This document shows, in pieces, positions 1-64,000 of a DNA stretch of 64,000 bases (positions are counted from its first letter, which is position 1; each line of letters begins with the position of its first letter). The notes under the pieces were generated by a model. The model did not search any database. It was not told the origin of the DNA and worked only from the letters and a program-made list of their open reading frames with translations. The translations under genes were made by a program, and so were the position numbers. The stretch comes from Dehalococcoidia bacterium (lineage in GTDB: Bacteria > Chloroflexota > Dehalococcoidia > Bin125), in the NCBI GenBank assembly GCA_022826965.1, contig JAJDTU010000005.1:558001-622000 (forward strand). The letters are read 5' to 3'.

Positions 1-281
1 GCGCGGACGAGCAAGGCGTCGACATCGCAGTCCTTGCGGATGTCGACCAGTTCGAGCACGTTTCCGCTGGTCTCGCCCTTGGTCCAGTACTCCTGCCGGC
101 TGCGGCTCCAGAACGTGACCAGCCGCTTCTCCAGCGTCATCCGCAGCGAGCGCTCGTTCATGTAGCCGAGCATCAGGATCTCGCCGGTCGCGTCGTCCTG
201 GACGATCGCGGGAATCAGGCCGTTGTCTTCGTACTTGAGCTCGGGCACGGCGAACTCGGTCGGGTCAGAGGACGTCGTCAT
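1..281 (-). CDS. hisI: Phosphoribosyl-AMP cyclohydrolase, 3' end cut by window edge
   Basis: Opens the ring of phosphoribosyl-AMP in histidine biosynthesis, in the cytoplasm. Translating the minus strand from the ATG at 281 gives about 93 residues with the family signature: [12 protein letters not shown] near the start, then [19 protein letters not shown] and a CDVDALLVR segment holding one of the zinc-binding cysteines. The C-terminus, including any HisE fusion, lies beyond position 1. The start codon overlaps the 3' end of hisF by 17 nt, so the two are probably translated together as the last genes of the his cluster. Confidence 0.93.
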
Positions 282-1050
282 AGTCCGCCTGTTCCATTCG
301 CATGGGGATGCCGGCGGCTCGCATCTGCCGCTTGACATCCATGATCGGGTGAGTGCCGAAGTGGAAGATCGAGGCGGCCAGGACGGCGTCGGCGTTGCCC
401 TCGGCGATCGCGTCGATCATGTGCTGCGCGTTGCCCGCTCCGCCTGAGGCGATTACGGGCACGCCGACCGCGTCGGAGACGGCCCGGGTGAGCGGGATGT
501 CGTAGCCGTCCTGGTGGCCGTCGGTGTTCATTGAGGTCAGCATGATCTCGCCCGCGCCGCGCTCGACCACTTCTCTGGCCCACTCGACCGCGTCGATCCC
601 GGTCGGGCGGCGGCCGCCGTGCGTGTAGACCTGCATCGAACCGTCGGACTCGGTGCGCGCGTCGATCGCGACCACGATGCACTGCGAACCGAATCGCTGC
701 GCGCCCTCGGAGATCAGCGCCGGGCGCTCCACGGCGGCGGTGTTGATCGTGATCTTGTCGGCGCCCGACTCGAGCATCAGCATCATGTCATCGTCGGAGC
801 GTAGTCCGCCGCCGACGGTGAAGGGAATAAAGACGCGGTCGGCGGTGCGGCGCACCATATCGACCACCGTATTGCGATCCTCGTGCGAGGCGGTGATGTC
901 GAGGAAAACGAGCTCGTCGATGCCTTCGTGGTCGTAGAGCGTCGCCAGCTCGACCGGGTCGCCGGCGTCGCGCAGCTCGACGAACGAGATGCCCTTGACC
1001 ACCCGGCCGTTGTCGACATCGAAGCAGCCGATGATTCGCTTGGTCAACAT
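265..1050 (-). CDS. hisF: Imidazole glycerol phosphate synthase, cyclase subunit
   Basis: HisF is the (beta/alpha)8-barrel that uses ammonia from HisH to convert PRFAR into imidazole glycerol phosphate and AICAR. The 261-residue product has the usual length. It carries the two catalytic aspartates in their expected places, D11 in IGCFDVDNG and D130 in VVAIDAR, plus phosphate-binding glycine loops (FTVGGGLRS and VIASGGAGN). It sits between hisA (32 nt upstream) and hisI (17 nt overlap), in the order hisH-hisA-hisF-hisI. Identification is secure. Confidence 0.97.
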
Positions 1051-1082
1051 GTTTGGCTCAGCATGACTGGCTCAGCATCTGG

Positions 1083-1841
1083 TCAGCAGGTCCGCTCGCG
1101 CATGCCCGCTTCGGCCGCGGCAAACGCGTCCGACAGGCTCAATCGTCCGTCGTACAGCGCGCGCCCGAGTACGACGCCGGCCGCGCCATTGGCGGCCAGG
1201 CGGCGGATCTGCATCGCATGCGCGATCCCGCCGGCCGCGATCACCGGCGAGTGGGCCATACCGGCAACGCGTGCGAACTCGGTCTCGTCGTGTCCGCCGA
1301 GCATGCCGTCCGACGCGATATCGGTGTAGATGAAGCGGCGCACGCCGAAATCTTCGAGCTGCGCAATCAGGGCCGCGGCCGGCAGTTCCGATTCCTCGGT
1401 CCAGCCATTGAGCGCCACGAGGCCGCCCCGGGCGTCGACCGAGACGGTCAGGCTCGGTCCACAGATCTCGACCGCGCGCCGCAGGAAGTCGCGATCGGTG
1501 ACGGCTGCCGTGCCGATGATAATCCGCGCGACGCCGGCGTCCAGGTAGCGGCGGACGGTGTCGAGCGTACGAATTCCGCCGCCGACCTGCAGCGCTGTCC
1601 CCAGCGCGGCGATCTGTTCGACGAACTCGGCGTTCGCCGCCCGGCCTTCACGCGCCCCGTCGAGATCGATCACGTGGAGCATCTCCGCGCCCTCGTCGAT
1701 CCAGCGCTGCGCCGGCGCGGTCGGATCGTCGTCAAACACCGTTTCGCGCTCGTAGTCGCCCTGCACCAGCCGCACGCAACGCCCGCCGCGGATATCGATC
1801 GCGGGCAGGACATCGATCATGTTGGGCGCTGAAGCAGTCAT
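1083..1841 (-). CDS. hisA: ProFAR isomerase
   Basis: HisA performs the Amadori rearrangement of ProFAR to PRFAR, the step before HisF/HisH. The 252-residue barrel has the catalytic Asp in PAIDIRGG (about residue 16), the second Asp in YTDIASDGML, and phosphate loops QVGGGIRT and IAAGGIAH. Its ATG overlaps the hisH stop by 4 nt, which indicates translational coupling. In some high-GC bacteria the homolog PriA also does the TrpF reaction. Nothing visible here decides whether this protein is bifunctional. Confidence 0.95.
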   Translation of the reverse strand: MTASAPNMIDVLPAIDIRGGRCVRLVQGDYERETVFDDDPTAPAQRWIDEGAEMLHVIDLDGAREGRAANAEFVEQIAALGTALQVGGGIRTLDTVRRYLDAGVARIIIGTAAVTDRDFLRRAVEICGPSLTVSVDARGGLVALNGWTEESELPAAALIAQLEDFGVRRFIYTDIASDGMLGGHDETEFARVAGMAHSPVIAAGGIAHAMQIRRLAANGAAGVVLGRALYDGRLSLSDAFAAAEAGMRERTC

Positions 1842-2476
1842 GCGCAGGCGTGTTCGCGCAGGAAGTTGCCGTAAATGCGGAGTCCGTAGGCGCCGCTCTT
1901 CTCGGGGTGGAACTGCGTCGCCGCGAGTCGGCCGCGCTCGACGGCGGCGGTCACGTCGGTCCCGTACTCGGCCACCGCGACCACCTCAGCGGGCTCGGCC
2001 ATGTCGCAGTAGTAGGAGTGGACGAAGTAGAAATGGGAGCCGTCGGGGATGCCCTCGAACAGCGGCGTCCGACGACGCAATGCAACCTGATTCCAGCCCA
2101 TGTGCGGGATCTTGCGGCCCGCCGGCAGCCGCACGACGCGGCCCTGGAGCACGTCCAGGCAGGCGTGCTCCCCGCCCTCCTCGGACACCGTCATCAGTGC
2201 CTGCAAGCCCATGCAGACGCCCAGGAACGGGCGATCGGCGGCGATGTACTCGCGGATCGGCTCGACCAGCGCCCGCTCGCGCAGGTTGCGCATCGTGTCG
2301 GCCGCCGCGCCGACGCCCGGCAGGATGACCACGTCGGCCTCGTCCAGCGCCGCCGGCTCGGACGCCACCTCCGGCCGCGCCCCGACCCGTTCAACCGCTC
2401 GCACCACGGAGCGCAGGTTGCCCGCGCCGTAGTCGAGGATGATGACGTCAAGATCGGCCAGCAGAGGATCGCTCAC
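1838..2476 (-). CDS. hisH: Imidazole glycerol phosphate synthase, glutaminase subunit
   Basis: HisH is a class I glutamine amidotransferase that hydrolyses glutamine and passes ammonia to HisF. The 212-residue protein shows the catalytic triad: nucleophile Cys in FLGVCMGLQ, and His and Glu in TQFHPEKSG. An oxyanion-type loop PGVGA lies near residue 55. The likely start is a GTG at 2476. It is the first gene of the his cluster seen here and is divergent from ligA, with about 50 bp between start codons, so both promoters must lie in or near that short gap. Confidence 0.95.
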   Translation of the reverse strand: MSDPLLADLDVIILDYGAGNLRSVVRAVERVGARPEVASEPAALDEADVVILPGVGAAADTMRNLRERALVEPIREYIAADRPFLGVCMGLQALMTVSEEGGEHACLDVLQGRVVRLPAGRKIPHMGWNQVALRRRTPLFEGIPDGSHFYFVHSYYCDMAEPAEVVAVAEYGTDVTAAVERGRLAATQFHPEKSGAYGLRIYGNFLREHACA

Positions 2477-2529
2477 GCGCTGAGCGTATCAGCAGAATCG
2501 GCGGCCTCGGCGTTCGTATAGTGAACTCG

Positions 2530-4692
2530 ATGTCAACCCCGTCAAGCACCGGCGACGCCGAGATCATCGCCGCGCGCGACCGCGTCGAGCTGCTGCGCGC
2601 CGAGATCCTGCGTCACAATCACCTCTACCACGTGCTCGACACGCCCGAGATCTCGGACCCGGAATACGACGATCTCTTCCGCGAGCTCAAGCGCCTGGAG
2701 ACCGACTTCCCCGAGCTCGTCGCGGCCGACAGCCCCACCCAGACCGTGGGCGCGCCGCCGGGACGAACTTTCGCCGTTGTCGAGCATCGGCTGCGGATGC
2801 TCTCGCTGGGCAACGCCTTCAACGCCGACGAGCTGCGCGCCTGGAACCAGCGCGCCGCCGACCTGCTCGACCGCGAGGAATGGACCTTCGTCAGCGAACC
2901 CAAGATCGACGGGCTGGCCATCGCGCTGGTCTACGAGCGCGGACGGCTCGTCCAGGCGGCGACGCGGGGCGACGGCCGCGCAGGCGAGGACGTGACCGCC
3001 AACCTGCGCGCGATCGACGCGGTGCCCAACGAACTCTCCGGCAGCCCGCCGCCGCTCTTCGAGGTCCGCGGCGAGATCTTCATGCCCAAGGTGGGCTTCG
3101 ACGCCATGAACGCGGAGATCGCGGCCGAGAATGACCGCCGCCGCGAAGAAGGCCGCGCCGCGCTCACGCTCTACGCCAACCCGCGCAACGCCGCCGCCGG
3201 CTCCGTGCGTCAGAAGGATGCGTCGGTTACGGCGACTCGCCCGCTCAGCATCGGCATCTATCAGCTCGGCTGGTGCGACGACGCTGCCACGCCCGACACG
3301 CACTGGGAAACGCTCGGCTGGCTCTCTGAGTTCGGCCTGCCGACAACCCCTGAAGCGGCGCATCACGCGGACATCGACGACGCCCTCGCTGCCTGCGAAC
3401 GCTGGACCCAGCGCCGCGACTCGCAGGCCTTCGAGATGGACGGCGTCGTCGTCAAGGTCGACGACCTGGGCCTGCAGGCCGACCTGGGCATCGTCGGACG
3501 CGAGCCGCGCTGGGCGGTCGCCTGGAAGTTCCCGCCGCAGGAGGCCTCGACCGTCGTCGAGCAAATCCTGGTCAACGTCGGACGCACAGGCAGCATCAAC
3601 CCCTACGCGCGGCTGCGCCCCGTGCGCGTTGGCGGCGTCCAGGTAACCAACGCCACCCTGCACAACCTCGACGACATCCGCCGCAAGGACATCCGCGAGG
3701 GCGACACCGTCGTCATCCGCCGCGCCGGCGAGGTGATTCCGCAGGTCGTCCGACCGGTGCTCGAGCGACGAGCCGAAGACTCCGTCGAATGGAAGATGCC
3801 CGACACCTGCCCGGCCTGTGACGCAGAGACGGTGCGTAACACCGACGACGCGATGCACTACTGCTCGAATCGGTCTTGCCCGGCCATCGTGCAACGGGCG
3901 CTCGAACACTTCGCCGGCCGCGGCGCGATGGACATTCGCGGACTGGGCGAAAAGATGATCAGACTGCTGCTGCACGAGGGCGTGATTCGCGACGCTGCCG
4001 ACATCTATTCGATCCCGAAGCGTCTGGAGGAACTGGCGAGAGTTCCCGGGCTGGGCCAGGTCAAGAAGCGCAAGGGCGAGGACCACTACGAGGTCGGCGA
4101 CCGCCTCCGCAACCTGGCTGCCGCGATCGAACGCTCGAAGTCGCGCGGCCTCGCCTACCTGCTGGTCGGGCTGGGCATCCGACACGTCGGCGGCGAGAAC
4201 GCCTCTCTCCTGGCCGACGAGTTCGGCTCGCTCAACGTCATCCTGCTCGCGCCGGCCGAAGATCTCGCCGCCGTCGACGGGGTCGGGCCGATCATCGCCG
4301 AGAGCATCGTCGACTGGGCGCTCGACGGCGAGAACTGGTCGCTCGTGCATCGGCTGCAGGCCGCGGGCGTCGAGGACGAGATCCAGCGCAGCGAGGAAGA
4401 ACCGGCGGAGACACCGCTCGAGGGTCTGCGCTTCGTCCTCACCGGACGCTTCGCCGCCATGACCCGGCCGCAGGCCGAGGCGCAGCTCAAGTCCCTGGGC
4501 GCGGCCGTCGGCTCCTCGGTCAGCAAGAACACTTCTGCCCTGTTCGCCGGAGAGGCGGCCGGCTCCAAGCGCACGAAAGCGGAGTCGCTCGGTCTGCCGA
4601 TCTGGGATGAGGACCGCCTGATCGTTGCCCTGGACGATCCGGCCACACTGCTGACCTGGTTGACGGAAGCGGAACCTTCGGACGTCAATTGA
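2530..4692 (+). CDS. ligA: NAD-dependent DNA ligase
   Basis: Seals nicks in duplex DNA using NAD+. Reading from ATG 2530 gives 720 residues; an in-frame GTG at 2521 would add three. Order of domains: Ia domain (HNHLYHVLD, YDDLFREL); adenylation domain with the AMP-accepting lysine in EPKIDGLA (about residue 125); OB fold; a four-cysteine zinc finger (CPAC...CSNRSC, about residues 420-445); helix-hairpin-helix motifs; and a C-terminal BRCT domain (LEGLRFVLTGRF). A tatagt hexamer at 2516-2521 ends 8 nt before this ATG. If it is the -10 box, the mRNA would be leaderless. Confidence 0.97.
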   Translation: MSTPSSTGDAEIIAARDRVELLRAEILRHNHLYHVLDTPEISDPEYDDLFRELKRLETDFPELVAADSPTQTVGAPPGRTFAVVEHRLRMLSLGNAFNADELRAWNQRAADLLDREEWTFVSEPKIDGLAIALVYERGRLVQAATRGDGRAGEDVTANLRAIDAVPNELSGSPPPLFEVRGEIFMPKVGFDAMNAEIAAENDRRREEGRAALTLYANPRNAAAGSVRQKDASVTATRPLSIGIYQLGWCDDAATPDTHWETLGWLSEFGLPTTPEAAHHADIDDALAACERWTQRRDSQAFEMDGVVVKVDDLGLQADLGIVGREPRWAVAWKFPPQEASTVVEQILVNVGRTGSINPYARLRPVRVGGVQVTNATLHNLDDIRRKDIREGDTVVIRRAGEVIPQVVRPVLERRAEDSVEWKMPDTCPACDAETVRNTDDAMHYCSNRSCPAIVQRALEHFAGRGAMDIRGLGEKMIRLLLHEGVIRDAADIYSIPKRLEELARVPGLGQVKKRKGEDHYEVGDRLRNLAAAIERSKSRGLAYLLVGLGIRHVGGENASLLADEFGSLNVILLAPAEDLAAVDGVGPIIAESIVDWALDGENWSLVHRLQAAGVEDEIQRSEEEPAETPLEGLRFVLTGRFAAMTRPQAEAQLKSLGAAVGSSVSKNTSALFAGEAAGSKRTKAESLGLPIWDEDRLIVALDDPATLLTWLTEAEPSDVN

Positions 4693-4828
4693 CGTTCAAC
4701 TGGTACAGAGATCGAGGGGTTAACGGCTACGCTGGTCAGGGCCGACTCGGCGTGGTCGTGCGTGCGTATCGTTGATGAGCGGCCTCGAACGTTCGGCCGG
4801 TCTCCGGGCCGAAAACTGAGGAGTCCCG

Positions 4829-5887
4829 ATGGCCTGGTCTCCCTTTGGCTGGCTGGCCCGACGATTCTCGCCCGATGTCGGGATCGATCTGGGCACCGCC
4901 AATACCCTCGTCTCCGTACGCGGACGCGGGATCGTCGTCAACGAGCCCTCGGTCGTCGCGATCAATCGGATCGACAACTCCGTCCTCGCGATCGGCAAGC
5001 AGGCCAAGACCATGGTCGGGCGCACGCCGGCCCACATCGTCGCCACGCGGCCGCTGCGCGACGGCGTGATCTCCGACTTCGATGTCACGTCGCGCATGCT
5101 GAATCACTTCATTCACGAGGCGCTGCAGCGCAGCGGCATCGGCATCGGACGGCCGCGCGTCATGGTTGGTATTCCCGGGGGCGCGACCGAGGTCGAAAAA
5201 CGCGCGATCTTCGAAGCCACCCGTTCCGCCGGCGCCCGCGAGGTACATCTGATCGAGGAGCCGATGGCGGCTGCGATCGGCGCCGGTCTGCCGATCTTCG
5301 AATCGACCGGCAGCATCGTCGTCGATATCGGCGGCGGCACGACCGAGGTCGCCGTTTGTTCGATGGGCGGCATGGTCGTCAGCACCTCGACCCGCGTCGC
5401 CGGTGACGAGATCGACCAGGCGATCATTACGTACGCCCGCCAGGTGCACAACATCCAGATCGGCGAAGCCTCGGCTGAGAAAATCAAGATCGCCGGCGCA
5501 TCGGCATTTCCTCTCGAAGAGGAGCGCGACGTGGTCATCAGCGGTCGCGACCTCTCGACCTCGATGCCGAAGACTGTCGCAGTGACCACGGTTGAACTGC
5601 GCGACGCGATCTCCAGCGCCGTCTCCTCGATCATGGAGGCGGTGCTCAGGACGATGGAGATTACCCCGGCCGAGCTGATCCCCGACATCATGCAGCAGGG
5701 CATCGCCCTGGCCGGAGGCGGCGCCTACCTGCCCGGCCTCGACCGGCGGATGTCGCAGGAGACCAAGTTCCCGGTCTACAAGGCCGACTCCCCGCTGACC
5801 TGCGTCGTGCGCGGCTGCACCGAGGCGCTGACCGAGACCCGCGCGCTGGCCTCCGCGGACGGTCAGGTCCTGGCCGGACGCCGCTGA
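4829..5887 (+). CDS. mreB: Rod-shape-determining actin homolog MreB
   Basis: MreB forms membrane-bound actin-like filaments that guide lateral wall synthesis. The 352-residue protein has the actin phosphate-1 loop GIDLGTANT near the N-terminus, the phosphate-2 motif VVDIGGGTTEVAV, and the adenosine-loop segment GIALAGGGAYLPGL. A Shine-Dalgarno sequence (gaggag) precedes ATG 4829. It leads the block mreB-mreC-mreD-PBP2-rodA, the standard elongasome gene order, which implies a rod-shaped or elongating cell. Confidence 0.97.
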   Translation: MAWSPFGWLARRFSPDVGIDLGTANTLVSVRGRGIVVNEPSVVAINRIDNSVLAIGKQAKTMVGRTPAHIVATRPLRDGVISDFDVTSRMLNHFIHEALQRSGIGIGRPRVMVGIPGGATEVEKRAIFEATRSAGAREVHLIEEPMAAAIGAGLPIFESTGSIVVDIGGGTTEVAVCSMGGMVVSTSTRVAGDEIDQAIITYARQVHNIQIGEASAEKIKIAGASAFPLEEERDVVISGRDLSTSMPKTVAVTTVELRDAISSAVSSIMEAVLRTMEITPAELIPDIMQQGIALAGGGAYLPGLDRRMSQETKFPVYKADSPLTCVVRGCTEALTETRALASADGQVLAGRR

Positions 5888-5915
5888 GACGGGGACGGAC
5901 GATTGGCGGGTTAAC

Positions 5916-6791
5916 GTGCCTCTGATCGGCGCACTCCTTCGACTAATAGGCGCGCGGGCACGATGGCTGATTGCCATTGCGGCGCTGGTCGCTGTGCTGA
6001 CCCTGCTCGGTCTCGTCGGCTGGGCGGCGACGATCGAGGACACTGCCGCAACCGCGCTGAACCCCGTCCAGCGAGCTTTCCGCCAGGCGGGCGAGCCGAT
6101 CTCCAACTTGCTCAACGACCTTGACGACTTCGGCCGCCTGAACACCGAGAATCGCGCGCTGCGCTATCGCATCGAACAACTCGAGTCCGAGAATGCCCGG
6201 CTGCGCGAGGTCCAGAAACAGGTCACAGCGCGACAGGCGTTGCTCGAGGTCCAGGCCGAGACCGATGCGGTCACCATCGTGGCCAACGTCTCGACGCGGG
6301 ACTTGACCGGCCTGCGCACGATCATCGGCATCGATCGCGGCTCCAACGACGGACTGCGCGCCGGCCTGCCGGTGCTCGCCGCCGGGGGCACGCTGATTGG
6401 CCAGGTCATCGATGTCCGACCGCACACCGCCTTTGTCCGGCTGATCACCGATCCCGACAGCGCCGTCCGCGTCCTCCATCAACCGTCGCGTAGCGAGGTC
6501 GTCGCCACCGGCGACACGCTCGGCAACATCGAAGTCCGCATTCCCTGGACGTCCGAGGTTGAGCTTGGCCACCTCTTCGTCACCTCCGGTCTCGACGGCG
6601 AGCTGCCCCAGGGGATCCCGGTCGGACGCGTCTCGGCCGCCGAGGGAACGGTGCAGGACGCCTTCCGGCACGTCGTGCTCGAGCCGATCGCTCCGCTCGA
6701 TCAACTGGAGCAGGTGCTGGTTCAGCTCACGATCCCACCGCCTGATCTGCAAATCCTCGATCCCCAGGATGCGGACAGCGAGGGGGGATAG
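5916..6791 (+). CDS. mreC: Rod-shape-determining protein MreC
   Basis: MreC is a bitopic membrane protein that couples MreB to PBP2. The 291-residue product has one N-terminal membrane segment (about residues 15-35, WLIAIAALVAVLTLLGLVGW). A coiled coil follows, containing ENRALRYRIEQLESEN, and then the double beta-barrel domain typical of MreC (ISTRD-like VSTRDLTGLRTIIGIDRGSNDGL). GTG at 5916 is the start; it lies 28 nt after mreB. Assignment rests on this architecture and on its place between mreB and mreD. Confidence 0.93.
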   Translation: MPLIGALLRLIGARARWLIAIAALVAVLTLLGLVGWAATIEDTAATALNPVQRAFRQAGEPISNLLNDLDDFGRLNTENRALRYRIEQLESENARLREVQKQVTARQALLEVQAETDAVTIVANVSTRDLTGLRTIIGIDRGSNDGLRAGLPVLAAGGTLIGQVIDVRPHTAFVRLITDPDSAVRVLHQPSRSEVVATGDTLGNIEVRIPWTSEVELGHLFVTSGLDGELPQGIPVGRVSAAEGTVQDAFRHVVLEPIAPLDQLEQVLVQLTIPPPDLQILDPQDADSEGG

Positions 6792-6794
6792 AGC

Positions 6795-7337
6795 ATGAGC
6801 GCAATCCGCTGGCCGCTGCTGCTCCTCGGACTGTTTGTACTGGTCGTCTTCCAGACATCGGCCAGCCCGTCATTCCCGATCTTCGGTGTCGGTCCTCAGG
6901 TGGTGCTCGTGGTCCTCTGCTGCTGGGCGATGGTCCGCCCGCCTGTTGAGACCCTGGTGTTGGTCCCGCTGGCCGGGATTGGACTCGGCCTGCTCGCCTT
7001 CCAGGGCATGCCCGAGTCGGTCGCCGCCCTCGCGCCGATCGGTTTCGCCGCCCTCAGCCGACAACTCCGGCGAGAGGCGCAGGGGCCGTCGCCGCTCGCG
7101 CTGGAATGGGCTGCCACCATCGTGCTCGTCGGCATCGCCTCGATCCTGCACTTCACGGCCCATGCGATCGCGGTTGAACTCACCACGACCGGCGTCAACT
7201 GGCTGGCCGCCCTGCGCACCGTGATGCTGGGCGGCATGCTGGGGAACATGATCCTCGGCGCCGTCGTCTATTGGTTTGTACGCATCCCCACCTCTGTCGC
7301 CGGCCCATCGCCGGCGCCATCCCGATCGGCCGGCTGA
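6795..7337 (+). CDS. mreD: Rod-shape-determining membrane protein MreD
   Basis: A 180-residue, very hydrophobic protein with about five membrane helices and few charged loops, as in MreD. It begins 3 nt after mreC and is followed 2 nt later by the PBP2 gene. MreD sequences are poorly conserved, so the call depends mainly on hydropathy, size and the fixed mreC-mreD-PBP2 order. Confidence 0.85.
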   Translation: MSAIRWPLLLLGLFVLVVFQTSASPSFPIFGVGPQVVLVVLCCWAMVRPPVETLVLVPLAGIGLGLLAFQGMPESVAALAPIGFAALSRQLRREAQGPSPLALEWAATIVLVGIASILHFTAHAIAVELTTTGVNWLAALRTVMLGGMLGNMILGAVVYWFVRIPTSVAGPSPAPSRSAG

Positions 7338-7339
7338 CA

Positions 7340-9427
7340 GTGCAACGGCGACCGCGCAAGGGCCAGTCCGAGGGTGTCGCCCACGAGTACTCCCAGCACC
7401 TCGCGCACCGAGAAGGGTTCCCCGTGCGGGCCAAAGTCTGGATCCTGGCCGGCTTCATCCTGCTGCTCTTCGGCATCCTGGTTGTCCAACTCGTCCGCCT
7501 CCAGATCCTGCGCCACGACGAGTTTGTCGCCCGCGCCGTCAGCAACCGGGTCAGGACCATCGACATCGCGCCCTCGCGCGGTCTGATCTATGACCGCGAC
7601 GGCAACCTGTTGGTCGAGAACTCGCCGGCCTACCAGATCACCCTCGTGTCGGCCGATATACCCGACGAGGAGGTCTCGTCCATCGCCCACGAACTGGCCG
7701 AGATGTTCGACGTCAGCGCCTGGGACGTGGAGCAACGAATCTGGGACCGAAAGTACTCCAACGATCCATTCCTGCCCCTGCTCATCGCCGAGGATCCGAC
7801 GCCAGCGCAAGTGATCGACGTGACCTCACGCCGTTCGGCGCTTCCCGGCGTTCGCGTCGAGACCGTCTCGATCCGCCGCTACGAGCAGGGGCGGCTGCTC
7901 GGGCACATTCTCGGCTACGTGGGCAAGATCACCGCCGAAGAGTATGAAGAGCTGTCCGACGCGCGCTACCTCTACAGCGATCAAATCGGACGTGCCGGAG
8001 TCGAAGCGGCCTACGAGCGCCAACTCCGGGGCAGCGCCGGACGGCAACTCGTCGAGGTCGACGCGGTCGGAAACGTCCTGCGCGCGCTGGACACTCGTCC
8101 GCCCACCCCCGGACTGAGCGCCGTCCTGACCATCGACATCGAGTTGCAACAGCGGATCGAGGACATCCTCCTCGAGCATCAGGGCGCATCGCTGTTCGCT
8201 TCCGCCGTAGTACTCGATGTCCACTCCGGCGAGGTGCTCGCGATGGTCTCGGTGCCCAACTACGACGTGAACATCTATGAGGAGGTCACGACGGAGGAGT
8301 ACCAGGAACTGTTGCACGATCCGGGTCAGCCGCTCACCAATCAGGCCATCCAGGCCCAGTTCCCTCCCGGTTCAATCTTCAAGATCGTCACCGCCGTCGC
8401 CGGTCTGGCCGAAGGAGCGATCACGCCGGAGACCGAGATCTACTCGCCCGGCGTGCTCGAGGTCCACAACGAACTCTCGCCCGGCATCATCTACCGCTTC
8501 GGCGACACCACCCAGGGCGTCTACAACATTCGCACCGCTCTGGCCGAGTCATCGAACGTGTTCTTTTACTACGTCGCCGGCGGTGATCCGTACCGCAATC
8601 CGGAAAACCCGCCCCGGCATCCAGCCGAGCAGGAACGCCTCGACGACCTCGCCGATCAGGGCGTCGTCGCCGGCGATGTCGAGTTCGTCGGCGCCGGCAA
8701 CGAAGCCGTGGCCCGCTGGGCCAGGGAGTTGGGCTTTGACACCCCGACCGGCATTGACCTCGTTGGCGAGGCCGCCGGGCTGATCACCTCGGCCGAACAG
8801 AAGCTGGAAGCATTCGGCGAGGAGTGGCGAGACGGCGACACGTACAACATGGCCATCGGCCAGGGGTTCACCACCGTCACCGTGCTGCAGATGGCTGTCG
8901 CCGTCGCTGCGATCGCCAATGGCGGGACGGTCTACGAGCCAAGAGTTGTGCGCGAGTTGATCGACAGCAACGGCAACGTCGTGCAACCCTGGCAGCCGAT
9001 CATTCGCCATCAGATCGATGTCGACCCGGAGATTCTGCGCATCGTCCGCGAGGGCATGGCGCTCTGCACGCTGGCCGGAACCTGCCACGACGCACTCGTC
9101 GTCATGCCCGAGATGCTCGTCGGCGGCAAGACCGGCACCGCCGAGTACAACCAGACCGGCACGGCGATATCAGGCGAGGAGGAGGGGCCGACCCACGGCT
9201 GGTTCATCGCGTTCGCTCCGTTCGACAACCCCGAGGTCGCGGTCGCCGTCTTCTTCGAGTTCTCCGCCGGATACCTCGCGGCCGGGGCGGCCGGTGAGAT
9301 CCTCCGAGCCTGGGCCGAGACCAGCGGCGCGCTCTCGACGGCGATCCCGCCACCATATGCCAGAGTGGCCCTGACAGAGGACGAAGACCAACGCCTGTAC
9401 GAAGCGATTCGAGCGAGGTCGCGCTGA
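7340..9427 (+). CDS. mrdA: Penicillin-binding protein 2 (elongasome transpeptidase)
   Basis: Class B PBP that crosslinks peptidoglycan with the glycosyltransferase RodA during elongation. An upstream ATG at 7271 is open, but it would overlap mreD by 67 nt. GTG at 7340, 2 nt after mreD, is preferred and gives 695 residues. A single membrane helix (about residues 30-52) is followed by the dimerisation domain (SRGLIYDRDG) and the transpeptidase domain with all three motifs: SxxK in PPGSIFKIV, SxN in ESSNVFFYY, and KTG in VGGKTGTAEY. Its stop codon overlaps the rodA ATG by one base. Confidence 0.95.
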   Translation: MQRRPRKGQSEGVAHEYSQHLAHREGFPVRAKVWILAGFILLLFGILVVQLVRLQILRHDEFVARAVSNRVRTIDIAPSRGLIYDRDGNLLVENSPAYQITLVSADIPDEEVSSIAHELAEMFDVSAWDVEQRIWDRKYSNDPFLPLLIAEDPTPAQVIDVTSRRSALPGVRVETVSIRRYEQGRLLGHILGYVGKITAEEYEELSDARYLYSDQIGRAGVEAAYERQLRGSAGRQLVEVDAVGNVLRALDTRPPTPGLSAVLTIDIELQQRIEDILLEHQGASLFASAVVLDVHSGEVLAMVSVPNYDVNIYEEVTTEEYQELLHDPGQPLTNQAIQAQFPPGSIFKIVTAVAGLAEGAITPETEIYSPGVLEVHNELSPGIIYRFGDTTQGVYNIRTALAESSNVFFYYVAGGDPYRNPENPPRHPAEQERLDDLADQGVVAGDVEFVGAGNEAVARWARELGFDTPTGIDLVGEAAGLITSAEQKLEAFGEEWRDGDTYNMAIGQGFTTVTVLQMAVAVAAIANGGTVYEPRVVRELIDSNGNVVQPWQPIIRHQIDVDPEILRIVREGMALCTLAGTCHDALVVMPEMLVGGKTGTAEYNQTGTAISGEEEGPTHGWFIAFAPFDNPEVAVAVFFEFSAGYLAAGAAGEILRAWAETSGALSTAIPPPYARVALTEDEDQRLYEAIRARSR

Positions 9428-10548
9428 TGGTCGGTCACTCCTGGCGCCACTTCGATCCGTTGATCCTGATCGCCGCGCTCGCGCTGGCCGGTTACGGCGC
9501 GCTCGTCATCTACTCGGCCTCCTTGCCGCGCGGCGCCGAAGGCGTGGTCCTCTCCACCGCCGTGCAACGCCATATCATCTTCGCCCTCGTGGGCGCGCTC
9601 GTCATGGTCGCCATGACACGCGTCGACTACCGGCTGATCGACGCGCTCGGCTGGCTGGCCTACGGCTTCGGCATCATCGTGCTCGTCGCCGTGCTCTTCC
9701 TCGGCTCCGACGAGTTCGGCTCACGGCGTTGGTTCGATCTCGGATTCACCGTCGTTCAGGCGTCCGAGATCGGCAAGCTCATGACGATCATCGGCCTGGG
9801 AAAATTCCTCACCGACTATCGCGATCGTCTGCAGGAATTCCGAATCTTCCTGCTCTCCCTCGGAATCGCGTTCCTGCCTGCGGCGCTCGTCTTCATCGAG
9901 CCCGACGCCGGGTCGGCCGTCGTCTTCATGGCGCTCTGGCTGGTCATGACCCTGTTCGCCGGCGCTCCGATCCGCCACTACGCCGCACTCGCGGCGATCG
10001 GCGTCTGCTTGATTCCGGTCGGCCTCGCCGCCGGTGTGCAGGACTACCAGCGCGACCGCATTCGCGCCTTCCTCGATCCCGAATCCGACCCGCAGGGCGC
10101 CGGCTTCAACGTGATCCAGGCCGAGACGTCCGTCGGATCGGGCGGTATCTGGGGACAGGGCCTGACCGAAGGCACGCAGACCCAGCTCGATTTCGTTCGC
10201 ATTCAGACCACCGACTTTATCTTCAGCGTGCTCAGCGAAGAGCTCGGATTCGTCGGCGCGATCGCGCTCTTCGCGCTCTTCCTGCTGCTGCTCTTCCGCA
10301 TGCTGCGCGTGGTCAGCAAAGCCGGCGAGCCATTAGGCCAGCTGCTCGCCGTCGGGCTGATCACGATCATCGCGATCCAGGTCTTTATCAACGTTGCGAT
10401 CAACATCCGCCTGATCCCCGTGACCGGCATCCCGCTGCCCTTCATCAGTACCGGCAACTCCTCGCTGTTGGTATTCTTCTTCGGCCTGGGCCTGCTGCAG
10501 AGCGTCCTCGCCTGGCAGGACGACGCCCGCCGAGGTCCCGCGCCTTGA
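9427..10548 (+). CDS. rodA: Peptidoglycan glycosyltransferase RodA (SEDS family)
   Basis: Polymerises lipid II as the glycan-chain synthase of the elongasome. The 373-residue protein has about ten membrane helices. SEDS signatures are present: VAMTRVDYR early, the EPDAGSAVVF motif with the essential Asp in the central periplasmic loop, and a conserved late stretch DFIFSVLSEELGFVGA. The final loop LPFISTGNSSLL matches the family PF(I/V)SxGGSS motif with N in place of the second G. Start overlaps the PBP2 stop, so expression is coupled. Confidence 0.96.
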   Translation: MVGHSWRHFDPLILIAALALAGYGALVIYSASLPRGAEGVVLSTAVQRHIIFALVGALVMVAMTRVDYRLIDALGWLAYGFGIIVLVAVLFLGSDEFGSRRWFDLGFTVVQASEIGKLMTIIGLGKFLTDYRDRLQEFRIFLLSLGIAFLPAALVFIEPDAGSAVVFMALWLVMTLFAGAPIRHYAALAAIGVCLIPVGLAAGVQDYQRDRIRAFLDPESDPQGAGFNVIQAETSVGSGGIWGQGLTEGTQTQLDFVRIQTTDFIFSVLSEELGFVGAIALFALFLLLLFRMLRVVSKAGEPLGQLLAVGLITIIAIQVFINVAINIRLIPVTGIPLPFISTGNSSLLVFFFGLGLLQSVLAWQDDARRGPAP

Positions 10549-10580
10549 CCCTCACCGCTCCCGCTCGAAAGGCCTGAGTT

Positions 10581-10967
10581 ATGTCGGTTCGACTGTCGAT
10601 CATCCCCATCCAGATTTCCGACCAGCAGGCCGCGCTCGAGTGGTACACCGAGAAGCTCGGCATGGAAAAGATCATGGACGATCCCATGGGGCCCGAGCTC
10701 CGCTGGATCACCGTCAAGTTGCCCGAGGACGAGGTCCAGTTCGTGCTCGCAAACTTCGGAGCGTTCGATCCCGACGGCGCGCAGCCGGGTTCAACCAGCG
10801 GCTACGTCCTCTGGACCGACGACATCGATACCACCTACCAGGAATGGTCCGCCAGAGGCGTCGAGTTCAGCGAACCGCCAACCCGACAAATGTGGGGAAC
10901 CCAGGCCCTCTTCCACGACCCCGATGGAAACGGCTGGGTCCTCGTCCAACGCCCCGGCAGCGATTGA
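10581..10967 (+). CDS. VOC (glyoxalase/bleomycin-resistance fold) protein
   Basis: A 128-residue single vicinal-oxygen-chelate domain: SIIPIQISDQQAALEWYTEK at the N-terminus, WGTQALFHDPDGNGWVLVQ at the C-terminus. These carry the usual paired beta-alpha-beta-beta-beta modules and a possible metal ligand in the last strand. Substrate is unknown; the family covers glyoxalases, dioxygenases and resistance proteins. It starts 33 nt after rodA on the same strand, so it may be cotranscribed, but nothing ties it to wall synthesis. Confidence 0.85.
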   Translation: MSVRLSIIPIQISDQQAALEWYTEKLGMEKIMDDPMGPELRWITVKLPEDEVQFVLANFGAFDPDGAQPGSTSGYVLWTDDIDTTYQEWSARGVEFSEPPTRQMWGTQALFHDPDGNGWVLVQRPGSD

Positions 10968-10992
10968 GCTATCGAGAACTTGTAAAGTGATT

Positions 10993-11064
10993 CCCTCTCC
11001 CCCGCTCCGCGAGGGGAGATGCCGAAAGCCTGCCCCCTACTTGATGCGGGGGCAGAGGGGGGCT
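10993..11064. repeat. Family B dispersed repeat, long variant
   Basis: A C-rich run, the gagatgccgaaagcc core and a cagaggggggct end, here with an extra insertion of about 25 nt between core and end. It lies between the convergent VOC gene and clpC. Other copies are listed separately. Confidence 0.8.
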
Positions 11065-11101
11065 CTGTCAGCACGATGCCCTCTGGGTCGCACAGACGCG
11101 A

Positions 11102-11127
11102 AGCGCCCCTCGGCTAAGAGGGGCGCT
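11102..11127 (-). terminator. Hairpin downstream of clpC
   Basis: Perfect 10-bp stem agcgcccctc / gaggggcgct with a 6-nt loop (ggctaa), 25 nt beyond the clpC stop and also beyond the convergent VOC gene. No strong U-run follows on either strand, so it may act as a weak bidirectional terminator or protect 3' ends. Confidence 0.55.
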
Positions 11128-11152
11128 CGTTGGTTCCTGCGACTGTAGAGGC

Positions 11153-13753
11153 TCAGGAAGTGGCGACCGCTTCGCCTTCTTCCTCTTCCTCCTCTGACTC
11201 GGAGTCGTCCTTGGCCGCTTCGACCTCGGCCGCGAGCTCTGCGGCTCTCGAGAGGCCTTCGATGCGCTCGTAGTGCAGCATCTCTTCCTCGACGCCGTTC
11301 TCGTTGAGCTCCTTGACCAGGTCAACGCGAATGGTGTCGCCGGCCTCAAAGTCTCCGCGCAGCAGCGCCTCGGAGAGCGAGTCCTCGAGTCGCTCCTGGA
11401 TCACGCGGCGCAACGGTCTCGCGCCGAAGATCGGGTCGTAGCCCTTCTCTCCGAGCCAGTCCCGCGCTCCCTCGGTGACATCGAGATCGACCTGCTTCTC
11501 CTTGATCCGCGAGTCCACCTCCTTGAGCATCATGTCGACAATCTCGCGGATGTGGGCGCGGCTCAGAGGGTGGAAGACAAGCGTCGTATCGACGCGGTTG
11601 AGGAACTCGGGCCGGAAGACCCGCTTCATCTCCTGCAGGACCTTGTCCTTCATCTTCTCGTAGCGCTGCTTCTCCGACTGGTCCTCATCGTTGATCGTCG
11701 AGAAGCCAATCGCCGACTCGCGCCGAATCAGGTCCGAGCCGACGTTCGAGGTCATAATGATGATCGTGTTGCGGAAGTCCACGCGCCGGCCCTTGGCGTC
11801 GGTCAGGTGACCGTCGTCGAAGACCTGCAGCAGCATGTTGAAGACTTCGGGGTGCGCCTTCTCGATCTCGTCCAGCAGGATCAGACAGTACGACTTGCGC
11901 CGCACGGTGTCCGTCAGCTGGCCGCCGTCGTCGTAGCCGACGTAGCCCGGAGGCGCACCGACCAACCGCGCCACGGTGTGACGCTCCATGAACTCCGACA
12001 TGTCCAGACGGACCATGTTGTCGTCCGAGCCGAACATGAAATCGGCCAACGCCCGAGCCAGCTCCGTCTTGCCGACGCCGGTCGGGCCCAGGAACATGAA
12101 CACGCCGATCGGCCGCCGCGGATCCTTGAGACCCGCGCGAGCTCGCCGCACGGCCTTGGCCAGCGCGACGATCGGCTCTTCCTGGCCGACGATGCGTTCG
12201 TGGAGGTCTTCCTCCATCCGCAGCAGACGCTCGGATTCCTCCGTCGCAATCTGCACCAGCGGAATTCCCGTCCACATCGAGACGACCTCGGCGATGTCCT
12301 CGGCCAGCACATCGGTGGAGTCGCGCTCACGCTGCTGGTCCAGGTCTTCCTCGAGCTCCGCAATCCGCTGCGTCAGCTTGAGTTCGCGGTCGCGCAGGTC
12401 GGCCGCGTACTCGTACTGCTGCTGATTGATCGCCTGTTCCTTCTCTTTGCGGATGCCCTCAAGCCCGACCGTCGCTTCCTTGAGCGACGGCGGGGTGTAC
12501 GAGCGCCGAATCCGCACGCGAGAGGCCGACTCGTCGATCAGGTCGATCGCCTTGTCCGGCAGCGCCCGGTCGGAGATGTAGCGCGCCGACATCTCGGCGG
12601 CCGCGACCAGCGCGTCATCGGTAATCACGAGCTTGTGATGTTCTTCGTAGCGATCCTTGATCCCGCGCAGGATCTCAACCGTCTCCTCAACCGACGGCTC
12701 CTCAACCACAATCGGTTGGAAGCGCCGCTCCAGCGCCGCGTCGCGTTCGATGTGCTTGCGATAGTCGTCAAGCGTCGTCGCGCCGATCGTCTGCAACTCA
12801 CCCCGAGCCAGCGACGGCTTGAGGATGTTGGCCGCGTCGACCGCGCCTTCGGCCGCGCCCGCGCCGACCAGCATGTGCAACTCGTCGATGAACAGCACGC
12901 AGTTGCCCGCGCCCTTGACCTCTTCGACGACCTTCTTCAGTCGTTCCTCAAACTCGCCGCGGTACTTCGTACCCGCGACCAGCGAGCCGATGTCGAGCGT
13001 CAACAGTCGCTTGCCCTGCAGCGTCTCGGGCACGTCGCCCGACGCGATGTGCTGCGCGAGTCCCTCGACGACGGCCGTCTTGCCAACGCCGGGCTCACCG
13101 ATCAGCACCGGATTGTTCTTGGTGCGTCGCGAGAGAATCTGGACGACCCGCTGAATCTCCTTGGAGCGCCCAATCACCGGGTCGAGCGTGCCGGCTCGTG
13201 CCGCGGCGGTCAGGTCGAAGCCGAGCTGGTCGATCGTCGGCGTGCGAGTCGCGGAGCGCGATCCCGAGCCGCTGCTCGCGCCTGCCCCGGCGCCAGCCGT
13301 CGCTGGACCGCTCTGCGAGAGGATCCGCGTGGTCTCGGCTCGCACCCGTTCGAGGTTGACACCGAGCGATTCGAGGACGCCGGCGGCAATGCCTTCGCCC
13401 TCGCGCACGAGTCCAAGCAATAGGTGCTCGGTACCGATGTAGTGATGGTTCAGCCGCCGCGCCTCGTCAACCGCCAGCTCGATCACTTTCTTTGCCCGTG
13501 GAGTCAGACCGATTTCACCCAGAACCGCGCGGTCGCCTCGTCCAATGATGAACTCGACCGCTGAACGCACCTTTCCCAGTTCGACGCCGAGATTGGAGAG
13601 CACCTTCGCCGCGACGCCATCGCCCTCGCGCACCAGACCGAGCAGCAGGTGCTCGGTGCCGATGTAGTTGTGGTTGAAGCGCTGGGCTTCTTCCTGCGCG
13701 AGCGTCAGGACGCGGCGAGCGCGTTCCGTGAACTTGTCAAATCGGTCTGCCAT
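11153..13753 (-). CDS. clpC: AAA+ unfoldase ClpC
   Basis: Hsp100 ATPase that unfolds proteins for the ClpP peptidase. The ATG at 13753 has a ggaggc Shine-Dalgarno and gives 866 residues; a further upstream in-frame start (13777) lacks one. Domain order: two Clp N repeats ([13 protein letters not shown] occurs twice), AAA-1 with Walker [14 protein letters not shown], a UVR motif in the middle domain ([19 protein letters not shown]), AAA-2 with Walker [15 protein letters not shown], and a C-terminal D2-small domain. The tail is unusually acidic (long run of Glu and Asp, about the last 30 residues). No clpP is in the window. Confidence 0.96.
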
Positions 13754-13903
13754 GGCAGCCTCCAATGCACGACGCAACTGCCACGCAGCCGCTCGTTGGA
13801 CAATCCCAGCCTATCAGAGCCATCAGCGCCCAAACCCGCAGAGGTTGAACGTTGTGAGTCGCTGTTGCCCAGCCTCAGCCCCACTCTCAGCGTTGCGCGG
13901 TTG

Positions 13904-13999
13904 CCCTCTCCCCCGCTCCTTGGCGGAGATCACTCGGCTCTCTTTTCTCCCCCCGCTGGCGCGGGGGGAGATTCCACAGGCAGAGGGGGGCGTCCCCCG
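13904..13999. repeat. Two family B repeats in tandem, between the S1 gene and clpC
   Basis: A truncated copy (13904-13930, C-run with a ggcggagat remnant) is followed by a nearly complete copy (13945-13999) with ctccccccgctggcgcgggggg hairpin arms and cagagggggg. The surrounding gap of about 260 nt between clpC and the S1 gene shows no other recognisable element. Confidence 0.75.
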
Positions 14000-14014
14000 G
14001 TCCGAGATCGAGCC

Positions 14015-15424
14015 CTAGCGCTCGCCGCCGAAGTCCTGTTCGGTGACGCCGGCGCGCTCCAGCGCCTCCTGCATCGCCGACACGGCGCGTACCGGCTCCG
14101 GCGCTGGCTCGGGCTGCGGCTCGTCTGCTGCGCGCGACGGCTCCTCGCTCGGCTCCGGCTCAGGCGGCGCCTCCGGCATCGGCTCCTGCGCGATTCCGAA
14201 GCGCTCGGCCACCTCGTCCGGCATGTGAATCACGCCGCCGTCCTGGTTGAAGATCCAGCCCAGACGCTCGGCGTCCGTCCGCGCCTGCCGCAGCGACAGA
14301 CCCAACCGGTGTCGATCACGTTCGATCCGCACGATCTTGGCGGGGATGATGTCATTCTCCAGCACGACCTCGCGCGGATGCGTAATCCGCCGGTCGGCCA
14401 GCTCCGACACATGAACCAGTCCTTCGACCGGACCCTCAAGCCGGGCGAACGCGCCGAACGTGACCAGCTTGGTCACGACCGACGGCACGATGTCGCCGAC
14501 CTCGAATTTGGCCACGACTTCGTCCCATTGCTCGGGCGCGGCGCGCCGCACCGAGAGGCCGATCTTCTTCGATTCCTTGTCGATCTTGGTGATGTAGACG
14601 TCGATCGTCTGACCGATCGAGAACATCGCCTCGGGATCGACGTCGCGCTCCCAGCTCAACTCGGACAGATGCGCCAGTCCATCGGCGCCTCCGAGGTCGA
14701 CGAACACGCCGAACGAGCGGATGCTCGTAATCCGGCCCGAGCGGATTTCGCCTTCCTGCAGCTCTTCCAGCAGGCGTTCCTTCTGCTCGGCCCGCCATTC
14801 CTGGACGGCGGCGCGTTCCGACAGGATCACCCGGTTGCGCCGCCGGTTAATCTCGATCACCTTGAACCGCAGCGTGCGGCCCTCGTACTCCGAGAGCTGC
14901 GCGATCGCCTGCTCGCGGTCGCCCGTGATCTCGACAATCTGCGATAGCGGCACGAAGGCGTTCACGCCTTCGACGTTGACCAGTAGACCGCCCTTGTTCG
15001 AGCCGGTCACCCGCGCGTCGAAGACCTCCGCCTCGTCGAACCGCCGCTGCAACTCGTGCCAGCCCTGCTCGCCCCGCGCGCGGTCGATCGACAGCTCCAG
15101 CGAGCCGCCTTCGGACTCCGAATCGGTTACGAAGACGTGCACCGCGTCGCCGGTCTTCAGCGCCTCGCGCTCCGTGTCGGTGAGCGAACGCATCTCCTCA
15201 TAGTGGACGACGCCCTCCGACTTGGCCCCCACATCGACGATCAACGCCGAGCCCGACCAGTGCACGACGATGCCTTCGACAATGTCGCCGCGTCTGGGGT
15301 TCAGCGGCTCCCGACCGGGTTCGGCCAGGAGTTCGTCCATGGTGGTGGGTTCGGATGCCCCCTCTTGCGGTGCCGCCGGGGGCGCGGGAGCGTTCGGATC
15401 GATGTCAGTACTGGGTGTGGTCAA
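14015..15424 (-). CDS. rpsA: Ribosomal protein S1-like protein with four S1 domains
   Basis: Binds mRNA on the small ribosomal subunit. The product has four S1 (OB-fold) repeats, at about residues 43-110, 130-195, 215-285 and 300-370, with recognisable cores such as GDIVEGIVVHWSGSALIVDVG and SFGVFVDLGGADGLAHLSEL. A Pro/Glu/Ala-rich tail of about 70 residues follows. This is the four-domain form seen in Gram-positive-type lineages rather than the six-domain form of E. coli. The longest reading starts at TTG 15424 (469 aa). ATG 15340 is an alternative that removes a Pro-rich leader of 28 residues; neither has a clear ribosome-binding site. Confidence 0.85.
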   Translation of the reverse strand: MTTPSTDIDPNAPAPPAAPQEGASEPTTMDELLAEPGREPLNPRRGDIVEGIVVHWSGSALIVDVGAKSEGVVHYEEMRSLTDTEREALKTGDAVHVFVTDSESEGGSLELSIDRARGEQGWHELQRRFDEAEVFDARVTGSNKGGLLVNVEGVNAFVPLSQIVEITGDREQAIAQLSEYEGRTLRFKVIEINRRRNRVILSERAAVQEWRAEQKERLLEELQEGEIRSGRITSIRSFGVFVDLGGADGLAHLSELSWERDVDPEAMFSIGQTIDVYITKIDKESKKIGLSVRRAAPEQWDEVVAKFEVGDIVPSVVTKLVTFGAFARLEGPVEGLVHVSELADRRITHPREVVLENDIIPAKIVRIERDRHRLGLSLRQARTDAERLGWIFNQDGGVIHMPDEVAERFGIAQEPMPEAPPEPEPSEEPSRAADEPQPEPAPEPVRAVSAMQEALERAGVTEQDFGGER

Positions 15425-15535
15425 GGGTTGGTGAGTTGGGACAGATGAGCTTTGCCAGAAGCGAAGTCACCCACCCCGGCTCCTTTCTGGGGTTTGCCGA
15501 ATCGTACCACAGGGACAGGTCGCCCTAGCGCGATT

Positions 15536-15589
15536 CTCCTCTCCCCCCGCTCCGCGGGGGGAGATGTCACGGAGTGACAGCGGGGGCTC
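15536..15589. repeat. Family B dispersed repeat
   Basis: tctccccccgctccgcgggg hairpin followed by agatgtcacggagtgacagc, where the short inner palindrome tcacggagtga replaces the usual gccgaaggc. It lies between the S1 gene and the 5S rRNA terminator. Confidence 0.75.
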
Positions 15590-15611
15590 GCTCTATCTGG
15601 CCAGAACGAAA

Positions 15612-15645
15612 ACCGCCCGACACATCAGCAGGTGTGTCGGGCGGT
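15612..15645 (-). terminator. Rho-independent terminator of the 5S rRNA gene
   Basis: Perfect 13-bp stem accgcccgacaca / tgtgtcgggcggt with an 8-nt loop, 15 nt past the 5S 3' end. On the minus strand it is followed by a uuuucguu tract (complement of 15604-15612). Strength and position match a terminator for the 5S transcript. Confidence 0.88.
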
Positions 15646-15660
15646 CATCTGAATCGAGCG

Positions 15661-15779
15661 AGCTGGCAATGGCCTATTTTCCGCAAGGGGTTGCCCCCCC
15701 AGTATCGTCGGCGCTGCGGCGTTTCACTTCCGTGTTCGGGATGGGAACGGGTGGTCCCACCGCGCTCCAATCACCAGCT
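15661..15779 (-). rRNA. rrf: 5S ribosomal RNA
   Basis: About 119 nt. Helix I is formed by the ends agctgg and ccagct. The strongly conserved 5S core cccatcccgaacacggaag is present in the minus-strand reading, followed by cgatactgggggggcaaccc near the 3' half. A terminator follows immediately. No 23S 3' end precedes it: the upstream sequence holds protein-coding genes, so this 5S copy is separate from a 23S gene at least within this window. Confidence 0.93.
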
Positions 15780-15894
15780 CAAGTGGAATCTTAGCACGGA
15801 GCGATTGCTCAAGCTCCGTTCCGGGAGTCACAGACGCTCACCCGATCTAACGCGAAGGTGCAAGCGCGTCATCTCTTCCCCGCTTTCTCAGTTC

Positions 15895-16092
15895 CTAGCG
15901 CTCTCTCAGTCCGTAGAGGAATGCCGCTAGCGTAAACGGCGCACCGAGTTCTAACGGCCCCTCTAGGTCCAGCACGCCAAGCCCTGCAAGGACAATGAAA
16001 GCGACTGCCAGAATGCCAATCAAGTCAGGCGCAACCGTCTTGCTTACCCGATGCCACCTCTGCAGATAGCTCCGATTGTGACTGTGTTGCAT
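15895..16092 (-). CDS. Small membrane protein next to the TIR-like gene
   Basis: A 65-residue reading frame with one or two hydrophobic stretches (about residues 24-42 and 46-60). The N-terminus is basic and polar and holds no signal cleavage motif. It begins 28 nt after the TIR-like gene on the same strand and shares its lower GC content, so the two may be one transcript. No family is recognised and the ribosome-binding site is weak. If real, a small membrane protein encoded beside a TIR-like protein could be an effector or anchor; that is speculation. Confidence 0.4.
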   Translation of the reverse strand: MQHSHNRSYLQRWHRVSKTVAPDLIGILAVAFIVLAGLGVLDLEGPLELGAPFTLAAFLYGLRER

Positions 16093-16120
16093 TCCAGAAA
16101 CCCGGCTTCTGCTGATCCAC

Positions 16121-17239
16121 TCAGATCAATAACCCGGCTAGAGCCACCAACCGCGCCGTGAGCATGCTGTTTAGAAGCTCCAGTTTGACCGCCTCGATCT
16201 CCTTCTCGAAAATGATCACCTCAAGCTCTCCGAGGTCCCGGTCAACAGACGCCTCACGGTCCTCCAAGATCACGATCCTGCGGCCAAATTGAAGCGACGC
16301 GGCTCCTAGTTCGTAGTCAATGACTGACCTCCGGCTTATGGCGACACGCTCCTTCCCGTGTGCATCAGAATCTTTGTCGGCCGCGATGACGAAGATCGCA
16401 CCAGAACATTGGCGGATCTGCTCAGCAACGGATTCAGAGATTGGCAGGCCTGCATGTCGTCTTTCGCCTCCGATGACGTAGGAGACCTGCCACTGGTCAA
16501 GGATTCCTCTCAGTTCTTCGAGGTGCCTCGCATCGCCGCTGTGAGAAATGAAGATTCTTGCCCGTTCCGCAGGGTCGCTACCGGAATCGACTGAAGCCGG
16601 TGTCTCGCCAGACCCCGTATCTGTCCGCGCAGCAGTCGGCCCCTCGTCCTCGGTAGCTGGTCCTTTGTTGGCCTCGGACAGACGTGGCGACGGCTCAACG
16701 GCCTCGCCAGGCAGGGAGCCTTGAAGGAATCCGTCAGCCTCTTCCAAGGAAAACCGAAATCGAGTCGCATTTCCTCGGCGGCCTAGGACCACCTCGCCTA
16801 GATCGGCACCTTGGGCGAGCTGAAAGAAACACAGAACCTGGAGATTCAGCGTCGTCTCGGAATCTGCTACTTCTTCACCGAAGTTCTCGTACCAATGGGC
16901 AGCCACCTCAGGCGCTGATAGGTAATCTTCTCTGCGGTTCACAACTCGCTCTACAACGGCCGTATAGGGAGCCAAGTCCCGCACGGCATCGCGCAAGGCA
17001 CTGCTCCGGTATGCCCCAGATTCGCGTTCCGCTAGTCGCCCGCGTTCGGTGATTTTGAGTTTGCCACCCGCGTCCTCGATCAATCCCCACGCCTTGAGTC
17101 CGGCGAGCTTCCGGCCATCAAGTCGCTTCTTGTCCAAAACGGCGCGCGCCTCAGGGAGCGTTGCCCCCGTTGGTTTTCGGATTAAGTATCCGCAGACCGC
17201 ATCAATGTCCTCAAGATTGGTCCGAACTGGTAACGACAC
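16121..17239 (-). CDS. TIR-like nucleotide-binding protein with N-terminal helical/wHTH domain
   Basis: 372 residues. The last 150 residues resemble the predicted nucleotide-binding TIR-like domain (PF10137 type): RIFISHSGD at the start, IRQCSGAIFVIAADKD in the middle, SVIDYELGAASLQFGRRIVIL near the end. Members are NAD-consuming or nucleotide-sensing effectors in anti-phage systems. The first 170 residues look like a DUF5343-type domain, then a Ser/Glu/Thr-rich linker. GTG 17239 is chosen because an aaggagg Shine-Dalgarno lies 5 nt upstream and a strong promoter ends at 17265, so longer readings (17314, 17278) would start inside the promoter. Base composition is clearly less GC-rich than flanking genes, suggesting acquisition. 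Function not proven. Confidence 0.7.
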   Translation of the reverse strand: MSLPVRTNLEDIDAVCGYLIRKPTGATLPEARAVLDKKRLDGRKLAGLKAWGLIEDAGGKLKITERGRLAERESGAYRSSALRDAVRDLAPYTAVVERVVNRREDYLSAPEVAAHWYENFGEEVADSETTLNLQVLCFFQLAQGADLGEVVLGRRGNATRFRFSLEEADGFLQGSLPGEAVEPSPRLSEANKGPATEDEGPTAARTDTGSGETPASVDSGSDPAERARIFISHSGDARHLEELRGILDQWQVSYVIGGERRHAGLPISESVAEQIRQCSGAIFVIAADKDSDAHGKERVAISRRSVIDYELGAASLQFGRRIVILEDREASVDRDLGELEVIIFEKEIEAVKLELLNSMLTARLVALAGLLI

Positions 17240-17264
17240 CTTTGCCTCCTTACAGATGCCACAT

Positions 17265-17293
17265 AAGATACGCGACATGCCTAAGAGTGTCAA
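17265..17293 (-). promoter_or_regulatory. Sigma-70-type promoter of the TIR-like gene
   Basis: On the minus strand: ttgaca (17293-17288), a 17-nt spacer, then tatctt (17270-17265). Both hexamers and the spacer fit the housekeeping consensus. Transcription would start near 17258, leaving a leader of about 19 nt that contains the aaggagg site. This is the clearest promoter in the window and suggests constitutive expression of the gene. Confidence 0.75.
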
Positions 17294-17753
17294 TGCTGTC
17301 GCCCATAGTCGCAAGTCGGCTGAGGTGGCCGATCCATTGATGCTATTCCCTGTGCGACGGATCGCGTGCCCTACCCCTAGCTAGATTGCCCTGGTCATCG
17401 ATCCAAGAGAGCCGATGGGAAAGTCGCTTCTGTCACGCCATGCCCGTCCCCTTGTCGCCGTCCTCTTCGCACAACGTCAACCGTCACCCTCGACACATCG
17501 ACCGCGATGTCGAGCATCCGTCCGCACACATGCGCCCAACGAACGGCAACCGCAAGGTCTGAAGTGGCCGACATTCAACCCCATCACCCTTCCCGGTCCC
17601 CCCGGGCCTATCAGGGGTCTCCCGGACCTGCACAGACGAGGCCTGCTCTCATCGAGACGAATCCCGACAAATCTGAACGCCAAATGCCCGAATACCCTGC
17701 CCACAGCAGCAAATCCGCCGTCAGATCCCGAAATCTCCCTCGACCCCAACCCC
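17294..17753. other. 460-nt gap with no convincing gene
   Basis: Lies between the divergently placed TIR-like promoter and the 3' end of a VOC gene. Open frames here are low-complexity (Pro/Arg/Ser rich) and lack start signals or family features. I see no repeat family A or B copy, tRNA or attachment-site-like direct repeat. Confidence 0.5.
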
Positions 17754-18140
17754 CTACGGCTCGATCAACCCACAGACCGCCCCCGCCGGGTCCCGAATCA
17801 CCGCAAACCGGCCCTCGCCTAGCTCCCGCGGCCCATCGAGAATCTCACCGCCCAACTCCGTCACCCGCGCCACGCTGGAATCGAGGTCCTCAACGTTGAT
17901 GTAGACCATCCACACCGGCGGGATCTTGGCATTGACCCCTCGCGCGTGGCAGACGCCTCCGACCGCCGACTCGCCGTCGGGGCCGAGCATCACGTAGTCG
18001 TCGTACTCGCCCATGCTCAGCGGTTGCGACTTCCAGCCCGCGACCGCGCTGTAGAAGTCGCGCACCTCGTCTGCGTTGCCAACCGTCAGATCCTGCCAGC
18101 CGATCCGCCCGGGGCGAGTGTCGGGAGCTTCCTCGTTCAT
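17754..18140 (-). CDS. VOC-family protein
   Basis: About 128 residues from ATG 18140, which has a ggaggtg Shine-Dalgarno. Two VOC half-domains are visible: IGWQDLTVGNADEVRDFYSA and VYINVEDLDSSVARVTELGG. The protein ends with the typical FAVIRDPAGAVCGLIEP strand. Length and layout match small stand-alone glyoxalase-fold proteins of unknown substrate. It is transcribed away from tRNA-Ala, which lies 25 nt upstream. Confidence 0.85.
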   Translation of the reverse strand: MNEEAPDTRPGRIGWQDLTVGNADEVRDFYSAVAGWKSQPLSMGEYDDYVMLGPDGESAVGGVCHARGVNAKIPPVWMVYINVEDLDSSVARVTELGGEILDGPRELGEGRFAVIRDPAGAVCGLIEP

Positions 18141-18164
18141 CGCGTTCACCTCCACCGCCGGGGC

Positions 18165-18240
18165 TGGTGGAGCCGAGGGGATTCGAACCCCTGACCTCCG
18201 CCGTGCAAGGGCGGCGCTCTCCCAACTGAGCTACGGCCCC
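18165..18240 (-). tRNA. tRNA-Ala (TGC)
   Basis: 76 nt with encoded CCA. Acceptor ggggccg pairs with cggctcc; the D arm has agctcagttgggagagc; the anticodon loop is cttgcac (TGC); the T arm has ggttcgaatcc. Confidence 0.96.
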
Positions 18241-18301
18241 GGGATCCCCAGCCTAACGCCCCACCGTTCCCCGACTCGTTCGGGGACCAGCTTCGGGCTT
18301 G

Positions 18302-18351
18302 CTCTCCCCCGCCCTTGGCGGGGGGAGATGCCGAAGGCAGAGGGGGGCTCT
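18302..18351. repeat. Family B dispersed repeat
   Basis: ctcccccgcccttggcgggg hairpin, then gagatgccgaaggcagaggg and a gggctct end. Lies between tRNA-Ala and the thymidylate-kinase-like genes. Confidence 0.8.
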
Positions 18352-18422
18352 CCGATTCGTTAACCTGCGAATGCGGGCACAAGCGTGCCGTGCCTCTGAA
18401 CACACGCTGAAGGGAACCTACG

Positions 18423-19163
18423 GTGGCCACACCCGATGAATTCATGGACCTCCCCGGCCGCCTCATTGTGGTGGAAGGCATCGACGGCTCGGGCAAGAGC
18501 ACACAGCTCGACCTGTTGCACAAGTGGCTGCGCAGCGAGGGCTACGTCACCGTCTTCACCGAGTGGAACTCCTCGCCTATCGTCCGCGACACGACCAAGC
18601 GCGGCAAGCGCAAGCAACTGCTCACGCCCATGTCGTTCAGCCTGATCCACGCCGCCGACTTCGCCAGCCGCACCCACGAGCAGATCCTCCCCGCCCTGCA
18701 GGCCGGCGTCGTCGTGCTCGCCGACCGCTACATCTACACCGCCTTCGCTCGCGACGCCGCCCGAGGCGTTAACCGCAAGTGGGTGCGCGACCTCTACTCC
18801 TTCGCCCCACCGCCGGACCTCGCCCTCTACTTCCACGTCTCCCTCGAGGAATCGATCCGCCGCATCGGCGCTGCGCGCGCCGAGATCAAGTTCTACGAAG
18901 CCGGCATGGACCTCGGACTCTCGGAAGACGTCAGCGAGTCCTTCCGCCTCTTCCAGGGGCGCATCTTGCAGGAGTACGACACCCTCTGCGACGAATACGA
19001 CATCACCCGCGTCGACGCTCACCAGTCGCTGGTCAGCCAACAGGTACTCGTCCGCGATCTGGTCGAACCGTTGCTTCAGGGCATGCCCCGGCGAGAAGTC
19101 TCGAACGTGCCGACGCATCTACAGACCGGCTACGTCTCGCTCGCGGCCGGAGGTGGCCTGTGA
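18423..19163 (+). CDS. tmk: Thymidylate kinase family protein (P-loop intact)
   Basis: A dTMP-kinase-family protein of 246 residues. Walker A is GIDGSGKST with K25; the DRYIYTAFARD motif supplies the DR(Y/H) base/phosphate-contact segment. A basic segment KRGKRKQLL replaces the usual region after the first helix. In the canonical role it would make dTDP from dTMP. It begins at GTG 18423 and overlaps the next gene by 4 nt (gtga), so the two paralogs are translated as a pair. The pairing leaves open whether this one is the housekeeping Tmk. Confidence 0.78.
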   Translation: MATPDEFMDLPGRLIVVEGIDGSGKSTQLDLLHKWLRSEGYVTVFTEWNSSPIVRDTTKRGKRKQLLTPMSFSLIHAADFASRTHEQILPALQAGVVVLADRYIYTAFARDAARGVNRKWVRDLYSFAPPPDLALYFHVSLEESIRRIGAARAEIKFYEAGMDLGLSEDVSESFRLFQGRILQEYDTLCDEYDITRVDAHQSLVSQQVLVRDLVEPLLQGMPRREVSNVPTHLQTGYVSLAAGGGL

Positions 19164-19855
19164 CCGCGGTCCGCTTCTACGGCGAGCCGCCGCCCGGCAT
19201 CGAACAGGACTGGCTGCCCGGCCGCCTGATCGCGATCGAAGGCACCGACGGCGTCGGCCGCTCGACCATCATCTCCATCCTCAAGGACTACCTCGAAGCC
19301 AACGGCTGGGGCGTAGTCGACAGCGGACTGCGACGCTCGCCCCTCGTCGGACCGGGCATCGATCAGGCCAAGGAAGGCCACACGCTCGACCCGATCACGC
19401 TCAACCTGTTCTACGCCACCGACTTCTGGGACCGATTCGAGCGGATCATGCTGCCCGCCCTGCAGGCCGGCATGGTCGTCCTGGCCGACCGCTACATTTT
19501 CTCCCTGATGGCGCGCGCCATCGTCCGCGGCGCCGCCCGCGAGTGGCTCGAGCAGATCTACGGCTTCGCGCTGATCCCCGATCAAACGATCTACCTCGAC
19601 ATCGACGCCGAGGACCTCGTCCTGCGCATCCTCGAGCGTGGCTTCGACTTCTGGGAGTCGGGCGGCGACTACCTGCACGACCGCAGCATCTACGACGGCT
19701 TCATGCAGCACCAGCGCGAGCAACTGCATGAGATGTCGCGCATGGCCGACCGCTACGGCTGGGATGTGGTGGACGCGCGCGGCACGATCGAAGAGGTCTT
19801 CGAGCATGTGCGCCGAGCCGTCATGCCCACCGTCGAGAGCATGTCAAGGCCCTGA
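19160..19855 (+). CDS. Thymidylate-kinase-like paralog with altered Walker A
   Basis: 231 residues from GTG 19160, overlapping the upstream paralog by 4 nt. The fold is the same: EGTDGVGRST in the P-loop position, then LNLFYATDFWDRFE, and ADRYIFSLMARAIVRG matching ADRYIYTAFARDAARG of the neighbour. However, the invariant P-loop lysine is arginine (R34). The protein also has an N-terminal extension of about 20 residues. It may be a catalytically weak partner of the upstream kinase in a heteromer, or act on another substrate. Reading upstream of 19160 in the same frame is only the shadow of the first gene. Confidence 0.75.
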   Translation: MTAVRFYGEPPPGIEQDWLPGRLIAIEGTDGVGRSTIISILKDYLEANGWGVVDSGLRRSPLVGPGIDQAKEGHTLDPITLNLFYATDFWDRFERIMLPALQAGMVVLADRYIFSLMARAIVRGAAREWLEQIYGFALIPDQTIYLDIDAEDLVLRILERGFDFWESGGDYLHDRSIYDGFMQHQREQLHEMSRMADRYGWDVVDARGTIEEVFEHVRRAVMPTVESMSRP

Positions 19856-19916
19856 ATTCTCACCTGCCGGGTCAATCAGCGCAGCCCGCGCGAGTGTATG
19901 CTGAGTCAGCTATCGC

Positions 19917-19993
19917 GCCGAGGTAGCTCAGTTGGTAGAGCACACGACTGAAAATCGTGGTGTCGGCAGTTCGACTCTGCCCCTCGGCACCAT
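19917..19993 (+). tRNA. tRNA-Phe (GAA)
   Basis: 77 nt with encoded CCA. Acceptor gccgagg pairs with cctcggc; D arm agctcagttggtagagc; anticodon loop ctgaaaa (GAA); T arm ggcagttcgactctgcc. Confidence 0.96.
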
Positions 19994-20005
19994 TCCCTTA
20001 CCCGT

Positions 20006-22969
20006 CTACCTCAATGCATCCGCCAGGTACTCGACCACATGCCGTGGCTCTGCGTCGGTGAAGTGACCGATCTGCTGACGGCACGAGACCCCCGTAATGG
20101 CCACCGGCGTGCCCGTCGCTTCTCGTACCGCCGGGAACAGCCGCAGTTCGCCCATCTTGCGCGAGATCTCATAGTGCTCCGCCTCGAACCCGAACGAGCC
20201 GGCCATGCCGCAACATCCACTCTCGATCGCCGTCGCTGCGTATCCCGCTCGGCGCAGAACGTCGAGCGTCTGATCGAAGCCGACCAGCGCCTTCTGATGA
20301 CAATGCGCGTGCAGCAATAGCTCGCCATGCCGACCCGCAAAGATATCGGCGGCGTCATCCCGCGCCAACTCCGAGGCCAGCCACTCGTCGAGCAGTAGAG
20401 CCTGCGACGCCACCGTCGAGGCCTCCTCATTCCGCAGCAGCAGTGGATACTCGTCTCGCAGGGTCAGCAGACAGGATGGCTCCGTCCCCACAATCGGTAT
20501 CCCCGACTCGGCATGGTCCAGCAACGCCGAGACATTCCGCTGCGCCAGCGCGCGAGCGTCGTCGAGCAGACCCTTGGAGATCGACGGCCGTCCGCAACAC
20601 GCCCGGCTCTCGACCCGAATCACGCGGTAGCCAAGCGCCTCGATGATCCGCGTTGCGGCGATCCCGACCTCCGGATGAACGAAGTTGGTAAACGTGTCGT
20701 CGAACAGGACGACATCGCCCTTCGTCTGCCGCTCAGCAGCGCGCCCGCGGAACCAGCGCTCGAATGTCTGACCTGCCAGCCTGGGAACGGGCCGCTGACC
20801 ATGGACGCCCAACACTCGCAACGCCATCCTGGCAGGCGCGGTTGACGCGAGCAGATTCGCAAGCCGGGGCGAAACCGAGCCGAGCCGCAGCAGCGTGGCG
20901 ATACTCGCGAACGCGCGATCGCGCAGCGGCACGCCGTGAGCCCGGTGTCGGTGCGCCAACACCTCGTACTTGATCTTGGCCAGGTCGACCCCCGAGGGAC
21001 ATTCGGCCTTGCAGGCCTTGCACTCGACGCACAGGTCGAGCGCCTCGTGCAACCGGTCTCCGGAAAGTTCCTCCAGCGCCATCGCGCCGTTCAGCACCTG
21101 TCGCAGCAGGTTGGCGCGACCACGCGTCGAGTGCTCCTCGTCTTGCGTGACCATGAACGACGGGCACATCCCGCCGTCGAACTTGCGGCAGGCGCCCTGT
21201 CCATTGCACATCTCCGCTGCCCGCGCCAGTCCGCCCTCCGAGGAGAAGTCGAGCCACCCGGACGGTTCGTGGTTGATCGTGTCCGGGCTCAGCCGCAGGT
21301 TGTCGCGGAACGGCGGGGTGTCGATGATCTTGCCCGGGTTGAGCATGCCCTCGGGGTCAAAGATCTGCTTCGCCTCGCGGAATGCGTCGACCAGCCTCGC
21401 GCCGTACATCTTCTCCATGAACGCGCCGCGCACGATCCCGTCGCCGTGCTCGCCCGACAGCGAGCCCCCGAACTCCACCACCAGGTCCGCAATCTCCGAC
21501 GCCAGTGCTTCGGTCTGGTCGAGCCCGACCCGATCCTTGACGTTGACCACAGGTCGGATGTGCAAGCAGCCGGCCGCGGCATGTCCGTAGTAGCCCGCGC
21601 GGAGTCCCTTGGCCCTCACGGCAGCGTCGAAACGCGCCACAAACTCCGGCAGTCGTTCGGGAGGCACCGCCGTGTCCTCAACGAACGCGCCCGGTTTCGG
21701 ATCGCCGTGCATCGACATCAGCAGCCCGAGTCCCGCCTGCCGCATCTGCCACATCCGCGCCTGCGCGGCCGAGTCGGTCTCAGTCACAAAGGCATAGCCC
21801 ATGTCTCGCGATTCCAGCTCCAAGTGGATCGCCCGCAGTTGGTCATTCAGCTCCGCGTCCGTGTCCGCGAAGCACTCGATCAGCAGGATCGCGCCGGGAT
21901 TGCCGACCACGAACTCCGCCAACGGCGCGTAGCCCACGCTGGAACGGCAGCGCTCGATGATGATCTTGTCGACCAGCTCGATCGCGGCCGGCGAGTGCGA
22001 GTTCGCCGCCACCGTCGCCTCGGCCGCCTCGATCAACGTGTGAAAATGCGCTGCCAGGATGCCGCGTTTGGCCGGCAGGACGGCAAGCTGGACGGTCGCT
22101 TCCGTGACCACGGCCAGCGTGCCCTCTGAACCGACGACCATCTGAGACAGGTTCACTCCGTCGGGATCGAGCAACGTCTCCAGGTTGTATCCCGAAACGC
22201 GGCGAGGAATGTCGGGAAAGCGATCCGCGATTTCACCACGCTCGCGGTCCGCCAGCTCCCGCAGATCCCTATAGAGACGACCCTCGCGTCCCCCGGCGTC
22301 GATCAGCGCCCGCAGCCGTCGCTCGTCAACCCGGTCGAAGCTGAGCTGCTCGCCGTCCGACAGGATCACGTCCATCGATTCGACGACATCGACGGTCTTG
22401 CCGTAGAGCCCGCTGTGCGTGCCGCAGGAGTTGTTGCCGATACCGCCGCCGATCGTCGCCCGATTCGCCGTCGACGGGTCGATTGGATAGTGCAAACCGA
22501 ACCGACGCGCCGCCTTGTTGAGCTCGGAGAGCACGAGTCCCGGCAGCACGCGTGCGAGGCGACGGTCCGGGTCGATATCCAGGACAGCGTGCATGTGGCG
22601 AGTGAAATCAAGTACCACCGCGTGATTCACGCCCTGCCCGGCCAGGCTGGTCCCGCCGCCTCGCGGCAACACCGGCACACCGTGCGAACGCGCGACATCG
22701 ACCGCGGCCGCCGCATCCTCCGGCGTACGCGGGAACACCACCGCCACCGGCTCCATCTCGTACAGCGACGCGTCGGTCGCGTAGAGCAGCCGCGACGGTC
22801 GGTCGACCAGGACATCGGTGGAGTCCGCAATGGCCCCACGAAGATCGTCGGCCAGCCCGGTCAGCGCGTTTGGGCCATTGTGCAGCATCGCTCGAGCTCG
22901 CCGAACCGAGTTGAAGCTCGACGGTTCGCGACCCTCGATCACCGTCCGCAGCTGAGCCCGCGAGGTCAT
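20006..22969 (-). CDS. FAD/iron-sulfur oxidoreductase (GlcD-GlcF-type fusion)
   Basis: 987 residues. N-terminal half is an FAD-binding PCMH plus FAD-oxidase C-terminal domain (VLPRGGGTSLAGQGVNHAVV; TIGGGIGNNSCGTHS; GEHGDG). The second half has a 4Fe-4S ferredoxin motif CVECKACKAECP (about residue 620) and C-terminal CCG cysteine-rich domains (SRACCGRP, HCHQKALVG, ESGCCGMAGSFG). Such fusions oxidise 2-hydroxyacids such as D-lactate, glycolate or 2-hydroxyglutarate and pass electrons to the membrane. Its ATG overlaps the tenI stop by 4 nt, making it the last gene of the thiamine operon. The substrate is not evident. Confidence 0.88.
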   Translation of the reverse strand: MTSRAQLRTVIEGREPSSFNSVRRARAMLHNGPNALTGLADDLRGAIADSTDVLVDRPSRLLYATDASLYEMEPVAVVFPRTPEDAAAAVDVARSHGVPVLPRGGGTSLAGQGVNHAVVLDFTRHMHAVLDIDPDRRLARVLPGLVLSELNKAARRFGLHYPIDPSTANRATIGGGIGNNSCGTHSGLYGKTVDVVESMDVILSDGEQLSFDRVDERRLRALIDAGGREGRLYRDLRELADRERGEIADRFPDIPRRVSGYNLETLLDPDGVNLSQMVVGSEGTLAVVTEATVQLAVLPAKRGILAAHFHTLIEAAEATVAANSHSPAAIELVDKIIIERCRSSVGYAPLAEFVVGNPGAILLIECFADTDAELNDQLRAIHLELESRDMGYAFVTETDSAAQARMWQMRQAGLGLLMSMHGDPKPGAFVEDTAVPPERLPEFVARFDAAVRAKGLRAGYYGHAAAGCLHIRPVVNVKDRVGLDQTEALASEIADLVVEFGGSLSGEHGDGIVRGAFMEKMYGARLVDAFREAKQIFDPEGMLNPGKIIDTPPFRDNLRLSPDTINHEPSGWLDFSSEGGLARAAEMCNGQGACRKFDGGMCPSFMVTQDEEHSTRGRANLLRQVLNGAMALEELSGDRLHEALDLCVECKACKAECPSGVDLAKIKYEVLAHRHRAHGVPLRDRAFASIATLLRLGSVSPRLANLLASTAPARMALRVLGVHGQRPVPRLAGQTFERWFRGRAAERQTKGDVVLFDDTFTNFVHPEVGIAATRIIEALGYRVIRVESRACCGRPSISKGLLDDARALAQRNVSALLDHAESGIPIVGTEPSCLLTLRDEYPLLLRNEEASTVASQALLLDEWLASELARDDAADIFAGRHGELLLHAHCHQKALVGFDQTLDVLRRAGYAATAIESGCCGMAGSFGFEAEHYEISRKMGELRLFPAVREATGTPVAITGVSCRQQIGHFTDAEPRHVVEYLADALR

Positions 22970-23568
22970 GAGCTCAGGCTACTGTCCAGCCGATACGCGG
23001 CCTCGGAAGGATCGTCCGCCGACAGGATCGCGCTGCGCACCGCAACACCCCAGGCCCCGGCTTCGAGCGCCCGCGGAGCCGTCTCCGTCGTCATCCCTCC
23101 GATCGCATAACAGGCGACGTTGCCCAGCAGATCGCGCATGGTGCGGAGATGCTCCAGTCCGGCCCCCGCTCGGCCGGGGTGAGAATCCGTCTCAAAGATC
23201 GTCCCGACAATCGCGTAGTCAACATCGTCGGCCAGCGCCATATGCGTTTCCGATTCGTCGTGGACTGACCGTCCAAGCAGCGCGTATTGTCCGTCAGGCG
23301 TCTCGGCCGCGGCGGGCAGATGCAAGCCAATATCCAGAGCCTGCGCGATGTCCGCTCGATCGTTAACGATCAACATCGTCTGCGGTGGGACCCGCCGCTG
23401 GACCGCACGGATCACCGCGATCAGCTCGGCATCCGCGAGCTCCCGTTCGCGGAACTGCACCATCAACCGCCCTCCGACGCCATGAGCCGCGCGCACGATC
23501 ACGTCCGGCATCGGTCTCCCCTGAGTGCCTTGCTGGTCGGCGATCAGCATCAGTCGGTGCAGAATCAT
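22966..23568 (-). CDS. tenI: Thiazole tautomerase TenI
   Basis: A 200-residue ThiE-superfamily barrel. It lacks the thiamine-phosphate-synthase hallmarks but matches TenI, which aromatises the thiazole product of ThiG. The stretch GRSVHDESE aligns with the TenI catalytic-histidine segment GRSVHSLEE, followed by DYAIVGTIFETDSHPG and CYAIGGMTTE. A true ThiE is encoded 7 kb upstream in the same operon, so this is a specialised paralog, not a duplicate. It overlaps thiX and the downstream oxidoreductase by 4 nt each. Confidence 0.85.
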   Translation of the reverse strand: MILHRLMLIADQQGTQGRPMPDVIVRAAHGVGGRLMVQFRERELADAELIAVIRAVQRRVPPQTMLIVNDRADIAQALDIGLHLPAAAETPDGQYALLGRSVHDESETHMALADDVDYAIVGTIFETDSHPGRAGAGLEHLRTMRDLLGNVACYAIGGMTTETAPRALEAGAWGVAVRSAILSADDPSEAAYRLDSSLSS

Positions 23569-24347
23569 GATTCGCGCCTGAGGAAGTGCCAGGGAATGGT
23601 GCGGCGCTCGACCAGCACGACCGCAAGGAAGAGCAGATAACTCAGCAGTGCCACGACGAAGATCGCGCCGAACACCAAATCTGTACGGAACGACAGTCGT
23701 GACTGCTCAAGGAAGATGCCCAGGCCATCCGTCGCGCCGGCCAGTTCGCCGAATATCGCTCCGAGCACCGCGTAGATCGCCGCGATCCGCAGACCGGTGA
23801 ATAAATCCGGCAACGCAGCCGGGATCTTCACGTAGCGATACATCTGCCAGCGAGACGCACCGAATGTCCGCATCAGATTGATCGTCGTACGCTCCGTCGC
23901 CGCCAGGCCGGCCGCGAAGCCGAGCACGATCGGCACGAAGGTAAACAGCCCAATCACGATGATCTTGGGAGTCACGCCGAAGCCGAACCAGACAATCATC
24001 AGCGGCGCGACCACCGGGATCGGGATCGTCTGTGAGGCGACGATGATCGGATACAGGGCTCGTCGAACCGGCGTCGAAAGGTCAAGCAGTAGCCCCAGCA
24101 CCAGCGCGCAGACAATGCTGATCGCGAACCCCGCCGCCACCTCCGACATCGTGACCAGTGAGTGCTCCCAGATCGAACCGGCCGATTCAACGCTCTCGCG
24201 AACAATCCGAACTGGGCCCGGAAGTGTTTGCGGACGGATGTCCGAGAGCCAGACGTAGATCTGCCAGCCGGCCAGGACGACCAGGACCAGACCCAGCGGA
24301 GCCGCGACGCTAGCGACCAGCTCGCGGCGAAGCGGCCGGCCGCTCAC
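23565..24347 (-). CDS. thiX: ABC transporter permease for a thiamine precursor
   Basis: 260 residues with about six membrane helices and the binding-protein-dependent permease motif (EAA loop: NLMRTFGASRWQMYRYVKIPAALPDLF region, about residues 155-185). By operon position with ThiY and ThiZ it should carry pyrimidine (HMP-type) precursors such as formylaminopyrimidine. Overlaps both neighbours by 4 nt. SsuC/TauC-like permeases look the same, so the substrate comes from context. Confidence 0.85.
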   Translation of the reverse strand: MSGRPLRRELVASVAAPLGLVLVVLAGWQIYVWLSDIRPQTLPGPVRIVRESVESAGSIWEHSLVTMSEVAAGFAISIVCALVLGLLLDLSTPVRRALYPIIVASQTIPIPVVAPLMIVWFGFGVTPKIIVIGLFTFVPIVLGFAAGLAATERTTINLMRTFGASRWQMYRYVKIPAALPDLFTGLRIAAIYAVLGAIFGELAGATDGLGIFLEQSRLSFRTDLVFGAIFVVALLSYLLFLAVVLVERRTIPWHFLRRES

Positions 24348-25111
24348 GCGATCACTTCCTCAACCTCGGTCTCGTGCCTCAGGTAGTCGATCAACTGGTG
24401 AGCCGCCTCGGTCTCCGCTGCGCGAGCGGTTCTGGGCCGAGGCAGATCAACTTCGAGGACCCTCATAATCCTTCCCGGTCGCGGCGACATCACGTAGACG
24501 CGGTCGGACAGCGCCACCGCCTCGTGTGGATCGTGCGTCACCAACAGCGCCGAGCCGCCGATCCGATTCCACGTCTCCGCCAGCCACGACTGAAGCTGTC
24601 CGCGCGTGATCGCGTCCAGCGCGCCAAACGGCTCATCCAGCAACAGGAACGGCCGACCGAGCAGATAGGTGCGCAGAAAACTTGCCCGCTGCCTCATCCC
24701 GCCCGACAACTCGTGCGGCCGCCGATGCTCGAACCCGCCCAGACCGAACTGCGGGAACATCTCCGCCGCCCGCGCTCGAGCCTCTCCTCGATCGACCCCC
24801 AGCACTTCCAGTCCCAGCGACACATTCTCCAGCACCGTCCGCCACGGGAACAGCATGTCCTCCTGCGGCATGTAGCCGAAGCGCTCCAGCCGCTCCTCCG
24901 CCGACGGCGTCTCGCCGTCAACCATGATCCGACCCGAGTCATGCTCATCAAGCCCGGCTACAAGGTTGAGCAGCGTCGTCTTGCCGCAGCCCGACGGTCC
25001 GACCAGCGCCGCAAATTCGCCATCGGCGACCGTCAGTGACACATCCACGAGCGCTTCGACGGCGAGCTCACCCGTTCCGTACCGTTTCCCGACGCCCTCA
25101 ATCTCCAGCAT
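24344..25111 (-). CDS. thiZ: ABC transporter ATPase for a thiamine precursor
   Basis: 255 residues. Walker A GPSGCGKTTLLN (about residue 38), Q-loop in YMPQEDMLFPW, signature LSGGMRQRASFLR, Walker B FLLLDEPFGALD and switch His in VTHDPHEA are all present. It is the energising subunit for ThiX and ThiY. The start lies 9 nt after the thiY stop. Confidence 0.9.
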   Translation of the reverse strand: MLEIEGVGKRYGTGELAVEALVDVSLTVADGEFAALVGPSGCGKTTLLNLVAGLDEHDSGRIMVDGETPSAEERLERFGYMPQEDMLFPWRTVLENVSLGLEVLGVDRGEARARAAEMFPQFGLGGFEHRRPHELSGGMRQRASFLRTYLLGRPFLLLDEPFGALDAITRGQLQSWLAETWNRIGGSALLVTHDPHEAVALSDRVYVMSPRPGRIMRVLEVDLPRPRTARAAETEAAHQLIDYLRHETEVEEVIA

Positions 25112-25120
25112 CGAGCAGCG

Positions 25121-26146
25121 CTACTCTCGCGCCGCCTCGATGATCTCGCTATCGAAATGCCCCGACCAATCCGGCTCGGACGAAAGCGGATCCCCGTTCT
25201 CATCGGTCAGCAGACCGTTCTCATACAGCCAGCCGGGATAGCCCGACCATTGCGACAACGTCTGCGATCCCCAGCGCCCGTCCGACGCGAGATAGTACTC
25301 GTCCGCCAACAGACGCGCCGATGCGTAGACGAGCTCCGGATCCGGGAACGCGTCCTCGCCGGCCGCCTCGATCAGCAACCGACCCGCTTCGTCCGGCTCA
25401 TCAATCGCGAACTCGTAGCCGCGCAGCGTGGCGCGCATGAATCGAACCAGCGCGTCCTCCTTCCCCTCCAACGTCTCGCCCGACGTAACCAGCAGCACGG
25501 CCGGACGGTCGGGCACGCCAAAGTCCGCGTGACGCCAGGTTCGGTACTTGATGCCCTGTCGATCCCAGTCCAGACCCTCCCAGGTGACGAAAATCTCCAC
25601 GGCATGAACGCGACCGGCGAGAAGCGCGTCGTAGGCGCCGGTGTCCAGCACCACCAGCTCAGCCGTGCCCTCGCCCCCGTCGGCCTGGATCACCGTGCGC
25701 CACTGAGGCAACTCATACGGCAATCCCCAACCGGCATAGAGCTTGCCGTCCATGTCGCGCAGCCGCGCAATCGGACCGTCCTCCAACACGGCGATCTCCG
25801 TCGGACTCTTCTGCAGCACTGCGGCAATGCTGACCACGTCAAGTCCCTGCGCCCGCGAGAACGGCACGACCGTCGCGAACGAGAACGCCACATCGGCCAC
25901 ACCCTCGGCGACCAGCAGATCACCGTTCGTCCCGCTAAACGGCAAGATCTCGACGTCGATCCCTTCTTCTTCGTACCAACCCTGCGCCTGCGCGACGTAG
26001 AGCCCCGTGTGGTTCGTGTTCGGAGTCCAATCCAGTTGGACCCGGATCAGATCAGGCTCATCCTCACCGCAGGCGCTCAGCAACAGCGCCAATGCCAGCA
26101 GCGCCGATCCGAGAGCGACGGCTCCAGCTCGGGTAAAGCGCCTCAC
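25121..26146 (-). CDS. thiY: Lipoprotein substrate-binding protein for a thiamine pyrimidine precursor
   Basis: 341-residue NMT1/THI5-like solute-binding lipoprotein. A basic N-terminus and hydrophobic core lead to a lipobox LLSAC at about residue 26. The mature protein begins with VQLDWTPNTNHTGLYVAQ, the ThiY/THI5 hallmark. In Bacillus the homolog binds N-formyl-aminopyrimidine, a thiamine breakdown product that TenA-type enzymes then recycle. tenA is the overlapping gene just upstream (4 nt), which supports that role. Confidence 0.9.
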   Translation of the reverse strand: MRRFTRAGAVALGSALLALALLLSACGEDEPDLIRVQLDWTPNTNHTGLYVAQAQGWYEEEGIDVEILPFSGTNGDLLVAEGVADVAFSFATVVPFSRAQGLDVVSIAAVLQKSPTEIAVLEDGPIARLRDMDGKLYAGWGLPYELPQWRTVIQADGGEGTAELVVLDTGAYDALLAGRVHAVEIFVTWEGLDWDRQGIKYRTWRHADFGVPDRPAVLLVTSGETLEGKEDALVRFMRATLRGYEFAIDEPDEAGRLLIEAAGEDAFPDPELVYASARLLADEYYLASDGRWGSQTLSQWSGYPGWLYENGLLTDENGDPLSSEPDWSGHFDSEIIEAARE

Positions 26147-26790
26147 TGCGACTCGCCGTTCACCCAGGCCGAGTCGAAGAAGTTGTACTCAAGCTCCATC
26201 GCGGTGCGGAACTTGGTCGCGACCGAGGCCGAATCGTCACCGTGCTCGTCGAGCATCCCCATCACGATGTCGACCTTCGCCAGGTACTCCGGACCCGAGT
26301 ACATGTTGATCCAGAAGTCGTAGCGGTCGTCGAACGGCTGATCGACGAGACGCGTGCCCAGCCATCCGTACAGCTTGGCGCACGGCGCCATCGCCGCGAG
26401 GTGCTCGCCCAGCGTGCCGGTGGACGCCGTGGCCAGCAGGAAATCCGTGTACGCCCGCGCGGCCGGCAGCGGCTGCACATCGTCGAGCGAGACGCCCAGT
26501 TCCGGCGCGGTCTTCTCATGCAGCGTGCCCTCGCTCAGGATCCCGGACAACAACGAGCCGAACTGCCGACGGGTCGCCCAGTCATGGGCTCGGATCGCGC
26601 CCCAGGCGTACGAGCGCGCGTACGCATCGAGGTAGAAATGATCCTGCTGCGCGAACAGGCCGTAGCGCGATTCGGACAGCGAGCCGTCGGCCAATCCGAC
26701 GATGAACGGATGCTCCAGGCAGGCCTCCGCGAGGTCGCGGTTCTCATCCCAGAGGCGCACGGACAGTGATGACTGAGGCGGATCGGACAT
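26143..26790 (-). CDS. tenA: Aminopyrimidine aminohydrolase / thiaminase II
   Basis: Hydrolyses the amino-pyrimidine from degraded thiamine to HMP. ATG 26790 has an aaggag Shine-Dalgarno and gives 215 residues, the usual size; an earlier start at 26811 would be inside the leader. All-helical TenA fold: FIVGLADGSLSESRYGLFAQQD near the N-terminus, and the catalytic cysteine in MAPCAKLYGWLG (TenA_C class). Together with ThiXYZ it forms a salvage route feeding ThiD. Confidence 0.9.
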   Translation of the reverse strand: MSDPPQSSLSVRLWDENRDLAEACLEHPFIVGLADGSLSESRYGLFAQQDHFYLDAYARSYAWGAIRAHDWATRRQFGSLLSGILSEGTLHEKTAPELGVSLDDVQPLPAARAYTDFLLATASTGTLGEHLAAMAPCAKLYGWLGTRLVDQPFDDRYDFWINMYSGPEYLAKVDIVMGMLDEHGDDSASVATKFRTAMELEYNFFDSAWVNGESQ

Positions 26791-26811
26791 GATCAAACTC
26801 CTTGCTTCCAA

Positions 26812-26841
26812 AGGTGTTTCCAGAGGTGTTTCCAGAGGTGT
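26812..26841. repeat. Short tandem repeat in the thiG-tenA gap
   Basis: Two and a half copies of the 12-bp unit aggtgtttccag, in the 67-nt space between thiG and tenA. This is the widest gap in the otherwise overlapping part of the operon. Confidence 0.8.
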
Positions 26842-26857
26842 GGCATTGACTTGGCGC

Positions 26858-27679
26858 TCACGACGTCTCCACAGGGGAGATCATCCCCTCCGAAGGCGAT
26901 GATGCTTCGGCGTAGAACTTGCGCGGCATCCGGCCCGCGAGAAACGCGTCGCGCCCCGCTCGGGCGGCTGCATTCATCGCTCGCGCCATTTGAACCGGAT
27001 TGCGCGAGCGAGCGACCGCCGTGTTCATCAACACGGCGTCGCAGCCGAGCTCGAACGCGATCGCCACATCCGATGCTGTCCCGACGCCGGCATCGACGAT
27101 CACGGGAACGCTGGCGCGCTCCTTGATCAGCTGGATATTGTGCGGATTGCGAATCCCCAGGCCCGATCCGATCGGCGCGCCGAGCGGCATCACAGCCGAA
27201 CAGCCGACATCTTCCAGCTTGCGCGCCGTGACCGGATCGTCGTTCGTGTAGGGCAAGACCTGGAATCCCCGCCGCACCAGTTCTTGCGCGCCCTCCAGCA
27301 GCCCTTCGGTGTCCGGCAGCAGCGTTTCCTCGTCCGCGATCACCTCGAGCTTGACCAGCGACACGCCCAGCGCTTCGCGCGCGAGCTCGGCGGTCAGGAT
27401 CGCGTCGGGCGCGGTGAAACAGCCGGCCGTATTGGGCAGCAGGCCGTAGCCGCGCTCCGTCAGCAGCGTGTAGAGATTGGTCGGATCGGAGCCGTCGGCC
27501 GAGCCGACATTGACCCGTCGCAGCGCGACCGTCACCAGCTCGGTGCCGGACGCTTCGAGCGATGCGAGCAGCGTGTCCTGCGATGGGTAGCGAGCCGTGC
27601 CCAGGATGATCCGCGAGTGCATCTCGCGGCCGGCCAGGGACCAGGTGTCCTTCTCGATCGTGTCGTTTGCCGAGCTCAT
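26858..27679 (-). CDS. thiG: Thiazole synthase
   Basis: Condenses deoxyxylulose phosphate, dehydroglycine and ThiS-thiocarboxylate into the thiazole moiety. ATG 27679 gives 273 residues. The (beta/alpha)8 barrel shows [12 protein letters not shown] at the start, the Schiff-base lysine in VKLEVIAD, and phosphate loops in [12 protein letters not shown] and [11 protein letters not shown]. It lies 16 nt after thiS. Longer readings extend back through thiS and are rejected. Confidence 0.95.
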
Positions 27680-27695
27680 CGATCCACCTATCCGC

Positions 27696-27920
27696 CTATC
27701 CGCCCTGTTTCGCGCCGACGATGTCGATCCGGTCGCCGTCGGCGATCTTGGTCCGGCTCCACTCGCTGCGCGGGACGACCGACATGTTGATCGCCACCGC
27801 AATGCCCTGCTGCTCAGCGTCGTAGCCAAGCTCGCAGAGCGCTTCGGTCAACTGCTCGTGCTCGAGCATCACCGCATCGCCGTTGAGCGTCACTTCAAGC
27901 GTCGCCTGCGGCCGTGTCAT
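27696..27920 (-). CDS. thiS: Sulfur-carrier protein ThiS
   Basis: 74-residue ubiquitin-like protein ending in the essential Gly-Gly (IVGAKQGG), which is adenylated and thiocarboxylated to deliver sulfur to Thi[18 protein letters not shown] is the conserved central strand region. It overlaps thiO by 4 nt. No thiF-type activating enzyme is in the window, so that step must be encoded elsewhere. Confidence 0.95.
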
Positions 27921-29104
27921 GATGCCGCCTCCGTGTTCACTCGCGGTTGTCCGAGGCGTTCCAACCCGTACGGCTCAAGCATCTGGGGCGCTTCGCCCGA
28001 GTCCATCGCTTCGGCGAGCCAGTGTGCCGTCGCAGGGGCCAGCAAAATGCCGTGCTGGAAGTGACCCGTCGCGATCCAGAGGCCCGGTTGGCCTGCAGGT
28101 CCGATCACCGGCGCGTGGTCAGCCACGGCCGGTCGCAGGCCCACGCTGTGCTCTTCCAACTCCAGCTCGCGAATCCGGGGGATCAGTTCCGCCGCACGGT
28201 CAAGCAGTGCTTCGCGGGCCTCGTCGGTGGCGGTGAGATCCCAGCCGGCCTCCGGTTCCTTCGTCGACGCCACGATCAGCTCGCCGTCGCGGCGCTGCGC
28301 GAGACTGACGTTGGTCGTCCGGATCACCCGGTCGATGATCCTCGGCCCACGCAGACGCAGGAGCTGACCCTTCACCGGCCCGACGCCGGTGCTGGCGAGC
28401 GGCCCGGTTTCCCCATGCGCCGACGCCACGATCTCATCGCACCACGGTCCGGCCGTGATCAGGACGTCTCGTGCCTGGACCGAGTCGTCCTCCCCCGAGT
28501 CTTCATCCGCCAACCGCACGTTCCACGCACCCGCCGCCTCGTCGTACCAGCCGCCGACCGCCGCGCGATCCGATTGCAGGCCGACCCTGACGTACCTGAT
28601 CCCTCGCTCCAGCGCCGCGAGCAGCCGGCGAGGGTCGATCTGGACATCTTCGTCTACCAGCAAGCCGCTCAACAAGCTGCCCGGGAGTTCGGGCTCGATG
28701 TTGAAAATCTCACCGGCCTCGACTCGCTGCGAGCGCCGCCCGCGACGCAGTCGCTCCTCGTGCAGCGCCTCCAACTGCGCGTCTTCGTCGGCGCTTCTCG
28801 CGACCCACAATGTGCCGTCCGTTCGGTAGCCCGAACTCCGGCGGCCGATTGACTCCACCTTGGCAACGAACTGCGGATACCTGCGCAAGCTGTCGAGCTT
28901 GAGCGGGAAGATGGCATCGTCCTCGCCGACCGGCAAGGTGGCGGTCCCCAGCAGGCCGGCGGCGACCCGACTGGCCTGGCGGCCCGGCTGAGCCCGCTCG
29001 ATCAGGGTCACTTTCCGACCGCGTCGGGCCAGCTCGAACGCGCACGTGAGTCCGATCACCCCGCCGCCAATGATCGCCACATCCCAGATCCGCTGCTCGC
29101 TCAT
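27917..29104 (-). CDS. thiO: FAD-dependent glycine oxidase ThiO, copy 2
   Basis: 395-residue DAO-family flavoprotein. N-terminal Rossmann motif GGGVIGLTCAFELARRG; C-terminal GHFQHGILLAPATAH, where DAO members place FAD- and substrate-contacting residues. ThiO oxidises glycine to the imine needed by ThiG. It overlaps thiS downstream and the other thiO copy upstream by 4 nt each. The two copies are clearly paralogous but well diverged in the middle. Confidence 0.88.
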   Translation of the reverse strand: MSEQRIWDVAIIGGGVIGLTCAFELARRGRKVTLIERAQPGRQASRVAAGLLGTATLPVGEDDAIFPLKLDSLRRYPQFVAKVESIGRRSSGYRTDGTLWVARSADEDAQLEALHEERLRRGRRSQRVEAGEIFNIEPELPGSLLSGLLVDEDVQIDPRRLLAALERGIRYVRVGLQSDRAAVGGWYDEAAGAWNVRLADEDSGEDDSVQARDVLITAGPWCDEIVASAHGETGPLASTGVGPVKGQLLRLRGPRIIDRVIRTTNVSLAQRRDGELIVASTKEPEAGWDLTATDEAREALLDRAAELIPRIRELELEEHSVGLRPAVADHAPVIGPAGQPGLWIATGHFQHGILLAPATAHWLAEAMDSGEAPQMLEPYGLERLGQPRVNTEAAS

Positions 29105-30255
29105 CCCGCTGCCTCCTGCTGCCGCTCGGCAACCAGACGGTCGATGCCGAATGGCTCCACCTGTGCTGCAACACGTCCGCTCGTCATCAGTTCGGCCACG
29201 AAATGCGCCGTACTCGGCGCGAGCAGGACGCCGCCGCGATAGTGTCCGCCGGCGATGAAGAGGCCGTCCGTATTCGTCGGGCCGATCACCGGCTGGTGAT
29301 CGCCCACCGCCGGACGCAACCCCACGTCGATCTCGCTCACGTAGAGGTCGTACAGGCCCGGCAGAATCTCGAACGCGTAACGCAACAGATCCAGCGTCCC
29401 TCCTGCCGTCGGCTCCATGTCGAAGCCCTGTTCCTCCTCCGTCGCGCCGAGCAGCAGTTCGCCCCCCTCGCGCGGGACGATGTAGACGTCGCTGTTACGC
29501 AGCACCCGATTGACCAGCGGCTGACCCTTCAGATGCACAATCTGCCCCTTGATCGGCCGCATCCCGATCCGAGGCAGCGGCGTCGCCAACCCATCCTCCA
29601 GCCAGACCCCCGCCGCGAGCAAAACCTGCTCCGCATGCAGCGCAGAGGTGCCGGCTTGCTCCTGCACCACCAGTTCCAGCCGACCGCCGGTCTGCTCAAT
29701 GCTGCCAACGCCGGTGTGTTCGACAATCTCCACCCCCACCGCGCAGCACGCAGCCTCGAGCGCTGCCACCAGTTTCCTCGAGTTCACCTGGTGGTCGGAC
29801 TCCACCAGCAATCCGCCGATGATTCGCGGCGACAGGTACGGCTCGATCGCGCGCGTCTCGCGACCGGTCAGACGTTTGGCCGGCAGACCCCGCTCCTCCT
29901 GGATCTGGCAGAGATGATCGAGCTCCAGTTCATCGTCCCGGTGCCGCGAGACCCAGAGCGTGCCATCGTCCCGGTACTCGCATGAGAGCCCGCCGGCGGA
30001 TTCGACATCGGAAATGAACTGCGGATATCGGCGCAGGCTGTCGAGCTGCAGTTCAACCAGCTCCGGCGGAGTCAACTCAACCTCGAACGAGGGCGTCAAC
30101 ATCCCCGCCGCCACCGTCGACGCGCCGAACCCGACTGCCTCCCGCTCCACCACCGTCACCGAGCGCCCTCGCCGCGCCAGTTCAAACGCGCACGAGAGGC
30201 CAATCACGCCGCCGCCGACAATCGCAACGTCGGTCAATCGCGAGTCTCCGCTCAC
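29101..30255 (-). CDS. thiO: FAD-dependent glycine oxidase ThiO, copy 1
   Basis: 384-residue paralog of the adjacent downstream gene, with GGGVIGLSCAFELARRG at the N-terminus and GGHYRGGVLLAPSTAH at the C-terminus. Its DGTLWVSRHRDD segment corresponds to DGTLWVARSADE in copy 2. Either copy could supply dehydroglycine. Keeping both in one coupled string suggests different substrates (for example sarcosine or another amino acid) or a heteromeric enzyme, but the sequence alone cannot decide this. Confidence 0.88.
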   Translation of the reverse strand: MSGDSRLTDVAIVGGGVIGLSCAFELARRGRSVTVVEREAVGFGASTVAAGMLTPSFEVELTPPELVELQLDSLRRYPQFISDVESAGGLSCEYRDDGTLWVSRHRDDELELDHLCQIQEERGLPAKRLTGRETRAIEPYLSPRIIGGLLVESDHQVNSRKLVAALEAACCAVGVEIVEHTGVGSIEQTGGRLELVVQEQAGTSALHAEQVLLAAGVWLEDGLATPLPRIGMRPIKGQIVHLKGQPLVNRVLRNSDVYIVPREGGELLLGATEEEQGFDMEPTAGGTLDLLRYAFEILPGLYDLYVSEIDVGLRPAVGDHQPVIGPTNTDGLFIAGGHYRGGVLLAPSTAHFVAELMTSGRVAAQVEPFGIDRLVAERQQEAAG

Positions 30256-30890
30256 GAGAGCACCCGCTCAATCTCCCCGGCGAACGCTCGGCACGATGCC
30301 TGAGGGTCCTCTTGACAGACAATCGCCGACAGCACCGCCACCCCGTACGCCCCGGCGGCAAGCACGTCGCCAACCCGATCGGCCGTGATGCTGCCAATCC
30401 CGATCACCGGCTTCTCGACCGCCGCACAAATCTCGCCGAACCGTTCCAGCCCCAACATCGGCGCAGCACGATTGCCCTTCGATGTCGTCCCGAACACCGG
30501 ACCGACGCCGAGATAGTCGACCGGTTGCTTCGCCACCTTGACCGCCTCGTCGACCGAGTTCGCAGTCCCACCGATGATCGCCTCGGGCCCCAGAATCTGG
30601 CGAGCCACGTACGCAGGAATGTCCTCTCTCCCCAGGTGGACCGCCGATGCTCCGACCGCCGCCGCAACGTCCGCCCGGTCGTCGATCAGCAGCGTCGTGC
30701 CGAACTCGCGGCAGGCGAGGCTCATCAGCACCGCCACTCGCATCATCTCCTTCGTCGACACCTGCCGTTTCTCGCGGTACTGAACCACATCCGCGCCACC
30801 GGCGGCCGCAGAGGCGGCGAGCTCGACGTGACTGAACCGGTCCTGCAACACCTCGTCGGTGATCACGTGCAAGCGGCCAACGTCAGTCAT
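30252..30890 (-). CDS. thiE: Thiamine-phosphate synthase
   Basis: Joins HMP-PP and thiazole phosphate. 212 residues with the ThiE hallmarks: VVQYREKR, LLIDDRADVA, SAVHLGREDIP, and YLGVGPVFGTTSKGN. It overlaps thiD by 8 nt and thiO copy 1 by 4 nt. The usual IGxS after the HLG motif reads IGGTANS here, a mild variation. Confidence 0.95.
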   Translation of the reverse strand: MTDVGRLHVITDEVLQDRFSHVELAASAAAGGADVVQYREKRQVSTKEMMRVAVLMSLACREFGTTLLIDDRADVAAAVGASAVHLGREDIPAYVARQILGPEAIIGGTANSVDEAVKVAKQPVDYLGVGPVFGTTSKGNRAAPMLGLERFGEICAAVEKPVIGIGSITADRVGDVLAAGAYGVAVLSAIVCQEDPQASCRAFAGEIERVLS

Positions 30891-31695
30891 GGAATCCGCC
30901 CCATTCGCCGTTCCAGAACGGCTGCGTCGGACCCACGCCGTGCCCCAGATCGATGCCGTAGCGAATCGCCTCCGTCAACCAGAACTTGGCGCTCAGCACG
31001 CATTCGTGGAGCGGCCACTCCTGCGAGTAAGCCATCCGCGCAGCGATCGCCGAGGCGTAGGTGCAGCCGGTCCCGTGCGTGTGTTTGGTCTCGATCCACT
31101 CGCGTTCGATCAGGTGCGCCTCGTCCTTCATGACCAGCACGTCGGTCCCCGGCGACTCAGCGAGGTGTCCGCCCTTGACCAGCGCGGCGGACGCGCCCAT
31201 CTCAAGCAGCGCTTGCCCGGCACGCTTGGCCTCGTCAATCGTCTCGACCGAGATGCCGGTCAGCCGCTGGGCCTCATGCGTGTTCGGAGTGATCAGCGTG
31301 GCCAGCGGGACGATGCGCGCCTTGAATGTCTCGACCGACTCATCGCCGAGCAGGGGAAACCCTGTCTTGGAGATCATCACCGGGTCGACCACGATCTTCG
31401 GTGGGCGCCGAGCCGCGAGCTCGTCGGCGACGGTGCCGATCATCTCCGCGTCGCCCAGCATCCCGGTCTTGACGACATGCACGTTGAGGTCGGAGAAGAC
31501 CGACTCGATCTGCTCCCGCACGATGGCGGTCGGAAGCTGGTAGGCATCCTGCACGCCGAGCGTGTTCTGCGCGGTCACAGCCGTGATCACCGTCGCGCAA
31601 TAGCACGCGTAGAACTGCGAGGTCGCCTTGAGGTCGGCCTGGATCCCCGCCCCGGCCGACGAATCGGATCCGGCGATCGAGCAGACGACGCGCAT
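30883..31695 (-). CDS. thiD: HMP/HMP-phosphate kinase
   Basis: Phosphorylates HMP twice to HMP-PP. ATG 31695 gives 270 residues beginning with the ribokinase-family motif SIAGSDSSAGAGIQADLK; the anion-hole motif near the C-terminus is HTHGTGCTYASAIAA. A longer reading (start 31770) would begin inside the 3' end of the TPP riboswitch and is rejected. First gene of the thiamine operon. Confidence 0.95.
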   Translation of the reverse strand: MRVVCSIAGSDSSAGAGIQADLKATSQFYACYCATVITAVTAQNTLGVQDAYQLPTAIVREQIESVFSDLNVHVVKTGMLGDAEMIGTVADELAARRPPKIVVDPVMISKTGFPLLGDESVETFKARIVPLATLITPNTHEAQRLTGISVETIDEAKRAGQALLEMGASAALVKGGHLAESPGTDVLVMKDEAHLIEREWIETKHTHGTGCTYASAIAARMAYSQEWPLHECVLSAKFWLTEAIRYGIDLGHGVGPTQPFWNGEWGGFHD

Positions 31696-31744
31696 GTCGA
31701 GCCCCCGCTGAAGGGCGATCGGTTGTCGTTCGGGCGGGCCTGAA

Positions 31745-31850
31745 AGCTGCTGCGCTCCCTGCGCCGGCATTACCCGGATCAGGTTCGGCGGGTGTGTTCT
31801 CAGGCCCAGACCCCGTCACTCGACGGTCGGACCACCCCGGCTTTGTTGAG
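31745..31850 (-). promoter_or_regulatory. TPP riboswitch (THI element)
   Basis: Read on the minus strand: ccggggtggtcc (31840-31829), a variable P3 arm, the invariant ctgaga (31803-31798), then gaacctgatccgggtaat and gccggcgcaggga ending at 31756. These are the TPP-binding cores of the family in correct order. It lies about 50 nt before thiD and should switch the whole operon off when thiamine pyrophosphate is plentiful. The exact P1 ends are uncertain. Confidence 0.95.
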
Positions 31851-31874
31851 GGTCAGGTTAACACACGGGGAGCG

Positions 31875-32312
31875 TCACGCGCCTTTGTTTTGAGCTCTGA
31901 CTATGACCGGCGACCACCGGAACATGCGCACGCTGATCCTGGTTCCGAGCGCGTTGATCCCGCCGAGGGAGACCAGCCCGTAACTGCTGACGCCGCCGAA
32001 GGCGACCACGCCGACCGAGTTGAAGCCGCCCACGGCGACGAGGCCGATCGAGTTTGCGCCGCCGATGGCGACCAATCCGATCGCGTTCCAGCCGCCGATG
32101 GCGATGAGTCCGATGCCGTTAGCGGAGCCAACCGCGAAGATGCCGATTTCCGAGGTCGGCACATCGTCGAGGATGCCCCACTGGGTCAGACCGAACAGGA
32201 CGACGAAACCTGCGGCCATGACCATGGCCCAAAGGAAGGTGACGCCCTGCGCGGTTTGACGTTGGTGCTCGTCCGTGTTGGCATCTGTGGGTGGAGTTGG
32301 CTCTGTCGACAT
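31875..32312 (-). CDS. Small membrane protein with glycine-rich 11-12-residue repeats
   Basis: 145 residues from ATG 32312. After a polar N-terminus and one membrane helix (about residues 27-47) come five to six repeats with the pattern (S/A)IGL(V/I)A(V/I)GG(x)N, for example AIGLVAIGGAN and SIGLVAVGGFN, followed by a basic end. The alternation of small hydrophobics and glycine every 11-12 residues suggests a stacked beta-helix or membrane-associated sheet. It lies just upstream of the TPP riboswitch on the same strand. Function unknown. Confidence 0.7.
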   Translation of the reverse strand: MSTEPTPPTDANTDEHQRQTAQGVTFLWAMVMAAGFVVLFGLTQWGILDDVPTSEIGIFAVGSANGIGLIAIGGWNAIGLVAIGGANSIGLVAVGGFNSVGVVAFGGVSSYGLVSLGGINALGTRISVRMFRWSPVIVRAQNKGA

Positions 32313-32356
32313 GGCTGCTTCCTCTCGCTTCCGCACTGGCGGCAAGATAGACAAAC

Positions 32357-32380
32357 GAGACCGCCCTCACGGGCGGCCTC
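32357..32380 (-). terminator. Hairpin downstream of the thiolase gene
   Basis: gag-ccgccc / gggcgg-ctc stem with a 4-nt loop, about 25 nt past the thiolase stop and just upstream of the repeat-protein gene. The following minus-strand stretch cgtttgtc is only weakly U-rich. Confidence 0.55.
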
Positions 32381-32404
32381 ATTCGTTCCGACCTGAGAGG
32401 TCAA

Positions 32405-33673
32405 TTAGTCGTCCGACACCAGCACCAGCGTGCCCGTCGTCGAGAGCGTCCCGCCGGTGCCGTTGACGATGCAGCTTCGCGCACTGGTCTGCTTGCCCGG
32501 GTCGCCGGAGAAACCACCGTCCTCGGCCGTCCCCGAGAGCTGACGGTACGCCTCGACCAGCAACTGCATGCCGTACATGCCGGAGTGGTTGAAGCTCAGG
32601 CCGCCGCCGTTGGTGTTGATCGGCAGCCGACCACCCGGAGCCGCGTGGCGGTCCTTCCACAGCGCAGGGCCTTCGCCCGCCGGCGCCAGACCGAGCATCT
32701 CGGCCGTGATCCCGGCGGTCACGGTGAACGAGTCGTAGATCATGGCCATTTCCATGTCCTCGGGACCCATCCCCGCCATCCGATAGGCGGCCGACGCTGA
32801 GCGACCGGCGGATGTTTCGGTGAAGTCGGGCATCTCGAGCATGTTCCAGTGCGAGATGCTCTCGCCGGCGCCCGCGATCCACACAGGCGGCGTCTTCGAC
32901 GTTTTGGCTATCTCGGGGCCGGTGATCAGCACCGCGCCGCCGTGGTCGGTGACCAGGCAGACGTCGAGCAGCTTGATCGGCCAGGAGATCGGCCGCGAGT
33001 TCATCACGGTGTCGACCGTGATCGGCCCGCCGAAGGTGTGACCGCGCTTGCCGCCGCCCCACTCGCCCTGCTCCAGCGGCGGCAGATCGCCTTCGCCGGC
33101 CTTGCGGTACATCACCGCGCGCGGGTTCAGCGTCGCCCATTCGCGAGTCACCACGGCGATCTCGGCAAAATCTTCCTGCGTCGTGCCGTAGCGCGACATG
33201 TGCCGGTTCATCGCGTGCGAGTACCCGGTCGGCGCGCCGCCCAGGCCGTAGGCCGAGGTGTGCTGCGTGCCCGGATCCCACGGGTCGCCGCCGCCGAAGG
33301 GACGTCCCGTCCCCTTGCCGCCTGTGAACCGCTGGCTGAATCCCATCTCGCCATGGGTGACGAGCGCGACATTGATCACGCCGGCGTGGATCGCGGCCAG
33401 CGCGTGATGCACGTGCATCTCAAACGAGCAGCCGCCGACCGCAGTCGTGTCGATGTACTTCGGGTGCAGCCCGAGATACTCGGCGATTTGCGGCGACCAA
33501 CCGGCGGAAAAAATGCCGTCGATCGCGGCGATCGGGATGCCCGTCATCTTGCAGACGTTGTTGATCGCCTCAATGTGGAGAGTCAGCGACGACTTGGGAG
33601 TCGCCGGGTAACCGATGTCGTTGGCTTCGGCCGCGCCGATGATCGCGGCGGCCTTTGATGCTTCACCAGGCAT
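32405..33673 (-). CDS. Thiolase-family protein (SCP-x / acetyl-CoA acetyltransferase-like)
   Basis: 422 residues of thiolase fold. TTAVGGCSFEMHVHHALAAI places a cysteine at the nucleophile elbow; the C-terminal half has LSFNHSGMYGMQ and CIVNGTGGTLSTTGTLVL. This divergent thiolase class usually works with a DUF35 OB-fold/zinc-ribbon partner, and exactly such a gene lies 43 nt upstream. Known pairs act in side-chain or polyketide-like C-C bond chemistry, including sterol degradation; the substrate here is unknown. Confidence 0.85.
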   Translation of the reverse strand: MPGEASKAAAIIGAAEANDIGYPATPKSSLTLHIEAINNVCKMTGIPIAAIDGIFSAGWSPQIAEYLGLHPKYIDTTAVGGCSFEMHVHHALAAIHAGVINVALVTHGEMGFSQRFTGGKGTGRPFGGGDPWDPGTQHTSAYGLGGAPTGYSHAMNRHMSRYGTTQEDFAEIAVVTREWATLNPRAVMYRKAGEGDLPPLEQGEWGGGKRGHTFGGPITVDTVMNSRPISWPIKLLDVCLVTDHGGAVLITGPEIAKTSKTPPVWIAGAGESISHWNMLEMPDFTETSAGRSASAAYRMAGMGPEDMEMAMIYDSFTVTAGITAEMLGLAPAGEGPALWKDRHAAPGGRLPINTNGGGLSFNHSGMYGMQLLVEAYRQLSGTAEDGGFSGDPGKQTSARSCIVNGTGGTLSTTGTLVLVSDD

Positions 33674-33716
33674 GATCTGCTCCTGAATGTTCCTCAGTTA
33701 TGTCGTTTGGTCGCGC

Positions 33717-34139
33717 CTAGACAGGCCGCCAGAAGGGGATGTGGACGTCTTCGGACGCCTCTTCGAACTCAATCTGCACCGCGGCGCCGATCTCGATCGA
33801 GTCGGGATCGTTGGGGTCGACGCCCTTGAGCACGGTCAGCATCCGGTCGCCCTCGGCCAGGTCGATGTAGGCCGTCACATAGGGAACCTCATCGCCCCAG
33901 CCGCGCGCGACGAGGCCGCGGTTGTTCTGCACGGCGAAGGTGTGAATCGTGCCCTTGCCGGTGGCCTCGACCCAATCGATGTTCATCGAGTGGCAGAACG
34001 GGCAAATCACCCGCGGGTACCAGTGCACCCGGTTGCAGTCGGAACAGCGGGGCAGCATCAGCTTCCCCTCTTTCGCCCCGTCCCAGAATGGCTGCGAGAC
34101 CGGATCGGGACTCGGAATCGGCTTGGTGTACTCAGCCAC
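33717..34139 (-). CDS. DUF35 OB-fold, zinc-ribbon acyl-CoA-associated protein
   Basis: 140 residues. An N-terminal helix (PDPVSQPFWDGAKEGKL) leads into a rubredoxin-like zinc ribbon with CSDC and CPFC pairs (about residues 33-57), then a C-terminal OB fold (GTIHTFAVQNNRG, EVPYVTAYIDLAEG). DUF35 proteins form heteromeric complexes with thiolases and bind acyl-CoA. Placed directly upstream of the thiolase gene, likely a two-gene operon. Confidence 0.88.
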   Translation of the reverse strand: MAEYTKPIPSPDPVSQPFWDGAKEGKLMLPRCSDCNRVHWYPRVICPFCHSMNIDWVEATGKGTIHTFAVQNNRGLVARGWGDEVPYVTAYIDLAEGDRMLTVLKGVDPNDPDSIEIGAAVQIEFEEASEDVHIPFWRPV

Positions 34140-34504
34140 CGCGCTCCCCTCTCAACAATCGCTTGTATGGGCCGCACAGCAATCCGCCGCGCGAACATCG
34201 CTTGACAACGTGATGTGATTCACGCAGCCCGCAGTGTACCAGCGACCCCAACCCCCAAACCCACCCCCGCACGAACAATGTTGCCCCCCGAAGGCGGGGC
34301 CCGCAACAGCAACCACCCCCCGCACAACCTGAGCCCGCGACGTCGCCCTAACGAAGCCACCCCCGCACCCCCACAAAGTCGCCCCCGCGAAGGCGGGGGC
34401 CCGCACCGACAAACGCACAGAGCCGCCATCCGACTTCGGTCTTCCGATTTACAGGGACGTACTGCACCTCGGGCTGACGGCCGCCGTTCCTACCGGCACG
34501 AAAA
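34140..34504. repeat. 365-nt gap with family A repeats
   Basis: A clear family A copy, aaagtcgcccccgcgaaggc followed by gggggccc, is at 34375-34403, and a decayed copy is near 34271-34292. The rest is C-rich and non-coding by appearance. It probably holds the DUF35-thiolase promoter close to 34140. Confidence 0.65.
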
Positions 34505-34527
34505 GGGGCGACCGCGTGGGTCGCCCC
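34505..34527 (-). terminator. Rho-independent terminator after a hypothetical gene
   Basis: Perfect 9-bp stem ggggcgacc / ggtcgcccc with a 5-nt loop, followed on the minus strand by uuuucgug. It lies 30 nt past the stop of the small gene at 34558-34809. Confidence 0.8.
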
Positions 34528-34557
34528 CTCCAATAGGTTTCCGCTGCGGATCGTGGC

Positions 34558-34809
34558 TCAGCGAGCCCGGAAAAACGACTCGTTGAACATGCTGTAGACC
34601 GGCGAGAGCGAATTCGCCACCGCGCGACCGGGGCGCAGTTGACGGACCTGCTTGACGCGGTCCACCACCTGCTTTCGCTGACGCTGACGCTGCTGCTCCC
34701 GCTGGGCCTGCCAGCGGCGCCGAGCCACTTCGCGCATCTGCCGCTCCGTGGCCACCCGCTCGGCAGTGGAACTCGGCGCGAAGGGGTTGGGTTCGGGCGG
34801 GACATTCAT
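34558..34809 (-). CDS. Small basic hypothetical protein
   Basis: 83 residues if started at ATG 34809 (a ggag lies 10 nt upstream); a reading from 34923 would give 121. The centre is a strongly charged helix rich in Arg and Gln (WQAQREQQRQRQRKQ), which may bind nucleic acid or form a coiled coil. A terminator follows. No family recognised. Confidence 0.5.
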   Translation of the reverse strand: MNVPPEPNPFAPSSTAERVATERQMREVARRRWQAQREQQRQRQRKQVVDRVKQVRQLRPGRAVANSLSPVYSMFNESFFRAR

Positions 34810-35037
34810 CTCGTCACACTCCATGGTGCGGGGGCGGTTGAGCAGCGTCACGGCGACGCGATTCTTCGCCTCCAATTCCGACGCTATGTCGAATAGACCG
34901 ACCCGGCGTGAGCGATTTGTCACCGCACGATTAACCGCTCACGGCGAACACTTCGCTTGACAAGCAGGCGTCAGACTGGCGATACCCTGCCACACAGTCC
35001 AACCAACCCAACCAACGAAGCCGCCCAGGAGCTCGCC

Positions 35038-36123
35038 ATGCTGAAGCAGTTTGCCGTCCCCGAAGAGATCGCCGTCCGTATCCCCGGCGACGCCATGCGC
35101 GGCGCCGTCCACGAGATCTTCACCGCCTGCGGCATGCCCGATGACGACGCCACCCGCAGCACCGACACGCTGCTCTACGCCGACCTGCGCGGCATCGACT
35201 CGCACGGCGTCTCCAACATGCTGCGCTTCTACGTCGCCGGCTTCCAGTCCGGCGACATCAACCCCACGCCCAACTGGACGATCGAGCGAGATGCGCCGGC
35301 CGCCGCCACGATCGACTGCGACCGCGGTCTCGGTCTCACCGTCGGGCCGCAGGCGATGGAACTGGCGATCGAGAAAGCTCGCAACCAGGGTGTCGCCACC
35401 GTCGTCTGCAACAACGGCCGACACTTCGGCGCCGCCGCCTATCACGCGGCGATGGCGATCGAGCACGACATGATCGGCCTCTCCATGACGGTCGGTGGCC
35501 TGCTCGTCGCGCCGACCCACGGCGCACAGGCGATGGTCGGCCTTAACCCGATGAGCATCGCCGCCCCGGCCAACGAGGAAGCGCCGTTCATCTTCGACGC
35601 CTCAATGTCATCCGTCGCCGGCAACAAGATCCGCCTCGCGCAGCGTCTCGGCGAGGACCTGCTGCCCGGCTGGGTCGCCACCGCCGACGGCACCCCGATG
35701 ATGGAGGCAGGCCAGACACCGGACGAGTTCCTCATGCTGCCGCTCGGCGGCACCCGCGAGATCGGCTCGCACAAGGGCTATTCGCTGGCCGTGATGATCG
35801 ACATCCTCAGCGGGATCATGGCCAACGCCGGCTCGGCCCTCTTCCGCTTCAACGGCGTCGGACACCACTTCACCGTCTTCAACATCGCCTCGTTCACCGA
35901 CGTCGACGAGTTCAAGGGCCACATGGACGAATACCTCCAGGCCCTGCGCGAGACGCCGACCGCTCCGGGAGAAGAGCGCGTCATCTATGCGGGACTCGAG
36001 GAGCACGAAGCGGAGATAGACCGCTCCGAACGCGGCATCCCCTATCACCCCGAGGTGATCGAGTGGTTCCGCTCAGCGTTCGGCGACCTCGGAATCCGCG
36101 ACCACTTCGCCGGCATCGCCTGA
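35038..36123 (+). CDS. Ldh2/MDH2-family NAD(P)-dependent dehydrogenase
   Basis: 361 residues from ATG 35038, which has a caggag Shine-Dalgarno. The family (malate, L-sulfolactate, ureidoglycolate, 2,3-diketogulonate dehydrogenases) has a non-Rossmann fold. Visible signatures: LLYADLRGIDSHGVSNML, NNGRHFGAAAYHA with the conserved His, and PLGGTREIGSHKGYSLA. Substrate cannot be chosen from sequence. Its 3' end overlaps the convergent membrane-protein gene by 51 nt. Confidence 0.88.
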   Translation: MLKQFAVPEEIAVRIPGDAMRGAVHEIFTACGMPDDDATRSTDTLLYADLRGIDSHGVSNMLRFYVAGFQSGDINPTPNWTIERDAPAAATIDCDRGLGLTVGPQAMELAIEKARNQGVATVVCNNGRHFGAAAYHAAMAIEHDMIGLSMTVGGLLVAPTHGAQAMVGLNPMSIAAPANEEAPFIFDASMSSVAGNKIRLAQRLGEDLLPGWVATADGTPMMEAGQTPDEFLMLPLGGTREIGSHKGYSLAVMIDILSGIMANAGSALFRFNGVGHHFTVFNIASFTDVDEFKGHMDEYLQALRETPTAPGEERVIYAGLEEHEAEIDRSERGIPYHPEVIEWFRSAFGDLGIRDHFAGIA

Positions 36124-36813
36124 CTCGGAGTCTGAGTCCGGGCCAGAGTCCGAACGACCTCGCTCCAGCGCGACCTCGCGCATCGCGCGGCTGATCGTGC
36201 TGAACGACCAGATCATCAACACCGCGCCCAATCCCCAGCCCAGCGGCAGGCGGATGACTGCGTACGTGCTCGCGCTGACTTGATCCAGGATCCACCAGCG
36301 CAACACCCCCGCCAGCGCGATGTACAGGCCCCACACGATCGTCAGCCGGATCCAGACGCGGTGGTCGGCGGGCATCCGCTCGCGGATGTCGGGGAAGGTC
36401 TCGCGTACCAGCGCGCTGACGATCGGCCGGCCGAGGAACACGCTGAGCAGGAACACGCCGCCGAGCACGAAGTTGTCGACGAAATCGCGCGCCCAGTACA
36501 CCTTGCCATCCCCCTCGATCAGCCCCCAGACTCCGAAGCCGACGTTGAAGGCCACGCTGAACACCATCAGCCAGCGCACGACCCGAATCTGCGGACGCAG
36601 CCGCCGCTGGACCAGGTAGACCACAACGCCCACGACCACCGCCGCCGCAATCGCGGCGCGCACCCCGGCGATGGCGTCGAATACGAGGTAGGAGAGCGTC
36701 GGCGCAGCGCCGAGCAACGCGACCGGGTCGACCTGAGGAATCCCGTCGGCCTTCTTCACCCACCCCGGCAGTTCCGCCTCAGGAGCCTCAGAATCGCGCT
36801 TCATACCGCCCAC
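36073..36813 (-). CDS. Polytopic membrane protein (DUF3159/VC0807-like)
   Basis: 246 residues with about six membrane helices between residues 25 and 205 and an acidic, Ser/Asp-rich tail of about 35 residues. The pattern (LSYLVFDAIAGVRAAIAAA, DFVDNFVLGGVFLLSVFLGRP, YAVIRLPLGWGLGAVLMIW) resembles DUF3159-type proteins of unknown function. GTG 36813 or ATG 36804 could be the start. The tail is encoded over the end of the convergent dehydrogenase gene. Confidence 0.7.
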   Translation of the reverse strand: MGGMKRDSEAPEAELPGWVKKADGIPQVDPVALLGAAPTLSYLVFDAIAGVRAAIAAAVVVGVVVYLVQRRLRPQIRVVRWLMVFSVAFNVGFGVWGLIEGDGKVYWARDFVDNFVLGGVFLLSVFLGRPIVSALVRETFPDIRERMPADHRVWIRLTIVWGLYIALAGVLRWWILDQVSASTYAVIRLPLGWGLGAVLMIWSFSTISRAMREVALERGRSDSGPDSDSESGDAGEVVADSEVAER

Positions 36814-36850
36814 GATTCCCCTCTCTCGCCGGCCCCGCTCCCCCGCTCTT

Positions 36851-36899
36851 CCCCTCTCCCCCCGCTCCGCGGGGGGAGATGCCGAAGGCAGAGGGGGGG
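36851..36899. repeat. Family B dispersed repeat
   Basis: ccctctccccccgctccgcg hairpin arm with matching g-run, then gagatgccgaaggcagaggg. A near-consensus copy, between two minus-strand genes. Confidence 0.85.
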
Positions 36900-36948
36900 T
36901 GCCTCCAGCCTCCGCGATCGCTCCGCAACATCAGAGAGGCCCCAACGC

Positions 36949-37290
36949 CTAGTGCTTCCACAGAGGCGAAGCGACGTTCAGCGAAACATCCGCAGCCGAC
37001 TCGCAGACCGCCTTGATCGTCACCGTCTGCACAACCTCCGCCTCGGGCGACGAGCGCGCGTGCTGCTCCGGATACCAGTTGACCTCGGCGATGCCCCACT
37101 CGTCCGAGTCGACCGTCCGCTCGCGACCCCCGGCCGAAGCCAGCGTCCCCGGCCCGTTCTCGATCGTGAACGCCACGGGCGCCCCGGCCAACGAGCCTTC
37201 GCGGCTGCTGATCGACGCCGACACCATCCGGTAACCGACCTCACCCCGGTCGGCCATGCGCACGCTCACTTCAATCGTGTCTTCCGGCAT
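36949..37290 (-). CDS. Hypothetical protein with one Ig-like (Big_1-type) domain
   Basis: 113 residues from ATG 37290, preceded by caggag. The core GAPVAFTIENGPGTLASAGG and the later DEWGIAEVNWYP strand follow the invasin-type Ig repeat pattern (GxPVxFT...G...TDxxGxAxV). No signal peptide is seen, so whether it is exported is unclear. Function unknown. Confidence 0.6.
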   Translation of the reverse strand: MPEDTIEVSVRMADRGEVGYRMVSASISSREGSLAGAPVAFTIENGPGTLASAGGRERTVDSDEWGIAEVNWYPEQHARSSPEAEVVQTVTIKAVCESAADVSLNVASPLWKH

Positions 37291-37346
37291 CGCCCCACTC
37301 CTGAACTTGCTCAATGGCCTCAGCCTACCAGCGACCCGCGCCCCTC

Positions 37347-37455
37347 AAAGTCGCCCCCGCATCCCTCAGAGTCGCCCCCGCGAAGGCGGGGCCTGCCCCG
37401 CTCCCTTTCTCCCCCCGCTCCGCGGGGGGAGATGCCGAAGGCAGAGGGGGGCTCC
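37347..37455. repeat. Adjacent family A and family B repeats
   Basis: Family A: half copy agtcgcccccgc at 37349-37360 and full copy gagtcgcccccgcgaaggcg at 37369-37395. Family B: ctccccccgctccgcggggg hairpin and gagatgccgaaggcagaggg at 37408-37455. They lie 90 nt upstream of the candidate selenoprotein gene. Confidence 0.85.
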
Positions 37456-37542
37456 GACCACGAGCCGACAAAGACGAGCCCCAACAGCGCCGCATCCGAT
37501 ATCGTTCGAGATGCCAGACCCTCAACTCACCGGAGTCCTCCA

Positions 37543-38790
37543 ATGGTCCGCATGGACGACCTGCACCCCGATATGGCCAACAACCTGCTCAACCTCCCCC
37601 TGCCGGAGATCGAGCCGCAACCCTGGATCACGCCCAGGCCACTCGCCGACTCGACCGTGGCGATCGTCACCACCGCCGGCCTGCACCCCGCTGGCGACCG
37701 ACCCTTCAACCCGGGCTCCAACGAGTACCGCCTCATCCCCGGCGACATCGACTACGCCGACCTGCGCATGTCCCATCTCTCCGTCAACTTCGACCGCTCC
37801 GGCTTCCAGCAGGACATCAACACCGTCTTCCCGCTCGAACGACTGCGCGAGCTCGAGGCCGACGGCGTCGTGGGCGGCATTAGCCGCTACCACTACTCGT
37901 TCATGGGCGCCCAGGCCGACCCGACCAATCTCGAGTCGACCGGCGAGGACATCGGACGTCTGCTCGCCGAAGACGGCGTCGACGCCGCCTTCCTCACACC
38001 CGTTTGACCGTTCTGCACGCGCTCCGTGTGTGCGCTCAGCCACTACATCGAACGCGGCAGCAACGGCCGCGTCGCCACAACCGGCATCTCGTTAATCCGC
38101 CGGCATCCCGAGGGCATGAAGCCGCCGCGTTCGCTCTGGGTCCCGTTCCCCCTCGGTCGCCCGCTCGGCTCGCCCGACCATCCCGACTTCCAGCGCGACG
38201 TCCTGCGCTCGGCGCTCCAACTGTTGGAGTCCGCCACAGAGCCCACGATCGCCGACTACCCGCACGACGCGCCCATCACCGGCGACGACCCGTGGGCCTG
38301 CGCGATCATGGTCACACCGCCCGAGCCGGCCGACGAAACCGAAGCGCTGCGTGACCAGCTCATCGAAGAGATCCGCCAGCTCGCGCCCTGGCATGGCGAG
38401 TCGATCAAGCGCCGCGGCCGTACCACCGTCGGGATCAGCGGCGCGACCGTCGAGCAGATGGAGCAGCTCGCGACGCTGCTGGCAGACTTCGCCACCGGCG
38501 CCGAACCCTCCGACACCGCGCAAGGTGATGAAGTCGACTGGAATCACCCCATGCCGGTCCGGCTCAAGTTCGCCTCCGACGACCTCCGAGCCTTCTACCA
38601 CGAATCCGCCACGGCCCAGCCCGGCGCCCCGTACCCCACCGACGCCGACCTCAACGATTGGCTCTTCAACCAGACCCTCCTCGGCACGGTCCTCCGCCAG
38701 ATCGTTGGTCGAATGCGCCAGAGCGAAGACCGCCGCGTAGCCGGCCTCGTCATCGGAATGATCCCCGCCGGCTTCGCCCGCGCCCGCTAG
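37543..38790 (+). CDS. Candidate selenoprotein: glycine/sarcosine/betaine/proline reductase selenoprotein B-like protein, in-frame TGA = Sec155
   Basis: ATG 37543 (ggag 7 nt upstream) opens a frame that meets TGA at 38005-38007 and continues without another stop to 38790, 415 residues if TGA is read as selenocysteine. Both halves belong to one family. The N-terminal half has AIVTTAGLHPAGDRPF and RMSHLSVNFDRSGF; the junction reads TPV-U-PFC; downstream come CALSHYIERGS and PRSLWVPFPLGRPLGSP. These match the family segment that in cysteine homologs reads PVCPxC, followed by an xxRHLEx helix and FxDFPLGNPxG. So U155-P-F-C158 would be the redox UxxC pair. Members reduce C-N bonds or act as uncharacterised redox proteins. 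No other Grd/Prd subunit or sel gene is in the window. Confidence 0.82.
38015..38033 (+). promoter_or_regulatory. Candidate bacterial SECIS stem-loop
   Basis: Seven nt after TGA 38005-38007: 6-bp stem gcacgc / gtgtgc (one G-U pair, extendable by one U-G pair) and a 7-nt loop gctccgt. The first loop base is G, and the loop begins 16 nt from the U of UGA. This agrees with the general bacterial SECIS description (short stem right after UGA, small loop with G in the first two positions). The structure was folded by eye. Confidence 0.6.
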
Positions 38791-38799
38791 CCACCAAAA

Positions 38800-38882
38800 G
38801 CTCCCCCGCTGGGGCAGCTGCCACGAAGTGAATGAGGGGCCCTCCGCCGCACCACGAGTCGCCCCCGCGCAGGCGGGGGCCG
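38800..38882. repeat. Degenerate family B and family A repeats
   Basis: 38800-38845 is a decayed family B copy (ctcccccgctggggcagctg, then gaatgaggggccct). 38856-38882 is a good family A copy (gagtcgcccccgcgcaggcg, then ggggc). They separate the convergent selenoprotein and hydrolase genes. Confidence 0.75.
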
Positions 38883-38885
38883 AGC

Positions 38886-40577
38886 CTACGCCGGACGCAG
38901 CGGATCATCCGCATCAAATGGATCCGTAAATCCGGTCCCCACCTCCGACAGATCCCCCTGCAGATCATCCCCACCCGGCGCAAACCCAAACGACAACCAG
39001 CTAACGATCGCCGTGAACGCACTCAGCGCCTCGCGCTCCGAGAAAGTGCAGTGACCCGCCCGACGTACCGCCTGCACCACGAGATTCCGCTCCCACCCTG
39101 ACTCCCGCACCATCCGCTGATAGTCGCGATCCAGGTGAATCGGAGTGAACAGGTCGCCCGTCGTCTTCATCGCCAGCATCGGCACGCGCAGCTCACCAGT
39201 AGGAATGCCAACCCCCAGATCGTGACGTCGGCCCGGTTCCGAGGCAAACCGAATCACTTCCTCGTTCAGACGCTGCAGATCAACTCCCACCGCCAAATCA
39301 GCGGAGTAGATGTGCTCGCGCGTATCCGCCGGCGGCAGATCATCGGAGACCGAGATGACCTCGCCGGGAGCGAACGGGCTGCCCTCGATGATGTTGGGCC
39401 ACAGCGTCACGCCGAGACTGAACGCGATACTCCACTGCTGCCGCAGACCCTCCTCGAAGCCCCAACGCTCGCCGCCGGTGAAGTCCATAATCAACGCGGC
39501 GAACTGCTCGCCCAGCGGCGTCAGACGCAGCCCGCCATCGTCCGACGTGCCCAGCGCGCTCGCCCACTCAAGCATCCCTGCGACATCGACCTGCTGCGGC
39601 GCATCGCCAATCAACCAGTGCGCCAGCGCGTGCCAGGCCACCGTGTAGTCCACGACCCACACATTGCCCATCGCCGGACAGAACGCGAGCGCCGCAGTGA
39701 CCTCCTCGGGAAACTCCTGAGCCATCAGTTGCGCCGTCGCACCGCCCATCGACCCGCCAGCGATGTACGTGCGTCTCGGCGGACGAGCAACCTCCGCCAC
39801 CCGATCCTTGACCCGCAGCAGCTCGTCCACCCCCAAGCCGGGCACGTAGCCGTTCACCCGGTACGTCGATGTCGCCCAGCCGTATCCCTGCCCGATGATC
39901 ACATCGCGCGCCGGAATGTCGTCGAACGTCAGACGGCGGCTAAAGCCCGTCCCCTCCTCGTTGAGACCACGAAACCCGTGCGCCCAGAGCACCAGCTCCC
40001 CGTTCCACTCCTCCGGCAGCTCGATCCGGTAGCCCGCGCCCTCGATCTCGCCAAAATCCACCCGCGCGCCCGGCACCGGATCGAACGCCGGATCCTCCAG
40101 CTCGTAGTCCCCCGTCGGCACGTCCGGCACCAGCACGCGCCGCTCGGCCGGCGGCTCCGGTTGCTCAACCTGCTGCACCTGCTGGGACTGCCGGGACTGC
40201 TGGACCCGTTGCGGCTGTACGACCTGTTCTGCCTGTGGCTCCGGCTGAACCTCGACCGCTTGCGGCTGTTCGGCGGCGGCCTGCGCTTCCGCAGCCGGCG
40301 AGCCCTGCTGAGCCGCCTGTTGCCGCTGAGGTTCCCCTGCTTGCTGGACCTGCTCCTCGACAGGTTGCGGCGCCGCCTCAGCTTGCGGCGCTGCGACAGA
40401 TTGCGCAGGTTGCGGCTGCGGCGCTGCCTCATCCTCGCCGCAGCCCACCAGGACCAACGCGGCGACCCCACTGCCGGCCGCGCCGAATCGTTTCAGCAAG
40501 TCGCGGCGGCTCAGTGTCATGCGCAATTGCCCAAGCATCAGGTCGCAGCTATGTTCGGTATCGACGGTATCCGACAT
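38886..40577 (-). CDS. TAT-exported lipoprotein, alpha/beta-hydrolase with long Gln/Pro/Ala linker
   Basis: 563 residues. A twin-arginine signal (SRRDLLKRFGAAG) runs into a lipobox LVGC (about residue 46). About 120 residues rich in Gln, Pro, Ala and Val follow, then a hydrolase domain (from about residue 165) with the nucleophile elbow GGSMGGA and a late histidine in AGHCTFSE. The enzyme is probably tethered to the outer face of the membrane by a flexible spacer; the substrate is unknown. ATG 40577 has an aggggtgaggg upstream. An internal ATG at 40520 would shorten the N-region. Divergent from sucC with only 32 bp between starts. Confidence 0.82.
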   Translation of the reverse strand: MSDTVDTEHSCDLMLGQLRMTLSRRDLLKRFGAAGSGVAALVLVGCGEDEAAPQPQPAQSVAAPQAEAAPQPVEEQVQQAGEPQRQQAAQQGSPAAEAQAAAEQPQAVEVQPEPQAEQVVQPQRVQQSRQSQQVQQVEQPEPPAERRVLVPDVPTGDYELEDPAFDPVPGARVDFGEIEGAGYRIELPEEWNGELVLWAHGFRGLNEEGTGFSRRLTFDDIPARDVIIGQGYGWATSTYRVNGYVPGLGVDELLRVKDRVAEVARPPRRTYIAGGSMGGATAQLMAQEFPEEVTAALAFCPAMGNVWVVDYTVAWHALAHWLIGDAPQQVDVAGMLEWASALGTSDDGGLRLTPLGEQFAALIMDFTGGERWGFEEGLRQQWSIAFSLGVTLWPNIIEGSPFAPGEVISVSDDLPPADTREHIYSADLAVGVDLQRLNEEVIRFASEPGRRHDLGVGIPTGELRVPMLAMKTTGDLFTPIHLDRDYQRMVRESGWERNLVVQAVRRAGHCTFSEREALSAFTAIVSWLSFGFAPGGDDLQGDLSEVGTGFTDPFDADDPLRPA

Positions 40578-40609
40578 CCCTCACCCCTGGACCCAAGCGG
40601 CTGGCGAAC

Positions 40610-41899
40610 ATGAACATCCACGAATATCAGGCCAAGCAACTGTTCAAGGCTCGCGGCGTCCCCGTACCCGACGGCGGTGCGGCCACGACCGAGCGCGAGG
40701 CCCGCGAGCTGCTCAAGGAACATGGCCCCGATGTCGTGATCAAGGCCCAGGTCCACGCCGGCGGACGAGGCAAGGGACGCGTCGTCAAGCGTGACCGCGC
40801 CAGCCGCACCTACAACGACCTGCGCCGCGATCCGGAACGCCACGAAGGCCAGATCGTCGGACGCCGCCGAGGTGGCGTCCGATTAGCCAGCGGCGTCGAG
40901 GAAGCGCTCAAGGAGTTCCGTCCGCTCATGGACAAGGACAGCCGCCTCGTCAGCGTCCAGACCGGCGCGGACGGCGTAACGATCTCGGCCGTCCTGATCG
41001 AAAAACAAACCTCGATCGTCAGGGAGTACTACTTCTCGATCCAGGTCGATGGCGCAAACGGCCAGCCGCTCATCGTCGCCTCCGCAGAAGGCGGACAATC
41101 GATCGAGGAGGTCAACCGCACCAATCCCGGCGCCGTTCTGCGCGTGCCGGTCGATCCGGTCGAAGGCTTCCCAGCCTTCCGCGGCCGCTCGCTCGCCAAC
41201 CAGCTCGGACTGCCCTCATCCGCGATCCGTCAGGCAGGCGACATGTTCGCCAACCTCTACCGGGTCTTCAGCGAGATGGACGCGTCACTGGTCGAGGTCA
41301 ATCCCTTCGTGCTCACGTCCGAGGGCGCCGTGATGGCCATCGACGGCAAGGTCGGACTCGACGACAACGCCTCCTTCCGCCACGGCGGCTACGAGGCCTG
41401 GCGCGACCGCTCGCAAGAAAACCCGACCGAGATCGAGGCCGAAGAGGCCAACATCGGCTCCTACATCAAGCTCGACGGCAACATCGGCTGCGTCGTCAAC
41501 GGGGCGGGCCTCGCCATGGCCACGATGGACACCCTCAAGCTGCACGGCGGCGAGCCCGCCAACTTCCTCGACATCGGCACTGTCAACCGCAAGGACCGCG
41601 TCGTCGAGGCCCTGCGCATCATCGTCAACGACCCCGACGTCAAGACCATCTTCATCAACATCTTCGGCGGACTCGCCCGCGTCGACATCGTCGCCGAAGG
41701 CGTCGTCGACGCGGTCAACGAACTCAACATCCAGCAGCCGCTGGTCGTCAGACTGAACGGTTCGAATGTTGAGGAAGGCCGCCGAGTCCTGCACGACTCC
41801 GGCATCGCCGTCGAAACAGCCGACGAACTGGGCGACGCCGCCGCGCTCGCGGTCGAGGCCGCAAACTCCGGCCGGCGACGCAGCCGCTCCAACAACTAG
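40610..41899 (+). CDS. sucC: Succinyl-CoA synthetase (ADP/GDP-forming) beta subunit
   Basis: 429 residues from ATG 40610. N-terminal ATP-grasp start [32 protein letters not shown], and the C-terminal ligase part ([34 protein letters not shown]) identify SucC. The segment after GRGKG is unusual: instead of the common AGGVK it has an Arg-rich run ([20 protein letters not shown]). sucD follows 38 nt downstream. A TCA-cycle step: succinyl-CoA to succinate with nucleotide triphosphate formation. Confidence 0.93.
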
Positions 41900-41937
41900 A
41901 CGCAAACCGCACCGGACAGCTCCCAACCAGGAACCGC

Positions 41938-42858
41938 ATGAGCATTCTCCTCAACAACCGCACTCGACTGATGATCCAGGGCCTCGGCAACGAGGGTCAG
42001 AATCAGATCCGCCGCTCGCTCGACTACGGCACCAGGGTGGTCGCCGGCGTTCACCCGGGCTTTCGCGGCGGCGACAGCTTCAGCCACGCCAACCACAGCT
42101 TCCCCGTCTTCCCCACCGTCGCCGAAGCCGTCGAGCAGACCCAGGCCAACTGCTCCATCATCTACGTCCCAGCGCCCGGCGCGGCCGACGCCATCCTCGA
42201 AAACATCGCCGCCGAAATCCCGCTGATCGTCTGCATCACTGAAGGTGTCCCCGTACACGACATGATCCGCGTCCGCACCGCGCTCGCCGGATCGAAGAGC
42301 CGATTAATCGGCCCAAACTGCCCCGGCATCATCCAGCCCGCATCGAACTGCCGCGTCGGCATCCACCCGCCCGACGTGTTCATGCCCGGCAATGTCGGCG
42401 TCGTCTCTCGCTCGGGAACCCTCGTCTACGAGGCCGTCGACCAGCTCACCCGCGCCGGCATCGGTCAATCCACCTGCGTCGGCGTCGGCGGCGACCCGAT
42501 CATCGGCGAGCAGCAGCAAGCCATTCTGCGCCGCTTCAACAGCGACCCAGACACAGACGCCGTCGTACTGATCGGCGAGATCGGCGGGCTGGCCGAACAG
42601 GCCGCCGCCGCCTACATCAAGCGCAGCATGAACAAGCCCGTCGTCGCCTTCATCGCCGGCGCGACCGCACCCGCCGGACGCCGCATGGGGCACGCAGGCG
42701 CGATCATCGAGGGCGAGGCCGGAACCGCTGAAGCCAAGATCGCCGCCCTCGAGGCCGCCGGCGCCGTCATCTCCCGCAGCCCGGCCGAGATCGGTTCAAC
42801 CATGCGCCGTGTCCTCGAGGAAGCCGGCAAGTACCAGCCGCCCGGCGCGGCAGAGTAG
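41938..42858 (+). CDS. sucD: Succinyl-CoA synthetase alpha subunit
   Basis: 306 residues. CoA-binding Rossmann N-terminus ([16 protein letters not shown]), [10 protein letters not shown] in the middle, and the phosphohistidine site in [10 protein letters not shown] (about residue 250). Partner of sucC. Confidence 0.95.
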
Positions 42859-42867
42859 ACGAACGAC

Positions 42868-43071
42868 ATGAGCGACGATCCGCTCAGCCCCAAACAGCAG
42901 GGCCAGATCGCGACCCTCGCCGGATTCATCGCCCCGCTGATCGGCATCCTGCTGATGGTGATTCTGGCCCTGCTGGTCGACGTGATCGTCGGGATCATTG
43001 TCGGCGCGGTCGCCGTAATCGTGCTCGTCCCCCTGACCCAGCGAATCCTCAAGCGCCGCGCCGGATCCTGA
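42868..43071 (+). CDS. Small membrane protein after sucD
   Basis: 67 residues: a short polar N-terminus, two closely spaced hydrophobic helices (about residues 16-38 and 40-56) and a basic C-terminal KRRAG. It begins 9 nt after sucD on the same strand, so cotranscription is likely. No family recognised. Confidence 0.6.
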
Positions 43072-43079
43072 AACCAACC

Positions 43080-43208
43080 GCGCCCCCGCGCAGGCGGGGG
43101 CCGCTACACCTCCCTCTCAGTGCCCGCCACCTGGTCACCACACCTCACTCAAAATCCCCCCGCGCCACAACCAAAGTCGCCCCCGCGTAGGCGGGGGCCC
43201 GCTACACC
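43080..43208. repeat. Two family A repeats
   Basis: Copies at 43080-43110 (cgcccccgcgcaggcggggg) and 43173-43208 (gtcgcccccgcgtaggcggg), both followed by ccgctacacc, between the convergent small membrane gene and a hydrolase gene. Confidence 0.85.
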
Positions 43209-43225
43209 TACCTGGTCAGCGCGCC

Positions 43226-44203
43226 CTACCCATCCTCTTGCTCTTCATCTTCTGGAGGCCAACACTCGTTGTCCGGATCCGCGCCCGGCGCAAGATTGCG
43301 CAGCTCCTTACCCTCGATCCGCAGCGGATTCGCGAGGAACTGGATCACCTCCGACACCGCGTCGGAGCCGATCTCCTCGTCGTCCAGAATCTCCGTGCCG
43401 TGCAGGTCGGTCTCGTAGACCACCAGCCGGACTGGATCGCCCGCCCGTTTGAAGTAGCGGTTTGATTGCCAGTACGAGCACTGGTTACGCGCTCCGACCA
43501 TGTACAGCTTCGGCACCCGGATGTCGGCGACATTGGCCAGGCCGTCCAGTCGGTCGAAGCCGTCCTCCTGGACCCGGTCCGAGTCCTTGGGCGCCTTGTT
43601 CGGGAAGATGTTCGGACTCGAGATCGCGCTCACCGCCGTGAACTCGTCGCGGTACGCCGCGACCTGCATCAGGCTCGTCCCGCCCATGCTCACCCCGATA
43701 CCGAAAATCTTCGCTGCGCCCTCCTCGACGGCGTAATCGATCGCCGCCTCCCATTCGAGATAGATGTCCGGCACATCCTCAATCTGCCGGTCGCTGTACA
43801 CGCACGGCGTGTCCCCGTGGCAGCGGAAGTCCCAGCGCAGCACGCGGTAGCCCTCAGCGACCAGCCGCTCCGTCAGGTTGTCCCAGATCCCGCGGTGGGT
43901 CGGGTTCGTGTTCTTGGTTCGGTACATGTGCCCAAGTAGCACCCACTCGTCGCCGTCGCCGTTGACCTCGGCCACGAATCGCGCCCCGTCGGCCGAGCGC
44001 AGCACGAACGGGTCGTTCTGATCGCTCTTGGTCGCGAGCGCCAACGGCACCGCAATCGCCAGCGCCACCGCCATGGCGCCGAGCGCTCCGAGGATCGGCA
44101 TCCAGCGATTCGAAAGCAGTTGCAAGAGCTGTGCTTGATCGGGAACGCGAGGAGCCGGGACGCTGCCTCCCAGCAGCTTGTGCAAGCGTTCCCGCATCGT
44201 CAC
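43226..44203 (-). CDS. Membrane-anchored alpha/beta-hydrolase
   Basis: 325 residues. Near the N-terminus one membrane helix (about residues 33-55, ILGALGAMAVALAIAVPLA) acts as anchor. The remainder is a serine hydrolase domain with the nucleophile elbow GIGVSMGGTSL and a strand with RWDFRCHGDTP near the oxyanion loop. The last 15 residues are acidic. Substrate unknown. Transcribed away from tRNA-Ser, 75 nt upstream. Confidence 0.82.
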   Translation of the reverse strand: MTMRERLHKLLGGSVPAPRVPDQAQLLQLLSNRWMPILGALGAMAVALAIAVPLALATKSDQNDPFVLRSADGARFVAEVNGDGDEWVLLGHMYRTKNTNPTHRGIWDNLTERLVAEGYRVLRWDFRCHGDTPCVYSDRQIEDVPDIYLEWEAAIDYAVEEGAAKIFGIGVSMGGTSLMQVAAYRDEFTAVSAISSPNIFPNKAPKDSDRVQEDGFDRLDGLANVADIRVPKLYMVGARNQCSYWQSNRYFKRAGDPVRLVVYETDLHGTEILDDEEIGSDAVSEVIQFLANPLRIEGKELRNLAPGADPDNECWPPEDEEQEDG

Positions 44204-44277
44204 TCCACCGTCCCTGCACCGCGTTCTCTGCAGTCCTCAGCGCAGCATATGACCCTCCCGCTGCTAATCTCGGAGGT

Positions 44278-44367
44278 GGAGGGTTCGCATAGTGGCCTAG
44301 TGCGCCCGCCTGCTAAGCGGGTTCGGGGGAAACTCCGTCGAGGGTTCGAATCCCTCACCCTCCGCCA
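44278..44367 (+). tRNA. tRNA-Ser (GCT)
   Basis: 90 nt with encoded CCA and a long variable arm (ttcgggggaaactccgtc). Acceptor ggagggt pairs with accctcc; anticodon stem cccgc/gcggg with loop ctgctaa (GCT); T arm gagggttcgaatccctc. Confidence 0.95.
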
Positions 44368-44417
44368 CGCCACGCTCCCCACTCCCCCCGCAGACGGGGG
44401 CCTGTAGGACGAATGTG

Positions 44418-45767
44418 ATGCCCCAGTACCACATCTGGACCGTAGGCTGCCAGGTCAACACCGCCGATTCCGCCAAACTGGCGGCCGGCCTCCGACGCCT
44501 CGGCATGGACCCCACCGACCAGCCCCGAGACGCCGACCTCATCGTCCTCAACACCTGCGCCGTGCGTCAGCACGCCGAGGACAAGGCCCAGGCCAAGCTC
44601 GGTTCGCTCAAGCACCTCAAGCGCTCCAACCCCGACCTGCGTATCGCCGTCATGGGTTGCATGGTCGGACCGCACACCGCCCGTGGTGACGACGCCATCG
44701 TCAAGCGTTTCCCCTTCGTCGACACCTGGGCCCAGCCCCAGCGCTTTGACCAGGTCGTCAACCTGCTCGACTTGCCCGGGATGCTGGGCGTTCCGGAACC
44801 AGAAGACGACGGCGGCGAATTCTGGCCAGAGATCTTCCCTGATGAGACCCGTCCGGCCGCATTCGTCCCCGTCATCGAGGGCTGCGACAAGTTCTGCACC
44901 TACTGCATCGTCCCCCTCCGCCGCGGCCGCGAGCGTTCCCGTCCGATCGACGAGATCGCCCGCGAGGTCGAAGCCCACACGCAGCGAGGCGTCCACGAGG
45001 TCACCTTGCTCGGCCAGACCGTCGAGGCCTACGGCAAGGACCAACCCCCGGTCGCCGCCAACACCGATCACGCCGACCTCTCCGACCTCATGCGCGCAAT
45101 CCACTACCTGCCCGACCTTCACCGCATCCGCCAGCTCACCAGCTACCCGCCCGACATGACCGACCGCATCCTCGAAGGCATGGCCGAGCTGCCCAAGGTC
45201 TGCGAAGCGTTCTCCCTCCCTGTCCAGGCCGGCTCCGACGACGTCCTCACCAACATGCGCCGCGGTTACAGCGTCGCCCAGTTCCGCAACCGCGTCGACA
45301 AGGTGCGCTCGCTCTGGCCCGATGTCAGCATCTCCACCGACGTCATCGTCGGCTTCCCCGGCGAAACTGAGTCCGACTTCCAGGACACCTACGACCTGCT
45401 CGAAGAACTCCGCTTCGACAAGGTCCACGTCGCCGCCTATAGCCCCAGAACCGGCACCTTCGCCCAGCGCAACCAGCCCGACGACGTGCCCCACGAGGTC
45501 AAGATGGAGCGCCTCCACCGCGTCGAGGATCTGCAGCGCCAGATCTCGTTCGAGATCAACAACCGCTACCTGCTCGCCGATGTCGAAGTGCTCCTCGAAT
45601 CGACCAAGCCCTCGGACCTCGAAGGCATGGAGCGCCACACCGGCCGAACCCGAACCATGAAACTGGTCCACTTCGACGCGCCGATTGGCCAGCATCGCCC
45701 CGGCGACATGCTCACCGTCTCCGTCACCCGCGTCGGCGCTTGGAGCCTGCAGGGCCGGCCCGCCTGA
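44418..45767 (+). CDS. miaB: tRNA-2-methylthio-N6-dimethylallyladenosine synthase
   Basis: Radical-SAM methylthiotransferase acting on A37 of tRNAs that read UNN codons. 449 residues from ATG 44418. The three N-terminal cysteines are visible: C11 in WTVGCQVN, then NTCAVR and MGCM, which bind the auxiliary cluster. The radical-SAM motif is CDKFCTYC (about residue 157). A TRAM domain closes the protein (GRTRTMKLVHF...PGDMLTVSVTRV). It lies 50 nt after tRNA-Ser; nrtR follows after 27 nt. Confidence 0.94.
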   Translation: MPQYHIWTVGCQVNTADSAKLAAGLRRLGMDPTDQPRDADLIVLNTCAVRQHAEDKAQAKLGSLKHLKRSNPDLRIAVMGCMVGPHTARGDDAIVKRFPFVDTWAQPQRFDQVVNLLDLPGMLGVPEPEDDGGEFWPEIFPDETRPAAFVPVIEGCDKFCTYCIVPLRRGRERSRPIDEIAREVEAHTQRGVHEVTLLGQTVEAYGKDQPPVAANTDHADLSDLMRAIHYLPDLHRIRQLTSYPPDMTDRILEGMAELPKVCEAFSLPVQAGSDDVLTNMRRGYSVAQFRNRVDKVRSLWPDVSISTDVIVGFPGETESDFQDTYDLLEELRFDKVHVAAYSPRTGTFAQRNQPDDVPHEVKMERLHRVEDLQRQISFEINNRYLLADVEVLLESTKPSDLEGMERHTGRTRTMKLVHFDAPIGQHRPGDMLTVSVTRVGAWSLQGRPA

Positions 45768-45794
45768 GAGCGCCCAACAACGAAGCGCGAAACG

Positions 45795-46469
45795 ATGACC
45801 ATCGAGTCGGCACCAGCACCCCAAGCAACGGCCGCCGCAGCGCGCCGACCGTCGGTCGCCGTGTTGGTCGTCATCTTCACCGTCGTCGACAGCGCGCTCC
45901 AGGTGCTCTTGATTGAGCGCTCCGCACCGCCGGCCGAGGGTCATTGGGCAATCCCCGGCGGCGCGCTCCAGCACGGCGAGTCCCTCGATCAGGCCGCCGT
46001 CCGCAAGCTGGCCGAGGAGACCGGCGTCACCGACGTCTTCCTCGAACAGCTCTACACCTTCGCTGACCTCGACCCCGCATCCAACGACGGCAGCGTCGGC
46101 GTCGCCTGGTTCGCCCTCGTGGACCCGGCTCGCGTCCGACTGGCCCAGCGCACCGCCTGGCGCCCGGCCTGGTGGAGTCTCGACGACATCCCGCCACTCG
46201 CTTTCGACAACGAGCGCGTGATCGACGTGGCCCGCGATCGACTGATCAACAAGCTGCAGTACACCAACGCCGCCTACTCGCTCCTCCCCGAACACTTCAC
46301 CATGCGCGAGCTGCAGGAGGTCTACGAAGCGATCCTCGGTCGCCCGCTGGACAAGCGAAACTTCCGCCGCCGCCTGCTGGCCACCGACTTCATCGCAGCC
46401 ACTTCCGAGCAGCGCGCCGAAGGCCCGCATCGTCCGGCCCGCCTCTACCGGTTCACCAGTCGAAGCTGA
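45795..46469 (+). CDS. nrtR: NrtR-type Nudix-related NAD-biosynthesis regulator
   Basis: 224 residues: an N-terminal Nudix-like domain and a C-terminal winged helix (about residues 145-220: FTMRELQEVYEAILGRPL and NFRRRLLATDFI), the NrtR arrangement. The Nudix box reads GALQHGESLDQAAVRKLAEE, where the first Glu of the consensus REUxEE is Lys, which fits a sensor (ADP-ribose binding) rather than an active hydrolase. It lies directly upstream of nadA-nadB-nadC, with a palindromic site between. Known NrtR proteins repress such genes and are released by ADP-ribose. Confidence 0.88.
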   Translation: MTIESAPAPQATAAAARRPSVAVLVVIFTVVDSALQVLLIERSAPPAEGHWAIPGGALQHGESLDQAAVRKLAEETGVTDVFLEQLYTFADLDPASNDGSVGVAWFALVDPARVRLAQRTAWRPAWWSLDDIPPLAFDNERVIDVARDRLINKLQYTNAAYSLLPEHFTMRELQEVYEAILGRPLDKRNFRRRLLATDFIAATSEQRAEGPHRPARLYRFTSRS

Positions 46470-46556
46470 AAAGCAGCGACCGCCTTCGTTATGTCGAGAC
46501 GCCATTGCTCCACGTTTCGCAAAACCCTCTCTTGACAACCCCCATCCAGATTTGCA

Positions 46557-46592
46557 ACACTATTTGAGATTGATAGTGTCAACCTGACACTA
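46557..46592 (+). promoter_or_regulatory. Candidate NrtR operator with three half-sites
   Basis: A perfect palindrome tagtgtca-acc-tgacacta (46574-46592) sits 24 nt before the nadA ATG. Directly upstream, acactat (46557-46563) forms a second inverted pair with atagtgt (46573-46579). So three acacta-type half-sites lie in 36 nt. A ttgaca at 46532-46537 may be the -35 box; I see no strong -10, so the promoter is not defined. Confidence 0.7.
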
Positions 46593-46615
46593 AGTAACCG
46601 GTCTGAGAGCCCAAC

Positions 46616-47833
46616 ATGACTGAAGCCACCGTCGTCGAGACCGACTTCGTCCCCGAGATTCTCCCGCCCAACCTGCCCGACGAAGCCTGCGAGACCGACA
46701 TCGCAACCATCCCACTCGTCTCCGAGCCTCACCTGCGCGACTGGCAACCCGAAATCCCACAGGCATACCTGCAACTCTCGGGCGATGAACTGCGCGAGCG
46801 CATCCGCGCGGCGCGAGCCGAGCTGGGCGATCGCCTGCTGATCCTCGGCCACCACTACCAGCGCGACGACATCATCGAGTTCGCCGATTTCCGCGGCGAC
46901 TCGTTCAAGCTCGCCCAACAGGCCGCCGAGAACTCCGAGGCCGACTACATCGTCTTCTGCGGCGTCCACTTCATGGCCGAGAGCGCCGACATCCTCACCA
47001 CGCCCCAACAGACCGTGGTCCTCCCCAATCTCGCCGCCGGTTGCTCGATGGCCGACATGGCCCAGCCCGAGGATGTGTACGACGCCTGGGACGACCTCGG
47101 CGAAGTCGTCGACACCGACCGCGTCATCCCCATCACCTACATGAACTCCGCCGCCTCGCTCAAGTCGTTCGTCGGCAAGAACGGCGGCGCCGTCTGCACC
47201 TCGTCGAACGCCACCGCCGTACTCGAATGGGCCTTCCAACAGGGCGACCAGGTCCTCTTCTTCCCCGACCAGCACCTCGGCCGCAACACCGGCAAGCGCC
47301 TCGGCATCGACCCGAAGACCCAGACCGCCGTCTGGAGTCCCCGCAAGCTCAACGGCGGCCTCACCGAAGAGACAATCGAGCAGAGCAGGATCCTCCTCTG
47401 GCAAGGACACTGCTCGGTCCACATCCGCTTCCGCGTCGACCAGATCGAACGCGCCCGCGACGAACACCCCGGCGTGCGCGTCGTCGTCCACCCCGAATGC
47501 ACCCAGCAGGTCGTCGACGCCGCAGACGCCGACGGCTCAACCGAGTTCATCATCAACTACGTGCGCAACGGCCCGCCCGGCGTCTACGCGGTCGGTACCG
47601 AGATCAACCTCGTCCACCGTCTCAATGAAGAGGTCGCCCACGAAGGCAAGACCGCCTTCTGCCTCGACCCCGTCGTCTGCCCCTGCGCCACCATGTACCG
47701 CATCCACCCCGCCTACCTGGCCTGGGTGACCGAAGCGTTGGTCGAGGGACGGGTCGTCAACCCGATCGTCGTCGACGACGACACCCGCAAGTGGGCCCGC
47801 GTCGCCCTCGATCGCATGCTGGCTATCACCTAA
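46616..47833 (+). CDS. nadA: Quinolinate synthase
   Basis: [4Fe-4S] enzyme condensing iminoaspartate with dihydroxyacetone phosphate. 405 residues, with an N-terminal extension of about 60 residues compared with the short forms. Cluster-ligand regions are YIVFCGVHFMAES, a segment near TSSNATAVLEW (with AVCTSSNA), and LDPVVCPCATMYRI near the end. LILGHHYQRDDI is the conserved N-terminal substrate region. First gene of nadA-nadB-nadC. Confidence 0.94.
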   Translation: MTEATVVETDFVPEILPPNLPDEACETDIATIPLVSEPHLRDWQPEIPQAYLQLSGDELRERIRAARAELGDRLLILGHHYQRDDIIEFADFRGDSFKLAQQAAENSEADYIVFCGVHFMAESADILTTPQQTVVLPNLAAGCSMADMAQPEDVYDAWDDLGEVVDTDRVIPITYMNSAASLKSFVGKNGGAVCTSSNATAVLEWAFQQGDQVLFFPDQHLGRNTGKRLGIDPKTQTAVWSPRKLNGGLTEETIEQSRILLWQGHCSVHIRFRVDQIERARDEHPGVRVVVHPECTQQVVDAADADGSTEFIINYVRNGPPGVYAVGTEINLVHRLNEEVAHEGKTAFCLDPVVCPCATMYRIHPAYLAWVTEALVEGRVVNPIVVDDDTRKWARVALDRMLAIT

Positions 47834-47840
47834 TCCACAC

Positions 47841-49343
47841 ATGCGCGCGCCCAAGCACGTCCTCGTCATCGGCAGCGGACTGGCCGGCATCAACGCCGCC
47901 CTCCTGGCCTCCGACTTCGCCGACGTCACCCTGATCAGCAAGTCCTCGCTCGAGCAAACCAACACGCAGCGAGCCCAGGGTGGCATCGCAGCGGCGATCA
48001 CGTTGCTCGACGACCCCGAAATCCACGCCGCAGACACCATCCGCGCCGGCGCCGGACTCTGCGATCCCCTCGCCGTTGCAACCCTCACCAGCGAAGCCAG
48101 AGCGGCCATCGATCGCCTGGTCGGCCTCGGCGTGCAGTTCGACCAACGAACCGACGGCCACCCTGCCCTCGCCACCGAGGGTGCGCACTCAATTCCTCGC
48201 GTGCTCCACGCCGGCGGCGATCAAACCGGTCTGCACATCCAGTCCGCGCTGATCCAGCGGCTCGAGGAGGCCAGAGTCAATGTGCGCACGGGCCTGACGG
48301 TCGCAGACCTCGCCATCGACGCCGGGCGCTGCGTCGGTGCGGTCACGGACAAGCACGAGACGTTGCTGGCCGACGCCGTCCTGCTCGCGACCGGCGGCGC
48401 CGGCGCCCTCTATCGAACCACCACCAATCCCGCCAACGCAACCGCCGACGGTCTCGGCCTCGCCGCTCGTGCCGGCGCAGTCCTGCGCGATCCCGAGTTC
48501 GTCCAGTTTCATCCCACCGCCCTGGTCGGCGACGACAGCGCCTTCCTCATTTCCGAAGCGCTCCGCGGCGAGGGCGCAGTCCTCCTCGACGCCAACCGCA
48601 ACCGCTTCATGCCCGCCGTCCACCCGGACGCAGAGCTCGCTCCCAGATCGGTCGTCGCCCGCGCAATCACCGAGTCGATGCGCGCCCACGACTCGGACCA
48701 CGTCTGGCTCGACATCTCCCATCTCGACGCCGACTACCTGCAGCAACGATTCCCGGGCGTCTACCGAGGCGCCCTCGAGCGGGGACACGACATCACCGGC
48801 GGTCCGATTCCCGTCGCGCCGGCCGCCCACTATCACATGGGCGGCGTCTACACCGACGTCGACGGCCGCACCACCGTCCGCGGGCTCTACGCCGCCGGCG
48901 AATGCGCCTCAACCGGCGCGCACGGGGCAAACCGCGTCGCATCCAATTCGCTGCTTGAGGCCGCAGTGTTCTCGGCCCGCGCCGTCAACGCGATCCGCAA
49001 TCACTCCGCACCAGCCGACCAACCGACTGGCGTCGTTCGTTCCTTGAGGTTGCACCCCCACTGCAGCGCCCCGACATTCAAATCGCTGCGCGCCGCGATG
49101 AACCAGCACGTCGGCATCACTCGTGACGCCCACGGCCTGAAATCCGTGCTCTCCCAGTTCGACGAATGGTCGGGAACCAGCTCAAGCGATCCCTCTCTGG
49201 CACTCGCCACGTTGAGCGCCCGTCTGATCACCGAAGCCGCGCTCCAACGAACCGAGTCCCGCGGCTCCCACATCCGGCTCGACTATCCCGACGTCGATCC
49301 GGCCTGGCAGCGAAGCAGCCTCTGGCAACTGGCCCGAGAATGA
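47841..49343 (+). CDS. nadB: L-aspartate oxidase
   Basis: FAD enzyme giving iminoaspartate to NadA. 500 residues, 7 nt after nadA. Rossmann motif GSGLAGINAALLAS, flavin-region NTQRAQGGIAAAI, substrate-loop HYHMGGVYTDVDGRTTV and GLYAAGECASTGAHGANR are those of the NadB/SdhA family. The C-terminal helical domain is shorter than in E. coli. Overlaps nadC by 4 nt. Confidence 0.95.
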   Translation: MRAPKHVLVIGSGLAGINAALLASDFADVTLISKSSLEQTNTQRAQGGIAAAITLLDDPEIHAADTIRAGAGLCDPLAVATLTSEARAAIDRLVGLGVQFDQRTDGHPALATEGAHSIPRVLHAGGDQTGLHIQSALIQRLEEARVNVRTGLTVADLAIDAGRCVGAVTDKHETLLADAVLLATGGAGALYRTTTNPANATADGLGLAARAGAVLRDPEFVQFHPTALVGDDSAFLISEALRGEGAVLLDANRNRFMPAVHPDAELAPRSVVARAITESMRAHDSDHVWLDISHLDADYLQQRFPGVYRGALERGHDITGGPIPVAPAAHYHMGGVYTDVDGRTTVRGLYAAGECASTGAHGANRVASNSLLEAAVFSARAVNAIRNHSAPADQPTGVVRSLRLHPHCSAPTFKSLRAAMNQHVGITRDAHGLKSVLSQFDEWSGTSSSDPSLALATLSARLITEAALQRTESRGSHIRLDYPDVDPAWQRSSLWQLARE

Positions 49344-50203
49344 CCGCGCTTGACCTCAACGTCGTGCAACGCCTCGTTGACGCTTCCCTCGCCGAGGACC
49401 GCGCCGACCTCGATCTCACCACCGGTTCGCTGAGCAAGTACATCGACTGGCGCCAGGGCAACGCCCAACTCGCCGCTCGCGCAGACGGCACCATCTGCGG
49501 ACTCGATTTCGCCCTCGCCGCCTTCGCCGCGCTCGACCCCGACGTCCGCTTCCTCCCCGAAGTCAGCGACGGCGACCACGTCTCCGCCGGCCAGACCATC
49601 GCCGTCGTCGGCGGTCAACTCGACCCGCTCCTGCGCGCCGAGCGCACCGCGCTCAACTGGTTGCAACGACTGAGCGGCGCAGCGACCATCACGGCTCGCG
49701 CCGTCGCCGCTGCCGGTACCCGCACCAGGATCCTCGATACCCGCAAGACCACGCCCGGCCTGCGCGCCGCCGAGCGCTACGCCGTCCGCTGCGGCGGCGG
49801 TCTCAACCACCGCGACTCGCTCGCCTCCGGGGTCCTCATCAAGGACAACCACATCGCCGCTGTTCGCCTCGCCGGCGGAACCCTCGGTGACGCCGTCCGC
49901 ACCGCGATCGCGCACGTCGGACCCGCCACCGGCGTAGAGGTCGAAGTGACCAACCTCGACGAGGCCCGTGAGGCGCTCGACGCCGGAGCCGGCGCCCTCC
50001 TGCTCGACAACTTCGCGCTCGACGATCTCTCCCCCGCGGTCGAAGTCGCACGCGTCTACAACGCCAAAACCGAAGCCAGCGGCGGAATCACCATCGAGCA
50101 AATCCCCGACATCGCCCGAGCCGGAGTCGACTTCATCTCCCTCGGAGCCCTGACCCACTCCGCCCCCGCCCTCGACATCGCCCTCGACATCGACGCCGGC
50201 TAG
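49340..50203 (+). CDS. nadC: Nicotinate-nucleotide pyrophosphorylase (carboxylating)
   Basis: Converts quinolinate to nicotinate mononucleotide. ATG 49340 overlaps the nadB stop; 287 residues. Signatures: ERTALNWLQRLSGAATIT, ILDTRKTTPGLRAAERYAV with the active-site Lys/Arg set, and FISLGALTHSAPALDIAL at the C-terminus. Longer upstream readings are the nadB shadow. Completes the de novo NAD block. Confidence 0.95.
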   Translation: MTALDLNVVQRLVDASLAEDRADLDLTTGSLSKYIDWRQGNAQLAARADGTICGLDFALAAFAALDPDVRFLPEVSDGDHVSAGQTIAVVGGQLDPLLRAERTALNWLQRLSGAATITARAVAAAGTRTRILDTRKTTPGLRAAERYAVRCGGGLNHRDSLASGVLIKDNHIAAVRLAGGTLGDAVRTAIAHVGPATGVEVEVTNLDEAREALDAGAGALLLDNFALDDLSPAVEVARVYNAKTEASGGITIEQIPDIARAGVDFISLGALTHSAPALDIALDIDAG

Positions 50204-50209
50204 TTGGGC

Positions 50210-50674
50210 TCACGCCCGCCGCGGACGCTCCAGATCACCCGAATCAATCACGATCGTGAACGGCCCGTCGTTCACCAGCTCCACCGACATCATCGCTCCG
50301 AACACGCCCGTTTCGACCGGAACGCCCTGCTGGCGCAACGCCTCGGCGAAGTAATCGCACAGCGGCTCGGCCACTTCAGGTCGGGCCGCCGCCGTGAACC
50401 CCGGCCGCCGACCCTTGCGCACATCGGCATGCAGCGTGAACTGGCTGACCACCAGCGCCGAGCCGCGTATGTCGACCACGCTCTCGTTGAACCGACCCTC
50501 AGCGTTGGAAAAGATTCGCAGACCCGCGACCTTGGCCGCCAGTGCGTCGGCCTGCGACTCCGTGTCGCCCTCGGCCACACCGACCAGGATCAACAATCCG
50601 GAACCGATCGCGCCGACAACGTCCGCTTCGACCGTCACGGACGCGCGCGTCACGCGCTGCAGCACGACCCTCAT
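50210..50674 (-). CDS. dtd: D-aminoacyl-tRNA deacylase
   Basis: Removes D-amino acids (and glycine from tRNA-Ala) from tRNA. 154 residues, standard length. [17 protein letters not shown] carries the SQxT motif and [16 protein letters not shown] the cross-subunit GxFGAxMxVxLxNDGP motif. Converges with nadC, 6 nt apart. Confidence 0.94.
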
Positions 50675-50698
50675 GGCGACCCGAGCCTAACCTCGCCA

Positions 50699-50728
50699 CA
50701 AAGTCGCCCCCGCGCAGGCGGGGGCGCT
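50699..50728. repeat. Family A repeat
   Basis: aaagtcgcccccgcgcaggc plus gggggcg, squeezed between the dtd start and the stop of the zinc-ribbon gene. Confidence 0.85.
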
Positions 50729-50729
50729 G

Positions 50730-51035
50730 CTACTCGGCGGTGGCCGCCGACGTCTCGCGTTCGCTGGAACCGGTCCCGTTCGGCGACTCAGCCTCGCCTT
50801 CGGAACCGCCCTCGCCCTCATCCGCACGATCCTCGTCGCGGCGCGACTTCCAGTTGCTCTTCTTGCTGTCGGTCGAGTACCAGCCCGAGCCCTTGAACAC
50901 GATCGCCGGCGCACTCGGAATGCGCTGCAGCGTGTGCTCGCACTCCGAGCACGGTTGTTGCGCCGGAGCGCTCCAGCCTTCCAGCTTCTCGACCGTGTGG
51001 CCGCACTCGAAACACTCATACACGTAGCGGGGCAC
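50730..51035 (-). CDS. FmdB-family zinc-ribbon protein
   Basis: 101 residues from GTG 51035, with ggaggaa upstream. The N-terminal zinc ribbon has YECFECGHTVEKLEGWS and CSEC pairs (two CxxC), then a KGSGWYSTDSKKSN segment shared by FmdB putative regulators. The last 40 residues are acidic and low-complexity. Divergent from rpsB; the 158-bp interval (51036-51193) must contain both promoters, with a tatact at 51120-51125 as a possible rpsB -10 box. Confidence 0.85.
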   Translation of the reverse strand: MPRYVYECFECGHTVEKLEGWSAPAQQPCSECEHTLQRIPSAPAIVFKGSGWYSTDSKKSNWKSRRDEDRADEGEGGSEGEAESPNGTGSSERETSAATAE

Positions 51036-51193
51036 GTACTTCCTCCGCGAAGAACAGCAGACAACACCACGTAAGCTATCACGAAGCCTCATTCAGTGCG
51101 CGTATCCCGGCCACACGCCTATACTCGATCCACAGACCCGCCATATGGGGCGGCTTCGGCGTGAGCGAACGCCTGATTCTTCTGAGGAGCGGG

Positions 51194-51949
51194 ATGACGT
51201 CAACGATCTCAATGCGCGACCTCCTGGAGGCCGGAGTCCACTTCGGCCACCAGACCGGACGCTGGAATCCAAAAATGGCGCCCTACATCTACGGCGCGCG
51301 CAACGGGGTCCACATCCTTGACCTCGCCCAGACCGTCACCAGGCTGCAGGATGCCACCGAGTTCGTCCAGGAACTCTCCTCCTCCGGCCAACAGATCCTC
51401 TTCGTCGGCACCAAGCGTCAGGCCCAGGATGTCATCCGCAACGAGGCCGACCGGGCCAACATGCCCTACGTCGTCACTCGCTGGCTCGGCGGAACGCTGA
51501 CCAACTTCCAGACCATCCGTCTGCGCGTCGACTACATGATCGAGCTCGAACGCCGCGAAGAGGCCGGCCAGCTCGATCTGCTGCCCAAGAAGGAAGCGCT
51601 CAAGCTGCGCGACAAGCTCACACGGCTGCATCGTTACCTCCGCGGCCTGCGCGACATGACCTCGCTCCCCGGCGCACTCTTCGTCGTCGACGTCCCCCGC
51701 GAGCACATCGCCATCGCCGAGGCCCGCCGTCTGCAGATCCCGATCATCGCCGTCTGCGACACCAACTCCGACCCCAACCTGATCGACTTCCCCATCCCGT
51801 CCAACGACGACGCGATCCGCGCCGTCAGGCTGCTCACCGCGCAGATCGCCGACGCCTGCCAGGCCGGAGGCATGATGCGTCAGAGCGCTGTCGAGGGCGA
51901 TGACACCTACGAGGACGTCCCAGCCGCGGAGCCCGTCCCCGCAGACTGA
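51194..51949 (+). CDS. rpsB: 30S ribosomal protein S2
   Basis: 251 residues from ATG 51194 (gaggag 4 nt upstream). LLEAGVHFGHQTGRWNPKM and the later IPIIAVCDTNSDPNLIDFPI are diagnostic. The C-terminus carries an acidic tail. Leads the rpsB-tsf-pyrH-frr operon. Confidence 0.97.
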   Translation: MTSTISMRDLLEAGVHFGHQTGRWNPKMAPYIYGARNGVHILDLAQTVTRLQDATEFVQELSSSGQQILFVGTKRQAQDVIRNEADRANMPYVVTRWLGGTLTNFQTIRLRVDYMIELERREEAGQLDLLPKKEALKLRDKLTRLHRYLRGLRDMTSLPGALFVVDVPREHIAIAEARRLQIPIIAVCDTNSDPNLIDFPIPSNDDAIRAVRLLTAQIADACQAGGMMRQSAVEGDDTYEDVPAAEPVPAD

Positions 51950-52010
51950 CCGGCTCGTCGCATCTTGCCAACCAACCACTGCCCGACCAACCATCAGAGG
52001 AGCAACCAAC

Positions 52011-52505
52011 GTGCCCGTAACGATTGATCAGATCAAGGAACTCCGCGCCGAGACCGGCGCAGGTGTCATGGACTGCCGCCAGGCCCTCACCGAATCCAAC
52101 GGCGACATGGATCAGGCCCGCCTCGTCCTGCGCGAGAAGGGCATCGCCACCGCCAGCAAGCGCGCGGACAGGGCGACCGGCCAGGGACTCATCCACAGCT
52201 ACATCCACGGCGGCCGCATCGGCGTCCTCGTCGACCTCCGCTGCGAGACCGACTTCGTCGCCAAGACCGAACCGTTCCAGGATCTCGCCCACGACATCGC
52301 CATGCAGATCGCCTCAATGAATCCCGCCGCCGTCTCCGCCGATGACATCCCCGACGACGCCGACCCCGAGGCCGTCGCCCTGCTCGACCAGGAGTTCATC
52401 AAGGACGCCTCCCAGACCATCGCCGACCGCATCAACGACGTCATCGCCTCAATCGGAGAACGAATCGAAGTCGCCCGCTTCACCCGCTACGAAATGGGCG
52501 AGTAG
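52011..52505 (+). CDS. tsf: Elongation factor Ts, short form
   Basis: 164 residues from GTG 52011 with agaggag upstream. UBA domain (IKELRAETGAGVMDCRQAL) and one dimerisation core (IGVLVDLRCETDFVAKTEPF) with the TDFVA motif that contacts EF-Tu. Only one core subdomain is present, so it is much shorter than the E. coli protein (about 280) and nearer to the short forms of Thermus and Chloroflexus type. Confidence 0.95.
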   Translation: MPVTIDQIKELRAETGAGVMDCRQALTESNGDMDQARLVLREKGIATASKRADRATGQGLIHSYIHGGRIGVLVDLRCETDFVAKTEPFQDLAHDIAMQIASMNPAAVSADDIPDDADPEAVALLDQEFIKDASQTIADRINDVIASIGERIEVARFTRYEMGE

Positions 52506-52520
52506 CCGGCCGATCACGGC

Positions 52521-52645
52521 GCTCCCCTCCCCTCCCGCTCCACAGGGCGGGACGCCGAAAGCGAAGTGAGCGGGTAGCCAGCGGTTCGAAGCGATCCCCT
52601 CTCCCCCCGCTCCGCGGGGGGAGATGCCGAAGGCAGAGGGGGGCA
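52521..52645. repeat. Two family B repeats inside the tsf-pyrH interval
   Basis: A degenerate copy (52521-52576, ending gccgaaagcgaagtgagcgg) and a consensus copy (52596-52645). The second ends 20 nt before the pyrH GTG, so it is inside the operon leader for pyrH and would be transcribed as a hairpin. Confidence 0.85.
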
Positions 52646-52664
52646 AGCGAAGGCCACGCGACGA

Positions 52665-53423
52665 GTGAACGAACAGCCGAACCCTCCCCGCGTCGTCCTC
52701 AAGGTCTCCGGAGAATCCCTCCAGGGCCAGCGCGACTCCGGCATCGACTCCGCCGCGCTCAACGACATCGCACGCCAGATCGTTGAATGCCGCAACCGCG
52801 GCGTCGAAATCGGCGTGGTCGTGGGCGGCGGCAATCTCTTCCGCGGCAGGCTCGCGAGCCAACTCGGCATGGCCGAAGCCACCGCCCACTACGCCGGCAT
52901 GCTCGCCACCATCATCAATGGACTCGCCCTCCAGGACGCCATCGAAGCCGCCGGCGGCGAGGTCCGCACCATGTCCGCACTGCAGGTCAGACAGGTCTCC
53001 GAAATCTTCATCCGCCGACGCGCCCTCCGACACCTCGAGAAAGGTCGAATCGTGCTCTGCGTCGGTGGCACCGGCAATCCCTACGTCACCACCGACACCG
53101 CCGCCGCCCTGCGCGGAATCGAGCTCGACGCCGACCAGCTCCTGATGGGCAAGCACGGCACCGACGGCGTCTACACCGCCGATCCGGCCACGCACCCCGA
53201 CGCCCGGCGCTACGCCCGCCTCAACTATCGCGAGGCCTTGCAGCAAAATCTCGGCGTCCTCATGGACGCCTCCGCCCTCGCGCTCTGCGAGGAGCATTCC
53301 CTGCCAATCATCGTGTTCAACATCGAAGCTCCTGACGCTATCGTGAGCACTGTGATCGACGGCCCCAATCTGGAGCAGGCCGGCACCCGCGTCGATCACG
53401 GAGACACGCTGCTCGCCGGCTGA
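52665..53423 (+). CDS. pyrH: UMP kinase
   Basis: 252 residues. Amino-acid-kinase fold: VVLKVSGESLQG at the N-terminus, GVVVGGGNLFRG, and MGKHGTDGVYTADPATHP for nucleotide binding. Phosphorylates UMP. GTG 52665 start; no strong Shine-Dalgarno because the repeat occupies the leader. Confidence 0.96.
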   Translation: MNEQPNPPRVVLKVSGESLQGQRDSGIDSAALNDIARQIVECRNRGVEIGVVVGGGNLFRGRLASQLGMAEATAHYAGMLATIINGLALQDAIEAAGGEVRTMSALQVRQVSEIFIRRRALRHLEKGRIVLCVGGTGNPYVTTDTAAALRGIELDADQLLMGKHGTDGVYTADPATHPDARRYARLNYREALQQNLGVLMDASALALCEEHSLPIIVFNIEAPDAIVSTVIDGPNLEQAGTRVDHGDTLLAG

Positions 53424-53454
53424 CCACGACTCCCGCCCCAGTCAGGAGCACGAC

Positions 53455-54027
53455 ATGTCCGACAACGAGCTCCTCGACCTCGCCTTCGACGACGCCGATT
53501 CACGCATGACGGGCGCAGTCAGCGCCCTCGAGCGCGACCTCATGGCCATCCGCACCGGCCGAGCCCACACCTCGCTGGTCGACCAGCTCCGCGTCGACTA
53601 CTACGGCACCACGATGGCCCTCAACCAACTGGCCACGATCTCCACCCCCGAGGCCCGCCTCATCGCCATCCAGCCCTGGGACCGAAACGCCTTCGACCCG
53701 ATCACCAAGGCCATTCAGCAGTCCGACATCGGTATCAATCCCCAGTCCGACGGCATCCTCATCCGCCTCGCGCTGCCCGAGCTGACCGAGGAACGCCGCC
53801 GCGACCTGGTCAAGGTCGTCCACCAGAAGACCGAGTCCGCCCGCGTCGCCATCCGCAACGTCCGCCGCCACATCCACGACGACCTACGTGGCATGCAGCG
53901 CGACGGCGACCTCTCCCAGGACGAAGAACGCCGGGCCGAAACACAACTCGACAATCTGACCGGCCAATTCATCGCTAAAGTTGATGCTGCGGGCAGTCAG
54001 AAGGAGCGAGAGCTCCTCGAGGTCTAG
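53455..54027 (+). CDS. frr: Ribosome recycling factor
   Basis: 190 residues. RTGRAHTSLVDQLRVDYYGT, QPWDRNAFDPITKAIQQSDIG (first 20) and LTEERRRDLVKVVHQ match RRF. Splits post-termination ribosomes with EF-G. 31 nt after pyrH; uppS begins 3 nt after its stop. Confidence 0.96.
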   Translation: MSDNELLDLAFDDADSRMTGAVSALERDLMAIRTGRAHTSLVDQLRVDYYGTTMALNQLATISTPEARLIAIQPWDRNAFDPITKAIQQSDIGINPQSDGILIRLALPELTEERRRDLVKVVHQKTESARVAIRNVRRHIHDDLRGMQRDGDLSQDEERRAETQLDNLTGQFIAKVDAAGSQKERELLEV

Positions 54028-54030
54028 TAC

Positions 54031-54822
54031 GTGTCAACCCCACTCGTTTCCACTGTCTCCGCCCCGGCCCCACCAACCACAATTCCAGCCGTAGCCAACG
54101 GCGTCCGTCCGCACCCGCCGGCAGACATCCCCCACCACGTCGCCGTGATCATGGACGGCAACGGTCGCTGGGCCGCCCAACGCGGCCTCCGACCCACCGA
54201 CGGTCATCGCGCCGGCACCGAGAACATCCGCGCCGCCATCGAAGCTTTCGCCGAACGCGGCGTCCGCTGCCTCACCCTCTTCGCCTTCTCGACCGAGAAC
54301 TGGAAGCGCCCCCGACCCGAGGTCCGCGGCCTCATGCGCATCCTCTCCTCAACCATCGACCGCGAGGTCAAGCCCCTGCACGACGCCGGAGTCAAGCTGC
54401 GCTACATCGGTCAGCTCGACGCCCTCGACGCCCGCCTGCGCCGCAAGATCGACGACGCCATCGCGCTCACCCGACACAACGACCGCATGACCGTCTGCGT
54501 CGCCTTCAACTACGGCTCCCGCGCCGAGCTGGTCGACGCCGTCCGCCGCATCGTCGCCGACGGCGTACGCCCCGACCAGATCAGCGAGCGCGTGCTCTCC
54601 GACTATCTCTACACCCGAGAACTGCCCGACCCCGACCTGATCATCCGCACCGGCGGAGACCAGCGAGTCTCCAACTTCCTCCTCTGGCAGGCCGCCTACG
54701 CCGAGTACGTCTTCTCCGACACCTACTGGCCCGATTTCTGCGAGCAAGACGTCGATATCGCCCTCGCCGCCTACGCCCAGAGAACCAGAAACTTCGGCGG
54801 ACGCCCCGCCAATGCCGACTGA
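54031..54822 (+). CDS. uppS: Undecaprenyl diphosphate synthase
   Basis: cis-Prenyltransferase that makes the C55 lipid carrier for wall synthesis. 263 residues from GTG 54031. After about 30 loosely structured Pro/Ala-rich residues comes HHVAVIMDGNGRWAAQRG with the catalytic Asp, then LTLFAFSTENWKRP and the C-terminal RTGGDQRVSNFLLWQ. Confidence 0.95.
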   Translation: MSTPLVSTVSAPAPPTTIPAVANGVRPHPPADIPHHVAVIMDGNGRWAAQRGLRPTDGHRAGTENIRAAIEAFAERGVRCLTLFAFSTENWKRPRPEVRGLMRILSSTIDREVKPLHDAGVKLRYIGQLDALDARLRRKIDDAIALTRHNDRMTVCVAFNYGSRAELVDAVRRIVADGVRPDQISERVLSDYLYTRELPDPDLIIRTGGDQRVSNFLLWQAAYAEYVFSDTYWPDFCEQDVDIALAAYAQRTRNFGGRPANAD

Positions 54823-54844
54823 ACACAACCCGACCCGACCCACT

Positions 54845-54903
54845 CCCCTCTCCCCCCGCCGGAGGCGGGGGGAGATGTCCCGTAGGGACAGAGGGGGGCT
54901 CCC
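54845..54903. repeat. Family B repeat inside the uppS-cdsA interval
   Basis: ctctccccccgccggaggcg hairpin, then gagatgtcccgtagggacag, a variant in which the inner palindrome is tcccgtaggga. It lies within an otherwise compact operon. Confidence 0.85.
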
Positions 54904-54936
54904 CACCGCGCAATCCACCAGCGGAATCCTTGCTCA

Positions 54937-55779
54937 ATGAAGCGCATGCTCGACTCCGCCCTCGCTCTCCGACTCGCCAGCGCCGCCGTCGGCATGCCGA
55001 TCATCATCGCCGCCATCCTCGTCGGCGGTCCGCTCTTCGCCGCCCTGATCGCACTCAGCCTGGCCATCGCCCTCGGCGAGATCGCGGTGATCGTGAAGCT
55101 CGATCTCCGCAGTCCCGTGTTCCTTGTCGGCGTCGCCTCTGTCGGAGCGATCATCGGCACAATCGCCTCAGGCACCGACATCCCCCTGCTCTGGCCGATC
55201 CTTGCCGCCGTCCTCGGCATCACCGGCGTCGCGACCCTCTCCGCAATCCGCTTCGTCCCCGAGCCCGACCCTGTTCAACTCAAGCCAATCCTGCTCGGCG
55301 GCCTCGCCATGCTGGCCGGGACCGCCTACCTCGCCGTCCCCGGCGCGACCTTCGTCGCCGTCCGAGCCGCCGATCAGGGAACGGACTGGGTCCTGCTCGC
55401 CGTGCTCGCCATTATGTCCGCAGACGCCGCCGCCTACGCCGGCGGACGCCTCCTCGGACGCCACCAACTCGCCCCGTCCGTCTCGCCCAACAAGACGATC
55501 GAAGGCGCGCTCTTCGGCTGGCTCGGAGGCTTTGGCGCGACCATCGCCCTCGACCAGATCCTCAACCTCGACGTCGAAATCTGGCCCCTCGTCCTCTTGG
55601 CCCTGATCTTGCCCGTCATCTCCCAACTCGGCGACCTCGTCGAATCGCTCTTCAAGCGAGCCATGGACGTCAAGGACTCCTCCAACCTCATCCCCGGTCA
55701 CGGCGGCGTCCTCGATCGGCTCGACTCGCTCCTCTTCGGTTTGCCCGTCGTATTCTTCTTCTTGCAATGGACCACCTGA
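54937..55779 (+). CDS. cdsA: Phosphatidate cytidylyltransferase
   Basis: Makes CDP-diacylglycerol for phospholipid synthesis. 280 residues with about eight membrane helices. The CDS signature is clear: SPNKTIEGALFGWLGG and SLFKRAMDVKDSSNLIPGHG followed by DRLDSLL. Overlaps dxr by 13 nt. Confidence 0.95.
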   Translation: MKRMLDSALALRLASAAVGMPIIIAAILVGGPLFAALIALSLAIALGEIAVIVKLDLRSPVFLVGVASVGAIIGTIASGTDIPLLWPILAAVLGITGVATLSAIRFVPEPDPVQLKPILLGGLAMLAGTAYLAVPGATFVAVRAADQGTDWVLLAVLAIMSADAAAYAGGRLLGRHQLAPSVSPNKTIEGALFGWLGGFGATIALDQILNLDVEIWPLVLLALILPVISQLGDLVESLFKRAMDVKDSSNLIPGHGGVLDRLDSLLFGLPVVFFFLQWTT

Positions 55780-56930
55780 ACGCCAAACCCATCAATCTCG
55801 TCCTGCTCGGCTCCACCGGCAGCATCGGCCGTCAGACGCTCGATGTCGTCCGCGCCATGCCCGATCGATTCAACATCCTCGGACTCGCCGCCGGCCGCAA
55901 CCTCGACGCGCTCGAATCCCAGGCCCACGAGTTCGAGCCCAGGTACATCTGGGCCGCCTCGGACGACACGGATCGCCTAAGCCGGATCGCCAGCGACAGC
56001 GGCGCAGCCGTCACGCCCATGGATGAGATGGCCGCCGATCCCGACGGTGACGTGCTCGTCGTCGGAACCGCGGGACGCGCCGGACTCGAGCCCACCTTGA
56101 CCTCGCTGGAACGCGGCGGCGCCGTCGCCTTGGCCAACAAGGAAGTCGTCGTCATGGCCGGCCAACTCGTCCGCGACGCCGTCGACCGCGGCGGCGGACA
56201 GGTCCGCCCCGTCGACTCCGAGCACTCCGCCATCTGGCAATGCCTCTGGGGCGAAGAGGACCACGAAATCCGCCGCATCCTGCTCACCGCCTCCGGCGGA
56301 GCGCTGCGCCATCTCCCCGCCGACCAACTCGCCGATGTCACGCCCGAGCAGGCCCTCAACCATCCCACCTGGAACATGGGCGACAAGATCACCATCGACA
56401 GCGCCACACTGATGAACAAGGGCATGGAGACGATCGAGGCCAAGTGGCTGTTCGACGTGCCCTACGAGCGCGTCGAGATCGTCCAGCACGCCGAGTCGAT
56501 CGTCCACTCACTCGTCGAGTTCGGCGACGGCTCCGTCAAGGCCCAGCTCGGCTATCCCGACATGAAGCTCCCGATCCAGCTCGCCCTCTCCTATCCGCAG
56601 CGCCTCGAACCCACCGTCGAGCCCCTCGACCTCGCCTCCGTCGGCACCCTCAACTTCTCCCGACCCGATCTCGACCGCTACCCGTGCCTCAAGCTCGCCC
56701 AGCAGGCCGGTCGCGCCGGCGGAACCTACCCCGCAGTCATGGCCGCCGCCGACGAGGTCGCCGTCGAAGCATTCCTCGAACGCCGAATCGCCTTCACCGA
56801 AATCGCCGACTACGTCAACCAGGCAATGGACGCCCACCGAAACACCAACAACCCCAACATCGAAGCCATCGACGCCGCCGATGCCTGGTCCCGAGGCTTC
56901 ACCACCGGCCGAATCGCCGCCGCCCCCTAA
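55767..56930 (+). CDS. dxr: 1-deoxy-D-xylulose-5-phosphate reductoisomerase
   Basis: Second step of the MEP isoprenoid pathway. 387 residues from ATG 55767. NADPH loop LLGSTGSIGRQTLDV; metal and substrate residues in PVDSEHSAIWQ, LTASGGALR and NHPTWNMGDKITIDSATLMN. Shares its operon with uppS and rseP, as is common. Confidence 0.96.
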   Translation: MDHLNAKPINLVLLGSTGSIGRQTLDVVRAMPDRFNILGLAAGRNLDALESQAHEFEPRYIWAASDDTDRLSRIASDSGAAVTPMDEMAADPDGDVLVVGTAGRAGLEPTLTSLERGGAVALANKEVVVMAGQLVRDAVDRGGGQVRPVDSEHSAIWQCLWGEEDHEIRRILLTASGGALRHLPADQLADVTPEQALNHPTWNMGDKITIDSATLMNKGMETIEAKWLFDVPYERVEIVQHAESIVHSLVEFGDGSVKAQLGYPDMKLPIQLALSYPQRLEPTVEPLDLASVGTLNFSRPDLDRYPCLKLAQQAGRAGGTYPAVMAAADEVAVEAFLERRIAFTEIADYVNQAMDAHRNTNNPNIEAIDAADAWSRGFTTGRIAAAP

Positions 56931-56935
56931 CCCTC

Positions 56936-57067
56936 CGAAGTCACCCCCGCAAAGGCGGACACCCACCCAGGCACGCAAACCAAAGTCGCCCCCGCGAAGG
57001 CGGGGGCCCGCCCAATCCCATTTCCTCCCCCCTTGGGGGAGGTGCCGCGAAGCGGCGGAGGGGGCCG
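56936..57067. repeat. Family A repeats and a family B relative between dxr and rseP
   Basis: Decayed family A at 56936-56960, good family A (aaagtcgcccccgcgaaggc plus gggggcc) at 56982-57010, and a shortened family B (ctccccccttgggggaggtg, then cgaagcggcggagggggcc) at 57022-57067. Confidence 0.8.
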
Positions 57068-57145
57068 CCCAACACCGCGCCAACACCTCGACTCTTCGAG
57101 GAACCACCGACCCGCCCTCGCCACCTCCGCTAGTACGCTGACCCC

Positions 57146-58858
57146 ATGGTCCTGATCGACACGATCCTCCCCTTCATCGGCGTGCTGCTCGGACTCGTCG
57201 TCCTGCACGAACTGGGACACTTCGTCGCCGCCAAACTGGCCGGCGTGCGCGTCGAAGAATTCGGCGTTGGCCTGCCGCCCAGGATCGGTAAGGGCTGGCA
57301 GTTCGGCGAGACCCTCTATTCCTTCAATTGGCTGCCCATCGGCGGCTTCGTCCGACTCACCGGCGAGGAGGCCTCCGGCCTGCTGATCACCAACGTCAAG
57401 AAGGGCTCGCGCATGTCCGAGCACTTCGTCGCCGGCGACCGGATCCTCAAGGTCAACGGCAAACGCGTCGTCAGCCCCGATCAGTTCCTCGACCGCATCT
57501 TCCGCACCCACGCCGACCCGAAGCTCGACTTCACCTACGACCACACCGAAACCGACGGTCGCAAGACATCGTGGACGCTCACCACCAGGCGCTCAGACAA
57601 CGAGGAAGACGGCCTGCCCCCGGCCCGAAACCTCCACACGACGCCGGAACAACGGGCCGAGTTCATCAACGACAGGGGCGAGGCCACGATCTTCGGCATC
57701 ACCGTCGGCATCGACCCGCGCTCGCTGGGCGCAAAGTCGAGGTTGACCCGGATCATCATTCTGGCCGCCGGCGCGCTCGTCAACGCGATCCTGCCGCTCA
57801 TCCTCTTCGCCGTCGGCGCACTCATCCCCGACAACGTCTCCGCAGGCCCGGCGCTCGTGACCAGCACGATCGAGCACGCCCCCGCGCACCAGGCCGGCAT
57901 TCGCGCCGGCGACCGCATCATCGCCGTCGACGGCGAGCCGATCCGGAACGCAGGCGATCTGTCCCGCGCGATCCAGCTCAATCTCGGCGAAACGCTGCGT
58001 TTCACGATCGAACGGCCGCAGCAGCAATCCCTGACCAGCAGCCGCGCCACCGGCGAGCCGGAGGTATTCGACGTCTCCGTCCACGCCAGGCTGGCGCCCA
58101 AACCACTCACTCACATCGTCCAACCCGGAGACTCCGTCCACGACATCGCCGACAGCCTCGGCGTCTCGTCCGCCTCCGTCATCGGTGGCTGGGGCATCGA
58201 GACGCAGGAACTCCAGCCGGGTCTGGAGCTCGACCTGCCCGGCGGCCTCCGCTACACCACCCAGGAAGACGACACGATGCTCAGCATCGCCATCGAGGAA
58301 CAGGTCCGCATGGCCGCCCTCTATGCCGCCCTGGACATCGATCCGCTGCATCCACCGCCCGGCATCGAGATCGAGGTCCCGCAGGGCGCCACCGGCATCA
58401 GCATCGCCAACGGATCCCTGCTGGTCGCGCGCGACACCCCCTCGGTCGGCGAGTCGATCGCCGCTGGCTGGACCCAGACCCGCGACACCTTCGTCCTCGT
58501 CCGCAACCGCATCCGCGCCTGGATCGCCGGCGGCGAACCGATCGAGCTCTCAGGGCCGGTCGGCATCGCCCGCGTCACCGGCGAGGTCGTCGACCGCGCC
58601 GGTTGGTCGCGCCTGATCGAGCTCGCCGCGTTGATCTCGCTCAACCTCGCCATCATCAACATCCTCCCCCTGCCGATGCTCGACGGCGGACGGATCATGT
58701 TCGTCCTCATCGAGATCGCCCGCCGAGGCAAGAAGATCAGCCCCGAGCGCGAGGGCCTCGTACACATGGCAGGCTTCGCCGCCCTCCTCATCTTCATCGT
58801 CGTCATCAGCTACTTCGACATCATCAAGGCCGTCTCCGGCGAACCAGTCATCCCATAG
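57146..58858 (+). CDS. rseP: RseP-type site-2 metalloprotease with LysM-like domains
   Basis: 570 residues, longer than the usual 350-450. TM1 holds the zinc motif HELGH (H21, E22, H25). A first PDZ-like unit spans about residues 74-135 (VAGDRILKVNGKRV); TM2 lies near 205-230 (AAGALVNAILPLIL); a clear PDZ domain is at about 235-300 (AGIRAGDRIIAVDGEPI). Residues about 320-415 then hold one clear LysM motif (HIVQPGDSVHDIADSLGVS) and one LysM-like repeat (YTTQEDDTMLSIAIEE). The last helices carry LDGGRIMFV. S2P enzymes cut membrane-bound anti-sigma factors; the LysM part suggests sensing of peptidoglycan on the outer side. Confidence 0.88.
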   Translation: MVLIDTILPFIGVLLGLVVLHELGHFVAAKLAGVRVEEFGVGLPPRIGKGWQFGETLYSFNWLPIGGFVRLTGEEASGLLITNVKKGSRMSEHFVAGDRILKVNGKRVVSPDQFLDRIFRTHADPKLDFTYDHTETDGRKTSWTLTTRRSDNEEDGLPPARNLHTTPEQRAEFINDRGEATIFGITVGIDPRSLGAKSRLTRIIILAAGALVNAILPLILFAVGALIPDNVSAGPALVTSTIEHAPAHQAGIRAGDRIIAVDGEPIRNAGDLSRAIQLNLGETLRFTIERPQQQSLTSSRATGEPEVFDVSVHARLAPKPLTHIVQPGDSVHDIADSLGVSSASVIGGWGIETQELQPGLELDLPGGLRYTTQEDDTMLSIAIEEQVRMAALYAALDIDPLHPPPGIEIEVPQGATGISIANGSLLVARDTPSVGESIAAGWTQTRDTFVLVRNRIRAWIAGGEPIELSGPVGIARVTGEVVDRAGWSRLIELAALISLNLAIINILPLPMLDGGRIMFVLIEIARRGKKISPEREGLVHMAGFAALLIFIVVISYFDIIKAVSGEPVIP

Positions 58859-58918
58859 CACCCTCCGAGCAACGCAGCTTCCCTCTCGCCCGCCCCCCTT
58901 CCATCGTCCGGGCCCCAT

Positions 58919-59322
58919 TCTTAAGTCGTCCCCGCGCAGGCGGGGACCCCCTCTCCCGCCCCCTGTTCCGTCGTCCCCGCGAAGGCGGGGACCCCGAACC
59001 ACCGATCACCAGCCCCGTCTCCTGTCGCCCCGCCGCTTCTATCGTCCCCGCCCCCCTGTTCCGTCGTCCCCGCGTAGGCGGGGACCCCGAACCACCGATC
59101 ACCAGCCACGTCTCCTGCCGCCCCGCCGTTCGTGTTGCCCCCGTCTCCGTCGCCCCCGCCCCCCTGTTAAGTCGTCCCCGCGTAGGCGGGGACCCCGAAC
59201 CACCGATCGCCAGCCCCGTCTCCTGTCGCCCCGCCGTTCCTGTCGCCCCCGTCTCCGTCGCCCCCTCGCTCCTGTCGCCCCCGCCCCCTGTTAAGTCGTC
59301 CCCGCGCAGGCGGGGACCGCAA
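58919..59322. repeat. Cluster of family A-like palindromes in tandem
   Basis: Five copies of gtcgtccccgcgnaggcggg plus gacc, at about 58925, 58973, 59064, 59171 and 59295. Three are followed by the same tail ccccgaaccaccgatcnccag and then cgtctcctg. The larger unit is therefore a tandem repeat of about 90-125 bp with uneven length. This 580-nt gap (58859-59437) has no credible gene. Confidence 0.88.
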
Positions 59323-59437
59323 ACCACCCAACACCATCCAACACCCCCCATCCCCCATTCCGACAACCCCGACACTCCCAACAGAACATGAGTACGCATA
59401 CAATCAACCACCACCACCTCAGCGAAAGGCCGAACAA

Positions 59438-59755
59438 ATGTCTGCAACCAACACCGTCGACCCCCAGGCCGTCCTCCAACAACTCCATCGCAACGCCAAC
59501 CAGGGACCCGAGTACGTCCGCCGTCACGCCGGTCGAATCCTCACCCGCATCTTCGGGCCCATCTGGAAAGACTGGCCCGTGCGACCGCCGCACCTGCCCG
59601 ACGCCGCGCTCACTCAGGAGCAGCGCGACTGGTTCCACCTCCACCCCACGCTTCCCCTGCCCGACCTCATGCCCGACCTCACGACCGACGCCGCGACCGA
59701 AGCTGACGCACCCGCCCTCGAGGACACAGCCGAGGACGACGACGACCCTTGGTAA
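59438..59755 (+). CDS. Hypothetical protein with acidic tail
   Basis: 105 residues. N-terminal half is amphipathic (VLQQLHRNANQGPEYVRRHA), the middle has LTRIFGPIWKDWPVRPPHLP, and the end is acidic (AEDDDDPW). A gaaagg lies upstream of the ATG. No family recognised; coding status is supported only by start signal and normal composition. Confidence 0.5.
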   Translation: MSATNTVDPQAVLQQLHRNANQGPEYVRRHAGRILTRIFGPIWKDWPVRPPHLPDAALTQEQRDWFHLHPTLPLPDLMPDLTTDAATEADAPALEDTAEDDDDPW

Positions 59756-59929
59756 TCCTCTCGTTTTTCATGTTGCCCCGCGATTTTTTTCGCGCCCAGG
59801 CGAGCAAATCCAGGCCGCCCGGTCCCTACCGTGCCCGGCGCGAGCTGCGCCACACACACGGCACGCTCCAATGTCGTCCCCGTTACACTGTTCACATTCC
59901 GATCCACGCCCTGAGTCAAAGGAGCACGC

Positions 59930-61126
59930 ATGGCGTTCGAGACCTTCATTGACGCCGACACTCATATCACCGAACCCGCAGACCTCTGGACCTCCCGCGT
60001 CTCCTCCAAGTGGGGCGACATGGTCCTCCACGTCAAGCAGGACGACAAGGGAATCAACTCCTGGTTCGTCGGCGATGAGAAAGTGGCGGCCGCGCCCTCG
60101 GGCGTCTTCGCCGGTTGGAAGGGCAAGTTCCCCAGCTCGCCGCCCACCTACGAAGAGGCCCACCCCGCATCGTTCGACGTCCACGAGCGGCTCAAGCTGA
60201 TGGACGAGACCGGCGTCTACGCCCAGGTCCTCTACCCCAACGTCGCCGGCTTCGCCTCCCAGCGCTTCCTCTCGCTCAAGGATCCCGAACTCATGCTCGA
60301 GTGCGTCCGCGCCTGGAACGACTTCCAGCTCGACTGGATCTCGGTCGCCCCGGAGCGCTTCGTCGCCAACATCTCGATCCCCTTCTGGGACGTCGAGGCC
60401 TCCGTCAAGGAGATTGAGCGCGTCGCGCCGAAGGGCATGCGCGGCATCCTCTTCACCGGCGACCCGCAGTCGCACGGCGAGCCCTTCCTCGGCGACCACC
60501 ACTGGGACCCGATCTGGAACGTCGCCTCCGACGCCGGCCTGCCGATCTCCTTCCACATCGGCTCCGGCGACTTCACCGACGGCTTCACGCCCGACCGCCT
60601 CGCCGTCGACGGCCCCGAGGTCACCTACGCACGCACCTCCACGGTCCTCTTCATGGCCAACGGCCTGCAGATGACCGACCTGTTGCTCTCCGGCGTGCTG
60701 CCGCGCTTCCCCGACCTCAGGTTCATCTCGGTCGAGTCCGGCATCGGTTGGGTGCCCTTCTGCCTCGAAAGCTGCGACTACCACTTCCTCGCCGCCGACG
60801 TGCGCAAGGCCCGCCCCGAGTTCGAGATGATGCCCTCCGACTACTTCCGCCGACAGGTCTACGCCTGCTACTGGTTCGAGAAGGTCGCCCCGCGCAAGCT
60901 GATCGACGACATCGGAGCCGACAACATCCTCTTCGAGACCGACTTCCCCCATCCCACCTGCCTCTACGGCAACGTGCAGGAAACGATCGAAGACGGCCTC
61001 GAGGGGCAGCCCGAAGAGATCCGCCGCAAGATCCTCTGGGAGAATTCGGCCAGGCTCTACAACATCGACATCCCCGAAGTCATGCCCGCCGGCCTCGCCG
61101 CAGCGGCAGCCGCCGGAGGCGGCTAA
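59930..61126 (+). CDS. Amidohydrolase_2-family metal-dependent hydrolase, copy 1
   Basis: 398 residues from ATG 59930 (aaaggag upstream). DADTHITEPADLW provides the N-terminal metal-binding D/H motif; HIGSGDF and ETDFPHPTC carry later metal-ligand candidates. Related enzymes include decarboxylases and ring-cleaving hydrolases (ACMSD family), so the reaction may be a decarboxylation or hydrolysis of an aromatic-derived acid. A tandem paralog follows 45 nt later. Substrate unknown. Confidence 0.85.
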   Translation: MAFETFIDADTHITEPADLWTSRVSSKWGDMVLHVKQDDKGINSWFVGDEKVAAAPSGVFAGWKGKFPSSPPTYEEAHPASFDVHERLKLMDETGVYAQVLYPNVAGFASQRFLSLKDPELMLECVRAWNDFQLDWISVAPERFVANISIPFWDVEASVKEIERVAPKGMRGILFTGDPQSHGEPFLGDHHWDPIWNVASDAGLPISFHIGSGDFTDGFTPDRLAVDGPEVTYARTSTVLFMANGLQMTDLLLSGVLPRFPDLRFISVESGIGWVPFCLESCDYHFLAADVRKARPEFEMMPSDYFRRQVYACYWFEKVAPRKLIDDIGADNILFETDFPHPTCLYGNVQETIEDGLEGQPEEIRRKILWENSARLYNIDIPEVMPAGLAAAAAAGGG

Positions 61127-61171
61127 CCGAGCCTCTGCCCCAGCCACCACCCTGCATCGCCTGGAAATCCG

Positions 61172-62368
61172 ATGACCTTCACGACCTTTATCGACGCCGA
61201 CACCCACATCACCGAACCGGCCGACCTCTGGACCAGCCGCGTCTCGAAAAAGTGGGGTGACCGCGTCCTCCACGTCAAGCAAGACAACGAGGGCGTCAAT
61301 GCCTGGTTCGTGGGTGACGACAAAGTCGCCAACGCGCCTTCCGGCGTCTTCGCCGGCTGGAAGGGCAAGTTCCCCTCCTCGCCGCCGTCCTATGAGGCCG
61401 CCCATCCCGCCTCATTCGATGTCCACGAGCGACTCAAGCTCATGGACGAAACCGGCGTCTACGCCCAGGTGCTCTATCCGAACGTGGCTGGCTTCGCCTC
61501 CCAGCGCTTCCTCCAACTCGGCGAGCCCGAGCTGATGATGGAGTGCGTCCGAGCCTGGAATGACTTCCAGGTCGACTGGATCTCTCCCGCTCCGGAGCGG
61601 TTCGTGCCCAACGCCTCGGTCCCGTTCTGGGATGTGGACCAGGCCGCCGCAGAGATCTATCGCGCCAAGAGCATCGGCCACGGCGGCATCCTCTTCACCG
61701 GCGACCCCCAGTCCCACGGCCAGCCCTTCCTCGGTGACCACCATTGGGACCCAATCTGGAACGCCGCCGTCGAGACCGACATGCCGATCGCCTTCCACGT
61801 CGGCTCCGGCGACTTCAACGACGGCTTCACGCCAGAGCGCCTGCGCGTCGATGGCCACGAGATCACCTACGCGCGCCTCTCCACCCAGTTGTTCATAACC
61901 AACGGCTTCCAGCTCACCGATCTACTGCTCTCCGGCGTACTTGCGCGGTTCCCCACGCTCAAGTTCATCTCGGTCGAGTCCGGCATCGGCTGGGTGCCGT
62001 TCTGCCTGGAGTCGGCCGACTACCACTTCCTCGCCGCCGACGTACGCAAGGCGCGCCCAGAGTTCGACATGATGCCCTCGGACTACTTCCGCCGCCAGGT
62101 CTACGCCTGCTACTGGTTCGAACGGATCGCGCCGCGCAAGCTGATCGACGACATCGGCGCGGACAACATCCTCTTCGAGACTGACTTCCCCCACCCCACC
62201 TGCCTCTACGGCAACGTGCAGGAGACCATCGAAGACGGCCTCGAGGGCCAGCCCGAGGAAATCCGCCGCAAGATCCTCTGGGAGAACTCGGCCAAGCTCT
62301 ACAACATCGACATTCCCGAAGTCATGCCCGCCGGCCTCGCCGCAGCAGCCGCCGCCGGCGGCGGATAA
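61172..62368 (+). CDS. Amidohydrolase_2-family metal-dependent hydrolase, copy 2
   Basis: 398 residues, same length as copy 1 and closely similar throughout. The last 60 residues are almost identical, while the stretch about 155-235 differs more (for example VDQAAAEIYRAKSIGHGG versus VEASVKEIERVAPKGMRG). All candidate metal ligands are kept, so both copies look active. The pattern suggests duplication followed by divergence near the substrate pocket. Confidence 0.85.
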   Translation: MTFTTFIDADTHITEPADLWTSRVSKKWGDRVLHVKQDNEGVNAWFVGDDKVANAPSGVFAGWKGKFPSSPPSYEAAHPASFDVHERLKLMDETGVYAQVLYPNVAGFASQRFLQLGEPELMMECVRAWNDFQVDWISPAPERFVPNASVPFWDVDQAAAEIYRAKSIGHGGILFTGDPQSHGQPFLGDHHWDPIWNAAVETDMPIAFHVGSGDFNDGFTPERLRVDGHEITYARLSTQLFITNGFQLTDLLLSGVLARFPTLKFISVESGIGWVPFCLESADYHFLAADVRKARPEFDMMPSDYFRRQVYACYWFERIAPRKLIDDIGADNILFETDFPHPTCLYGNVQETIEDGLEGQPEEIRRKILWENSAKLYNIDIPEVMPAGLAAAAAAGGG

Positions 62369-62380
62369 CCCCGGGTTCAA

Positions 62381-62434
62381 TCTCTCCCCCCGCTCCGCGG
62401 GGGGAGATGTCCCGTAGGGACAGAGGGGGGCTCC
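62381..62434. repeat. Family B repeat
   Basis: ctctccccccgctccgcggg hairpin, then gagatgtcccgtagggacag, same sub-variant as the copy between uppS and cdsA. Confidence 0.85.
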
Positions 62435-62444
62435 CCGAACGATC

Positions 62445-62472
62445 AGAGGCCGCTCCCGCGGGAGCGGCCTCT
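62445..62472 (+). terminator. Strong hairpin after the amidohydrolase pair
   Basis: Perfect 12-bp stem agaggccgctcc / ggagcggcctct with a cgcg loop, 25 nt before the SDR start. There is no U-run, so it may be a Rho-independent-like or processing hairpin. Confidence 0.6.
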
Positions 62473-62497
62473 CGCATGTGTAAACGGAGACACAGAC

Positions 62498-63259
62498 ATG
62501 GACATCAACGGCAAGGTCGCAGTCGTCACCGGATCATCCTCAGGAGTCGGTGAGGCCACCGCCAAGCTCCTCGCCTCCTTGGGAGCCTCAGTCGTCGTCA
62601 ACTACTTCCGCGGCGCCGACGCTGGACAGCGAGTCGTTGACGAGATCCAGGCCGCCGGAGGTTCCGCGATCGCCGTACAGTCCGACACCCGCTCCGACGC
62701 CGACTGCCGCAAGCTCATCCAGGCCGCCATCGACGAGTACGGCCACCTCGAAATCCTCGTCAACAACGCCGGCATGACCCACTTCATCGCCCACGACGAC
62801 CTCGAGGGCGTCACCGACGACGTCTGGGACGACATCATCGGCGCAAACCTCCGCGGTGTCTTCAACTGCACCCGCGCCGCCGCGCCGCACATGCGGGCCG
62901 CCGGCGAAGGCGCGGTCGTCAACGTCAGTAGTGTCGCCGGAGCCGGCGGCGGAGGCTCCTGTATCCCCTACGCCGCCAGCAAGGCCGGCGTCAACGTGAT
63001 CACCAAGTCCCTCGCCCGCGTCCTCGGCCCCGAGATCCGCATCAACACCATCGCCCCCGGCTTCATCGAAGGACGCTGGCTCCGCGGCGGACTCGGAGAG
63101 GACACCTACGAAGCCGGCCGCAAACGCCTCGGCGAAACCGCCCCACTCAGAGGCGTCGCCACACCCGAAACCTGCGCCGACGCCATCGTTGCCCTGATCG
63201 AACGGAACGTCTTCGTCACCGGCCAGACCATCACCGTCGACGGCGGCGCAACGCTGTAG
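62498..63259 (+). CDS. Short-chain dehydrogenase/reductase
   Basis: 253 residues, classical SDR. Nucleotide motif VTGSSSGVGEATAKLLASLG, NNAG in LVNNAGMTH, catalytic Ser in VNVSSVAGAG and the YAASKAG Tyr/Lys pair. Ends with the common FVTGQTITVDGGATL. NAD(P) preference and substrate are unclear. Starts 25 nt after the hairpin; it may belong with the amidohydrolases in catabolism of an organic acid. Confidence 0.9.
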   Translation: MDINGKVAVVTGSSSGVGEATAKLLASLGASVVVNYFRGADAGQRVVDEIQAAGGSAIAVQSDTRSDADCRKLIQAAIDEYGHLEILVNNAGMTHFIAHDDLEGVTDDVWDDIIGANLRGVFNCTRAAAPHMRAAGEGAVVNVSSVAGAGGGGSCIPYAASKAGVNVITKSLARVLGPEIRINTIAPGFIEGRWLRGGLGEDTYEAGRKRLGETAPLRGVATPETCADAIVALIERNVFVTGQTITVDGGATL

Positions 63260-63271
63260 AACAGGATCGGC

Positions 63272-64000
63272 CTAGCGGACTGAGTAGCTCACCGGCAGCC
63301 GCTTGATCCCGCCGATCAATCCCGAAGACAGCCGCTCGACCTCGCCCTCAACGGCGAAGTCGTCCAGCTTCGCAATCAGGTGACGGAAGACCGAGCGCAT
63401 CTCCAACCTCGCCAGGTTCGCGCCAAGGCAGAAGTGCTCACCAAAGCCGCCGAAGGCAAGGTGCTCGTTCGGCGAACGCCCGATATCGAACGTATCCGGA
63501 TCCTCGAACACGTCCTCGTCACGGTTCGCCGACGGATACCACATCGCCAGCGTCTCTCCCGCCTTCATCGGGACGCCGCGCACCTCGGTGTCCTGGGTCA
63601 CCGTCCGCGCGAAATGCACGACTGGCGACGTCCAGCGCAGCATCTCCTCGACCGCGCTGTCCAGCAGCTCAGGCTGATCCCGCAGCCGCTCAAACTGCTC
63701 AGGATGCTCAATCAGCGCCTGCATCCCGCCCGAGGTCGCATTCCGCGTCGTCTCGTTCCCGGCCAGGATCAGCAGGACGGCATATGAGATGACCTGGTGC
63801 TCGGGCATCGGTTCGCCGTCAATCTCGGCCTGCACGAGCGCAGTCATCACGCTCTGGTCCGGCTCGCGCCGCTTGCGCTCGATATGGCCCATGAAGTAGC
63901 CCTGCAGCCCGCGCATCCCCGACTGCCACGTCTCCCGGCGCGTGCGGCCCTGCTGGTACTCGGGATCTTCAGAGCCCAGGAACTCGTTCGTCCAGTGGAA
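63272..64000 (-). CDS. Cytochrome P450, N-terminal part beyond window
   Basis: The frame stays open to position 64000, giving about 242 C-terminal residues. I-helix AGNETTRN with the oxygen-activating Thr, K-helix ExxR-type EEMLRW, and heme loop FGGFGEHFCLGANLAR with the cysteine ligand. These resemble soluble bacterial P450s of the CYP107/CYP125-142 range, several of which act on steroids or terpenoids. Converges with the SDR gene, 12 nt apart. Confidence 0.93.
   Translation of the reverse strand, partial: FHWTNEFLGSEDPEYQQGRTRRETWQSGMRGLQGYFMGHIERKRREPDQSVMTALVQAEIDGEPMPEHQVISYAVLLILAGNETTRNATSGGMQALIEHPEQFERLRDQPELLDSAVEEMLRWTSPVVHFARTVTQDTEVRGVPMKAGETLAMWYPSANRDEDVFEDPDTFDIGRSPNEHLAFGGFGEHFCLGANLARLEMRSVFRHLIAKLDDFAVEGEVERLSSGLIGGIKRLPVSYSVR

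Follow-up and report, generated by a model that had tools for sequence, protein, structure and literature searches.

The 64-kb window analyzed here (the whole stretch from 558001 to 622000 on contig C4 of G000, a draft genome of 3.0 Mb and 97% completeness) contains a reading frame interrupted by an in-frame TGA, which raises the question of whether this codon is decoded as selenocysteine and, if so, what kind of chemistry the resulting protein would perform. An initial annotation of the same DNA had described two same-frame halves split only by this codon and had read them as a single, uncharacterised selenoprotein whose GrdB/PrdB-like domain carries a UxxC motif. The features concerned are the following:

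37543..38790, plus strand: probable selenoprotein gene of 415 residues including Sec155 (open frame; 15 orthologs built alike)
37532..37535, plus strand: Shine-Dalgarno sequence GGAG, 7 nt 5' of the ATG (sequence letters)
38005..38007, plus strand: TGA, read as selenocysteine 155 (TGA also in orthologs and own-genome paralogs; 8 Chloroflexota homologs have Cys at this column)
38005..38016, plus strand: putative redox motif U-P-F-C (Sec155, Cys158)

The frame starting at ATG 37543 is open to TAG 38788-38790 with TGA 38005-38007 as its sole internal stop, as the initial annotation had stated, and the motif around residue 155 reads PV-U-PFC. The proper start claimed for the upstream half was likewise borne out by GGAG at 37532-37535 and by the N-terminal Met-Val-Arg common to the orthologs and the full-length paralogs B and C, although the frame stays open 5' of the ATG too. 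Among the in-frame TGAs of the 64 kb, in a ranking limited to those with at least 40 open codons on each side, TGA 38005-38007 took the top rank for the coding-type GC bias of its two flanks. The length of the open frame is weak evidence alone (the chance of a 260-codon open stretch is about 0.003 at the base composition of the window), so the case for a gene rests on conservation, which is decisive.

A search with the window protein returned three further copies in G000, each with one TGA: paralogs B and C in tandem on contig C2 (49% and 47% identity, respectively) and paralog D on contig C14 (37%), and the idea of a "lone" selenoprotein has to be given up. The TGA occupies the same codon (P-V-U-P-x-C) in 15/15 orthologs, window included, as well as in all three own-genome paralogs. 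The orthologs are 82–93% identical and the close ones sit in Chloroflexota MAGs, several of them titled Dehalococcoidia, with one (L027) coming from bin125 of the Aplysina aerophoba study (PMC5649159); synteny is conserved at the ortholog loci and looks vertical within the genus. The family was found in 33 of 61 related genomes, with exactly one TGA in nearly every match, and 71 of 301 Chloroflexota genomes gave a sub-cut-off match to the PrdB model, most of them again with one TGA. Cysteine replaces selenocysteine in the eight Chloroflexota homologs (TAG-C-PLC vs. TAG-U-PLC in close relatives) and in two alphaproteobacterial ones, and the diverse alignment (A3) shows U/C155, P156, and C158 without exception. 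The expectation that column 155 would hold Cys or Sec was thus correct, but the PV-C-PxC predicted for the Cys homologs was not, as TAG-C-PLC or VPN-C-P[VI]C was found instead. In the tree, the long forms make up a single clade, all Sec (support 100/91), and at least four Sec/Cys changes are needed in the family, all outside this clade. Purifying selection is similar on both halves of the gene (median Ka/Ks 0.09 upstream and 0.11 downstream of the TGA).

Some peculiarities were seen along the way. Every long form listed (35 of 48 counted sequences) has GTT rather than GTC or GTG as the codon preceding the TGA (38002-38004 in the window; L022-L082), in genomes that are rich in GC; this may reflect a readthrough context effect. 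In another genome (G008; L080, from 9002 on), at least two copies follow each other head to tail in a single reading frame, the sole interruptions between them being read-through TGAs. A further locus (L085, G037:C11) holds two tandem GrdB-like genes with U-GTGTRCG that group with Acetoanaerobium GrdB.

The initial annotation had suggested searching for the selenocysteine machinery, whose complete absence would have refuted its reading, and all four components are encoded in G000: a tRNA-Sec with anticodon TCA (UCA; 70 bits), SelA (523 bits), SelB (347.5 bits), and SelD (352 bits). The SelD gene (L019, G000:C12:264989-265930) has an in-frame TGA of its own within CGG-U-GSK, so the selenophosphate synthetase of this genome is a selenoprotein too. 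A sequencing error (TGC, TGT, or TGG in reality), a nonsense mutation, or a pseudogene would look identical if this in-frame TGA had been seen once in one draft assembly, yet the recurrence of the TGA in independent MAGs of the 15 orthologs, in the three paralogs, and across the phylum, together with the constraint on both halves and the complete Sec machinery, makes this explanation exceedingly improbable.

A candidate insertion element lies shortly downstream of the TGA:

38020..38034, plus strand: putative SECIS hairpin of bacterial type (stem of 38020-38024 and 38030-38034 around the apical loop C-G-U-G-U at 38025-38029)

Counting the U of UGA as 1, its pairs are 16-30, 17-29, 18-28, 19-27, and 20-26. 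In 35 Sec sequences, 89% of the cells are paired and covariation reaches 0.637 (vs. 0.205 ± 0.032 in shuffled alignments), while the same stem slid along the alignment gives at most 0.105; for the long family alone, a six-pair stem yields 0.329 vs. 0.187 ± 0.025. The window sequence itself forms four of the five pairs, 38023/38031 being U-U. The eight Cys homologs pair in 52%, no better than shuffled. RNAalifold found no significant consensus structure in the UGA-proximal region (z about -0.1 to -0.5); the hairpin emerged only by explicit pair counting and its stem was picked after the sequences had been inspected, so the Cys-homolog control weighs more than the shuffles. Codons 156–175 are in the lowest 2% of windows for synonymous divergence. 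As described for bacterial SECIS elements in a marine survey (PMC1088965), where the hairpin closely follows the UGA and has a G in its apical loop, the loop here carries a G. Its covariation among Sec members and its loss in the Cys homologs indicate a Sec-only element.

The hairpin also bears on the start codons. No other stop or start had been reported between the two halves, which holds for stops only: an in-frame GTG lies at 38026, 18 bases 3' of the TGA, and could in principle open a second protein after a first one that ends at TGA 38005. No Shine-Dalgarno sequence was visible 5' of this GTG, the conserved PFCTRS sits upstream of it with P-x-C, the most conserved residues, falling between TGA and GTG, the Cys homologs are each one continuous protein, and the UGA-proximal hairpin is retained in TGA members only; the odds of two separate proteins are accordingly negligible. 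Judged by these comparisons of sequences, 37543-38790 is best described as one gene in which UGA is decoded as selenocysteine, i.e., a true selenoprotein, as initially annotated. In the proposed mechanism, SelB and tRNA-Sec would insert selenocysteine at UGA 38005-38007, guided by the hairpin at 38020-38034, and this decoding appears strongly supported, to the point of near certainty.

What the protein does is a harder question, for which two regions have to be considered:

37609..38238, plus strand: GrdB/PrdB-like domain, residues 23–232 (Pfam GRDB 2.7e-11; TIGR04483 PrdB 4e-31, below cut-off)
38239..38787, plus strand: C-terminal extension, residues 233–415, predicted helical (no convincing family match; conserved in orthologs; low-confidence model)

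The Pfam match (PF07355 GRDB, residues 23–152) scores 43.8 bits against a gathering cut-off of 22, and the PrdB match spans residues 23–232; both agree with the domain originally assigned. For the extension, a Pfam search with residues 256–415 gave no match, and a TetR_C_13 match in one family member (E 0.0097) was judged to be due to chance. A profile search of PDB sequences had a best E of 0.079, which is not meaningful. AlphaFold2, run with 16 mostly close sequences, modeled the whole protein with a mean pLDDT of 63 (below 50 in the C-terminal part, and 46 when this part was modeled alone), and Foldseek with this weak model retrieved nothing with E < 0.001. Microcystinase C was considered as a fold relative and rejected (best VIA-align Z 8.5, inside the usual background). 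The extension is predicted to be helical on the basis of this modeling.

Homology to PrdB, GrdF, GrdH, and GrdB could mean an ordinary D-proline, glycine, or betaine reductase subunit with its partner encoded elsewhere. The scores are far below the cut-offs of these equivalog models, however: 108.3 vs. 300 bits for PrdB (TIGR04483), 64 vs. 800 for GrdF, 52 vs. 775 for GrdH, and 49.7 vs. 602.2 for GrdB (TIGR01917), the PrdB and GrdB values being curated cut-offs. The pyruvoyl subunit (PF09338, GrdE/PrdA) had no match in G000, a 97%-complete draft in which a very divergent partner could escape, and none in 11 relatives except for a sub-threshold one of 20.8 bits in G014, while the Acetoanaerobium control gave five matches, including one of 84 bits near prdB. 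GrdA (PF04723) was unmatched in G000 and equally so in the control genomes. The motif is UPxC here vs. UGTC in clostridial PrdB (L122/L123). Such a subunit is therefore very unlikely, and the earlier statement, which set the protein apart from the classical glycine and proline reductases of clostridia, stands. Since a haem-copper oxidase subunit (COX1) is encoded in G000 and GrdE/PrdA is not found in this nearly complete genome, a clostridial Stickland enzyme is not what we are dealing with; COX1 is also in line with the aerobically equipped, marine-type host that had been assumed.

The surroundings offered no reductase partner among the neighbors of the window gene or of paralogs B–D. The window gene has no companion on its strand; its neighbors are two alpha/beta hydrolases, sucCD, and an Ldh_2 dehydrogenase, and a comparison of the orthologous loci revealed no conserved operon partner for it. 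Paralogs B and C adjoin a RecQ-like helicase, and paralog D is accompanied by acyl-CoA-dehydrogenase-like, glyoxalase, enoyl-CoA hydratase, SnoaL, and luciferase-like monooxygenase genes. The Ldh-family dehydrogenase (window 34957-36123) is conserved near the gene in nine orthologous loci and a clostridial prdB locus (L122, 8292-9392) has one nearby as well, possibly by coincidence. Elsewhere in the window, a TPP riboswitch (31739-31849, minus strand) is located just 5' of minus-strand ORFs resembling thiamine biosynthesis genes, and a 5S rRNA gene is present at 15661-15778 (minus strand).

As a pyruvoyl subunit is not detectable in the genome, cleavage of an amino acid's C-N bond via a pyruvoyl Schiff base is improbable for the window protein. 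In the mechanism that we propose instead, the Sec155-x-x-Cys158 pair would form the active site, with Sec155 as nucleophile or reductant and Cys158 resolving it as a selenenyl sulphide; a cellular dithiol, e.g., thioredoxin, would reset the pair, the protein would reduce or cleave a different polarised bond of some organic compound, and the four paralogs (A–D) would cover different substrates. For Synergistota, it has been proposed that a GrdB-like protein uses its Sec for nucleophilic attack on a C-F bond (PMC10838667), so such bond-attacking chemistry has already been considered for this family. The most likely role, in our view, is that Sec reduces an organic substrate without a partner subunit and is recycled by thiols, although this catalytic part, with its active site, dithiol reset, and non-pyruvoyl organic substrate, is tentative, its chances falling somewhat short of even.

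The main competitor is a protein for thiol-disulphide exchange in general or for peroxide defence, in which UxxC would serve as a thioredoxin-like redox center and which would have no organic substrate of its own. Many thiol oxidoreductases have a motif similar to UxxC and the setting is aerobic (COX1), but the homology is to the substrate-reducing GrdB/PrdB proteins rather than to thioredoxin-fold ones, the motif has different surroundings in each of the four paralogs, which suggests that they are specialised for substrates, and paralog D adjoins a degradative-type gene set; we consider this alternative less likely than not. The explanation as a whole, namely a 415-residue selenoprotein that is a long, partner-free GrdB/PrdB relative with Sec155/Cys158 reductive chemistry, is in our opinion probable. 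It would be a long shot to see in the all-Sec long clade of sponge-associated Chloroflexota, with a C-terminal helical domain of its own, a new class of pyruvoyl-free selenoenzymes that reductively cleave host or seawater organics (e.g., halogenated ones).

Why this matters is best seen from the symbiont side. SelA and SelB were reported to be enriched in sponge symbiont bins of Aplysina aerophoba as compared with relatives (PMC5649159), and a single family with four conserved Sec genes in each genome is a concrete candidate for the use of this machinery; the new enzyme class, if real, would help account for the enrichment. Automatic annotation probably often splits such genes or labels them as pseudogenes, so an entire paralog family can go unnoticed. 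A biochemical question is raised, too, by GrdB/PrdB domains that lack a pyruvoyl partner, namely that of the target of the Sec attack.

Several known systems can be set beside the window protein. Clostridial D-proline reductase PrdB is homologous over residues 23–232 and has Sec at the equivalent position, but it has about 240 residues and works with PrdA, whereas the window protein has about 415 and no PrdA was found in its genome. GrdB, GrdF, and GrdH share their Sec-bearing C-terminal half with it and differ by an N-terminal part of about 200 residues and a GrdE-type subunit, both of which it lacks. The plasmid proteins of Roseomonas and Haematobacter named "Glycine/sarcosine/betaine reductase selenoprotein B family protein" are stand-alone, with no adjoining reductase subunits and aerobic hosts, like the window gene; they are shorter, and Cys (VPNCP[VI]C) takes the place of Sec. 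The Roseomonas plasmid version (L120) adjoins selO. Our literature searches retrieved nothing on SAR202 and selenoproteins and no paper with the phrase "betaine reductase selenoprotein B".

Further counterparts are the PrdB-type UxxC proteins of Zhang and Gladyshev, reported since 2005 to belong to the most abundant selenoprotein families of marine bacteria (PMC1088965, PMC2398784): PrdB ranked third in abundance among the known families of the Sargasso set of 2005 (42 genes; PMC1088965), and the GOS set of 2008 contained 235 Sec and 110 Cys members (pfam07355, UxxC; PMC2398784). The window protein, with its pfam07355 domain and UxxC, has in common with them the Pfam family, the Sec-first motif, the occurrence in marine bacteria, and the existence of Sec and Cys versions. 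The kind of protein is therefore already known, and the view that the family is new or unusual in such organisms cannot be maintained; "uncharacterised" is fair as to function. Those papers count the family under the name PrdB, and their family descriptions, on which this comparison is based, do not mention a C-terminal extension of about 180 residues or multiple copies per genome. What looks new, judging from the sequences, is a long, all-Sec clade in sponge-associated Chloroflexota with several copies per genome.

Follow-up and report, generated by a model that had tools for sequence, protein, structure and literature searches.

The palindrome at positions 46574 to 46592 of the window (the whole 64-kb stretch of DNA analysed here) is, judging from sequence comparison, almost certainly an operator at which NrtR would act on the nadABC operon. 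We are highly confident that a single operator, suited to one NrtR dimer, would control the nadABC promoter, and that the third "half-site" proposed in a first-pass annotation is the −10 region of that promoter and not a protein site. The intergenic gap between nrtR (45795–46469) and nadA (46616–47833) is 146 nt. It contains, on the forward strand and as the annotation described, a perfect 8-3-8 palindrome consisting of TAGTGTCA (46574–46581), acc and TGACACTA (46585–46592), with the core TAGTGT-N7-ACACTA. Among 5000 dinucleotide shuffles of the gap, 0.24% gave an 8-3-8 repeat and 1.5% gave any 8-(0..12)-8 repeat; the palindrome is thus rarer than chance. Ten perfect 8-3-8 palindromes are however found across the 64-kb window, and the real evidence for the operator is therefore its conservation and not its perfection.

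The product of nrtR, encoded on the forward strand, has the architecture of the NrtR family, a Nudix-like domain (PF00293 NUDIX, 9.6e-17) followed by the NrtR winged helix (PF21906 NrtR_WHD, 5.5e-27). Its best match in the PDB is 5bs6, the NrtR-family protein AraR (8.6e-39), and it also matches 3gz5 (3e-34), there called a MutT/nudix family protein; both align with it over nearly the entire length. We take 3gz5 and 3gz6 to be Shewanella NrtR. In the Nudix box, read from the translation, RK stands in place of the catalytic RE (GALQHGESLDQAAVRKLAEETGV; RKLAEE against REUxEE), so that the catalytic glutamate is lost, and 3gz5 carries the same RK change. The score against NF050029 ("ADPR responsive transcriptional repressor") is 155 bits, under the cut-off of 400 bits, but this model is a narrow equivalog rather than a definition of the whole family and the shortfall does not decide NrtR membership. 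Loss of catalytic residues from the Nudix box is described for non-catalytic NrtR regulators in the available excerpt of PMC4666351, which also gives ADP-ribose as the effector of Shewanella NrtR and reports its complex with a 27-bp DNA. Downstream, also on the forward strand, lie nadA (quinolinate synthase; PF02445, 1.5e-94), nadB (L-aspartate oxidase, 47841–49343; TIGR00551, 502 bits, cut-off 452.75) and nadC (quinolinate phosphoribosyltransferase, 49340–50203, start chosen by eye; TIGR00078, 267 bits, cut-off 198.4).

The palindrome upstream of nadA is kept in G017 and in all 15 genomes of the same genus, that of the window among them, while three further members of the family (G016, G018 and G019) have it as a TCGTGT...ACACGA version. 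Among the 13 ungapped sequences of the genus, none of the 12 core bases varies. Of 20 family genomes, 19 contain the pattern TNGTGTCN5GACACNA and none its reversed control; the one genome without the pattern (G015) is 79% complete and has no NadA match. A survey of 61 genomes identified 28 with NrtR (at least 212 bits, the next best matches scoring at most 56 bits) and 51 with a NadA match, and the region upstream of nadA was examined in 50 of the latter, G023 being left out. Allowing one mismatch at most, the core site T.GTGT-N7-ACAC.A is present before nadA in 27/27 NrtR-bearing genomes, against 0/23 of those lacking NrtR. The Fisher value for this contrast (9e-15) overstates independence, since the core motif was loosened when most of these sequences were already known and the genomes share ancestry. 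Seventeen of the 23 NrtR-lacking genomes have a more distant NadA, which makes the six that share the long NadA yet lack NrtR (G021, G033, G041, G047, G048 and G055) the closest comparison; none of these six has the core site. The core is perfect in G049 (TAGTGTACTTAGTACACTA), a genome fetched after the pattern was set, and weak in G020 (p ~0.01 against shuffles). A search for 8-N7-8 palindromes upstream of nadA in 80 named loci gave only arbitrary GC-rich matches among the 37 loci listed, which were those with an nrtR match above 90 bits. This is due in part to the search having disallowed the non-palindromic outer bases of the operator; even in L063, the locus of a relative whose NadA is 94% identical to that of the window, the known site escaped it.

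The site is retained upstream of nadA when the two genes are separated, nrtR being about 937 kb from nadA in G051 and on a different contig in G035, G043, G049, G052 and G054. This persistence favours a site recognised by the NrtR protein over a feature that travels with the nrtR gene. It also bears on the idea that the palindrome is the operator of another regulator which happens to share the distribution of NrtR; the adjacency of nrtR and nadA in much of the family, together with the co-occurrence of the site and NrtR where nrtR is unlinked, makes this extremely unlikely. We thus find a palindrome upstream of NAD genes that is conserved and co-occurs with NrtR, the pattern by which an NrtR operator would be recognised. 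The protein is an NrtR and the site follows it from genome to genome, and the annotation's placing of an NrtR operator in this gap is well supported as a prediction.

An RNA hairpin in the nadA leader could be the main function of the palindrome instead. Its sequence is compatible with hairpin formation, the leader folds into an 8-bp stem-loop, and the change from TAGTGT/ACACTA to TCGTGT/ACACGA in other genera keeps the pairing. Such symmetric changes are however equally expected of the DNA site of a dimer, and the inner pair is broken in 4/19. The presence of the palindrome tracks NrtR, as the counts given above attest, and the same motif precedes other genes in relatives. We regard a predominantly RNA role as highly improbable and retain the assignment as a DNA operator.

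Conserved promoter-like elements are located upstream of the operator. The −35 box TTGACA (46532–46537, forward strand) sits 41–43 nt upstream of the operator start in 19/19 family genomes with the nadA operator. In each of the 19, TTGACA is followed at a distance of 17 or 18 nt by a hexamer whose second base is A and whose sixth is T. In the window this is part of an extended −10 element, TGC-AACACT (46553–46561, forward strand; hexamer 46556–46561), with an 18-nt spacer; the variants across the 19 genomes are AACACT, AACAAT, AAGAAT, AAGACT, GACACT, GATACT, GATAAT and CACACT. In the 13 ungapped members of the genus A2, A4 and T6, which match the −10 consensus, are invariant, as is the non-consensus A1; positions 3 (C/G) and 5 (C/A) and the two bases that follow the hexamer vary. 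The hexamer of the window is poor, with three of six consensus bases, and a generic scan requiring four of six in the −10 reported no sigma-70 promoter, so the promoter call rests on conservation. An A eight nt after the hexamer is also invariant in the 13 sequences and, from spacing only, is the likely transcription start (46569, forward strand).

The second inverted pair described in the annotation is indeed present, with 7-nt arms, ACACTAT (46557–46563) and ATAGTGT (46573–46579), 9 nt apart. It had been taken to mean a three-half-site operator at which NrtR dimers use the palindrome or the upstream pair, or both cooperatively. The nearest species has the upstream arm in the same position, and tandem NrtR-family sites giving two shifted bands are known for AraR in the excerpt of PMC4666351. 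The orientation of the extra arm is however everted relative to the operator (ACACTA...TAGTGT rather than TAGTGT...ACACTA), and an NrtR dimer built for TAGTGT-N7-ACACTA would therefore not be expected to fit the pair. ACACTAT shares five bases with the −10 hexamer, and its invariant columns are those of the hexamer; we reread it as the −10 plus two bases (forward strand). The half-site positions −16, −14, −12 and −11 vary while −10 positions 2, 4 and 6 are fixed, and in 6/13 ungapped genus members hexamer position 5 has changed from C to A, which makes a better −10 but a worse half-site. In shuffled flanks, a 7-nt stretch matching the palindrome in one orientation or the other turns up close by in 5.7% of cases, and the rate is 13.6% when it may lie anywhere in the gap; the extra arm is thus no rarer than would be predicted by chance. 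The phylogenetic footprint of the nrtR–nadA gap thus divides the earlier proposal: the palindrome is kept throughout the genus, but ACACTAT is exact in only 4/15 genomes and its variation follows the −10. The alternative leader hairpins that had also been suggested are not supported, as ACACTAT lies upstream of the predicted start at about 46569 and would not be expected in the leader; when it was included in the folding, the 8-bp palindrome hairpin formed and ACACTAT stayed unpaired. Alternative dimer positions at this pair are very unlikely, and the extra half-site most likely belongs simply to the promoter.

True tandem sites occur in sister genera, and there the second one is elsewhere. 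In G018 and G019 (L020 and L019) a second full operator, AAGTGTCACCTTGACACTT, lies 53 bp upstream of the main nadA site, and in G016 (L021) the equivalent site, TCGTGTCGGCTTGACACGA, lies 52 bp upstream; in all three the −35 TTGACA forms part of the upstream operator. In the window's genome (G000) the best candidate around the −35 differs at 6 of 12 positions, and the genus as a whole retains TTGACA but without the remainder of the upstream operator. On this comparison binding of two dimers is plausible for the sister genera and not for the window.

The family contains 26 strict sites, 20 of them upstream of nadA and six elsewhere. In G018 and G019 the operator motif is found just upstream of nadE (TCGTGTCAGAATGACACGA, L181:1565–1583, and TCGTGTCATCATGACACGA, L182:1644–1662), which at these loci encodes NAD synthase plus CN_hydrolase; G019 has one further strict site besides those at nadA and nadE. 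In G017, TAGTGTCCAATAGACACTA (L185:1684–1702) precedes an ADP-ribosylglycohydrolase gene (PF03747) by some 15 bp, which may connect NrtR with enzymes making its effector. The sister species G007 and G006 have an operator-like site (L183:1406–1424 and L184:1605–1623) that is conserved between both and followed after about 33–34 bp by a second similar site. These sites adjoin a dienelactone-hydrolase-like gene; on the opposite side lies an ARPP-1 gene in one of the two species, a VWA-domain gene in the second. When the whole G000 genome was scanned with the loose core at one mismatch, the reversed control gave more sites (59) than the core itself (19), which leaves no basis for claiming a second operator there; only the nadA site stands out.

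According to the available excerpt of PMC6800001, Mycobacterium smegmatis resembles the window in having nrtR beside nadABC and a palindromic operator between nrtR and nadA. The arms are separated by N7 in both (GTTTTCGA-N7-TCGAAAAC for MsNrtR, TAGTGT-N7-ACACTA here) but the half-site sequence differs. MsNrtR is described there as an autorepressor, whereas in the 28 genomes examined the 500 bp preceding nrtR never contain an NrtR operator. We note that miaB (window 44415–45794), on the same strand, ends 27 nt before nrtR, and nrtR may therefore be cotranscribed with miaB and not autoregulated. Bacteroides AraR shares the wHTH/Nudix architecture of the window's NrtR; from the excerpt of PMC4666351 it is sugar-responsive and has tandem sites binding two dimers, in contrast to the one site seen here. 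The window's site appears to be an ordinary NrtR operator whose half-site is specific to the lineage. Our literature search found no paper recognisable by its title or the start of its abstract as dealing with NrtR operators in Chloroflexota; a Chloroflexi collection forms part of RegPrecise 3.0.

ADP-ribose is the effector of several studied NrtR proteins. By analogy with this family, one NrtR dimer would bind the palindrome, approximately +6 to +24 from the predicted start, and once bound would block RNA polymerase from using TTGACA / TGC-AACACT; a NAD metabolite such as ADP-ribose would then release NrtR from the operator. Whether control extends further is more tentative. We think it possible, at somewhat under even chances, that NrtR in this Chloroflexota family jointly controls the making of NAD and the handling of ADP-ribose, through nadABC, in some species nadE, an ADP-ribosylglycohydrolase and an ARPP-1 gene, and that the number of sites at the nadABC promoter has changed during evolution; this would include the operator pair of the sister genera, in which one operator has the −35 box as one of its halves.

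The comparison corrects a plausible over-reading, in which a look-alike of a half-site within a −10 element was taken for a protein site, and it provides a usable NrtR operator consensus for an uncultured Chloroflexota lineage. The natural one-site and two-site promoters of sister genera offer a system for testing how operator number tunes NAD synthesis. The palindrome itself fits the usual switch, in which NrtR would shut off synthesis of NAD, the vitamin B3 cofactor.
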